Assembly (NCBI GenBank): GCA_003155495.1
Contig: PMDB01000043.1
Coordinates: 1 to 41,963, forward strand
Source of the DNA: Ignavibacteriota bacterium
GTDB lineage: Bacteria; Bacteroidota; Ignavibacteria; UBA10030
Length of the DNA: 41,963 nt
Reading direction: 5' to 3'
The translations under genes and the position numbers were made by a program. The notes beneath the pieces are model-generated. The model was given only the letters and a program-made list of their open reading frames with translations, ran no database searches and was not told the origin of the DNA. Below are positions 1-41,963 of the stretch, piece by piece (positions within the stretch are counted from its first letter, which is position 1; the number at the start of each line of letters is the position of its first letter).

Positions 1-248
1 TCGTCGACCTCGGCCTGGTGTACGACCTCAAGATCGATGATGAAATTCCCGGAGAGGCGAATGTCTTCATCACAATGACTCTGACTGCACCAGGGTGCGG
101 AATGGGTCCACTGATCGCCGCAGACGTCAAGCGCAGGGTTCAGATGGTCCCGGGAGTGACCAATGTGAAGGTCGACCTGACGTTTATGCCGACCTGGAAT
201 CCAAGCATGATGTCTGAAGCAGCGAAGCTGATGCTGAATTTCGGCTGA
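1..248 (+). CDS. MIP18/SufT family (DUF59) protein, 5' end cut off
   Basis: The reading frame is open from base 3 and ends at 248, so only the C-terminal 81 residues or so are present. It begins VDLGLVYD, the conserved 'sLGLiyd' strand of MIP18/PaaD/SufT proteins, followed by MTLTAPGCGMGP with the conserved Cys, and V-PGV-NVKVDLTF typical of the family's last strand. Members act in Fe-S cluster assembly or delivery (SufT) or in phenylacetyl-CoA epoxidase maturation (PaaD). With no suf or paa neighbours visible I cannot choose, though SufT-like is more usual in this kind of genome. The GTG at 18 is internal, not a start. The next gene begins 88 bp downstream. Confidence 0.8.
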   Translation, partial: VDLGLVYDLKIDDEIPGEANVFITMTLTAPGCGMGPLIAADVKRRVQMVPGVTNVKVDLTFMPTWNPSMMSEAAKLMLNFG

Positions 249-336
249 CAGAGGTTTGATGCGGCATGGGACGGTGAAATGCAGAACTTTAGTACCATCA
301 CATAACAGCGACACTTAACACGAAAGGATTCAAGCA

Positions 337-969
337 ATGGCGTACGAATGGAAGTTTAACCCGCGTCCGTATTCAGATGAAGAGGCAAAGAAGCTCCTTG
401 CCGGCGTTGTGAGCCCCGAGACGACGGACTGGCACTACAACACGCACCACAAGGGGTACGTGACGGCGCTGAACAATATCGAGAAGGCGCTCGAGACGGC
501 GGACCGCGCGGGCGCGAACGGCAACTACAGCCAGATCGGCGAGTTGAAACGCAGGACGACCTGGAACCACGCGGGCGCACTGCTCCACGATATCTACTGG
601 GAAGTGCTCGGCGGCGATGGCGATCCGGGCAAGGGGCCAGAAATCAAAGCAGCGATTGAAAAAGAATTCGGTTCGTTCGATGCATGGAAGGCTGATTTCA
701 AAGCATCGGCAGTCTCGGCAAAGTTAAGCGGCTGGGGATTGCTTGTGTTCGATCGCCTGTATTCAGGGCGATTGCTGAACGTAACGGTGGACGAACATCA
801 ATACGGAGCTATCTGGGGTGGAGTGCCTCTGGTTGCCCTTGATGTGTTTGAACATGCATATTATCATAAGGATGGTCCTGCCCGAGCGAAGTACATCGAT
901 AACTTCCTTGCAAATCTTCATTGGGGAAGAATAAATGAGCGGTATAAGAAGTTTATTGTGGGTAAATAA
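337..969 (+). CDS. sodA: Superoxide dismutase, Fe/Mn family
   Basis: This 210-residue cytoplasmic enzyme dismutates superoxide to oxygen and peroxide. The four metal ligands are identifiable: H33 (in WHYNTHHKGY), H84 (LHDIYW), D169 and H173 in the signature DVFEHAYY. SGWGLLVF (131-138) is the usual core strand. No signal peptide is present. An AAAGGA Shine-Dalgarno lies 8-13 bases before the ATG. The metal (Fe, Mn or either) cannot be read safely from sequence. The first half of the gene (to about 640) is visibly more GC-rich than the second half. The gene is followed by a good hairpin terminator, so it is probably monocistronic or the last gene of the upstream unit. Confidence 0.95.
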   Translation: MAYEWKFNPRPYSDEEAKKLLAGVVSPETTDWHYNTHHKGYVTALNNIEKALETADRAGANGNYSQIGELKRRTTWNHAGALLHDIYWEVLGGDGDPGKGPEIKAAIEKEFGSFDAWKADFKASAVSAKLSGWGLLVFDRLYSGRLLNVTVDEHQYGAIWGGVPLVALDVFEHAYYHKDGPARAKYIDNFLANLHWGRINERYKKFIVGK

Positions 970-1007
970 AGTAGAAGGTAAAAAGTAAAAGGTAGAAAGT
1001 AAAAGGT

Positions 1008-1039
1008 AATGGGTTGGGCGGAAGCTCAACCCATTTTTA
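1008..1039 (+). terminator. Rho-independent terminator after sodA
   Basis: AATGGGTTG (1008-1016) pairs perfectly with CAACCCATT (1027-1035) around a 10-base loop, followed by a T-rich tail. Between the sod stop and the hairpin (971-1007) lies a purine-rich quasi-repeat made of GTAGAAGGTAAAA-like units, which is low-complexity and non-coding. Confidence 0.85.
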
Positions 1040-1068
1040 TTTACACGAATACTGGGTTCTCGGTATTG
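1039..1068. promoter_or_regulatory. Palindromic operator-like site, copy 1
   Basis: A 21-nt stretch at 1048-1068 is an imperfect palindrome with outer arms AATAC and GTATT. It is repeated without mismatch at 4759-4779. Including the ATTTAC that precedes both, the shared segment is 30 nt with 3 differences. It lies about 300 bp upstream of the gene at 1369; the other copy also precedes a signalling gene. The symmetry and length suit a binding site of a dimeric regulator, and the NarL/FixJ-type regulator encoded between the two copies is an obvious candidate (inference). The rest of 1069-1368 is AT-rich and shows no gene. Confidence 0.45.
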
Positions 1069-1368
1069 TGTTTCAAGAGGTATATAAATAGAATTACATC
1101 GACAACGTAAAATGGGAGGAATCGTTGACGATGGAGGCTTTGGTGTTATCCTAGTTTGATCAGGATTGTGATCAGCAAAAAAAGGTGAAAAGAATTACAA
1201 TATTTGTAGTATAAATCAGAATATTGTATAACTTAATGGATATATTAAGGTTCCATCTGCTATGCTTATGAAAAAAATGTTTAGGTATCGATCTGTATAT
1301 ATAGTTTGCAGTATTCATGCTTCAAATAATTCACCAATCCCTCAATCATCATACAAGGAGTATCTACC

Positions 1369-1776
1369 ATGAAAAATCCTATTGTGACAGTTGCTATTGT
1401 TATTGTAGTTGCCATAATCGCTTTTTTTGTTGGCCGCCATACTTGTGTCTATAAACCGCAGAAAACAAACTTTCCCGGAGCAGAAAAACATGAAGTCACG
1501 CTCTCCGATGCGGTAAAGTATGTTCAGAATTTTCGGAAATCAAATCCGACAGCGAAAATACATGGCGGATCTTTTCAAAGAGGGATTCTCGATAAGATTT
1601 TAGCGCAATCTGACTGTGATGGTATTCGATATTATTATGCTCAGTTGGAAGATAGTTCGTCTACACTCGTTTTAGTAGGAATTACTGCAAATAGTACCGA
1701 TATGACAAAGGGAGCAGTAGCGGAAATGTCAAAACCTTGCCCACCCTGGTGTGACGCGATGAGTGAACTGCAATAA
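1369..1776 (+). CDS. Membrane-anchored small protein, unknown function
   Basis: 135 residues. An uncleaved-looking N-terminal hydrophobic segment (about 5-22, IVTVAIVIVVAIIAFFVG) is followed by a soluble domain. The domain contains GGSFQRGILDKILAQSDCDG, a strand-rich TLVLVGITA segment, and a C-terminal PCPPWC motif. I recall similar short proteins as common and uncharacterised in Bacteroidota; I do not recognise a named family. The two C-terminal cysteines plus C85 could bind metal or form a disulfide (inference). The start is supported by AAGGAG about 10 bases upstream. The gene is the first of a run with the membrane protein and kinase downstream. Confidence 0.75.
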   Translation: MKNPIVTVAIVIVVAIIAFFVGRHTCVYKPQKTNFPGAEKHEVTLSDAVKYVQNFRKSNPTAKIHGGSFQRGILDKILAQSDCDGIRYYYAQLEDSSSTLVLVGITANSTDMTKGAVAEMSKPCPPWCDAMSELQ

Positions 1777-1802
1777 CAGATATTCAGATAAACCAATATT
1801 CT

Positions 1803-2438
1803 ATGCATGATCCTTTTTTGCTCAATGCATTACTTGTTGTTACGGCAGTTATTGCTGTATGGGCACCATTTCGATGGAAGCAATCAACAAAGGCTCAACA
1901 GTTTCTCATTATTTATGTCATTGAAATATTTATCATAGAGTTTGTTGAAGTTTTGTTAACTTATTTTCATAGACATAATCTTTGGCTAATTTCGATCTCT
2001 ACTTTAGTAGAATTTATTTTAATAGTAATCATATTCTATTATTTGAAAATAAATGAACGTGAAAAATCTTTCTTACTTTTTACAGGTGTGAGTTTTATAA
2101 TATTTTGGCTCATAAGTAAATTCACGTTTGAACCGCTTTCAACATTTAACAGTTATACATCCGTCGTTGCCAGATTGTTCCAAATATCTATATCAGTGTC
2201 TGTATTCTTCGATATTCTCAAGGATCCAAACGTGCGTTTGAAGAATGATCCCAGAATATGGATCGCTTCAGGAATTATGATTTATTCGACAGGAAGTCTT
2301 ATACTTTGCATCCTTTTTCTGGAGATAGCGAAATTACCGCTAGAGGTTTTTAAGACAATCTGGCAAATTAATTTGTTCCTAAACATCGTTTCTGAATTTC
2401 TCTATGCGCGGGGAATATGGTGTCGGGTAACACATTAG
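1803..2438 (+). CDS. Polytopic membrane protein, probable kinase partner
   Basis: 211 residues, mostly hydrophobic, with about six or seven predicted transmembrane segments (near 8-22, 33-55, 62-82, 90-107, 120-137, 152-175, 185-200). There is no recognised domain. Its last 22 bases overlap the start of the downstream histidine kinase, so the two are probably translationally coupled, and the protein may act as the membrane sensor or scaffold for that kinase (inference from overlap only). The ATG at 1803 lies 26 bp after the stop of the preceding gene, with no strong Shine-Dalgarno. Confidence 0.7.
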   Translation: MHDPFLLNALLVVTAVIAVWAPFRWKQSTKAQQFLIIYVIEIFIIEFVEVLLTYFHRHNLWLISISTLVEFILIVIIFYYLKINEREKSFLLFTGVSFIIFWLISKFTFEPLSTFNSYTSVVARLFQISISVSVFFDILKDPNVRLKNDPRIWIASGIMIYSTGSLILCILFLEIAKLPLEVFKTIWQINLFLNIVSEFLYARGIWCRVTH

Positions 2439-4003
2439 ATCTATTGTGGGCGATCAGTATTGCGACTGCTGTACTTCTTTTTTTTTCCGTCAGTATAATT
2501 GTTGTCGTGATCCACAGTAAACGGAAAGAAATTGCAGTAAAAGCAAAACAACTTGAAGAACTAACCCGCAGCGAGAAGAAGTACCGGAGTTTATTTGAAA
2601 ACTCACTTGCGGGAATCGTGAAGTTTTCGTTGGAGACATGGGATGTCTTTGATTCAAACAAAGAAATGAAACAAATATTCGGATGTGCATCCGAACAGGA
2701 ATTAGGACGTTGTTTTTCGGCATTGCCACCGCGAAGCATTCAAGATATTCAGCAATCACTTCTGAGCGGCGACCTCATTCAGGAATATGAGATCAGGACA
2801 ACCCGGCTCGATGGGATGGAATTATGGATTCTCTTCTCAGCAAAAATGATTGGTGAAGAGCACTTCGCGCATGGAGTGATCGTCGATATTACGGAGCGGA
2901 AAGTATCACAAGAGAAGATTTTAGAACAAGCCATGCTTTTAGATGAGGCACAAGATGCCATTATGGTTACAGATTATCAAGGACGAATCACATTCTGGAA
3001 TAACGGAGCAGAACTCATCTATGGCTGGGGGAGAAAACATGCTGTCGGTTCGTTTATCCGAGATCTTATCTTTGAAACTGCACATTCAAAGGATTATGAC
3101 TTAGCAATGGAAGATATACTCCAATTCAACGAATGGAGTGGAGAACAGTATCATCTGAACAGAGAGGGGAAGGAACTGCTTATCCAAAGCAGGTGGAAGA
3201 AAGTGGAGAATGCAGCAACCAACAAGAAGGTCATCTTGATCGTCAACACGGATATCACGGAGAAGAAACGTCAGGAGATACAATTACTTCGTGCACAAAG
3301 AATGGAGAGTATCGCTTTGTTAACAGGCGGCATTGCCCACGATCTCCAAAATGTTCTTGCGCCCGTCTCGATGTCTATCGGCCTACTGCGGGAAAAACTG
3401 ACCGATGGTCCCAGTGTGAAAGTTCTTGATGCCGTTGAAGAAAGTGCCCGGAGCGGCCTCGATCTTATTAGAAATATCATTACCTATGGACATGGGATTC
3501 CCGGTGAGAGGGTAAAAGTTGAACTTTCAGATTTGCTCGAGTCGATCCTTATGATTGTACGACAATCGCTTCCGGACACGATACGTATAGAAAAACTGAC
3601 CGAAGGCAGGAACTCTACTGTACTCGGCGATGCAAATCAATTAAAACAAGTATTTCTGAATATCGTCGTCAACGCGCGTGATGCCATGCCCAATGGTGGA
3701 ATAATAACCATTGGGATCGATAATGTTACTATTGATGAAAATTCCCTCGATCGGTATCTGGAAGCCCAGGTAGGAAAATACCATCTGGTGAATATTCGTG
3801 ATAATGGTTCTGGCATTCCTGAAGACCATATTGAAAGAATTTTTGAGCCATTTTTTACGACAAAGACAAATGGTAACGGCACCGGTCTTGGTCTTTCCAT
3901 TGCGCTCGGTATTGTTAAAAGTCATTCCGGTTTCATTACTGTTCAGAGTGTCGTAGGTCAAGGAACAGAATTTAAAATCTATCTCCCGGCCATTGAATCT
4001 TAA
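2417..4003 (+). CDS. Sensor histidine kinase with two PAS domains
   Basis: 528 residues. One N-terminal membrane helix (about 8-32) is followed by two PAS domains (about 52-162 and 170-283, each ending in a V/I-DITE motif). The dimerisation/phosphoacceptor domain has H308 (GGIAHDLQN). The ATPase domain has an N-box at N419 ([12 protein letters not shown]), DNGSGIP at 462-468, FEPFFTTK and GTGLGL. All catalytic boxes are intact, and no receiver domain is attached. It starts 22 bp inside the preceding membrane-protein gene. The response regulator at 4054 follows after 50 bp, so the two form a conventional two-component pair. The input signal is not evident. Confidence 0.92.
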
Positions 4004-4053
4004 CGCAAGACAGTCAAATTTGAGATAGAAACATACTTTACAAAGGCCGTACG

Positions 4054-4725
4054 ATGAGCTTACAAGAAGACACACAAGAAAGAAGAAAGCGTATTTCCGT
4101 TTGGGTTGTTGACGACAATAAGAGCTTCTGTGTCGTATTGTCTGAAGCATTGAACCGCAGCAATTCGATCATTTGTGAAAAGTATTTTCATTCCAGCCGG
4201 TCGGCTATCGAATATCTTGAAACCAGCAATCTTCATCCACAAGTAATTCTGCTCGACATCAAAATGCCCGGAACGAAAGGTGTGGATGCAATCGCTCTTC
4301 TGAAACGGATTGCCCCTTCTACAGATATTATTATGCTCACGTCGTACGACTTCGATATGGACATACGAACCTCACTCAAAAGAGGTGCGGCTGGATATCT
4401 CCTCAAGTCCTCTCAACCTTTGGACATTATCCGGGCTATTGAAACAGTGCAAAAAGGAGGAACGCCTATCGATCCGATGATCACACAAAGGATGACAGAT
4501 GCTTATATTGCCGGAAAACCTGAGAGTGAATCGTACAATCTCTCAGTTCGGGAACGGGAGGTTATCCGGTGGATCACCCAGGGTCTAAATAGTACGCAAG
4601 TTGCTCAACAACTTTCAATAACCTATAATACGGTTGAAACGCATATCAAGAATATTTTTCATAAACTCAATGTATCCAATCGGCATGCAATGGTTGCCAA
4701 AGCGATTAAGGAGCGGCTGGTCTAA
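4054..4725 (+). CDS. NarL/FixJ-type response regulator
   Basis: 223 residues. An N-terminal receiver domain has the acidic pair D20-D21, phosphoacceptor D68 (LLDIKMPG), T96 and K118. A C-terminal LuxR-type helix-turn-helix follows (about 158-220, LSVREREVIRWI... and VETHIKNIFHKL). It is almost certainly the cognate partner of the kinase ending 50 bp upstream. As a dimeric LuxR-type DNA binder it is a reasonable candidate for the palindromes at 1048-1068 and 4759-4779 that flank this block, which would make the block autoregulated (inference). No clear terminator follows. Confidence 0.93.
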   Translation: MSLQEDTQERRKRISVWVVDDNKSFCVVLSEALNRSNSIICEKYFHSSRSAIEYLETSNLHPQVILLDIKMPGTKGVDAIALLKRIAPSTDIIMLTSYDFDMDIRTSLKRGAAGYLLKSSQPLDIIRAIETVQKGGTPIDPMITQRMTDAYIAGKPESESYNLSVREREVIRWITQGLNSTQVAQQLSITYNTVETHIKNIFHKLNVSNRHAMVAKAIKERLV

Positions 4726-4749
4726 GTCGGTTTTTCCCCATAATTACGT

Positions 4750-4779
4750 ATTTACTTAAATACTGGGTTCTCGGTATTG
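4750..4779. promoter_or_regulatory. Palindromic operator-like site, copy 2
   Basis: The 21-nt palindrome at 4759-4779 is identical to 1048-1068, and the ATTTAC at 4750-4755 is shared as well. It sits 25-55 bp after the response-regulator stop and about 320 bp upstream of the preferred start of the next kinase. A weaker relative, TACTGAGAACC, occurs at about 4873-4883. Confidence 0.45.
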
Positions 4780-4929
4780 ATTCGTATAAGTTTAATTTCG
4801 AAGTTTCAGTAGTCCTCCTCTGCAATAACAATAATTGATTTTTTTAGAAGAGCATACAAGCTCATGCAAGTGTACTGAGAACCTGACGGCAGGCATCCTC
4901 TCTTCGAACGAACGGACGGCATTTGTTCA

Positions 4930-4945
4930 AGAGAACCTATTCTCT
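4930..4945. promoter_or_regulatory. Perfect inverted repeat upstream of kinase
   Basis: AGAGAA CCTA TTCTCT is a perfect 6-bp inverted repeat in the leader of the kinase at 5102. Its GAGAACC core also appears in the reverse complement of the 4759 palindrome, so it may be a further, diverged site. The rest of 4780-5101 shows no gene. An open frame from a TTG at 5003 joins the kinase in frame but lacks a ribosome binding site. Confidence 0.3.
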
Positions 4946-5101
4946 GAATTTGCGGATGGATGAAGAGGCAAGTATACTCTATATGCGACACCACCTGAGT
5001 TTTTGAAAAAGATATTGAAAGGCACACAGAGGCGTAATCCATATCTCCAAAAGTTGAGCAGTGAGATTATAATGAACGAAAACGAAATAAAGAAGGTGAA
5101 T

Positions 5102-6364
5102 ATGAATGAGACAGCAGAAATTTTTAGCGGTCAGATATTTCAGATGAATTATGCAGGCATGAAGTATCAGAACAAGAAAGCAATGTCCGAAGTGATTCAG
5201 GATGACGCCAAGCAGAATAAAATTCAAAGTCAATCTTTCCAATCACAGAAGATGCAGAGCTTGGGTACATTTGCCGGTACTATCGCGCATGATCTTAATA
5301 ATATTTTTGGCACTATTTTGGCATCTTCTACACTCCTCGAGATGAATAAGGTAAGTCCCGAGAAATATTCTGAAATTTTCAAAGCTATCAACAATGCTGT
5401 GGAACGGGGGGCCGAACTTGTGGGACAGATTCTCGCATTCACCGGCAAGATCGATGTTTCATTCAAGCCGCTCTCTATTCCTGATTTTATAAACGACATT
5501 CTTCCTCAGCTCAAGCAAACGTTCCCAGAGAATATCAAATTTCAAGAAATAATAGAACAAAACATTCCCTGCATCGCCGCCGACCGAACAAAGATGCATC
5601 AAATGTTGTTGAATCTCTGTATCAATGCCCGCGATGCGATGCCCGAGGGAGGTACTTTAACCATCAAAGTGAACAGTGTAACACGCCAAGATCTTCAAGT
5701 ACTCTTTCCTAGAGTTAACTATGATCGGTATATCTGTATCAGTATCTCAGATACAGGTACAGGGATAGAAGAAACGGCAAAAGACATGATCTTTGATCCA
5801 TTCTTTACTACAAAAGAAAAAGGAAAAGGTTTGGGGCTTTCTGTTGTCTATGGCATCGTAAAGGCGCATCACGGATTCATTGATTTGGAAAGTGAACCTG
5901 GACATGGAAGTACATTCTATCTTTACTTCCCGCTCATGACCTTAGACAAAAAAAATATTGATTCTTTGCAGATAAAAATGTCGGACGTTGCCGGTGGTGA
6001 AGAAACTATTCTTGTCGTGGAGGATGAGAAGTCTCTTCTGGACCTGGCATGCATGGTGTTCGAATCGAAAGGATACACAGTACTTGCTGCAAAGGACGGC
6101 ATCGAAGCGGTTGAAATGTACAAGCAGCACCGTGATAAGATTGCACTTGTTTTTACCGATATAGGATTGCCGGGGCTCAACGGGAGGCAAGTGTTTACGA
6201 AGTTGAAGGAAATGAATCCCTCTGTGAAAGTTATTTTTACGAGCGGCATCTTTACTGATATCAAAGCTGCACTTTTAAAAGACGGAGCCAAAGATTTTAT
6301 TCAAAAACCATATAAGCAAGAATATGTTCTGCGAAAGATCAGAGAAGTGCTGGATGCATTATGA
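5102..6364 (+). CDS. Soluble hybrid histidine kinase-receiver
   Basis: I place the start at ATG 5102 because AGAAGG lies five bases upstream. In-frame alternatives are ATG 5072 and TTG 5003, both with weak ribosome sites. From 5102 the protein has 420 residues: a short polar leader, phosphoacceptor H63 (GTIAHDLNN), ATPase boxes (N175 in [33 protein letters not shown]), then a receiver with D353 (FTDIGLPG) and K402. There is no PAS, cache or membrane segment, so it has no evident sensor of its own and may take input from a partner. The ATPase and receiver closely resemble those of the 1093-residue kinase at 7916, suggesting common origin. Confidence 0.88.
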   Translation: MNETAEIFSGQIFQMNYAGMKYQNKKAMSEVIQDDAKQNKIQSQSFQSQKMQSLGTFAGTIAHDLNNIFGTILASSTLLEMNKVSPEKYSEIFKAINNAVERGAELVGQILAFTGKIDVSFKPLSIPDFINDILPQLKQTFPENIKFQEIIEQNIPCIAADRTKMHQMLLNLCINARDAMPEGGTLTIKVNSVTRQDLQVLFPRVNYDRYICISISDTGTGIEETAKDMIFDPFFTTKEKGKGLGLSVVYGIVKAHHGFIDLESEPGHGSTFYLYFPLMTLDKKNIDSLQIKMSDVAGGEETILVVEDEKSLLDLACMVFESKGYTVLAAKDGIEAVEMYKQHRDKIALVFTDIGLPGLNGRQVFTKLKEMNPSVKVIFTSGIFTDIKAALLKDGAKDFIQKPYKQEYVLRKIREVLDAL

Positions 6365-6466
6365 ATGCATTCATCAGACCCAAAACGCATTACGGATTTT
6401 AGTTGAAGATTGGTTCAAACAGAGCAAGAGGTACTGACTTATACCATATTCGAAAATGTATTTTAT

Positions 6467-6541
6467 AATCCCCTCTCCGCACCAAAGGCACATTTACCTC
6501 TGGCGTAAATCTCCCCCTCGGGGGAGGGGAGAGGAGGGGAT
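6467..6541. repeat. Composite palindromic repeat, CCCTCTCC type
   Basis: Nested hairpins: outer ATCCCCTCTCC (from about 6468) against GGAGAGGAGGGGAT-like sequence (to 6541), inner ATTTAC/GTAAAT (6492-6510), and CTCCCCC/GGGGGAG (511-517 with 520-526 of 6 kb). The same CCCTCTCC/GGAGAGGG theme recurs at 28001 and 38121. The remainder of 6365-6767 shows no gene. It is the converging 3' side of the kinase (plus) and the LacI-like gene (minus), and the hairpins could terminate either. Confidence 0.6.
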
Positions 6542-6767
6542 ATTGTGGAAACAAGAAGAGATCGAGGTTAAGAGATATTAAGATTCAAAGAGGTCCAAAT
6601 TCAAAATCTTTCTTTCATGTTTCTATCTGGAATACATGATGAGGCATTGCGATGGGCAAGATTCTCATGAAGGTTTTTAATAACTTCGACACCGCAGCGC
6701 AGGTGAACTGACATTTCAGATAGAACAATTCGCGAATACTATTCTTTTGCCACTCGCTATCAAGATT

Positions 6768-7595
6768 TTATGCCGATTGGCGAACTACGAGTTCAGGTTT
6801 GAACATCATCCGTTGGGGCTTACGAAGAATTTCATTTCTGTGTACTACAGCCAACTTGTATGCTGCCTCTGCCATCTCGTTCAAAGGTTGTCTGATAGTA
6901 GTAAGTTTAGGGGTTGATAGCTGTGCTATGAGCAGGTCATCGAAGCCCATAATTGCGATGTCCTCAGGAATTCGTACTCCCTGTTCTCTGGCTACAGATA
7001 GCAATCCTAACGCGCAGTTATCACCTGCCGCGCAAAAGATAGCATCCACGCCTTTGTGCAACAACTTCGGCATTACAGAGATGCCGTCCTCACGAGAGTA
7101 GTGGGTCACCTCGATCATGCACTCTGGCAAAATGGAGAGCTTTCCTGCGCTGAGCGCTTGTTGAAACCCTTTGATCCTTTGTTCCGCATTATAACTACCC
7201 TGCATATGAGTTTTGCCGGAGACAATGGCGATCTTCTTTTTGCCTTTTGCGATGAGGTACTCACCGGCTATTTGTCCACCCAAGCGGTTATCCGTAGTAA
7301 TGGTGGACACACCGGCTGTTTCTTCATCTATCAGTACGATGGGTACATCGGCAGCGGTGTAGGCGGCAATCGTATCAGAATCCGGTCGCACACTAATAGC
7401 GATCAAGGCACTGGGGTTTGTCTGAACGAGTGCTTGCTTCAAGCGCTCCTTCTGCATGCCAGCATCGTCTGTCACAGATCGTCGTGCAATCTCCTCTGGC
7501 TTAAGCCAATTCTTGAGATGTTCAGATATCGCAATTTGTAACGCCGATCCGAAGTTCGGTGCCGCGACTACAACTTTCGTCTCTCGGTTTGCCAT
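6768..7595 (-). CDS. LacI-type periplasmic-binding-fold regulator lacking an HTH
   Basis: 275 residues corresponding to only the ligand-binding core of LacI/GalR regulators. It starts directly with the first strand (TKVVVAAPNFG) and continues through PIVLIDEETAGVSTITTDNRLGG, the effector-binding/dimerisation region, to VRIPEDIAIMGFDD and PKLTTIRQP. The usual 50-60 residue N-terminal HTH and hinge are absent, and no signal peptide is present, so it should be a cytosolic sugar or nucleoside sensor without its own DNA-binding part. The start is firm: on the minus strand AGGAGA lies about 10 bases before the ATG, and no in-frame HTH is encoded upstream. It is divergent from the hybrid kinase at 7916. 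Confidence 0.82.
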   Translation of the reverse strand: MANRETKVVVAAPNFGSALQIAISEHLKNWLKPEEIARRSVTDDAGMQKERLKQALVQTNPSALIAISVRPDSDTIAAYTAADVPIVLIDEETAGVSTITTDNRLGGQIAGEYLIAKGKKKIAIVSGKTHMQGSYNAEQRIKGFQQALSAGKLSILPECMIEVTHYSREDGISVMPKLLHKGVDAIFCAAGDNCALGLLSVAREQGVRIPEDIAIMGFDDLLIAQLSTPKLTTIRQPLNEMAEAAYKLAVVHRNEILRKPQRMMFKPELVVRQSA

Positions 7596-7915
7596 ATCGG
7601 TAATCTCCTTTCAAATTGTACACAACACATCTGAAAGAATACTACCAAAAAAGAACTCTGAAAGCAAACTACAAAATCCGAAATATCGACATCTTGATTT
7701 TCATTGAAAGACTCGTTACTCTAGTGCACAAAACAGCAAAATATAATACTTTATAGAGGAATGAGATAAAAGAGCATGCACACATGTAAGTTACTTCGAA
7801 TGGCTGTCCGATTAGATTTCCCTTTTAGGCACCTGGTATTTCCCCAGTTTCTCTCCTTCTTCAATATTGTATTTCCTATAGAGAGTACGAATACCGCATT
7901 GTTAAGAGTGTAAGT
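7596..7915. other. Divergent promoter region, no gene seen
   Basis: A 320-bp AT-rich region between the minus-strand LacI-like gene and the plus-strand hybrid kinase. It must hold both promoters, but I could not fix convincing -35/-10 pairs or a clear operator. No convincing small open frame was found. Confidence 0.5.
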
Positions 7916-10900
7916 ATGGGAAAGAAAAATCGTCGCCTTCATGCATTCTACCTCATGAGTATTTTTGTTCTCTTTGCCATCGGCCTTTCATTAGCGGGAT
8001 ATTTCTATTATTACCAGCAAAAGCAGAGACTGCTGCAATTGGCAAAAGATAATCTATCATCTATTGCAAAGCTCAAGGGTGGACAGATAGAGAATTGGCG
8101 CCAAGAGAGATTCAATGATGCGAGTTTCATTTTCCATAGCGATGCAATTTCTCTGCAATTTGAACAATTTCTTAAGAACCCGAATAGCCGAAAAGAACGC
8201 GCTGCGATGCTTGGCTGGATGACGCCAATGTTCAAGAATCGGCAATATGTCAGTATGGATATCTTCAGCAAGAGTGGCAGTCATCTCTTTTGTATTCTCG
8301 ATGACTCATGCAAAGCTAGTGTGTACGAAAAAGATATCTTCGCTGAGGCAATTCGCACAAAAAAAGTATTGTTTGCCGATCTCCATGTGCATGATGATGG
8401 AAGAGTGTATATGGGACTTGTTGTACCTATTATCAAGATTGATAAAAAGGATACCACAGTGCTAGGATCGTTGCTCTTGCGCATTGATCCATGGCGGTTT
8501 CTCTATCCGCTCATTCATTCATGGCCAGTCATAAGTAAGACGTCGGAGACTTTGATTATTCGGAGAGAAGGAGATGAGGTTGTTTATCTGAATGAATTGC
8601 GGCATCGAAGGGAAAAAAATCTTGTTCTGAGAATGTCAATTAACGAGAAGAAATTACCGGCAGCAATTGCTGCACGCGGGTACGAAGGTGTAGTAGAGGG
8701 AATAGATTATCGGCAAGAAGAGGTCGTAGCTGCAGTGCGACAAATCTCGAATTCCCCGTGGTATATGGTAGCAAAGACGGATGTTGAGGAGGTTCTGGCT
8801 GAGAATACACGCATAGCAATAGGAGTCACGTCGGTCACTGCGCTTATTCTTCTTCTGCTTGCAAGTGGTATACGCATGATCTGGAAAGAGCAAGAGGTCA
8901 AGCAATATCAAGTGTTGTTAGAGTCGCAACAGGAGCGACAGGCACTCATTCAACATTTTGATTATCTCATGAGGTATGCCAACGATGTCATTTTTCTTTC
9001 GAATGAAGAACAGCGCATCATCGAGGCGAATGAACGAGCAGAGCACATCTACGGATATAGTCATGAGGAATTACTGCAGTTATACATGACGGACATATGG
9101 CAGACCAAAACGCCTTCTGACCTTCATGAAAGATTGAAGTCGATGATGACTCCAAGCGGGGCATTGTATGAAACATACCATCGACGAAAAGATGGTTCAG
9201 TATTTCCCGTGGAGATCAGCGGCCGTACTATCACCATCGAGGGGAAAATATATGTTCAGGAAATCATACGAGATATTACGGAACGAAAGGAGGCGGAGAA
9301 AGCATTGCGGGAGCGTGAGAAGCAGCTTCTGTTAGTTACTGATAATTTCCCTGGCCTTGTATCCACTGTCGATAAAGATCTCCGCTACCGGTTTGCCAGT
9401 GCCGGGCATGAACGTATATTCGGTATATTGTCGGTAGATGTTGTGGGCCTCACGATGCGGGAAGTTCTTGGCAATGAAACTTTCAAGCAAGTTGAGCCTT
9501 ATATCAAGCAGACGTTTGCTGGTGAACAAGTAACATTTGTAAACCCGATCAAAACACCGATCGGCGAAGTGTCGTATGAACTTACTACCTATATTCCTGA
9601 TACTACTGTAGAGGGAAAAGTACAAGGCATGTTCATCTTTGCAATCGATATCAATGAACGAATAGAGATGGAAGATGCGCTGCGCAGGGCAGAAGAGAAC
9701 TTTCGCCGTTCCTTAGATGATTCACCGTTGGGAGTACGTATAGTATCATCGGCGGGTGAGACATCGTATGCCAACCAAGCGATTCTGGATATCTATGGGT
9801 ACAGCAACCATGAAGAATTGAAAAGAACACCTATTAAGGAACGATATACACCGGAAAGCTATGATGAGTTCAGAAAAAGAAAAGAACAAAGAGATAGGGG
9901 TGAGTTTGGCCCGACTGAATATGAAATAAGTATTGTGAGGAAAGATGGGGAAGTGCGGCATGTTCAGGTTTTCCGCAAGGAAGTGTTTTGGAATGGCACA
10001 AAACAGTTTCAAGTCATCTATCAGGATATCACCCAGCGCAAGATGTTAGAAGAGCCTCTGCGACGGATGCAGAAATTGGAAGGATTGGGAACGCTTGCAG
10101 GTGGTATTGCCCATGACTTTAATAATATTCTTGGAATTATTTTGGGATATGTTTCACGTATCCTTATTGTTAAAAACGATCCAGAAAAACTACAACATAG
10201 TATTGAAATCATTACGAAAGCGGTTGACCGAGGAACGGCGCTTGTGCGGCAAATATTAACCTTTGCGAGAAAAACGGAGACAGAATTTCGTTGGGTGAAT
10301 GTTAATACTGTTGCAAAGGAAGTTATGGGAATGATCATGGAAACGTTTCCAAAAACTATTGTGTATTCGCAGAATCTCGAAAAAGAAATTCCTTCTATCT
10401 ATGCCGATCATTCGCAGTTGCATCAAGCGCTGTTAAATCTCTGTGTCAATGCACGTGATGCGATGCAGAGTGGAGGTGTTCTGACCATCAATACGAGCAT
10501 GCTTGCTGGGTTGAGTGTGCACAATCGACACCCTGATGCTGTTGCTGATAGTTACATCTGTATTGAAGTTGTCGATAACGGTACAGGGATGGCTGCAGAG
10601 GTTCGGAACAGAATCTTTGAGCCGTTTTTCACTACGAAAGAAAAAGGAAAGGGAACCGGATTGGGATTAGCCGTTGTGTTTGGCATTGTTCAAACCCACC
10701 ACGGATTTATTGATGTGGAAAGTGAGCTTGGTAAAGGGGCGACCTTCCGGTTATATTTGCCTGTCTCGGACGATAGAGAGCATTTAGAAGCAGCGAAGAA
10801 AGAAACGATAGAAGAGATTCCCGGAGGTACAGAAACTTTATTGATCGTAGAGGATGAGACGGCATTAAATGAGAATCTTAATGATGTACTTACAGGAAAA

Positions 10901-11197
10901 GGATATACGGTTCTTTCCGCTTTTGACGGCTTGATTGCAGTGAATATCTACACAGAACGGCAAAAAGAGATTGCACTGGTGCTCACAGACCTTGGATTAC
11001 CTAAGCTGACCGGTATGGAGGTATTTAAACGGATCAGGCAACTCAATCCGAATGTTCGGATCATCGTTGCAACAGGGTATCTGGATCCGGAAATGAGATC
11101 GGAATTGCTGAAAGCAGGTATACAAAAGTTTATCTACAAACCTTATAACCCGAAAGAAGTCCTCAAGGTGATTCGGGAAGTGTTGGATGATAAGTGA
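7916..11197 (+). CDS. Large hybrid sensor histidine kinase
   Basis: 1093 residues. Transmembrane helix at about 13-33, an extracytoplasmic cache-like sensor (about 34-297, ending [16 protein letters not shown]), and a second helix at about 300-320. Three PAS domains follow (about 345-457, 470-582, 595-707), each closing with a DIT/DIN motif. The phosphoacceptor is H733 (GGIAHDFNN). ATPase boxes are N845 ([12 protein letters not shown]), [24 protein letters not shown]. The C-terminal receiver has D1025 (LTDLGLPK) and K1075. All catalytic residues are present. The internal receiver suggests a phosphorelay, but no Hpt protein or orphan output regulator lies nearby. It is divergent from the HTH-less LacI-like gene, which could share its signal (inference). 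Confidence 0.92.
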
Positions 11198-11349
11198 ATC
11201 GATGAGTCTTCACCAAGGAAACTTCGGAAAGTATCTTAGTTTAACCTTGATAACTTTCCTGTAGGAGTACAGAAATTGCTCCTCTCGGAAGAATTTGGTA
11301 TTATATCACAACAAATGAGTAAAAATATGTCACCTTCGATTTTCCCTGA

Positions 11350-12795
11350 ATGAAAGAACAATGCAGGTTGTATCATTCGATCGTTTTCTGTTTGTGCGTT
11401 GTCTTGCAGCTTCAAGCACAATCGACGCTGGAATTAAAATTCATTTCTAAGGTTTCGCAAAAAAATTTACAGAAAAATGTGCACGAACTGGTCAAGTTTG
11501 GTAACCGGCTTGGTGGAACAAAATCCGGTGATACAGCTGCACGGTACATATTTGAAAAATTTAAAGGCTATGGATTAAAACCGGAAATAATACATGACCC
11601 CCAAAAGCTTTCATATTCAAACGACGCTTGGCAGTTAAAGATTGATCGGCCCAGGCGGCTGCGCGGACTCATTCAGCATGAGTGGTTAGCGGGATTCTCA
11701 CCTTCTGCTCGGAGAGACACTGTTCATCTCACTTTTGTCGGAACCATTCGAGATATAGATACAAGAACGATGGATCGCGGCGCAGTACTATTAGAACGGC
11801 AGCCTTCAGAAAAAATGTATGATGAATTAGTCGATGCTGGTGCACGTTGTATTGTCAGTTACCAGAATGATATTTCGAATTCCTATTCTAACTGGGCAAT
11901 GATCTCGACCCTCAAAGAAACGGATAAGAATCAGATTCCGGTCTTTAATATCTCGAATAATGCAGGACGACGATTGGAAGAGGAATTGGAGAAGGGGACG
12001 CACGTTGTCATCAAATATTCAGCAAGGACGACAATCCGACATGGAAATTCGAAGACAATTATCGCCACCTTGAAGGGGCAGACCGATGAATATTATATTC
12101 TCAGTGCGCATGGCGATTCCGACTCCGGCGGGCCCGGCGCAGATGACAACGCATCGGGTGTGTCAGGTATATTAGAAGTCGCGCGTATCTTCAACACGAT
12201 GGTGAAAAATAAGACACTGCCATTACCAAAAAAAAGTATCAAGTTTATCGTTTGGGGTACGGAATATCATTCATCGAGCAGTTATGTCAAACTTCATACT
12301 GATCGTCTGGAGAAGATTGCAGGCGTTATCAACTTCGATGAGATTGGAATCGGGAAGTCAAGGCGTTGTATTTATTTTGAAGGAAACGATATTCAGCATA
12401 ATCATGACTTATTGAAAATATTTGAGCGAGTGGGCGAGGATTATGTAAACAAAAATGGATTCTGGAAGGAAGCAACTACAACTCCTTCACAAGGCGGAAC
12501 TGATTCGTATGTGTTTCTGCCAAAATATCTAGAGTATTTAGGTGTATCGGAGGGAAAAATTCCATCGATCACAGTCTTCACAGCAGCATGGAACGAACCA
12601 AAGTCAATGCAGCAAACACGAGGATGGCGTTCGAAAGCATGGAGGGGTCATCCCGATTCGGTAAACATTGATTACTCGCCGTACTATCACTCGTCGCTTG
12701 ATATTCCAGCGTTGACAACAGATAAAGAACCGTCGAATATGGTATGGGGTGTCAATGCAGTTGGCATTGCGCTTATTCGATTGCTTTGGCAATAA
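11350..12795 (+). CDS. Secreted M28-family peptidase-like protein
   Basis: 481 residues with an N-terminal signal peptide (hydrophobic 10-22, probable cleavage after LQAQ). A PA-like insert occupies about 120-225, and an M28 Zn-peptidase domain occupies 235-481. Likely zinc ligands are H254 (SAHGDSD), D266 (ADDNASG), E305 (WGTEYHSS), D330 (NFDEIG) and H447 (YYHSSLD). In the usual M28 motif two glutamates are adjacent, the first being the general base. Here that position is T304, so catalysis may be altered or lost. It probably acts outside the cytoplasmic membrane on peptides. The zinc-ribbon gene follows after 2 bp, so it heads the folP-miaA cluster. The ATG has a weak ribosome site. Confidence 0.85.
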
Positions 12796-12797
12796 AT

Positions 12798-12968
12798 ATG
12801 GAAGAACAGAAAGAAAACATATCAGAGGAATCTCAAAAGGTAGAGCCACCCGGTTCTTCCGACCATTACTGGCAGTTCTGCGTAAATTGTGGAACGAGGT
12901 TAGAGAATAGAACATGTACACTCGTTTGTCCGAAGTGCGGTTTCTTTCATTCATGCAGCGAACCATAA
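12798..12968 (+). CDS. Small zinc-ribbon protein
   Basis: 56 residues. The acidic N-terminus is followed by a zinc ribbon with C-x2-C (FCVNCG) and C-x2-C (VCPKCG), plus extra cysteines in RTCTLVC and HSCSEP. Short ribbons of this type occur widely next to housekeeping genes, and no function is known to me. An in-frame extension upstream lies inside the peptidase gene, so I take the ATG at 12798, 2 bp after that gene's stop. folP starts 1 bp after this gene, and the three are almost certainly cotranscribed. Confidence 0.75.
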
Positions 12969-12969
12969 A

Positions 12970-13815
12970 ATGAAATACAAGTTTGGAGAAAAAGAGTACG
13001 ATTTAGCTTCTCGAACACATATCATGGGAGTTCTGAATGTTACTCCGGATTCCTTTTCCGACGGCGGCAAATATCTCGGTCTCGAACAAGCCATAGTTCA
13101 AGGATTGAAGCTTGCGGAAGACGGTGCGGATTTTATCGATGTTGGCGGTGAATCGACACGGCCCGGTTCAGAACTTGTATCGGTCGAAGAGGAGATTCGG
13201 AGAGTCGTTCCGGTTATCAACGCCTTGTCGAAGAAAGTGAATATCCCTATCTCTATCGATACTTCTAAATCGGATACGGCAGAGGCTGCATTGCAGGCCG
13301 GAGCCATTATCGTGAATGACATTAGCGCCATGACATTCGATGCCAAGATGGCGTCTGTAGTGGTAAAGTATCGGGCAAGCATCGTACTGATGCATATGAA
13401 AGGTGCACCACAGACGATGCAAGAAAATCCAACATACGAAAACGTAACGGCGGAGGTAAAACAATTTCTCTCTGAGCGATTGTTCGCAGCGAAGGAAGCG
13501 GGAATTGAACAGATAATAATTGATCCGGGAATTGGATTCGGAAAAAAGATCGAGCACAACATTCAACTTCTTCGAGAATTAAAATCTTTTACTTCATTCG
13601 GATACCCATTGCTGATAGGTCCGTCCCGTAAAGCATTTCTAGGAGCGATTCTTCATTTGCCGCCAAACGAGAGAATAGAAGGCACAGCGGCAGTAGTGAC
13701 AAGCGCCATTTTAAATGGTGCGAATATCATCCGTGTGCATGATGTAAAGGAAATGAAACGCGTAGCGATGGTGACTGATGCGTTGAAATCTGAACATATT
13801 CAGGCGGCGTTCTAA
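12970..13815 (+). CDS. folP: Dihydropteroate synthase
   Basis: 281 residues. The enzyme condenses 4-aminobenzoate with hydroxymethyl-dihydropterin diphosphate in folate synthesis and is the sulfonamide target. Both family signatures are present: IMGVLNVTPDSFSDGG (18-33) and DVGGESTRPGS (57-67). Also present are the pterin/PABA-site motifs PISIDTSK, VNDISAM, MHMKG, DPGIGFGK and GPSRKAFLG. Length and motif order are normal. It is embedded in a tight cluster, 1 bp after the zinc-ribbon gene and 1 bp before the glycosyltransferase. No other folate gene is in the window. Confidence 0.97.
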   Translation: MKYKFGEKEYDLASRTHIMGVLNVTPDSFSDGGKYLGLEQAIVQGLKLAEDGADFIDVGGESTRPGSELVSVEEEIRRVVPVINALSKKVNIPISIDTSKSDTAEAALQAGAIIVNDISAMTFDAKMASVVVKYRASIVLMHMKGAPQTMQENPTYENVTAEVKQFLSERLFAAKEAGIEQIIIDPGIGFGKKIEHNIQLLRELKSFTSFGYPLLIGPSRKAFLGAILHLPPNERIEGTAAVVTSAILNGANIIRVHDVKEMKRVAMVTDALKSEHIQAAF

Positions 13816-13816
13816 A

Positions 13817-14500
13817 ATGGATTCGATTGTACGTTCAACGTCCGTACTTATACCGGCATATAATGCCGGAACTTCTCTGGAGGAGCTGGTACATCGTATA
13901 CACCGCTCGGTCGGAGATATGCAGGTTATCATTGTCGATGATGGCTCCATAGACAACACGGCGGAGATTGCTCATATGGTTGGAGCAACTGTTCTTCGAC
14001 ATGATAAGAATTGCGGTAAGGGAGCGGCTTTGCAGACAGGTTTCGATTTTCTTAAAAAAAAAGCCGATGTTGAATTTATTCTCACACTCGATGCGGACTT
14101 GCAGCATCAGCCGGAGGATATTCAAAAGTTTTTCAGCACACAGCAACAAACCGGTGCGGATATAATTATTGGATGGCGTGAAAGGGCAGGAACAAAAATG
14201 CCTGTGCACCGCATTCTCTCTAACACACTTTCATCTGCATTGGTGAGTTTGAAAACGGGAATGAAGATCAAAGACAGCCAGTGCGGTTTCCGGTTAATTC
14301 GCAAAAGAGTTCTTGAAAATATTCAGCTCGAATCACGCGGCTATGAAGCGGAAACAGAATTACTTATCAAGGCGGCGCGACTTCAATTCAAATTAGAATT
14401 CGTTCCGGTATACACTGTGTACGGCAGCGAAAAGAGCTATATGACACATTGGGCAACAACGATGAATTTTATCAAAGTGCTAATACGGAAATACTCATGA
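13817..14500 (+). CDS. Family 2 glycosyltransferase, DPM1/DPG-synthase-like
   Basis: 227 residues, a GT-A fold enzyme without membrane segments. SVLIPAYNAG (9-18), VDDGSIDNT (40-48), NCGKGAALQTGF (65-76) and the metal-binding LDADLQHQPEDI (91-102) mark the nucleotide-sugar domain. The pattern resembles dolichyl/polyprenyl-phosphate mannose or glucose synthases but lacks their C-terminal membrane helices. The donor and acceptor cannot be read from sequence. Its TGA overlaps the ATG of pcm (ATGA at 14497-14500), showing translational coupling. Confidence 0.9.
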   Translation: MDSIVRSTSVLIPAYNAGTSLEELVHRIHRSVGDMQVIIVDDGSIDNTAEIAHMVGATVLRHDKNCGKGAALQTGFDFLKKKADVEFILTLDADLQHQPEDIQKFFSTQQQTGADIIIGWRERAGTKMPVHRILSNTLSSALVSLKTGMKIKDSQCGFRLIRKRVLENIQLESRGYEAETELLIKAARLQFKLEFVPVYTVYGSEKSYMTHWATTMNFIKVLIRKYS

Positions 14501-15138
14501 CTCGATTTGAACAAGAGCGCGCAGATATGCTTGCATTGTTGAAACAGCGAGGAATCAAAGATGAACTCCTGTTGAAGGCACTCCAGTGTGTAGAGCGTGA
14601 ACAGTTTGTCTTGACTGCATTTGTTAATCGCGCCTACGATGACAGCGCACTGCCCATTGCAAGCGGGCAAACAATATCGCAGCCGTACACAGTTGCGTTT
14701 CAAACGGAAAAATTACAGGTGGGAAAAGATTCTAAAGTATTGGAAATCGGTACCGGCTCCGGTTATCAAGCTGCTGTTCTTGCCGAGATGGGATGCCGCG
14801 TATTCACGATAGAACGGCATATGGAATTGCATCTGCAGGCACGGAAATTACTGGAAAAACTTGGTTACCGTGTAGCAGCTCGCTGCGGCGATGGAACGAT
14901 TGGGTGGAATGAGTATGCGCCGTACAATGGCATTGTAGTGACTGCAGCAGCCCCGGAAGTACCCCAACCTTTGCTTGATCAACTTGCTGACGGCGGACGG
15001 CTTGTCATTCCTGTAGGAGATTTAGAAGAGCAATCTATTCGAGTGGTAACACGCATAGGAAATCGATTTGAATCGATAGACGCGTATGGATTTAAGTTTG
15101 TTCCGCTCATCGGAAAAGAAGGGTGGAATGAAAAATGA
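14497..15138 (+). CDS. pcm: Protein-L-isoaspartate O-methyltransferase
   Basis: 213 residues from the ATG at 14497. An in-frame TTG at 14449 would add 16 residues but lies well inside the preceding gene, and the ATGA overlap favours 14497. The enzyme methylates L-isoaspartyl residues in aged proteins using S-adenosylmethionine. Seen are LPIASGQTISQPY (52-64), SAM motif I VLEIGTGSGYQAAVL (81-95), the GDG loop, and GGRLVIPVG near the end. Cytoplasmic, normal length. It follows the glycosyltransferase and precedes miaA by about 40 bp. Confidence 0.95.
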   Translation: MTRFEQERADMLALLKQRGIKDELLLKALQCVEREQFVLTAFVNRAYDDSALPIASGQTISQPYTVAFQTEKLQVGKDSKVLEIGTGSGYQAAVLAEMGCRVFTIERHMELHLQARKLLEKLGYRVAARCGDGTIGWNEYAPYNGIVVTAAAPEVPQPLLDQLADGGRLVIPVGDLEEQSIRVVTRIGNRFESIDAYGFKFVPLIGKEGWNEK

Positions 15139-15177
15139 AATCGGATTGCAGACCGGAAATTGGATATTAAAGATACC

Positions 15178-16122
15178 ATGATGTCGCAAGTTCTTGCCAT
15201 TGTAGGTCCGACAGCATCGGGGAAGACGACACTCTCAATTCTTCTTGCGGAAAAACTGCATGGTGAGATTATTTCTGCTGATTCGCGCCAAATCTACAAG
15301 TTTCTGAACATCGGTACAGCAAAACCAATACCTGAAGATCTCCATCGCGTTCCCCATCATTTCATCGACATCCTCGATCCTGATCAAGAATACAATGCCG
15401 CTGAATACGGACAGCAGGCTCGTAGTAAAATTGAGGAACTGTTGAAACAGGGAACCCAGCCAATCATCGTCGGGGGTTCCGGGTTATATGTTCGTGCAAT
15501 CATAGATGGATTTTTTCATGGGCCCGGGAAGGATTCTGAAATTCGAGAACAACTCGAAAAAGAAGCACAAAGGTTTGGTGCTGAAATGTTGTTCGAAAAA
15601 TTGAAACGAATTGATCCGGTTTCCGCGGCGAAGATGGATGCATCAAAAGTACGGCGGGTAGTTCGTGCATTGGAAGTATATTATACCACAGGGAAGCCGA
15701 TTTCTGATTTACATTCTACTCAAGAGACAAGAGCACCATTTGAGGTCCTGCAATATGCTCTTGAGTGGGAACGGAAAACTCTCTATGACTGTATCAATCA
15801 CCGCATCGATAAGATGATGGAAAAGGGATTGGTAGAAGAAGTTCGAGAATTGAAAACTCGTGGATATATGTCCGACTTGAATGCGCTCAATACTGTTGGT
15901 TACAAAGAAACATTCGACTTCATCGAAGGAAAGCTGACGAAAGAGGAGATGGTCAGACTTATCAAACAGAATTCACGCCGATTTGCTAAGCGTCAGTTGA
16001 CATGGTTCCGAGCTGATAAGCGAGTCAGGTGGATTTCGGTGAACGAGCGGACGAACTGGAATGCGACTGCGGAAATAATTCAAAATGAACTTCACGCTGA
16101 TCAAAAAACGCTTCGTCTCTAA
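15178..16122 (+). CDS. miaA: tRNA dimethylallyltransferase
   Basis: 314 residues from ATG 15178; 15181 is an equally possible ATG one codon later, and a TTG at 15160 is less likely. The enzyme isopentenylates A37 in tRNAs reading UNN codons. Motifs: P-loop VGPTASGKTTLS near the N-terminus, ISADSRQIYKFLNIGTAKP, PHHFIDILDPDQEYNAAEY, GGSGLYVRAI, and the C-terminal RRFAKRQLTWFR. Last protein gene of the cluster that begins with the peptidase. The tRNA-Pro gene starts 50 bp downstream. Confidence 0.96.
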   Translation: MMSQVLAIVGPTASGKTTLSILLAEKLHGEIISADSRQIYKFLNIGTAKPIPEDLHRVPHHFIDILDPDQEYNAAEYGQQARSKIEELLKQGTQPIIVGGSGLYVRAIIDGFFHGPGKDSEIREQLEKEAQRFGAEMLFEKLKRIDPVSAAKMDASKVRRVVRALEVYYTTGKPISDLHSTQETRAPFEVLQYALEWERKTLYDCINHRIDKMMEKGLVEEVRELKTRGYMSDLNALNTVGYKETFDFIEGKLTKEEMVRLIKQNSRRFAKRQLTWFRADKRVRWISVNERTNWNATAEIIQNELHADQKTLRL

Positions 16123-16171
16123 ATTGATTTTCCTCCATCTGTTTGCTATATTAAGATAAAGAAGATGTAAA

Positions 16172-16246
16172 CGGGGCGTAGCGTAGCCTGGCTAGCGCGC
16201 TTGGTTCGGGACCAAGAGGTCGGGAGTTCAAATCTCCCCGCCCCGA
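16172..16246 (+). tRNA. tRNA-Pro (anticodon CGG)
   Basis: A complete 75-nt cloverleaf. The acceptor CGGGGCG (16172-16178) pairs with CGCCCCG (16239-16245), with discriminator A at 16246. The D arm is around GTAGCCTGGCTAGCGC. The anticodon stem CTTGG/CCAAG encloses loop TTCGGGA, giving anticodon CGG. The T arm is GGGAG-TTCAAAT-CTCCC. CCA is not encoded. A TATATT-TAAGAT stretch just upstream (about 16147-16157) could be the promoter -10 region. The gene is intact and is the evident parent of the truncated tRNA-like copies that follow. Confidence 0.96.
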
Positions 16247-16251
16247 CAGAT

Positions 16252-16308
16252 GCAGAGGTCGGGAGTTCTCCCGAAGGGATTCCTTTGGAAAAATCTCCCC
16301 GCCCCGAC
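16252..16308 (+). repeat. tRNA-Pro 3'-end copy with 22-nt T-loop insert, copy 1
   Basis: From AGAGGTCGGGAGTTC this matches the tRNA 3' half exactly. At 16269-16290 a 22-nt block, able to form two mini-hairpins (TCCC/GGGA and TTCC/GGAA), interrupts the T loop between TTC and AAAT. The tRNA sequence then resumes to 16308. The 57 nt recur at 16572-16628 with one mismatch. Because GTCGGG and CCCGAC pair and six T follow (16313-16318), copy 1 may also serve as terminator for the tRNA. Confidence 0.85.
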
Positions 16309-16309
16309 T

Positions 16310-16634
16310 AGGTTTTTTGTATATATTTTGCAAAGTTCAATAAATCTCAAGTATTATGTTGGATCAACAGAAGAAGTAACCAGATAGAATAGAAGAGCAT
16401 AAAACTGGAGAGTGTAAATCGACGCGGAAGGGAATTCCTTTGCGATTGGTTCGAGCAGAAGAATATTTGATACGTGCCGATGCAGTAAGAAGAGAAGAAA
16501 ATAAAATCACGTGGAATAGCGCGATATCTAGAAGACATAGTAAAATCTGGCTAGCGCGTGGCGCCTGCGGCGCAAAGGTCGGGAGTTCTCCCGAAGGGAT
16601 TCCTTTGGAAAAATCTCCCCGCCCCGACAAGTAA
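16310..16634 (+). pseudogene. Decayed GIY-YIG homing-type nuclease
   Basis: The frame from 16310 reads RFFVYILQSSINLKYYVGST (the VYI...YVG version of the GIY-YIG motif) and stops at a TAG at 16385. Omitting the single T at 16385 restores TRRIEEHKTGECKSTRKG, followed by GIPLRLVRAEEYLIRADAV and RREENKITW. This completes the fold with catalytic Arg and Glu in place. So it is a full GIY-YIG domain broken by one frameshift, and its original ATG is not present at the expected place. Upstream the frame stays open into tRNA-like copy 1 (ATG at 16250). Downstream it runs through tRNA-like copy 2 to TAA 16632-16634. It is bracketed by the 57-nt direct repeats, like a mobile cassette. Confidence 0.85.
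16547..16628 (+). repeat. tRNA-Pro-like remnant with altered anticodon arm, copy 2
   Basis: CTGGCTAGCGCG (16547-16558) matches the tRNA D arm. The next 18 nt replace the anticodon arm at exactly the same length but with a GC-rich unrelated hairpin (GGCGCCTGCGGCGC). Then AGGTCGGGAGTTC, the same 22-nt T-loop insert (16589-16610) and the tRNA 3' end (to 16628) follow. The 5' acceptor strand is missing, so it cannot be a functional tRNA. Confidence 0.85.
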
Positions 16635-16697
16635 TACTTAACAGCGGCGTTCTTTCTAAATTAGCATACAAATCTTACCTTCCAGACAGTATAACCT

Positions 16698-18005
16698 ATG
16701 TCATTACACATTGTCGCTATCGTTGGCCGTCCAAATGTGGGAAAATCCACACTCTTTAACCGTATTTTCGGATCTCGTGAAGCTATTGTCTTTGATACTC
16801 CGGGTGTTACACGCGACCGTCGTTATGCCGAAGCGGAATGGGCCGGTAAATCGTTTACGATGATCGACACAGGCGGATTCGTTCCCGAATCAGATGATAT
16901 ATTTGAGAAGGCAATCCGCGAACAAGCAAACATTGCCATTGAAGAAGCCGATTCTATTGTATTTCTGGTGGATGCGCTCGAGGGTCTCATGCCGCTCGAT
17001 AGGGAAATCGCAGCTATCCTCCGTCGTTCGAACAAACCCATTCATCTTGTCGTCAATAAAATTGATTCTGAACAACGTGAGAATTCCACGTCTGAATTCT
17101 ATTCACTCGGCCTCGGTGAGCCAATCGGCATCGCTGCTCTCGGTGGAAGGCAAATTGGAGATTTCCTCGACCTCATAACGGCAGATATCAAAAAGGCAAC
17201 GCGAGTAAAAAAAGAAAAAAGACTTCGTCTCGCAGTCATCGGAAAACCGAATGTCGGTAAATCGTCATTAGTCAATGCACTCATCGGCAAGACGCGTCAA
17301 GTAGTCACGGCTCTACCTGGTACGACGCGCGATCCTATCGATACCATCCTCGAGTATCAAGACGAAGAAATCATTCTTGTTGATACGGCCGGACTTCGGA
17401 AGCGCAGCAAAATTACAGAGAGCATCGAGTTCTACAGCATGATCAGAACACTGCATGCCATCGAACGCAGTGATGTCGCTGTTATTCTCTTTGATGCAAC
17501 ACAGGGGGTGGACAAACAGGATTTGCAGATTGTCGATGCGACCATGGAACGCCACCGGTCTGCAGTTATTGTGGTGAATAAATGGGACTTGGTAGAGAAA
17601 GAAACGAATACTGCGCGCGAATATGAGCTGGCAATCGAACGGAATCTTGGCTTATACGATTTTCTTCCCGTGATTTTCATCTCAGCGCTCACCAAGCAGC
17701 GAATTACGAAAGTGATTGACACAGCAAAAGAAGTCCACAAGCAGCAATCGCGGCGTATCTCCACGAGCGCGCTTAACAAGGCGATGATGGCAGAAATCGA
17801 AAAAAATCCCCCGAAATCATCGACACCGAAAGAAATAAAAATTAAATTCGCTACGCAGATCAAAACAAATCCACCCATGATTGCCTTCTTTTGTAATCAT
17901 CCGAAGCTGGTGCAGGAATCATATAAGCGATTTTTGATGAATAAATTGCGTGAGCACTTTGGCTTCATCGGTGTGCCATTGGGAGTTGTTTTCAAAGAGA
18001 AATAA
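16698..18005 (+). CDS. der: Ribosome-assembly GTPase Der (EngA)
   Basis: 435 residues with the diagnostic tandem G domains. First: GRPNVGKST (10-18), DTGG (57-60), NKID (120-123). Second: GKPNVGKSS (182-190), DTAGLR, NKWD. A C-terminal KH-like domain (about 355-435) follows. It acts in maturation of the 50S subunit. Normal length, all G motifs intact. The ATG has no strong Shine-Dalgarno. upp follows after 45 bp and is probably cotranscribed. The region 16635-16697 upstream shows no clear promoter. Confidence 0.97.
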   Translation: MSLHIVAIVGRPNVGKSTLFNRIFGSREAIVFDTPGVTRDRRYAEAEWAGKSFTMIDTGGFVPESDDIFEKAIREQANIAIEEADSIVFLVDALEGLMPLDREIAAILRRSNKPIHLVVNKIDSEQRENSTSEFYSLGLGEPIGIAALGGRQIGDFLDLITADIKKATRVKKEKRLRLAVIGKPNVGKSSLVNALIGKTRQVVTALPGTTRDPIDTILEYQDEEIILVDTAGLRKRSKITESIEFYSMIRTLHAIERSDVAVILFDATQGVDKQDLQIVDATMERHRSAVIVVNKWDLVEKETNTAREYELAIERNLGLYDFLPVIFISALTKQRITKVIDTAKEVHKQQSRRISTSALNKAMMAEIEKNPPKSSTPKEIKIKFATQIKTNPPMIAFFCNHPKLVQESYKRFLMNKLREHFGFIGVPLGVVFKEK

Positions 18006-18050
18006 GTCAATTCCCTATCGTAGAGAAAACGATACGATGAAGGAACATCT

Positions 18051-18677
18051 ATGAAGAATTTGATTATTATCGATCATCCTCTTGTCAAACGTGATTTGAC
18101 AATACTCCGGAATAAAAAGACACCGAGTCATCAGTTTCGCGCCATTCTCCAGCAAACGGCAAGTCTCATGGCGTATGAAGTTTCCCGTGATTTTCAAACA
18201 AAAGAAATTTCCATTCAAACACCATTGGAAAAAACGAAAGGCGTGATTGTCGAACAACAAATCGTCCTGGTGCCAATTCTCCGGGCGGGACTTGGACTCG
18301 TTGGCGGATTTGTGGATGTCATGCCGAATGCACGTGTAGGGCATATTGGATTATTCCGAGACGAAGAAACGCTTAAACCTGTAGACTATTACTTCAAAGT
18401 ACCGCGCAATCTCGACAAAGCATTGGTTCTCCTTCTTGACCCGATGCTTGCCACCGGTGGGAGTGCCGTGGCAGCGATCTCGTATCTTAAGAAAAGAGGT
18501 GCGTGTAATATTCGTATGGTGAATCTCGTAGCGGCTCCGGAGGGAGTGAAAACAGTACATAAAGCCCATCCGGATGTTACAATGTATACTTGTGCTCTTG
18601 ACCGTGAACTCAACAATCGCGGGTACATTCTTCCGGGTCTCGGAGATGCGGGAGATAGAATGTTCGGGACGGAGTAA
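18051..18677 (+). CDS. upp: Uracil phosphoribosyltransferase
   Basis: 208 residues. Salvages uracil with PRPP to UMP in the cytoplasm. Seen are VPILRAGLGLVGGFVDVMP, the uracil-loop neighbour HIGLFRDEET, the PRPP-binding DPMLATGGSA, and the C-terminal GYILPGLGDAGDRMFGTE with the conserved flexible uracil-binding segment. AAGGA is located 7 bases before the ATG. Its own stop region (GGAGTAA) supplies the Shine-Dalgarno for the next gene. Confidence 0.97.
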   Translation: MKNLIIIDHPLVKRDLTILRNKKTPSHQFRAILQQTASLMAYEVSRDFQTKEISIQTPLEKTKGVIVEQQIVLVPILRAGLGLVGGFVDVMPNARVGHIGLFRDEETLKPVDYYFKVPRNLDKALVLLLDPMLATGGSAVAAISYLKKRGACNIRMVNLVAAPEGVKTVHKAHPDVTMYTCALDRELNNRGYILPGLGDAGDRMFGTE

Positions 18678-18682
18678 GTGAA

Positions 18683-19714
18683 TTGAGAAAAATAATTCCT
18701 TTCAGTATACTGACATTTGTTTTTGGTTTGATGAATTCCTTCGCACAAGGGAAACTAGAACCTGCTCTTGATTCCACAGTTGCCAGAGGTATTGATTGTA
18801 TTTTGAGACAGGACTATGGGAGAGCCGATTCATTATTTTGCGATGTTATCAATCGCTATCCCAATCATCCGGCCGGTTTTCTCTACCAGGCAGCAGTCAT
18901 GCAGGCTTATACAATCGATTTTGATGTGCCCATAGAGAGGGAGAAATTTGACTCACTGCTTACATGTGGAAGAAATGCAGCATCTCGTGTGTCATCACCA
19001 TGGCGTGAATATTTCCTCGGCACAGCAGATGGCTATGAAGCATACGAACGGGTAGAAAGCGGAGATTGGCTGGGCGGAGTACGGAAGGGTATGGCATCGG
19101 TATCAGAATTTGAAGAGTTAGTCGAAAAAGATTCTTCGTTCTATGATGCATATGTTGGAATCGGCACATATTACTATTGGAGCAGCCGGAAGACGGCGTT
19201 TCTTCGTTGGCTGCCATTTGTCAAAGACAATCGTGAACTTGGCATAAGAATGCTGAGAGTTGGAGCGGAGCATTCAGAATATAACCGCTTCACGGCAATG
19301 AGCGCGCTGATCTCCATTTATCTCGATGCTGAGAACTATCAACAAGCAGAAGAATGGTCACGACGCGGATTGAACTCCTATCCGGAAAACAGAGTCTTCT
19401 TGTGGGGATTTGCGACAGCGCTCGATAGAAGGAACCATTTTTCTGATGCTATACCAGCATATGCGAATCTTCTAAAGAACATTTTGGATGTTCAAGCACC
19501 CCACCCGTACAATGAGATTGTCTGCCGGTTGAATCTTGTCAAGTCCATGCTTGCAGCGGGTGATACGACATCGTTCAAAGATCATCTCGGCAAAATCCTC
19601 TCGTATGAGAAGATCGTATTTCCGAAAAACCTCAGGTCTCGTGCTCAAGCAAAATTTGAAGAAACCCGGATACTGCTCTCTGCAATCGAAAAGAAACGTG
19701 CTGCAGTAAAATAA
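18683..19714 (+). CDS. Secreted TPR-like protein, unknown function
   Basis: 343 residues starting at a TTG with GGAG eight bases upstream (within the upp stop), which decides the start. A signal peptide (about 1-22, ending SFAQ) is followed by alpha-helical repeat-like sequence. Examples are DYGRADSLFCDVINRYPNHP (near 42-61), ENYQQAEEWSRRGLNSYPEN (near 215-234) and HFSDAIPAYANLLK, in the tetratricopeptide style. Probably periplasmic or outer-membrane associated, acting as a scaffold. No enzymatic motif is seen. It is tightly linked to upp, but nothing suggests shared function. Confidence 0.75.
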   Translation: MRKIIPFSILTFVFGLMNSFAQGKLEPALDSTVARGIDCILRQDYGRADSLFCDVINRYPNHPAGFLYQAAVMQAYTIDFDVPIEREKFDSLLTCGRNAASRVSSPWREYFLGTADGYEAYERVESGDWLGGVRKGMASVSEFEELVEKDSSFYDAYVGIGTYYYWSSRKTAFLRWLPFVKDNRELGIRMLRVGAEHSEYNRFTAMSALISIYLDAENYQQAEEWSRRGLNSYPENRVFLWGFATALDRRNHFSDAIPAYANLLKNILDVQAPHPYNEIVCRLNLVKSMLAAGDTTSFKDHLGKILSYEKIVFPKNLRSRAQAKFEETRILLSAIEKKRAAVK

Positions 19715-19740
19715 ACAAGGTTCTTTCCATTCTTTGAGTC

Positions 19741-19768
19741 TTGACATTCGGCGGGGAATCCGTATATT
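19741..19768 (+). promoter_or_regulatory. Sigma-70-type promoter of the RSH gene
   Basis: TTGACA at 19741-19746 and TATATT at 19763-19768 are separated by 16 nt and lie 24 bp upstream of the ATG at 19792. This is the cleanest promoter seen in the window. Confidence 0.65.
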
Positions 19769-19791
19769 CTTTTATAGCATAGAAATCGTTT

Positions 19792-21975
19792 ATGATCGAT
19801 AGTAAATACAAAAAGAAATTAGACGATCTCCTGAGTGTTTGCCGAAAGAATCTCCGTTCGGTAGACGAGGATTTAATTACACGAGCGTTTACCTTGAGCC
19901 TCGAAGCGCATAAAAACAATTTACGTGCTTCGGGCGAACCGTATTTCTTGCACCCGTACGAAGTGGCAATGGTCGTGGCAAAGGAAATCGCTTTAGATGA
20001 TGTATCTATTGCCAGCGCACTTCTGCATGATGTTGTAGAAGATACAGATTTTGAGTTGAAAGACATCCGTGCAGAGTTTGGTGATGCCATAGCAGATATC
20101 GTCGATGGTGCAACCAAGATTACCGACATCTTCGAAAGTCATGAAGTGACGCAGGCTGAAAGCTATCGGAAGCTGCTGCTTTCGATGGTGAACGATATTC
20201 GCGTGATTCTCATAAAGTTTGCCGACCGTCTCCACAATATGCGCACGCTCGAATATCTTCCTCCGGAAAAACGCCTCCGCCTTGCGAAAGAAACTCTCGA
20301 TATCTACGCACCATTCGCTCACAGGTTTGGTTTGGCACAGATCAAATGGGAATTGGAGGACCTGTCCTTCAAACACTTGCACGTAGAGGAATATGAAAAG
20401 ATCGCGCGCCAGCTGCGTTCAAAACGGCGCGAGCGGGAACATTATATCAACCGGTTTGTTCAGCCGATCAGAAAAGGTCTCATCGATGCAGGCTTAACGT
20501 TTGAAGTCTCCGGTCGGCCAAAACACATCTTCAGCATTTATAATAAAATGTTAAAACGGAATAAACCGATTGAAGAAATTTATGATTTGTTTGCTGTCCG
20601 CATTATTATCGACACAACGGATAATAGCGATTGTTTCATCGCCTATAGCATTGTGACAGAAATGTACAAACCGATTCCTGAACGGTTTAAGGATTATATC
20701 TCGGTTCCCAAAAAAAACGGATACCAGTCCATTCACACCACGGTGATTGGTCCGGATGGCAGAATGGTGGAAGTGCAGATCCGGACAAAAGCGATGCATG
20801 ATATTGCTGAACGAGGAGTTGCCGCACATTGGATCTACAAAGACAACAAGTCCTCGTTTGATAAAGAATTGGAAAGCTGGACCTATTGGGTGCGAGAGAT
20901 TTTCGAACAAAAAAGTGATGAAACTCCCACAGAAATATTGGAGAGTTTCAAGTTGAACTTGTATCAGGATGAGATTTATGTATTTACTCCTAAGGGTGAT
21001 TTGAAAATCCTTCCACGCAGTTCCACTCCTATTGACTTCGCTTTCGAAATTCATTCGAACGTAGGTTATCACTGCATCGGTGCAAAGGTGAATGGGCGTA
21101 TTGTTCCGCTCAATACGGAATTGCGAAGCGGAGATCAGGTCGAAATTATTTCTTCAAAGAGTCAAACACCTAATCCGGATTGGGAGCAATTTGCCGTTAC
21201 CCATAAAGCGAAATCTCATATACGCCGTTTCTTTCGTGAAGAATCCCGGAAAAAATCCGACGAGGGAAAGGAGACGTGGGAGAAAAAAGTCAAACGTCGA
21301 AAGATCAGCATAAGCAATGAGGAATTTGATAAATTTATTCATGCCCTCAAGTTCAATGATGCACAGGAATTTTATCTTGCAATCGCCAATCAAACTATCG
21401 ATGTTGATACATTGGTAGAGCAATATGTTGTTCGGTTGAAACATCCGGCGGTGGGAGATGCGGCACAGGTGCCGGATTCGGATACGCTCTTCACCAAGTT
21501 CATCAACACGGCTCGCGATATTACCAGCGGCATCTCCGTCCTTGGAATGAATGATAACTTCATGCATCAATATGCAAAATGCTGTAATCCGATTCCTGGC
21601 GATGACATTATCGGTTTTGTAACGACAGGTGAGGGTATTAAGATCCACCGGAAGGACTGCAAGAATATTATCTCGCTACGTCTCGCAGAAAGCGCGCGCA
21701 TTGTGGATGTCGGCTGGCCTCCCGCGGACGGAGCGGATTTTATAACCGGCATTCATATCGGAGGCGAAGATCGTCCTGCACTTCTGAGCGATATCACGCA
21801 CGTCATTTCTACGTATCAAAACACAAATATTCGAAGCGTCAACATGGATACAAAAGATTCTCTTTTTGATGGGAAAGTTATTCTGTATGTAAAAGACACC
21901 GATCACCTTGCGCGGATCATGGAAAAGATCAAGCGCATTCCTGGCATTCAAAGTGTCGAACGGTTTTCAGGATAG
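19792..21975 (+). CDS. spoT: Bifunctional (p)ppGpp synthetase/hydrolase (RSH)
   Basis: 727 residues, the long Rel/SpoT layout. An HD hydrolase domain has H54, H79-D80 and E83-D84 (ALLHDVVEDTD) intact. The synthetase domain (about 235-345) contains RPKHIFSIYNKM, YDLFAVRIIID, KNGYQSIHTT and VEVQIRTKAMHDIAERGVAAHW. TGS (about 390-450, IYVFTPKGDLKILP) and a C-terminal ACT domain (about 650-727) follow. Both catalytic halves look functional, so this is probably the main alarmone enzyme, governing the stringent response. It has its own promoter (19741-19768). ruvX starts 14 bp after its stop. The name could equally be rel. Confidence 0.95.
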   Translation: MIDSKYKKKLDDLLSVCRKNLRSVDEDLITRAFTLSLEAHKNNLRASGEPYFLHPYEVAMVVAKEIALDDVSIASALLHDVVEDTDFELKDIRAEFGDAIADIVDGATKITDIFESHEVTQAESYRKLLLSMVNDIRVILIKFADRLHNMRTLEYLPPEKRLRLAKETLDIYAPFAHRFGLAQIKWELEDLSFKHLHVEEYEKIARQLRSKRREREHYINRFVQPIRKGLIDAGLTFEVSGRPKHIFSIYNKMLKRNKPIEEIYDLFAVRIIIDTTDNSDCFIAYSIVTEMYKPIPERFKDYISVPKKNGYQSIHTTVIGPDGRMVEVQIRTKAMHDIAERGVAAHWIYKDNKSSFDKELESWTYWVREIFEQKSDETPTEILESFKLNLYQDEIYVFTPKGDLKILPRSSTPIDFAFEIHSNVGYHCIGAKVNGRIVPLNTELRSGDQVEIISSKSQTPNPDWEQFAVTHKAKSHIRRFFREESRKKSDEGKETWEKKVKRRKISISNEEFDKFIHALKFNDAQEFYLAIANQTIDVDTLVEQYVVRLKHPAVGDAAQVPDSDTLFTKFINTARDITSGISVLGMNDNFMHQYAKCCNPIPGDDIIGFVTTGEGIKIHRKDCKNIISLRLAESARIVDVGWPPADGADFITGIHIGGEDRPALLSDITHVISTYQNTNIRSVNMDTKDSLFDGKVILYVKDTDHLARIMEKIKRIPGIQSVERFSG

Positions 21976-21989
21976 GAGAAAACAGCAAC

Positions 21990-22439
21990 GTGGAGAATAC
22001 GAAATCGTATCGGCGCATTCTCGGTATCGACTACGGCTCGGTTCGTGTAGGTTTATCGGTAAGCGATCCGCTCGGTCTCATTGCGCAGCCCATCGGAGCA
22101 TTCAGAAATGATGCATCACTCTTTGTCAATCTCGGGCAAGTATCCGCAAGGGAGAATGTCACACTGATTGTTGTTGGAATGCCGTTGAATCTCAAAGGAC
22201 AAAAAGCTCAGAAGGCAGAAGAGGTGCAGAAGTTCATCGGGCGTTTAAGGAAAGAACTCGGTATAGAAATACTCACGTGGGACGAACGCTTCACGACCAC
22301 CATTGCCAATCAAACAATGCTTGCCATGGGAACGAAAAAGAAAGAGCGGCAGAAGAAGGATGGCCGTATCGATTCAATGGCTGCGGCGGTGATGCTTCAG
22401 GGATATTTAGACAGTACAAAACATCCTCATTCCTTATAA
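21990..22439 (+). CDS. ruvX: YqgF/RuvX-family nuclease (pre-16S rRNA processing)
   Basis: 149 residues with GTG start, placed by GGAGAA (21975-21980) nine bases upstream. RNase H fold: GIDYGSVRVGLSVSD at the N-terminus with the first catalytic Asp, VVGMPLNLKG, LTWDERFTT with a catalytic Glu, and DGRIDSMAAAVMLQGYL with the last Asp. The family matures the 16S rRNA 5' end and has been proposed as a Holliday-junction resolvase. It sits between the RSH gene and mtgA, with 1 bp to mtgA, so it is cotranscribed. Confidence 0.93.
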   Translation: MENTKSYRRILGIDYGSVRVGLSVSDPLGLIAQPIGAFRNDASLFVNLGQVSARENVTLIVVGMPLNLKGQKAQKAEEVQKFIGRLRKELGIEILTWDERFTTTIANQTMLAMGTKKKERQKKDGRIDSMAAAVMLQGYLDSTKHPHSL

Positions 22440-22440
22440 T

Positions 22441-23232
22441 ATGGAAGAAGTAAATCAACAACCGGTTGATCAATCACCTGTTCCGCCGGCAGTTCAACCA
22501 GCATCCCGCTTACGCGTCGAAGCTTCGAAATTCATCCAGCTTTTCAAGCGTAATCCTCTAAAATCATTGGTTATTCTATTGACAGCCATTATTCTCCTTC
22601 AAATTATATTTCTGCCTTATGGCAATGTGAAGCAGTTGAAGACAAAGAATCCGGGGGAGACGGCATTCATGCGCGAGTATGCGGATCGGGCTAAAAAAGA
22701 AAACCGGCCATTCCACAAGAAACAGAATTGGATTTCGTTCAAATCGATTCCACAGGACGCTGTTGATGCGGTCGTTGTGGCGGAAGATGGAACATTTTGG
22801 TGGCATGGAGGATTCGACTGGTTTGAGTTCAAGGAATCCGTCGAAAGGAATTTTGAAGAAGGGCGAGCTGCGCGAGGAGCAAGTACTATTACTCAGCAGC
22901 TTGTGAAGAATTTGTATCTGTCGTCATCAAAAAATCCGTTGCGGAAGTTAAAGGAATGGATTTTGACATGGTATATGGAACAGCAGTTGAGCAAATCGCG
23001 CATTCTCGAAATTTATTTTAATGTAATTGAATGGGGTGATGGCGTCTATGGAATCGAAGCGGCGTCACAGTATTATTTTGATAAATCTGCCTCCGACTTG
23101 AACAGGGATGAATGCACTCGTTTAGCAGCGATCATTCCGAGCCCGCGCAAACATCGCGCAGATGTTGATTCGAAATATGTGCTTCGCCGCTCGAAGCTCA
23201 TTCTTGAACGCATGGAAGCACGCGGAATGTAA
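22441..23232 (+). CDS. mtgA: Monofunctional peptidoglycan glycosyltransferase
   Basis: 263 residues. A Pro-rich cytoplasmic tail and one transmembrane anchor (about 42-59) precede a GT51 domain in the periplasm. Catalytic E115 lies in VVVAEDGTFWWHGGFD, GASTITQQLVKNLY is the glycosyltransferase signature, and the second Glu (E190) is in ILEIYFNVIEWG. No transpeptidase domain is attached. It polymerises lipid II into glycan strands. ATG is 1 bp after the ruvX stop. Confidence 0.94.
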   Translation: MEEVNQQPVDQSPVPPAVQPASRLRVEASKFIQLFKRNPLKSLVILLTAIILLQIIFLPYGNVKQLKTKNPGETAFMREYADRAKKENRPFHKKQNWISFKSIPQDAVDAVVVAEDGTFWWHGGFDWFEFKESVERNFEEGRAARGASTITQQLVKNLYLSSSKNPLRKLKEWILTWYMEQQLSKSRILEIYFNVIEWGDGVYGIEAASQYYFDKSASDLNRDECTRLAAIIPSPRKHRADVDSKYVLRRSKLILERMEARGM

Positions 23233-23364
23233 TGAGTAATCTTATACTGGACATCGTTCCGGTTTTGTATGAACAGACATTTGGGTATAATTTTATGATC
23301 GAAACTAATGATCATGAAAAGAAAAAGTCTACATCGGCCAAAGTTTATCTTGTATAAGGATTGT

Positions 23365-23499
23365 GCCCCCGTAGGGGGCTGACGTTTGTAACGATTTTAA
23401 AAACAAGTATAGACCAACTCCATCAGAGTTGAACATCTATGGTGTTCATGTTCTTTGTTAGCAAAGAGTTATAAACATAAAACTCCTAACGGAGTTTTT
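23365..23499. repeat. Cluster of three short hairpins, last one terminator-like
   Basis: GCCCCC-GTA-GGGGGC (23365-23379), CAACTC-CATCA-GAGTTG (23415-23431) and AAAACTCC-TAAC-GGAGTTTT (23479-23498). The third is followed by T and would end transcripts from mtgA. The AACTCC...GGAGTT theme looks like a dispersed repeat family. Otherwise 23233-23539 has no gene. Confidence 0.6.
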
Positions 23500-23539
23500 A
23501 TGGATAAAAGCTAAGATAGATGTAAATGAACGTCTCATC

Positions 23540-24190
23540 ATGAAATTGATCGACTTAAAAATATTGATAGAAGAAGGCGAAGGGTTTGAATTGGAGTTCA
23601 AGCGCAAAGTTTCTACTCCAATCAAAGTTGCAAAGACGTTGATGTCGTTCGCCAACACCAAAGGAGGAATTGTGCTCTTCGGTGTCGATGATGACCGGAC
23701 AATTGTCGGAGTCGGCAGCGAAAAGGAACAAATGGAGATGATTCAAACGGCGGCAAGCTACTATTGTGATCCTCCAATAGAACCGGATATCGATACCGTT
23801 CCCTACAAAGGGAGAGACGTTGTTGTCGTGACAGTAGAAGAAAGTGATCAGAAACCGCACTATCTCAACGTTGATGAAGGTGAAGAGAATGGAGGAACGC
23901 GGGTTTACATTCGCGTGAATGATAAGACGGTCGAAGCAAGTAAAGAAGTCGTGCATATACTTCAAGCGGAACATCCTGACGCTCCGCCCCTACGCATTGC
24001 CATCGGCGATAATGAACGGCGCATGTTCGATTTCCTGGATGAGAATGAACGCATTACCGTGAAGCAATATATGAAGTTGGTGAACGCCTCCCATCGACGC
24101 GCCTCACGTTCGCTCATTCAGCTTGTGCGCGCCGGAGTGTTAAGGATTCACACGCACGAGAAAGAGGATTTTTATACGCGGGCGTTTTAA
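23540..24190 (+). CDS. AlbA_2 (Schlafen-like) domain protein with winged helix
   Basis: 216 residues. The N-terminal AlbA_2 domain (about 8-135) has the typical EGEGFELEFKRKV opening, SFANTKGGIVLFGVDDD, and a strand-rich PHYLN...TRVYIRVNDKT end. The C-terminal 60 residues (NERRMFDFLDENERITVKQYMKLVN) look like a winged helix. Proteins of this kind are usually annotated as putative transcriptional regulators or ATP-binding proteins, and related Schlafen-type domains are nucleic-acid binding or cleaving. The role here is unknown. It stands at the border of the repeat-rich accessory region; the REP array begins 11 bp after its stop. Confidence 0.82.
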   Translation: MKLIDLKILIEEGEGFELEFKRKVSTPIKVAKTLMSFANTKGGIVLFGVDDDRTIVGVGSEKEQMEMIQTAASYYCDPPIEPDIDTVPYKGRDVVVVTVEESDQKPHYLNVDEGEENGGTRVYIRVNDKTVEASKEVVHILQAEHPDAPPLRIAIGDNERRMFDFLDENERITVKQYMKLVNASHRRASRSLIQLVRAGVLRIHTHEKEDFYTRAF

Positions 24191-24200
24191 TTGTACCGCA

Positions 24201-24360
24201 GTACCGCGAAGCATTAGCTTCGCACGGTACAGGTAGTTTTGTGAAGCAGTAGCTTCGCGTGGTACAGGTAGTTTTGTGAAGCAGTAGCTTCGCGTGGTAC
24301 AGGTAGTTTTGCCAAACAGTAGCTTCTCGATAGATAGTTTTGCGAAGCAATAGCTTCGCA
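24201..24360. repeat. REP palindrome array, five units
   Basis: Hairpins GCGAAGC-N4-GCTTCGC and close variants lie at 24206-24223, 24241-24258, 24276-24293, 24311-24329 (degenerate) and 24342-24359. Spacing is 35, 35, 35 and 31 nt. The first copy extends to a longer palindrome with GTACC/GGTAC arms. Linkers share GGTACAGGTAGTTTT. The array lies directly 5' of a REP-associated transposase gene, and the same hairpins lie at its 3' end. Confidence 0.92.
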
Positions 24361-24410
24361 GTACGGGGAGAAAAATCATAAAAGAGCATAGAACATATTA
24401 CCGAAGACGG

Positions 24411-25022
24411 TTGCCGCATATCCAGCCACTCGACTCGACTATTTTTATCACATTTCGTCTAGCGAATTCTTTGCCAAAGCAAATAATTATTCAACTTCTT
24501 GAAGATCGAAAACAACGCGAGAAGCTTATCAATACAGAAAAGAATTCCAAAAAGCGGAAAGTAATGTTAGAGGAAGAAAGACGACGATACTTTGGGCACT
24601 TTGATGAATACTTGGATAGGGTGAAAGTAAGTCCGCATTGGCTGTCAGAATCGGAGGTTGCGAGCATTGTGGCGGAAGCAATTAAGTATCAAGATGGAAA
24701 ACAATATATTTTGAATGCTTTTTGTGTGCTGCCAAATCATGTACATATAATGATTGATGTTAAGCGAAGCAGTCCTCCGCTCTATAGGATTTTACAAAAG
24801 TTGAAATCGTATACAGCAATTCAGGCAAACAAAATACTGCATCGCAACGGTGCATTTTGGCATCATGAGAGCTATGATCACGTCGTGCGGGATGGATCAG
24901 AATTTGAACGGATTGTATGGTATATTTTACAGAACCCAGTAAAAGCTGGCTTATGTAAGACTTGGGAAGATTGGAAGTGGAGTTATGTAAATCCAGAGTA
25001 TGGTAGTATCGCGAAGCAATAG
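24411..25022 (+). CDS. REP-associated tyrosine transposase (RAYT), start codon damaged
   Basis: 203 residues from the TTG at 24411. Y1 transposase fold with the HUH pair H110/H112 (LPNHVHIMI) and catalytic Tyr155 (HHESYDHVVRD). Such enzymes cut and join REP hairpins as single strands. In-frame sequence upstream continues the family's N-terminus (EHRTYYRRRLPHIQP) back to an ATA at 24378. That ATA sits 7 bases after GGGGAG, exactly where an ATG would be expected, so the original start has probably mutated. The stop codon (TAG 25020-25022) and last residues lie inside a REP hairpin. Confidence 0.88.
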   Translation: MPHIQPLDSTIFITFRLANSLPKQIIIQLLEDRKQREKLINTEKNSKKRKVMLEEERRRYFGHFDEYLDRVKVSPHWLSESEVASIVAEAIKYQDGKQYILNAFCVLPNHVHIMIDVKRSSPPLYRILQKLKSYTAIQANKILHRNGAFWHHESYDHVVRDGSEFERIVWYILQNPVKAGLCKTWEDWKWSYVNPEYGSIAKQ

Positions 25023-25065
25023 CTTCGCGATACAGGTGTTTAGCGAAGCGATAGCTTCGCTGTAC
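25006..25065. repeat. Two REP hairpins at the 3' side of the RAYT gene
   Basis: GTATC-GCGAAGC-AATA-GCTTCGC-GATAC (25006-25033) contains the transposase stop codon. GCGAAGC-GATA-GCTTCGC (25043-25060) encodes the last codons of the minus-strand methyltransferase. They match the array at 24201-24360, so the RAYT gene is bracketed by its own REP family. Confidence 0.92.
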
Positions 25066-25588
25066 AAATCTTCGCCAACTCAAACACAGCAATCCCGTAC
25101 GCCACCGCAACGTTCAATGACTGCTTCGTTCCGAACATAGGAATCTCAATTCCTACATCGCACAACTCAATCACTTCTTTTGCCACACCGGTGATTTCAT
25201 TTCCGATGACGAGGCACATCGGAAAATCTGTTTTCTTTATGTCGTAATGGGGAATGCTTTTATCTGTCAACTCTAAACAGCAAATTTTATATCCGCTCTC
25301 TTTGAGAGCGTGGATAGCTTCAACCGGATGCTTCACATATTCCCACGGAACACTCTTCGTAGAGCCGAGTGCAGTCTTTTCTATTTCTTTTCTTGGTGGA
25401 TGCGGAGTGAAACCCGCAAGAATGAGCTTCTCGATCATAACGCCGTCCGATGTGCGAAAGATAGAACCGACATTATACAGACTCCGGACATTGTCTACCA
25501 GGATTACGAGCGGAATGCGGGACGCACTTTCGATATGCTCTGTCGAGATTCTTTTTTCGGATATTTCAGAATGTGTAAGCTTCCTCAT
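25040..25588 (-). CDS. SpoU/TrmH-family RNA 2'-O-methyltransferase
   Basis: 182 residues from ATG 25588; an open extension to 25831 runs through repeats and is rejected. The SPOUT knot motifs are all present: PLVILVDNVRSLYNVGSIFRT (motif 1), FPMCLVIGNEITGV (motif 2) and IPMFGTKQSLNVAVAYGIA (motif 3). It should methylate a ribose in tRNA or rRNA with S-adenosylmethionine; the target cannot be told from sequence. The C-terminal residues TAKLSLR and the stop are encoded by a REP hairpin, so the natural end of the protein was replaced or extended by the insertion. No clear Shine-Dalgarno is seen. Confidence 0.88.
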   Translation of the reverse strand: MRKLTHSEISEKRISTEHIESASRIPLVILVDNVRSLYNVGSIFRTSDGVMIEKLILAGFTPHPPRKEIEKTALGSTKSVPWEYVKHPVEAIHALKESGYKICCLELTDKSIPHYDIKKTDFPMCLVIGNEITGVAKEVIELCDVGIEIPMFGTKQSLNVAVAYGIAVFELAKICTAKLSLR

Positions 25589-25640
25589 ATCAAAAGATAG
25601 ACAAAAAAGGAGGAAAATGAAAAAATGTTCGGTGGTTTTG

Positions 25641-25668
25641 GTAGGGACGTTCAATTGAACGTCCCTAC
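25641..25668. repeat. 28-nt perfect palindrome, GTAGGG family
   Basis: The arm GTAGGGACGTTCAA is followed by its exact complement ending in CCCTAC. Relatives of the same length lie at 32996-33023 and 34265-34292. Probably a RAYT-type REP element of a family distinct from GCGAAGC. Confidence 0.85.
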
Positions 25669-25675
25669 AAAGAAA

Positions 25676-25882
25676 CATTCGCAATGACAGGAAAAGAAAA
25701 AAAGAGTGCCCGTCATTGCGATGAGCGAAGTCCCGAAAGCAGGAGAAAAAAAAGCAAATGTCATTGCGAGGATCTCGAACGGCGACTTGCCCGCAGGTTG
25801 TTTTGCGGGAGTCGATCGGGAGACGAAGCAATCTGCTAAAAGTGTTTTACTATTGGACAGCCTTGGTTCGCGGATTGCCCCC
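25676..25882. repeat. MITE-like repeat copies (TGTCATTGCGAG family)
   Basis: A right-end fragment (TTCGCAATGACAGG, to 25691), a left-end fragment (25709-25740) and a longer copy (25759-25882) carrying TGTCATTGCGAG, GACGAAGCAATC and CGGATTGCC but lacking the right terminal repeat. The longer copy has an extra 24-nt hairpin (CCCGCA/TGCGGG) near 25785-25810 compared with the copy at 29204. The rest of 25883-26186 shows no gene. Confidence 0.8.
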
Positions 25883-26186
25883 AAATCGTAATATCTGCTA
25901 TACAATTCTGCTTCCATCTGTTAGCCTTGTTCTAAGTCTTGGCGTCCGGCAATACACGAAGGTTTTTCTTTTTCAGGACGATACCTGTTGTGAATAATAC
26001 CAGAGTTGTCTAAATTGAACTATTCTTAAAGAATGGATATGAATAGAAACAAACTAAACGCATGAATGAACCTGTTAGAGAAAAAGTTATTGCGAAGTGG
26101 AAAGATTGAAACGTGAGAAGGATAAATATGCGAAGAAGAATTAATTTGCGTTGAGAGGTCTTAATTTTTGATAGGAGATGAAATAC

Positions 26187-27197
26187 ATGAAAACACGATT
26201 TCTTGGCAATACTGGAGTCAGAGTCTCCGAACTTTGTTTCGGCGCTATGACTTTCGGAGGCAAGGGGTACTGGAAGAATATAGGACAGGTGGAACAGAAA
26301 GAAGCCGATGAAATAGTAAACATGGCAATAGAGGGTGGAATAAACTTTTTCGACACCGCGGACGTCTATTCTGAAGGACGATCGGAAGAGATCCTCGGCA
26401 AAGCGCTCGGCAATAAACGCAAAGATATTGTTCTCGCAACGAAGGTCAGAGGCAGAACTGGTGCCGGGCCTAATGATGTCGGTCTTTCACGAAAGCACAT
26501 TATCGATTCCTGCAACGGAAGCCTCAAGAGGCTCGGCACGGAGTACATAGACCTGTATCATGTTCACAGTTTCGATCCTCGAACTCCGCTTGATGAGACT
26601 CTCCGGGCCCTTGATGATTTGGTAAGGGAAGGAAAAGTACGATATATCGGCGCGTCCAATTTTATGGGCTGGCAATTGATGAAAGCGCTTGCCATCTCCG
26701 AAAAACAAAACCTTGAGAAATTTGTAACGCTTCAGGCATTCTACTCCCTGATTGCCCGCGACCTTGAGAACGAGCTTGTCCCGCTCTCGCTCGATCAAAA
26801 ATTAGGGATTCTTACCTGGAGTCCATTGGGGGGCGGCTTTCTCACAGGAAAGTACAGGCGCGGCAAACCGCGGCCGGAAGGTGCAAGAAGATCTAACCCG
26901 ACCGATCAGTTCCTCCAATTCGATGAGGAAAAAGGTTTCGACATCGTGGATGAGCTAGAGAAGACAGCTCGTAATCATGGCGCAACCATTACGCAGTCAG
27001 CGCTGAACTATCTACTCAGGAAACCCGGTGTTACTTCAGTGATCATCGGCGCGAAAAATAAAGAACAGCTCGCCGACAATCTTAAGACTATGGATTGGGA
27101 GATGACCGCCGAAGAGGTTTCCCGGCTCGATGAGCTGAGCAAGCCGCCGAGAGTTTATCCATACTGGATGTTAGAGAGGATGTCGCTGGACAGATGA
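26187..27197 (+). CDS. Aldo-keto reductase
   Basis: 336 residues. ATG 26187 is preferred to 26178 because AGGAG ends directly before 26178 but nine bases before 26187. (beta/alpha)8 NADPH-dependent oxidoreductase with the tetrad D56 and Y61 (FFDTADVYSEG), K86 (LATKV) and H127 (LYHVHSFD). The C-terminal cofactor region is SVIIGAKNKEQLADNL. It resembles general-stress/YajO-type AKRs; substrate unknown. Its TGA overlaps the ATG of the short-chain dehydrogenase (ATGA), indicating coupled translation and probably consecutive or related reactions. Confidence 0.9.
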   Translation: MKTRFLGNTGVRVSELCFGAMTFGGKGYWKNIGQVEQKEADEIVNMAIEGGINFFDTADVYSEGRSEEILGKALGNKRKDIVLATKVRGRTGAGPNDVGLSRKHIIDSCNGSLKRLGTEYIDLYHVHSFDPRTPLDETLRALDDLVREGKVRYIGASNFMGWQLMKALAISEKQNLEKFVTLQAFYSLIARDLENELVPLSLDQKLGILTWSPLGGGFLTGKYRRGKPRPEGARRSNPTDQFLQFDEEKGFDIVDELEKTARNHGATITQSALNYLLRKPGVTSVIIGAKNKEQLADNLKTMDWEMTAEEVSRLDELSKPPRVYPYWMLERMSLDR

Positions 27198-27961
27198 GCT
27201 CGTCAATGAAGCTGAAGGATAAAGTCGCAATCGTTACTGGCGGCGGGCGCGGAATCGGAAAAGCAGTCGCCAGGGCATTTGCCCAAGAAGGAGCGAAAGT
27301 TGTCGTCACTGCTGCGCGGCAGAGAGACGAAATCGAACAGGTTGCGTCGAAAATTGGCGGCGCTGCCGTCCTGGCGGATGTTTCGAATAAAGACGATGTA
27401 CAGAAGCTGGTCAATTCTGTCGTCTCGGACTTCGGCAGAATCGACATACTGGTCAACAATGCCGCGCGAGGAATGAAATTTGTCAACAAGAGTTTTATGA
27501 CGGAGACGAAACCTTTCTGGGAAGCGGACCCTGACATGTGGCGGATGGTCATAGACACAAATATAAGCGGTGTCTTCCTGATGACTCGAGCAGTGATCCC
27601 TCACATGCTTGAGCAAAGATTTGGAAGGATCATAAATATTTCGATTAATCATGAAACGATGAAGCGCAAAGGGTTCACTCCCTATGGTCCATCGAAGGCC
27701 GCACTCGAATCGATGAGCACCATCTGGGCACAGGAATTGGATGGCATGGGAATAACTCTCAACGTCTTGCTCCCCGGAGGGGCGACAAACACCGGAATGA
27801 TTCCGGATACATTCCCGGAACTCAAAAGAAAAGAGCTTATTGATCCCGCCATCATGGGACCGCCTGCGGTGTATCTGGCATCTGACGATGCAAGCGGGAT
27901 TAACGGGCAGCGGATCATTGCTGTTGAATGGAAAGAAGAACACAAAGAAAAACTCTCTTGA
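27194..27961 (+). CDS. Short-chain dehydrogenase/reductase
   Basis: 255 residues, classical SDR. Cofactor motif TGGGRGIG (15-22), NNAA (88-91), N123, catalytic S150, Y164 and K168 (YGPSK), and LLPGGATNTGM after the active site. The acidic/Ala residues after strand 2 (TAARQRDE) suggest NADP preference, but this is weak evidence. It is coupled to the preceding aldo-keto reductase by a 4-bp overlap. Substrate not identifiable. Confidence 0.9.
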   Translation: MSSSMKLKDKVAIVTGGGRGIGKAVARAFAQEGAKVVVTAARQRDEIEQVASKIGGAAVLADVSNKDDVQKLVNSVVSDFGRIDILVNNAARGMKFVNKSFMTETKPFWEADPDMWRMVIDTNISGVFLMTRAVIPHMLEQRFGRIINISINHETMKRKGFTPYGPSKAALESMSTIWAQELDGMGITLNVLLPGGATNTGMIPDTFPELKRKELIDPAIMGPPAVYLASDDASGINGQRIIAVEWKEEHKEKLS

Positions 27962-28000
27962 ATTTTCGGAATCTTTGAAATAACTATTTTAACGGTATTT

Positions 28001-28030
28001 CCCTCTCCTTATAGGAGAGGGTCAGGGTGA
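28001..28030. repeat. CCCTCTCC palindromic repeat
   Basis: CCCTCTCCT-TAT-AGGAGAGGG (28001-28021) followed by TCAGGGTGAGG, a form of intergenic repeat found in many bacterial genomes. It follows the SDR gene by 40 bp without a T-run. Compare 6467-6541 and 38121-38156. Confidence 0.7.
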
Positions 28031-28113
28031 GGTTCAAGATCGGTAAGGATGAGAGAATACGCAAATTCGTAACACCTTTTTCAGGATCACACAAACATTT
28101 AAACGAGGAAACA

Positions 28114-29355
<1,242 letters not shown>

Positions 29356-29388
29356 AATACTCAAATCGAAGAATTACATTAACGCCTT

Positions 29389-29682
29389 ATGATGCTTAAG
29401 CATTTCTACGTTTACATCCTTACGAATCCGACAAAAACCGTTCTTTATACCGGCATCACAAATGATATCGAACGTCGAACCTATGAGCATAAGGGGAAAG
29501 AGATCAAAGGTTTTACGAGCCGCTACAATATGACAAAGCTTGTTTATTATGAAACGTACGAGGATGCGGATAGTGCAATTGCTCGAGAAAAGCAAATCAA
29601 GGCAGGTTCGCGGGCAAAGAAAATCGCATTGATAGAAAAAATGAATCCTAAGTGGAAAGATTTATCCAAAGAATGGGAATGA
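29389..29682 (+). CDS. Stand-alone GIY-YIG nuclease (URI type)
   Basis: 97 residues, essentially one GIY-YIG domain: VYILTNPTKTVLYTGITNDIERR (VYI...YTG with catalytic Arg), GFTSRYNMTKLVYYETY, and AIAREKQIK with the metal-binding Glu. The ending LIEKMNPKWKDLSKEWE is typical of this small group. No recognisable DNA-binding domain is attached. Start at ATG 29389 or 29392; no Shine-Dalgarno. The gene lies between MITE-like repeats, with CCGTCATTGC on both sides (29346-29355 and 29691-29700), which suggests it moves with, or is inserted in, the repeats. Confidence 0.87.
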   Translation: MMLKHFYVYILTNPTKTVLYTGITNDIERRTYEHKGKEIKGFTSRYNMTKLVYYETYEDADSAIAREKQIKAGSRAKKIALIEKMNPKWKDLSKEWE

Positions 29683-29690
29683 GGAAGCAA

Positions 29691-30010
29691 CCGTCATTGC
29701 GCTGAGCAGAGTCCAGAAAGTAAAGAAAAAGAGCATCCGTCATTGCGAGTCACGTAGTGACGAAGCAATCCGCAAAGACCGGATTACCGTTGGAAAGACT
29801 TGTTGTGCGGATTGCTTCACTGAGAAGCGTTCGCAATGACAGGAAAGAAAAAAAAGCAACCGCCATTGCGCTGAACGGAGTCCGGAAAGTAAAGAAAAAG
29901 AGCATCCGTCATTGCGAGTCACGTAGTGACGAAGCAATCCGCAAAGACAGAATTACCTCAGGAAAGTCTGGGTGTGCAGATTGCTTCGCTGGGAAGCGTT
30001 CGCAATGACA
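29691..30010. repeat. Tandem 169-bp duplication of MITE-like repeat
   Basis: Two successive units (about 29691-29859 and 29860-30010). Each consists of a left-end fragment (CCGTCATTGCGCTGAGC-like, then GTAAAGAAAAAGAGCAT) plus a full copy (29737-29842 and 29906-30010) with TIRs CCGTCATTGCGA and TCGCAATGACA. The period of 169 nt is measured between the two CCG(T/C)CATTGC starts. Confidence 0.9.
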
Positions 30011-30113
30011 AGGAAAAAATGGGAAATATTCATTTCCTGCCCGCCTTTCATTTATTCATCGGCTCTTTTACTCACCTACTCAACTACTCATAGACTCATC
30101 TTCTCATTTGCTC

Positions 30114-30142
30114 TTGCATCTCAGGTAAAGCGTTGCTACAAT
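30114..30142 (+). promoter_or_regulatory. Candidate promoter for a small RNA
   Basis: TTGCAT (30114-30119) and TACAAT (30137-30142) are separated by exactly 17 nt. This would start transcription near 30149, in a stretch with no convincing reading frame before the strong terminator at 30220-30262. Confidence 0.4.
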
Positions 30143-30148
30143 AATGGT

Positions 30149-30262
30149 GGTTTTGATGTTCGCAACTGATTATACCCGTTGGGAGTTCGGGGGAATCAAT
30201 TTTTACAAGAAATCTCTTGAAGCCTTTAACGGGAAATGAATTTTCCGGTTGGAGGCTTTTTC
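30149..30262 (+). ncRNA. Candidate structured small RNA of unknown class
   Basis: Between the promoter-like pair and a terminator, about 114 nt can fold into separate hairpins. TGATT (30167-30171) with AATCA (30194-30198) encloses CCCG/CGGG. AAGA/TCTT lies near 30207-30219, and the terminator stem follows. I do not recognise an Rfam family. It lies between the MITE array and the HTH/HEPN cassette and may be the leader or a regulator of that cassette. Confidence 0.35.
30220..30262 (+). terminator. Strong hairpin terminator with no gene upstream
   Basis: AAGCCT (30220-30225) pairs with AGGCTT (30253-30258). The stem continues through two G-U pairs into AACGGGAAA/TTTCCGGTT with one mismatch and a 5-base loop, giving about 17 pairs. 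It is followed by TTTTTCTATTTTT. The nearest plus-strand gene upstream ends at 29682. From 30263 to 30508 there is only a weak open frame (with a hydrophobic VISAAVCACIGVFIGYYVG segment) lacking a proper start; I do not call it. Confidence 0.7.
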
Positions 30263-30508
30263 TATTTTTGCAAGCAAAAGAATACTCTCAACCTATAGAC
30301 TATGCCGATGTACAGAACAAGAAGGAACTGTCATTTCAGCCGCTGTCTGTGCGTGTATCGGTGTATTCATCGGATATTATGTTGGCAGGACGGATATGAA
30401 GAAGAAGGAATGTGAAATGGTGCAGGTTTGTGCCGGAGTACAACTCCATTGCGGCTTGGAGATAATTGAAATCTACTACAATGACAATATTAATTAAGGA
30501 GACGAAAA

Positions 30509-30712
30509 ATGAAAAATAACATAGAAGATGCATTGCCCAATCTATCACTTGTTTTTGGCTATATTGCAATAAAAGAACTTCAGCGGAAGGAAGATAGGGT
30601 TGCAGTCCTTAGCCGGTTAGGTTATGGAAACAAGCAAATTTCTCAAATATGTGATATTCCAATTGGATCAGTTGCAGTCTTTAAAAATATGAGCAAAAAA
30701 AGGAAAGGATAA
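30509..30712 (+). CDS. Small helix-turn-helix protein, first of three
   Basis: 67 residues with AAGGAGA upstream of the ATG. The C-terminal half, RVAVLSRLGYGNKQISQICDIPIGSVAVF, reads as a sigma-region-4-like helix-turn-helix (short helix, 'NKQISQICDIPIGSV' turn and recognition helix). It resembles the next gene's product and that at 31790, so the three look like diverged copies. Base composition is AT-rich compared with flanking genes. Presumably a DNA-binding regulator of the cassette (inference). Confidence 0.6.
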   Translation: MKNNIEDALPNLSLVFGYIAIKELQRKEDRVAVLSRLGYGNKQISQICDIPIGSVAVFKNMSKKRKG

Positions 30713-30717
30713 TATTT

Positions 30718-30924
30718 ATGGAAAAAGAACAAAATGAAAAAACCATACAGCTAATGTTGGGTTATTTATGCATTTCAACTGAAATCGAATCAAGCTTGGT
30801 TCGCAAAGTCCAAATTCTTGATCGATTCAAGATTGGAGATAAGATGATAGCACAAATATGTGGATGCAATGCGCAATCAATTCGAGATGCTCGACAAAGA
30901 GCAAAAAGAAATAAATTAGGGTGA
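30718..30924 (+). CDS. Small helix-turn-helix protein, second of three
   Basis: 68 residues. VQILDRFKIGDKMIAQICGCNAQSIRDARQRAKRNK matches the HTH part of the preceding gene in spacing (GDKMIAQICGCNAQSI against GNKQISQICDIPIGSV), with a basic tail. The stop of the previous gene and an AAGGAT element lie 5-15 bases upstream of the ATG. The HEPN gene follows 6 bp after its stop. Function unknown; cotranscription is very likely. Confidence 0.6.
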   Translation: MEKEQNEKTIQLMLGYLCISTEIESSLVRKVQILDRFKIGDKMIAQICGCNAQSIRDARQRAKRNKLG

Positions 30925-30930
30925 CCATTT

Positions 30931-31452
30931 ATGCGAACAAGGCAAAATAATCGCCGGAATCAAGTCAACAGAATTATACCAATTCCAAGGGAATATCTTG
31001 ATGCCATCGCGCATGGTAAAGAAGTTTTTAATCCTCTTTTCCAATTTGAAAATGCTTTGCGCTTAGTTGTTGAAAAACACATGCAAACTTGCTATGGTCC
31101 AAATTGGTGGAATTTAAAGATTCAAATCGATTTACCAAAAACATATGACTATGTTGAAAAAGTGAAGAGAAAAGAGATGGGAATGCCATGGATCGGTGGG
31201 TCTAGTACGGTACCAATTATCCCACTACACTCAATAACACTTGGACAGCTTGAAGAAATTGTAAAACATTACAAAGCAGATTGCTTTCCTCAACTTTTTC
31301 CGTCTGAAGTATTCTTTTTTGGTCATATGGAGGTTATAAAAAAAGTAAGAAATCTCTTTGCACATATGCACCCATGTATCGATAAACGAGACGTAAAAAT
31401 AGCAAAGAGAGAAATTGCAACTATGTGTGACCATCTTCGAACAAAATTATAA
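30931..31452 (+). CDS. Swt1-like HEPN domain protein, putative RNase
   Basis: 173 residues. A basic N-terminus (RTRQNNRRNQVNR) precedes a helical domain. In it, FENALRLVVEKHM, YGPNWWN, SITLGQLEEIVKHY and the HEPN signature R140-N-L-F-A-H145 follow the order I know from Swt1-type HEPN domains. The R-x4-H pair is the catalytic motif of HEPN ribonucleases in toxin-antitoxin, abortive-infection and other defence systems. Family assignment is by eye and the RNase activity is inferred. It sits inside a run of small HTH genes, the arrangement expected of a toxin with its regulators. Confidence 0.65.
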   Translation: MRTRQNNRRNQVNRIIPIPREYLDAIAHGKEVFNPLFQFENALRLVVEKHMQTCYGPNWWNLKIQIDLPKTYDYVEKVKRKEMGMPWIGGSSTVPIIPLHSITLGQLEEIVKHYKADCFPQLFPSEVFFFGHMEVIKKVRNLFAHMHPCIDKRDVKIAKREIATMCDHLRTKL

Positions 31453-31532
31453 CTTCATCAATCGCTCATTTTGAAATAACGAGAAAACGGCTGAATAAAC
31501 GATATTACCCTATTGTTAGAATGGAGAGCACA

Positions 31533-31793
31533 ATGGATAAAGATTTGATAAATAGACTTGATATTATAATCAGTTTATTAATTCCAAAATATGATGAGTC
31601 CAAATATAATATCAAGGGATTGTCTCTAGAGATATTAAAATTATGCGACGGTGAAAATAGTGTCATCGATATGGTGAATAAACTAAAAAAAGATCGCCAG
31701 CTTATAGATAATGCATTAAGTAAACTTCGAGGCGAGCAACTTATTAAGAGTGTAGAAAAGGGCGATAAAAATGTCTATGTGAGGTTAATATGA
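31533..31793 (+). CDS. Small winged-helix protein
   Basis: 86 residues from ATG 31533, preferred to 31521 because GGAGAG lies six bases upstream of it. The N-terminal helix DLINRLDIIISLLIPKY resembles the N-terminus of the following gene. Then LSLEILKLCDGENSVIDMVNKLKKDRQLIDNALSKLRGEQLIKSV, a winged helix-turn-helix, ends in a KNVYVRLI wing strand. The TGA overlaps the ATG of the next gene (ATGA at 31790-31793). Likely a DNA-binding regulator. No named family recognised. Confidence 0.6.
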   Translation: MDKDLINRLDIIISLLIPKYDESKYNIKGLSLEILKLCDGENSVIDMVNKLKKDRQLIDNALSKLRGEQLIKSVEKGDKNVYVRLI

Positions 31794-31960
31794 ACGAGAT
31801 TGAATTGTTACAAGAAATCAGTAAAAAACTTGACCAACTTATAGCTCTTTATGTATTCCAAGGCAAAAACCCAAATGATCAAGCGAATATTCTAAAGGGA
31901 TTGGGTTTTACTTATAAAGAGACGAGCCAATTAACTGGAATCCCCGAGGGGACACTATAA
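31790..31960 (+). CDS. Small helix-turn-helix protein, third of three, probably truncated
   Basis: 56 residues, translationally coupled to the preceding gene. IELLQEISKKLDQLIALYV is a helical N-terminus; ILKGLGFTYKETSQLTGIPEGTL is a sigma-4-like HTH related to those at 30509 and 30718. The TAA at 31958 interrupts the recognition helix. In the same frame the text continues TWDHKKKQK before a second TAA at about 31990, which looks like the original end. So a nonsense mutation (or a read-through site) removes the last ten or so residues. Confidence 0.5.
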   Translation: MNEIELLQEISKKLDQLIALYVFQGKNPNDQANILKGLGFTYKETSQLTGIPEGTL

Positions 31961-31994
31961 ACGTGGGATCATAAGAAGAAACAAAAATAAGAGA

Positions 31995-32876
31995 ATGATT
32001 GATTATGAAGGTTTGAAAAATATTCTTAAAGCACACCCCGCGGCTTGCGCCATTCTTGATTATGCAAACGGTAAAAGGGATTATAAAGAAATATCTAAAC
32101 TTACCAAGATACACAAGACCAAAGTTTCTACTATTCTTCGAAAAGCTTTTAATCTTAATCTATTGGAAAAGAAGGAAGGTTTATATAAAAAAACGAAAGA
32201 ATTTAAACCGATTAATGTTAAAAAACTTGTCAAAGATAGTGGAATTAATAACACACAACAAAGCGAAATTAAAACAAAAAGGAAATCAAAAAGGAATTTA
32301 ACTACTGTTGGAATTAAAAAAGAAATAAAAGAATATTTAGTTAATCATTATTATATCATTGAACATCCCTTTGCACCAGATAAGAAACTGAAAATATCAA
32401 AAGCGGATATAGAGATAGCTGCGGCTAAATTGTTTGAATATTTAGATGCTGATTTTGAACTGGAGCAATTAAAGACCTTATCATTAAGGTTTTATGAATC
32501 GTTTGCTCATTATTGGGGATGTAATAGGTACAAAAAGGATGAACAAATAAATGCTTTTAGTAGCTTGGTGAAGAATTTTGAGCCTTTTGTAAAGAAAGTC
32601 GCGGCAATCAAGTCTCGAAATGTTTCTCTTGGCAAAAAGAGTCTTAATAATGAAACAATTTCGAATGCGATGACTTTTACATCAGATATTGACAAACACC
32701 AAGAGGATTACTGGAAAGATAAAGATATTAAAGAAGCTTGTATAAGAATTGTATATCCTTATAGACATAAGGAGGCTCACGAAGCAAGAGATTATTTTCC
32801 TTATCAAATGGAAAAAATTGTTTTCTATATGTTTGCGGCTATTATTTTTATTTGTCTTGACAAACCCAATCCTTGA
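31995..32876 (+). CDS. HTH-HEPN fusion protein, putative RNase effector
   Basis: 293 residues. The N-terminal winged helix (about 15-75: ILDYANGKRDYKEISKLT, HKTKVSTILRKAFNLNLL) has a basic linker (91-103) after it. A helical C-terminal domain (about 108-293) contains R257-H-K-E-A-H262, an R-x4-H motif matching HEPN ribonucleases, followed by the usual hydrophobic last helix (VFYMFAAIIFICL). The HEPN call rests on the motif and helical pattern only. It is last in the AT-rich cassette. The DNA-binding domain fused to a toxin-like domain would allow self-regulation (inference). Confidence 0.55.
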   Translation: MIDYEGLKNILKAHPAACAILDYANGKRDYKEISKLTKIHKTKVSTILRKAFNLNLLEKKEGLYKKTKEFKPINVKKLVKDSGINNTQQSEIKTKRKSKRNLTTVGIKKEIKEYLVNHYYIIEHPFAPDKKLKISKADIEIAAAKLFEYLDADFELEQLKTLSLRFYESFAHYWGCNRYKKDEQINAFSSLVKNFEPFVKKVAAIKSRNVSLGKKSLNNETISNAMTFTSDIDKHQEDYWKDKDIKEACIRIVYPYRHKEAHEARDYFPYQMEKIVFYMFAAIIFICLDKPNP

Positions 32877-32995
32877 AGTAACCATACTTTCTCGACCGAT
32901 GTTGTAAACGGAGAAAAAGATGTTTTTTCTTCTTAACAGAAATATTGTCAAGATCAATCGGCAGAAGAGATACAGATTGTAGAGAATAAATCCTC

Positions 32996-33023
32996 GTAGG
33001 GACGTATAGCGATACGTCCCTAC
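32996..33023. repeat. 28-nt palindrome, GTAGGG family
   Basis: GTAGGGACGTAT and ATACGTCCCTAC arms around AGCG. Same length and ends as 25641-25668. It lies at the right border of the HTH/HEPN cassette, 33 bp upstream of the next gene. The rest of 32877-33056 shows no gene. Confidence 0.85.
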
Positions 33024-33056
33024 AAAATCAAAAACAAAACAATTCTCGAGTAATAA

Positions 33057-33848
33057 ATGAAAACCTTGTGCTTACTTGCGGCTATCCTATTTGCGCCTGT
33101 TGATGCATATTCACAATACCTTCAGATTATACTGCAGCCACCCGGACCGATTGTGCCCGATAGGCCGGGACAGACGAATCCGCCTAATGTTCTTGCTTCA
33201 GGCACCGTTCAACTCGAAACTGGCTTCCAGCGGGAAACCAAAAACGCAGGCGGCATCCAGACGATCAATTATCTTTACAATACGTCGCTCGTGCGAGTCG
33301 GCTTGATAACAAACTGCGAACTGCGGATGGTTGTCGAGTATGCCGGCACACGCACCGACAGTTCTGCTCAATCATCTGCTCTGCAAGGGTTCAACCCTGT
33401 TTCGGTCGGCACAAAAATCGCGATATGTCCTGAAAAAGGAATTTTACCAAAAACAGCTATGAATATTGCATTCACACTGCCATATGTTGGAAGAAGAGAG
33501 TTCAGGCCGTCGTTTTTAGCACCATCGTTTTTTCTCTTGATGCAAAACACTCTAAGTGAAGAATTTTCAATCGGTTATAATCTCGGACTTCAATGGGATG
33601 GTGAGCAGCCAAACGCAACCGTGGCATACAGCATTTCGCCTTCTCTTACAGTGGCGGAAGGATTGAGTGTCTTCGTAGAGTTTTATGGATTTTCTACAGA
33701 GAAGTCAGTTTCCGACTATCGCGCAGATATGGGCTGCGCCTATCTTGTTGACGACAATGTGCAAATCGATTTTTCTGCCGGTGTCGGCCTGAATACTGTT
33801 GCACCGGATTCATTTGTGGCGTTTGGGCTTGCCTGGCGTTTTAATTAA
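33057..33848 (+). CDS. Outer-membrane beta-barrel, MetA-pathway-of-phenol-degradation-like
   Basis: 263 residues. Signal peptide (about 1-19, ends AYSQ), then a strand-rich barrel. PDRPGQTNPPNVLASGTVQLETGFQ near the N-terminus, NCELRMVVEY, VSVGTKIAICPEKG, AFTLPYVG, SEEFSIGYNLGLQWDG and the terminal SFVAFGLAWRFN follow the pattern of the PF13557-type putative transporters. The terminal Phe-containing strand agrees with outer-membrane insertion. Despite the family name, a role in phenol metabolism is not implied, and no catabolic genes are near. Confidence 0.78.
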   Translation: MKTLCLLAAILFAPVDAYSQYLQIILQPPGPIVPDRPGQTNPPNVLASGTVQLETGFQRETKNAGGIQTINYLYNTSLVRVGLITNCELRMVVEYAGTRTDSSAQSSALQGFNPVSVGTKIAICPEKGILPKTAMNIAFTLPYVGRREFRPSFLAPSFFLLMQNTLSEEFSIGYNLGLQWDGEQPNATVAYSISPSLTVAEGLSVFVEFYGFSTEKSVSDYRADMGCAYLVDDNVQIDFSAGVGLNTVAPDSFVAFGLAWRFN

Positions 33849-33967
33849 AGCGATGTTCTCTGCGCAATGATGGTTGGCAAATCCCCAGGTGTAACGGAAA
33901 AGAAGAAGAGAAAAAGATTGTAGATGTAAAAAGAAAACATAAGTACTTTTTGATATTCTAAGCGCCA

Positions 33968-34528
33968 ATGCAGCCGATAAGTTTACATCATCGAAAATCA
34001 ATACGATTGAAAGAATATGATTATTCTTCTCCGGCAGAATATTTCGTAACGATGTGCACTAAGAATAAGGAATGTGTCTTTAGCGAGATTGTCGATGAAA
34101 AGGTAAAATTATCACCCATCGGCAAGATTACCAAACAGTGTTGGGAAGAAATACCGCAACATTTTAATAATGTAGAATTGGATGCATTCATCGTAATGCC
34201 AAATCATATACATGGAATTATTATTATCAATCCATCGGTAGGGACTCATAATTATAATTCCTCTGTAGGGGTTGAATATATTCAACCCCTACCAATGACA
34301 TTTCAACATGTAATTCCAAATTCATTAGGATCAATTATTCGTTGCTACAAGGCTGCAGTGAAGCGTGAATGTCATAAATGTGGATATGACAATTTCGTTT
34401 GGCAACGCAATTATTATGAACATATCATTCACAGCGATAAAGAACTGAATAATATTCGAGATTATATTATCAATAATCCGTTGAAATGGTGGTTGGACGA
34501 GGAGAATCCATATAAAAACAAATCCTGA
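33968..34528 (+). CDS. REP-associated tyrosine transposase (RAYT), second subgroup
   Basis: 186 residues. The N-terminal RKSIRLKEYDYSSPAEYFVTMCT opening, HUH pair H80/H82 (VMPNHIHGIIII) and catalytic tyrosine in WQRNYYEHIIHSD (149/150) are intact, so the enzyme may be active. It belongs to a different subgroup from the RAYT at 24411. Residues 91-109 (VGTHNYN...YIQPLP), between the HUH motif and the Tyr helix, are encoded by two head-to-tail 28-nt palindromes, one of them perfect. So a REP element has entered the reading frame without breaking it. Confidence 0.88.
   Translation: MQPISLHHRKSIRLKEYDYSSPAEYFVTMCTKNKECVFSEIVDEKVKLSPIGKITKQCWEEIPQHFNNVELDAFIVMPNHIHGIIIINPSVGTHNYNSSVGVEYIQPLPMTFQHVIPNSLGSIIRCYKAAVKRECHKCGYDNFVWQRNYYEHIIHSDKELNNIRDYIINNPLKWWLDEENPYKNKS
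34238..34292. repeat. Two 28-nt GTAGGG-type palindromes inside the RAYT gene
   Basis: 34265-34292 is a perfect palindrome (arm GTAGGGGTTGAATA). 34238-34265 has the same left end (GTAGGGACTC) and an ATAATTAT centre but a decayed right arm. They share one base, so they are tandem. Length and ends match 25641-25668 and 32996-33023. Confidence 0.85.
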
Positions 34529-34564
34529 ATTGTAACTGCGATTTATAGTCGCGGGGGATGAAAT

Positions 34565-34585
34565 GCCGATGTCAACGACATCGGC
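34565..34585. repeat. Hairpin between converging genes
   Basis: GCCGATGTC-AAC-GACATCGGC is a perfect 9-bp stem between the RAYT gene (plus) and the exonuclease gene (minus). A smaller GCGA/TCGC hairpin lies about 25 bp before it. It may terminate one or both genes or be another REP-type element. Confidence 0.6.
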
Positions 34586-34597
34586 TACAGTGACCAC

Positions 34598-35266
34598 CTA
34601 AACACTCAAAAACCTCTCCCATCTTCTGAACAGTTCGGCGGTAGCTTTCAAGTCGCCAAGATTATACTCCGCAATTTCTCGAAATCTTTTTTCCTCAAAC
34701 AATTGCTTCATATCTAATCCGGTTATGCCGCTGGCTTTGGGGCTAACTATGCCGAACGATTTGCAGTAAAAATCTAAATTAAACTTGCGAAAGGCATTAT
34801 AGAATGTGAACTGTTCTAACAAATCGCAGTGAATGGAAGCGTCATAACGGTAAGGCATGAGATTGCGCGTAGGCTGCACTTGCAGGATTGCCGAGCGGAG
34901 CATCAAAAACGGGCAATCGAATCCGCGCCCGTTGAATGTAATAAACTGGTCGTAATGCGAAATATCCTGCCAGAAGTGTTCAAGGATTTCCTTTTCAGTT
35001 CCCGTCACAAATCGGATAGCGCCGTTATCGGAGACATAGTCCATGGGTTCATCCGCCTGAAAAAGAATTTTTCCGCGCTCGGTTTCCGGGTTCAATAATC
35101 CGATGGCGATAACCTGTGATGTGGTAGGATAGAGGCTGAGTTTCTGAATCGCTTCTTCGCGCTCGGCTTCCGTTTCTGCAAACTTGAGAAGATATTTCTG
35201 CCGTGTTTCATCGAAAGACTCGAGCGGATACCCGAGCGTTTCAATATCGATGACGACCTTTGCCAT
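34598..35266 (-). CDS. DEDD-type 3'-5' exonuclease (RNase H-like)
   Basis: 222 residues from ATG 35266, placed by GGGAGG four to six bases upstream on the minus strand. An upstream in-frame start at 35320 has no such site. DEDD motifs: D7-I-E9 (VIDIETLG), the second motif in TFNGRGFDCPFL, and the last Asp in YNLGDLKATAELF. The pattern suits the predicted 3'-5' exonuclease group related to PolB proofreading domains and YprB. Cytoplasmic, acting in DNA or RNA processing. Last gene of the minus-strand cluster; the gap of 20 bp to the AI-2E-family gene suggests cotranscription. Confidence 0.82.
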   Translation of the reverse strand: MAKVVIDIETLGYPLESFDETRQKYLLKFAETEAEREEAIQKLSLYPTTSQVIAIGLLNPETERGKILFQADEPMDYVSDNGAIRFVTGTEKEILEHFWQDISHYDQFITFNGRGFDCPFLMLRSAILQVQPTRNLMPYRYDASIHCDLLEQFTFYNAFRKFNLDFYCKSFGIVSPKASGITGLDMKQLFEEKRFREIAEYNLGDLKATAELFRRWERFLSV

Positions 35267-35286
35267 ATATCCCTCCCGGGAAATGG

Positions 35287-36354
35287 TTATGCGGTGATCT
35301 GGTAATTCTTCAAACCCCAATATGTTTCAACAGCAGACACCATAAGAATCGTCGCAAGAGGAATAGCGAGCAGCATTCCGGCAATTCCCATCAAAGAATT
35401 TCCTACAATGAGAATCAGGATCACCGAGACTGGATGCATGTCCACCGTCTTTGAAAAACAAACCGGCTGAATAATGATGTTATCGAGCAGCTGCACGAGT
35501 ACTAATGTTACCATGATAATCGAAAATGCCTGACGGAAATCTCCATACTGTGTCAGGGATATCAGAAGAGCAGGAATCACACCGAAGAATGGCCCGACAT
35601 AAGGAATAAGATTGGATATTCCCGCAAAAACACCAAGAAGGATTGCGTAGTGTACGCCGATGATGTAGAATCCCAGGATGTTCAGCATTCCGACAATAAC
35701 GGAATCAAGAAACCATCCGTGTAAATATCCCACAAGTTTCAATTGAATTTTATTCAGTACGTTCAGGGTCATCTCAAAATATTTATTTGGTACGCGCTCG
35801 ATAGTCCTTTTTAAGGCCGTGTCGCCTTCCGCAAGAATAAAAAATGCGATGAAGGGAATGATGACGAGGTTCACAAGAAAACCGGCAGCAGAAGCCAGCA
35901 TATCGTTAAGCGATTGCACTCCGCTTTGAACAAATTCGTGAACTTTCCTCGTAACGGTTTCGGGATTTAAGAACGGAATACCGGAAGTTATGTCCATAGC
36001 GGCTTCGTTCAGCTTCTGGTCGAGCGGAAAGTTTTTGAAACTGTCAAGGAGTACTTTCAACCGTTCGATGGCAATCGGTACGAGGACGATGCCGCCAATA
36101 ACCAATATCCCGCCAAGAAGAAGGAAGACAATTATAACAGAATATATTCTGCGGATACCGAGCCGGAACTCAAGAAAGAGTACGTACGGACGAAGAATGA
36201 ATGCTAAAAAGAGAGAGAGAATGAGTGTGAGAATAAGATCTGGAAAGTAGGAAGCAATCCAAAACGCAGTTACAATGATGCTCAGAAGGAAGAGAACCTT
36301 CACTAACGGCCGATTGGATTTTGCCTTTGTCAGTTGCATAGATGCGGTTGCCAT
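35287..36354 (-). CDS. AI-2E/PerM family membrane protein, copy B
   Basis: 355 residues, about eight transmembrane segments (for example 20-75, 155-180, 215-345), with the family's amphipathic central segment (about 95-150) and the closing pattern MHPVSVILILIVGNSLMGIAGMLLAIPLATIL. Members have been linked to autoinducer-2 export, ion antiport or permease roles, but the substrate here is unknown. It is a clear paralogue of the gene directly upstream (36361), 6 bp apart, with the same WGLKNY-ISA/ITA ending. So it is a tandem duplication that has diverged. Confidence 0.88.
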   Translation of the reverse strand: MATASMQLTKAKSNRPLVKVLFLLSIIVTAFWIASYFPDLILTLILSLFLAFILRPYVLFLEFRLGIRRIYSVIIVFLLLGGILVIGGIVLVPIAIERLKVLLDSFKNFPLDQKLNEAAMDITSGIPFLNPETVTRKVHEFVQSGVQSLNDMLASAAGFLVNLVIIPFIAFFILAEGDTALKRTIERVPNKYFEMTLNVLNKIQLKLVGYLHGWFLDSVIVGMLNILGFYIIGVHYAILLGVFAGISNLIPYVGPFFGVIPALLISLTQYGDFRQAFSIIMVTLVLVQLLDNIIIQPVCFSKTVDMHPVSVILILIVGNSLMGIAGMLLAIPLATILMVSAVETYWGLKNYQITA

Positions 36355-36360
36355 GATATC

Positions 36361-37410
36361 CTATGCTGAAATAGTGTAGTTCTTCAATCCCCAGTATGTT
36401 TCCTTTGCCGAGACGCGGAGAATCGTTGCAATGGGAATGGAGATGATCATTCCTGCAACTCCCATCAATTGATGGCCGATAATGAGTGTGAGCACAACAG
36501 CCACCGGATGCATATTCAGAGATTTGCCGAAACAGAGGGGCTGCAAAATAAGGTCATCGATGAGCCGGACGATCGCAGTAAGAATGACAATCGGAACCAG
36601 CATTCGGAAATCGCCGGTCTGTGTCAATGATGCGATGAGGGCGATGCTTGCGCCGGCAATGAAACCCAAGTATGGAACGAGATTCGCGATTCCTGTCAGC
36701 ACGCCGATGAGAATAGCATACGGAACGCCGATGATCATGAATCCAATCACAGAAATTCCGCCGACAATGGTGCACTCAAGGATCAATCCGCGTAAGTAAG
36801 AAACAAGCTCTCGCCGCAATTTATCCATGATATTGAGCGACATCTCAAAATACTTGTTGGGGATTCTCTCCACCAATTTCTTTAATCCGATGTCTCCTTC
36901 TGCAAGGATAAAATAGGTAATGAAGGGAATGATGACAAGGTTCACCAGATAGGAAGCTACAGTTCCGGTCGTTTCGCCAAGAGAATCAAGCAGCTGTTGC
37001 GTATATGTATGAACTTTATCTCCTATTGTTAAGGGATCCATAAAAGGAATATGCGCCGACATTTCTTTTGCTGTGAGAATGAGTTTTGCCTCAAAGGGAA
37101 AATTTTTCAGTTGCTCGTACATGAAGCGCATATGACTGATTAAAAGGGGAATTGCTTCTATGAGTATAACGACAACCATTCCGCCGACAAGCAAAAAAAC
37201 CACCGCGATGGCGAACCAACGCTTTAAACCAAATCGAAACTCCAGAAACCGGACGAGAGGTTTGAGAATGAATGCCGTAAGCGTGGAGATGATGAGCGTG
37301 AGAACGAGGTCGGGGAAGAAAGATGCGATCCAGAAGCCAAGAATAATCAACCCGACAAGAATAACAACTTTTACAAACGGTTTGTTGTCTATTGAATGAG
37401 ACAGTTGCAT
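36361..37410 (-). CDS. AI-2E/PerM family membrane protein, copy A
   Basis: 349 residues with the same organisation: N-terminal hydrophobic pair (about 13-70), amphipathic segment (about 85-140), and C-terminal membrane bundle ending MHPVAVVLTLIIGHQLMGVAGMIISIPIATIL. It starts 3 bp after recX on the minus strand and is followed 6 bp later by its paralogue. Possibly the two form a hetero-oligomer (inference). Transport substrate cannot be read from sequence. Confidence 0.88.
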   Translation of the reverse strand: MQLSHSIDNKPFVKVVILVGLIILGFWIASFFPDLVLTLIISTLTAFILKPLVRFLEFRFGLKRWFAIAVVFLLVGGMVVVILIEAIPLLISHMRFMYEQLKNFPFEAKLILTAKEMSAHIPFMDPLTIGDKVHTYTQQLLDSLGETTGTVASYLVNLVIIPFITYFILAEGDIGLKKLVERIPNKYFEMSLNIMDKLRRELVSYLRGLILECTIVGGISVIGFMIIGVPYAILIGVLTGIANLVPYLGFIAGASIALIASLTQTGDFRMLVPIVILTAIVRLIDDLILQPLCFGKSLNMHPVAVVLTLIIGHQLMGVAGMIISIPIATILRVSAKETYWGLKNYTISA

Positions 37411-37413
37411 CGG

Positions 37414-38052
37414 TCAGCGATCCAGTGTTGTGCGAATAGTTTTCAATGCAATTTCATACGAGAAACCCCGGCGCAGGAGGAAGTCGAGAATGCGTTTCTT
37501 TCTTTTTTCCGCGTCGATCTTTTTTGCTACGTGCTGTGTCAATTGTATTTTCCGTTTTGCCGCCTGAAGTGCAGATGCTTGCTGGCTCTGCGGCGAAACG
37601 AGTTCTGAGAGAACCTTGTCCGCCATTGCAGATAAAATTCCTTTTGCCAATAACTGCTGACGTAACAGAGCCTGTCCCGTCGGTTTTCTTTTCAAGCGGT
37701 CCCGCACGAAGGCGTACGCAAATTGATCATCGTCGATCATTTTGAGCGATTGAAGATGCCGCGTCACGTTTTCAGCACACTCGTGTTCAAATCCTTTCTT
37801 CGTTAAATGAAAGATGACTTCTTTCGAGCTTCTCGGCCGATATGATAAATAGTTGATAGCGATGTTCTTTGCCCGTGTTTCTGCTTCCGCCGACTTGAGT
37901 GTAACGACCGTCTGCTCATCCAGATCATCTCCGGTACGCAGGCCAAACTTCCCGATTGTCCAGTCGCTCAGTTCTAATGCGAGCAAGCCATCAAGGTACA
38001 CGCCGTACTGTGCACGCTTGCCTCGAATCCGTTTGATTTTTGTTATGATCAA
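37414..38052 (-). CDS. recX: Regulatory protein RecX
   Basis: 212 residues. Three-helix RecX repeats are visible: SYRPRSSKEVIFHLTKKGF, MIDDDQFAYAFVRDRLKRKPTGQALLRQQLLAKGI, and the C-terminal KRKKRILDFLLRRGFSYEIALKTI. The N-terminal strand region (KRAQYGVYLDGLLALELS) is the usual extension. It binds RecA filaments and limits recombination activity. It lies directly downstream of recA (146 bp apart, with a hairpin repeat between), as in many bacteria, so regulation with recA is likely. Confidence 0.9.
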   Translation of the reverse strand: MIITKIKRIRGKRAQYGVYLDGLLALELSDWTIGKFGLRTGDDLDEQTVVTLKSAEAETRAKNIAINYLSYRPRSSKEVIFHLTKKGFEHECAENVTRHLQSLKMIDDDQFAYAFVRDRLKRKPTGQALLRQQLLAKGILSAMADKVLSELVSPQSQQASALQAAKRKIQLTQHVAKKIDAEKRKKRILDFLLRRGFSYEIALKTIRTTLDR

Positions 38053-38120
38053 AGTACCTGCTGTTTAAATGTTATTATCACCACCCCTACCTGCCAAAAA
38101 ATGAAGCAAGGCTGAAATAT

Positions 38121-38156
38121 TTCCCCTCCTCATTGAGGAGGGGAAAAGGGGAGGAG
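38121..38156. repeat. CCCCTCCTC palindrome between recA and recX
   Basis: TTCCCCTCCTC-ATT-GAGGAGGGGAA, a perfect 11-bp stem (38121-38145), followed by AAGGGGAGGAG. No T-run lies on the minus side, so full termination is doubtful, but it could attenuate recX expression relative to recA. Confidence 0.65.
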
Positions 38157-38198
38157 TGTTTTATACCAAGGACACATGCTAATGCTCGCGATTACTTT

Positions 38199-39281
38199 CT
38201 ATTTTTTCTTTGCTGCAGCCGCAGGTGCTTCTGTTTTTTCCGTTTTATCCACTTTTGCATGAGCGGGAGCCGGTTCTGCAGGCAAGAGTCCGAGTTTTTT
38301 GCGAAGTTCCGTATCTATTTCTTTTGCAATATTCGGATTGGCTTGAAGGAACGTTTTGACCGAATCGCGTCCTTGTCCGATGCGGTCATCTTTATATGAG
38401 AACCATGAGCCGCTCTTCACTATGACATTGAGCTCGACAGCAGTGTCAATCAGATCGCCGAGTTTGGAAATGCCTTCATTGTAAAGAATATCGAATTGTG
38501 CCTCCTTGAATGGCGGCGCCACTTTGTTCTTGACTACTTTCACACGCGTGCGGTTGCCGATGACATTGGTTCCATCTTTAATCGCTTCGATGCGGCGAAC
38601 ATCCATCCGGACAGAGGCGTAAAATTTCAGTGCGTTGCCGCCGGTGGTGGTTTCGGGGTTCCCGAACATCACGCCGATTTTCTGGCGCAGTTGGTTCGTA
38701 AACATCACCGATGTTTTGGATTTACTGATTGCGGAGGTGAGTTTACGCAGTGCCTGCGACATTAACCGCGCTTGAACACCCATGGTTGGGTCGCCCATCT
38801 CTCCTTCAATTTCAGCACGCGGTGTCAATGCAGCGACTGAATCGATAACGATGATATCAATTGCATTGCTGCGAACTAACGTCTCTACGATTTCGAGCGC
38901 CTGTTCACCAAACTCGGGTTGGGAGAGAAGGAGATTGTTCACATCAACGCCTAACTTCTTGGCATAAGCAATGTCCATCGCATGCTCGGTATCGATGAAT
39001 GCCGCTAAGCCGCCAGACTTCTGTGCTTCGGCAATGATGTGCAAACAAATGGTCGTTTTACCGGAGGATTCCGGGCCGTAAATTTCAATCACCCGTCCGC
39101 GTGGCACGCCGCCAATACCTAACGCGGCATCCAATGAAATGGAACCTGTGGAGATCGAATCGATCTTGGCAATCGGCCCTTCATTCAGACGCATGATGGA
39201 TCCTTTGCCGTGTTGTTTCTCGATCTGGTCGATGGCAATTTTGAGAGCTTGCAGTTTTGCTTCTTTATTATTTTCAGACAT
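38199..39281 (-). CDS. recA: Recombinase RecA
   Basis: 360 residues. Walker A GPESSGKT (69-76), Walker [13 protein letters not shown], the L1/L2 DNA-binding loops ([36 protein letters not shown]) and the C-terminal domain with [18 protein letters not shown]. The tail is Ala/Lys/Glu-rich ([19 protein letters not shown]). GGAGAG is located just before the ATG. ATP-dependent strand exchange and SOS co-protease. I saw no LexA-box-like palindrome in the short 10-bp gap to thpR, so the promoter is probably upstream of thpR or cinA. Confidence 0.98.
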
Positions 39282-39291
39282 GGAACTCTCC

Positions 39292-39858
39292 CTATAAAGG
39301 TTGAAGAGGAAATGATTTCAAAATTGTATAGATGGAACCGCCCGGACGAAGATCGCTTTTCATCAGCAACAATTCAGAACATCGTGAATGCATTGGTTCA
39401 AAAGTAACGGTTTTTATCGCTTCAGTCAAGCGGGCAAGATTGCGTGTTCCTTTCACTCTGCCAAATGTAATATGCGGATGAAAGGCGCGTTCTTCTTTCT
39501 GGAAGCCGAAATCCAAGCACACTCGATCTATACCCGATTGCAGATCGAGCGCAGACTGATTGGATTTTGTGCCAATCCAAATTACGCGTGGATTATGAAG
39601 ATTTGGAAAAGCGCCAAGTGAATTATACGGGATTTCGAAAGCCGGATATTGCTTCACTATGCCTGCTAGCGTCGATGAGAGTGATTCGATGATTGATAGT
39701 TCAACACCGCCCAAAAATTTTAAAGTAATATGAAATTTATCCTGCTTCTCCCATTTCACATCTGCTTGTGTCGCTTTAAGTTGGGATTGAACAGCAGCCA
39801 TCTGCCGTTGAACATCACTTGAAGCGGGGAGGGCAATGAATGTACGAATCGTGGACAT
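39292..39858 (-). CDS. thpR: RNA 2',3'-cyclic phosphodiesterase (2'-5' RNA ligase family)
   Basis: 188 residues with the duplicated HxTx motifs of the 2H superfamily: HITLKFLGG (about 43-51) and [11 protein letters not shown] (about 129-139), the catalytic histidines of each lobe. It begins [11 protein letters not shown], the canonical start. The enzyme opens 2',3'-cyclic phosphates on RNA; some relatives seal 2'-5' bonds. It starts 1 bp after the cinA stop and ends 10 bp before recA, so it is cotranscribed with both. Confidence 0.92.
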
Positions 39859-39859
39859 G

Positions 39860-41116
39860 TTATGGTTCGGAGATTTTCAACATTCTCCGTCTCACTAATT
39901 CCAATGCAGCTTGTGCGGCTCGTTCTTTGATAATCCTGCGTTCTTCGCCAAAGTTGAACTGCACTGCGAATGTTTCATCTTTATCCGAATATCCAATCCA
40001 TACAAGTCCGACGGGTTTTTCTGCAGAACCGCCAGTTGGGCCTGCGATGCCGGTTGTAGAAATTCCGATATCGGCATTCGATTTTGTACGAATGCCAAAC
40101 GCCATCGCCTCGGCAACCTGACGGCTTACTGCACCGTAGTGTTTGATGAAGTCGGATGGAACACCGAGTTCATAGATTTTTGATTTGTTGCTGTAGGTGG
40201 TCATTCCTTGTTCAAAATATTCTGAACTTCCGGAAATGTTTGTTATTCGGTCGGCGATCATCCCGCCGGTGCATGATTCCGCAACGGCAAGTGTGAACTT
40301 GCGTTCTTTCAACAATAAGCCGATGACCTCCTCTAATTCTCTCTCGCCGCTTGCGTAGATGTATTTCTCTGCTTTGCTGCGCAGTTTTGACTCGATATCC
40401 CGAATACGATGTTCAGCTTCATCAACAGATTTCGCTTTAGCCGTAATGCGCAGACGCACACCAAGCGGACTTGGCAGGAATGCGAGCGTGATACCGGAAT
40501 CCGGTGAGAAAAGATTTTTCACATCTCCAATTTGTTCAGCAAGAAATGATTCTGCGATACCGGTGGTTTTTAAAGTGAGGTGACGAATGACCAGTCCCGT
40601 GTTTTGTTTTTTGAGGAACGGAAGCACAAAGTCGTCCATCATCGCCTTCATTTCATACGGAACACCGGGCATAACAATGAAGAATCTACTGTCGCGTTCG
40701 AAGAAATACCCTGGTGCCGTGCCAAGCCGGTTCTGTATGACAGTGCAAGCACGAGGTACAAGTGCTTGATCTTCATTCACTTTACGCGGTGATACATTGA
40801 GTCGGGCAAAGATCCGTTTCACATTCTCAAGCGCTTCATCGTTGAGCACAAGTTCAGTATTGAAGAACTTGCAAATGACCACACGAGTGATGTCGTCATG
40901 TGTAGGACCAAGTCCGCCGGTAACTGTAACTACATCGTGTGTTGTGAATGCTTTTTGGAATGCGTCAAGAATCTCTTGTTCATCATCACCCACCGTCGTC
41001 ATTCGATCGGCAAAGACACCAACGGAATTCAGCTTTTCAGCAATGAAGGCTTGATTGGAATTGATAACCTGGCCGATCAGCAGTTCATCACCAATGGAAA
41101 TGATTTCCGCTTTCAC
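39860..41116 (-). CDS. cinA: CinA: MoCF-like domain with nicotinamide-nucleotide amidase
   Basis: 418 residues, GTG start with GAGGT about nine bases upstream on the minus strand. The N-terminal MoCF/CinA domain (1-170) has EIISIGDELLIGQVINSNQ and TGGLGPTHDDITR, associated with ADP-ribose pyrophosphatase activity. A linker follows, then a C-terminal PncC amidase domain (about 255-414): AVAESCTGGMIADRIT with the catalytic Ser, and STTGIAGPTGGSAEKPVGLVWIG. It recycles NMN to nicotinate mononucleotide. Classical neighbour of recA; here thpR lies between them. Confidence 0.95.
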   Translation of the reverse strand: MKAEIISIGDELLIGQVINSNQAFIAEKLNSVGVFADRMTTVGDDEQEILDAFQKAFTTHDVVTVTGGLGPTHDDITRVVICKFFNTELVLNDEALENVKRIFARLNVSPRKVNEDQALVPRACTVIQNRLGTAPGYFFERDSRFFIVMPGVPYEMKAMMDDFVLPFLKKQNTGLVIRHLTLKTTGIAESFLAEQIGDVKNLFSPDSGITLAFLPSPLGVRLRITAKAKSVDEAEHRIRDIESKLRSKAEKYIYASGERELEEVIGLLLKERKFTLAVAESCTGGMIADRITNISGSSEYFEQGMTTYSNKSKIYELGVPSDFIKHYGAVSRQVAEAMAFGIRTKSNADIGISTTGIAGPTGGSAEKPVGLVWIGYSDKDETFAVQFNFGEERRIIKERAAQAALELVRRRMLKISEP

Positions 41117-41122
41117 GAGTAT

Positions 41123-41644
41123 CTACCTCGAGAGAAGTCCATTGAAGAATGGTATGAGCAGAACAATCTGCATCATTATGTTAGCATAGATGCCGGAGAC
41201 GACATCGTCCATCATAATGCCAAATCCGCCATGCATGGCGTCAAACGCGCGAGCAGGGAAGGGTTTGATAATGTCGAAGAAACGAAAAACAAAAAAAGCT
41301 GCAAGCACAACCAATATTGATTTTGGAAGAAAGAAAAGCGTAATCCACATTCCCACTACTTCATCGATGGTTACTTCAGCGGGATCGTGTCCGTACCGTT
41401 TTTCCATGATCGATGAAGCTTTGATGCCTAATCCAAATACAAGGAGGAGAACGAAGCCGAGGATGAGCGGTGACTCGAATCCCGGGATGAAGTAGAACGC
41501 TACTGCTATCGCGCTGCCGAGAGTACCGGAAGCGGCAGGAGCGTACCCGGTATAGAATCCTGATGCGAACAACTTAATCGGCCACGAAGGTTCGGGGCCC
41601 GATGAAGAACTAATCTGTTTGCGTGGTTTTATCAGACGTACCAT
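41123..41644 (-). CDS. pgpA: Phosphatidylglycerophosphatase A
   Basis: 173 residues from ATG 41644; an in-frame start at 41716 would lie well within pgsA, and the family normally begins near this point. Membrane protein. Motifs: FASGFYTGYAPAASGTLGSA (substrate-site region), DPAEVTIDEVVGMW with the acidic catalytic residues, FRFFDIIKPFPARAFD, and GGFGIMMDDVVSGIYAN. It dephosphorylates phosphatidylglycerol phosphate, the step after PgsA. It overlaps the pgsA 3' end by 35 bp and is 6 bp from cinA, so it belongs to the same operon. Confidence 0.92.
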   Translation of the reverse strand: MVRLIKPRKQISSSSGPEPSWPIKLFASGFYTGYAPAASGTLGSAIAVAFYFIPGFESPLILGFVLLLVFGLGIKASSIMEKRYGHDPAEVTIDEVVGMWITLFFLPKSILVVLAAFFVFRFFDIIKPFPARAFDAMHGGFGIMMDDVVSGIYANIMMQIVLLIPFFNGLLSR

Positions 41645-41963
41645 AGAGTTCGCGGATGGTTTTCCAATTAACGATGATGTGGGAGATTCCGGTCCAAAGT
41701 GTGAGAGCGGTAACAACGACCATCATGGAATAGACAAGTGAATAATTGAGAAGGGCATGAATAAGTTCACCATAGTTCTCGCGGAGCGATTGTGTATTCT
41801 GGGCAACGTACAGGATGAGTAAATAGCAAATGATAACGAACTGCACGAACGTTTTTATTTTGGCAAGCTTGGATGTCTCAACCGGTTTGCCTTTGTATTC
41901 TGCATAGGAACGGAGAAGCGTGATGATGGCGTCGCGAATGACGATAATCCATACCATCCATCC
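41610..41963 (-). CDS. pgsA: CDP-diacylglycerol-glycerol-3-phosphate 3-phosphatidyltransferase, 5' end cut off
   Basis: The minus-strand frame is open through the window edge (GW before MVWIIVIRD), so only the C-terminal 117 residues are seen. WMVWIIVIRDAIITLLRSYAEYKGKPVETSKLAKIKTFVQ is the characteristic PgsA segment (usual form WIVxxIIxRE/D), followed by three hydrophobic helices. The CDP-alcohol transferase signature DG-x2-AR lies beyond the window. It makes phosphatidylglycerol phosphate, the substrate of the adjacent PgpA, which supports the call. Confidence 0.85.
   Translation of the reverse strand, partial: GWMVWIIVIRDAIITLLRSYAEYKGKPVETSKLAKIKTFVQFVIICYLLILYVAQNTQSLRENYGELIHALLNYSLVYSMMVVVTALTLWTGISHIIVNWKTIRELYGTSDKTTQTD

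Follow-up and report, generated by a model that had tools for sequence, protein, structure and literature searches.

Two identical copies of an inverted repeat bracket a two-component module in the Ignavibacteriota DNA examined here, and both are very probably binding sites through which the NarL-type response regulator encoded at 4054 to 4725 acts on its own operon, and on a hybrid kinase gene beginning at 5102, as an activator of class-II type. Activation of its own operon is a firm prediction from the comparative evidence, and control of the hybrid kinase is a weaker but plausible one. What can be read directly from the DNA is the identity of the two copies, their scarcity, their conservation together with the regulator, a fixed spacing to a −10-like sequence, and the 7-2-7 layout of the repeat. 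From these observations we infer that the regulator binds both copies, that it activates from them, and that the second copy drives the kinase gene. Positions refer to the window, meaning the whole stretch of 41,963 nucleotides that was analysed; genomes compared with it are identified by number (G000 and so on). The features concerned are as follows.

1008 to 1035, plus strand: terminator-like hairpin, 3′ of an Fe/Mn superoxide dismutase gene (337 to 969)
1048 to 1068, plus strand: site 1, predicted regulator site carrying the 7-2-7 inverted repeat TACTGGG-TT-CTCGGTA at 1050 to 1065, with flanks AA and TTG
1089 to 1094, plus strand: predicted −10 box TAGAAT, separated by a 17-bp spacer from the −35-like TTGTGT (1066 to 1071)
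1369 to 1776, plus strand: small membrane-anchored protein of no recognised family, first gene of the operon
1803 to 2438, plus strand: integral membrane protein of no recognised family
2417 to 4003, plus strand: histidine kinase with PAS, HisKA and HATPase domains
4054 to 4725, plus strand: NarL-type response regulator with REC and GerE HTH domains (Pfam), predicted binder of both sites
4759 to 4779, plus strand: site 2, a 21-mer identical to site 1, 33 nt past the regulator stop codon
4800 to 4805, plus strand: GAAGTT, a degenerate form of the −10 box, at the conserved spacing behind site 2
5102 to 6364, plus strand: sensorless hybrid kinase (HisKA-HATPase-REC); the longest ORF start is at 5003 (TTG)

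Results

The palindrome occurs twice in the genome

The 21-mer AATACTGGGTTCTCGGTATTG is present in identical form at 1048 to 1068 and at 4759 to 4779, and 28 of 31 bases agree when the match is extended (1038 to 1068 versus 4749 to 4779), as a preliminary description of this DNA had claimed. The genome-wide motif search proposed there as a check was run on the 3.59-Mb genome (3,585,865 bases, 97% complete). When up to three mismatches to a 20-mer were allowed, only the two window copies were recovered, both of them intergenic, and 100 dinucleotide shuffles of the window yielded zero matches at the same threshold. Because the shuffles are empty and the genome holds only two copies, the palindrome is neither a chance occurrence nor a dispersed repeat.

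The same copy count excludes, for this genome, a derivation of the two sites from a mobile or REP-like repeat. G015 and G028 do have similar sites close to a Y1_Tnp-like protein and a tyrosine integrase, but the similarity between the window copies is confined to 31 bp, and in diverged relatives the orientation, the gene context and the distance to the −10-like box are all unchanged, which makes a mobile origin exceedingly improbable.

Site 1 begins 12 nt past the stem of the terminator-like hairpin, which is kept together with its T-tract in G001 and G002. Site 2 lies about 320 nt before the start of the hybrid kinase gene at 5102. The earlier view that each copy lies upstream of a signalling gene needs amending for site 1, where the first gene, at 1369, encodes the small membrane-anchored protein, which is no recognised signalling protein, and the kinase of the operon begins only at 2417. 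Two further strings that had been described near site 2, TACTGAGAACC (4873) and AGAGAACCTATTCTCT (4930), are indeed present, but the two nearest module-bearing relatives have neither of them at the orthologous locus. The half-site at 4873 and the AGAGAA/TTCTCT repeat at 4930 were dropped as functional parts for this lack of conservation.

Two other sequence features were observed in the intergenic regions. An A+G-rich near-repeat (GTAGAAGGTAAAAAGTAAAAGGTAGAAAGTAAAAGGTAA) occupies 970 to 1008, between the dismutase stop codon and the terminator-like hairpin, and the region at about 6470 to 6540 (CCCCTCTCC...CCCCCTCGGGGGAGGGGAGAGGAGGGG) resembles a long imperfect hairpin and is possibly a dispersed repeat.

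The module encodes a regulator that resembles NarL

The regulator carries a REC domain (Pfam PF00072, 1.3e-19) followed by a GerE/LuxR-type HTH domain (PF00196, 1.2e-17), the order of domains that defines the NarL family. Its closest solved relative is E. coli NarL (1a04, E 5e-25), with VraR second. Its score against the NCBIfam NarL equivalog model is 107 bits, below the curated cut-off of 250; the protein probably works like NarL yet is not NarL. Its recognition helix has E in place of K188 and T in place of V189 of NarL, which we take to be DNA-contact positions; with both changed, the specificity of NarL does not transfer directly.

The two membrane proteins at 1369 and 1803 matched nothing in Pfam or NCBIfam, and the kinase gene at 2417 overlaps the second of them. 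Homologues of the protein at 1369 stand first in most orthologous operons. This protein contains conserved GIRYYYA, LVLVG and CPPxC-type motifs and is a candidate sensor part.

The sites are conserved together with the regulator

Orthologues of the regulator (50 to 93% identity) were found in 9 of 32 genomes of the family and in two genomes of another family, G082 and G091. A palindrome of like design lies about 30 to 37 nt behind the regulator gene in G000, G001, G002, G013, G015, G025, G028, G029, G030 and G082, and a matching site precedes the operon, where this region is assembled, in G000, G001, G002, G013, G025, G028, G029, G030 and G082. In G091, whose orthologue is 51% identical, no recognisable site was seen in the region examined around it. 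Among the family genomes, the composite site (the repeat with its −10-like box) is present in 9 of 9 with the regulator orthologue and in 2 of 23 without it (Fisher p = 2e-6, a statistic that, like the other cross-genome comparisons, is not fully independent because the genomes share ancestry). The inner bases of the palindrome vary between genomes, and paired sites differ by a mean of 1.3 positions within a genome versus 4.3 between genomes (permutation p = 0.0005, non-redundant genomes). This greater likeness within genomes would be expected of a pair of sites read by a single protein.

The reader could in principle be another NarL-family regulator of the cell. The genome holds dozens of response-regulator candidates (79 at first look), and in G031, G041 and G066 sites of this type flank NarL-type regulators other than this one. 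However, the presence of the site tracks the orthologue of the regulator at 4054, and the genome of the window is without a convincing third site, so we consider another reader quite improbable.

Conservation of the wider locus was also compared. Within the same genus, G004 and G005 have the dismutase gene, then other inserts, then the genes that start at window position 11350, and they have neither the module nor its sites. The stretch from 970 to 11350, bounded by the dismutase gene on one side and the gene at 11350 on the other, appears as a variable module that these two genomes (L198, L199) either lack or have replaced with other inserts. A peptide-pattern search of named genomes returned two close loci, in an ‘Ignavibacteriae bacterium’ and a ‘Bacteroidetes bacterium’ MAG, plus distant ones. 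A literature search for this motif in the bacterial group found no paper.

The repeat has a NarL-type layout and adjoins a predicted promoter

The consensus of the sites, TACCGnG-TT-CnCGGTA followed by TTG, is a 7-2-7 inverted repeat, which is the binding architecture of NarL: TACYGnG-TT-CnCGGTA contains two 7-base inverted elements, a 2-bp spacer, and TAC and GTA ends. The outer three pairs are invariant among 20 distinct sites. For a position-wise comparison, 23 sites were picked with their downstream sequence ignored. All 23 share GGTATTG, partly owing to how the sites were picked. A second block of information is found at +42 to +47, where TAnnnT occurs in 18 of the 23 sites, compared with at most 3 of 23 at the other offsets tested. 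We read this block as the −10 box of a predicted promoter, with a 17-bp spacer behind a −35-like hexamer that starts with the TTG. The fixed distance to the −10-like TAnnnT therefore places the site against the −35 element, centred at about −43.5 if transcription starts 7 nt past the −10 box.

Site 1 has this class-II-type activator layout, in that it adjoins the predicted −35 region or overlaps it, and TTGTGT is followed at 17 bp by TAGAAT; the corresponding −10 box is TAGAAT in G001 and TAAAAT in G002. Behind site 2 of the window there is no proper −10 box, and the expected place is taken by GAAGTT, with GAnGTT also in G001 and G002; this form is that of the window's genus, and TAnnnT stands there in other genomes. 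Beyond their TTG, the −35-like hexamers of the window are poor (TTGTGT and TTGATT).

A palindrome in this position could instead serve as a repression operator for negative autoregulation, since some regulators repress by excluding RNA polymerase from the −35 region that the palindrome adjoins or overlaps. The known examples speak for activation. In E. coli, a NarL dimer occupies a 7-2-7 repeat; yeaR is activated through one such site immediately before the −35 element, and an ogt derivative through one whose centre is at −44.5 (PMC7419079, PMC4549865), whereas at frdA, an example of NarL repression, the 7-2-7 site is near the start site (PMC4549865). The position at about −43.5 agrees with the first two promoters, and the poor −35 hexamers resemble those of activator-dependent promoters. 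Thus, repression by the same regulator is unlikely.

We also considered whether the element acts as RNA, as a terminator, attenuator or processing site formed by a hairpin in the transcript. The isolated 20-mer folds into a hairpin of eight pairs, two of them G-U (z = −3.7). In longer contexts the folding is unremarkable (z of −1.55 and −0.47), and 10 of the 20 distinct sites carry a mismatch at one inner pair; for these two reasons the RNA reading is rejected. It is made very improbable also by the lack of a T-tract after the palindrome, by the location of the palindrome upstream of the predicted start site, and by an Rfam search of positions 1 to 12000 that gave no match.

The predicted regulon is small in this genome and larger in relatives

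When the composite pattern was searched over 100 genomes, it gave 87 matches, versus 8 for the reversed control. In the genome of the window it recovers the two sites and one weaker match on C114, at a place that is coding sequence by ORF listing. With one extra spacer base, real matches in this genome are no more numerous than those of the control. A looser pattern with two mismatches gave 64 matches versus 34 controls, and its weak candidates (L083 to L087) were rejected because they resemble coding sequence (two were checked by ORF listing). As judged by these searches, the regulon here would consist essentially of two promoters rather than a genome-wide set. The regulon of the NarL-type regulator suggested in the preliminary description thus gains good comparative support from the 7-2-7 layout, the 9 of 9 versus 2 of 23 distribution and the fixed −10-like spacing, and is reduced in extent to this pair.

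Larger numbers are found in related species, with about ten composite matches each in G013 and G028, of a sister genus, and several in G015, of another genus. Genes behind some of these sites encode a tyrosine integrase (assigned by Pfam in one genome, with a similar protein in G013), and others encode large helicase-like and TonB-receptor-like proteins and further kinases, named from sequence reading. Similar tyrosine-recombinase-like proteins are found at L149 and L071, in G013 and G028, about 170 to 200 nt behind an exact composite site. Their occurrence behind exact sites in both genomes suggests that the regulon of this genus includes an integrase. At L076, L077 and L080, the same palindrome type lies beside a different NarL-type regulator, and the neighbouring kinase at L076 has Reg_prop and Y_Y_Y domains. 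The motif class is therefore wider than the system of the window.

It is conceivable, although we hold it to be doubtful, that the promoter module spreads by site gain, from a two-promoter circuit in the genus of the window to about ten promoters of site plus core in the sister genus, before unrelated genes that include an integrase and restriction-like helicases. The copy that trails the regulator gene would then be kept even without a kinase, possibly to drive a small RNA.

Discussion

The circuit that these data favour would operate as follows. Phosphorylation of the regulator by the kinase at 2417 would presumably be the trigger. Two regulator molecules would bind the repeat TACYGnG-TT-CnCGGTA centred near −43.5, where it adjoins or overlaps the −35 element of a sigma-70-like promoter (TTG, 17-bp spacer, TAnnnT), and would recruit RNA polymerase in the class-II manner. 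At site 1, the operon 1369-1803-2417-4054 would thereby be under positive self-control, and at site 2 expression of the sensorless hybrid kinase would be raised.

The link to the hybrid kinase, also part of the preliminary description, is the weaker arm. Orthologues of this kinase sit directly downstream of site 2 in G001 and G002. Site 2 is kept in some relatives in which a search directly behind it found no kinase, namely G025, G029 and G030 (the contigs of G029 and G030 are gapped or end at this point). Because of the GAnGTT at the −10 position and these three genomes, control of the kinase is put forward as plausible.

For an uncharacterised two-component system, in a bacterial group known largely from metagenomes, the analysis predicts a DNA target, drawn solely from conservation and promoter geometry, and a small regulon that can be tested. 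The composite pattern could also serve the study of how regulons grow and shrink, because it matches apparent larger regulons in related species.

The circuit is clean but ordinary, of the kind expected in bacteria. As at yeaR-yoaG and ogt of E. coli, a single 7-2-7 repeat with TAC and GTA ends stands beside a −35 element. Unlike those promoters, the inner bases are TACCGnGTTCnCGGTA here versus TACCCCTAAAGGGGTA in an engineered NarL site, the recognition helix differs, and the predicted targets belong to the system itself and not to the nitrate response. The arrangement also resembles autoregulated two-component operons with a NarL/FixJ-type regulator, in that a predicted regulator site precedes the regulator's own kinase-regulator operon. 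It departs from them in two respects: the operon is headed by two unfamiliar membrane proteins, and the site recurs in identical form past the regulator gene, ahead of a separate hybrid kinase that lacks a sensor domain.
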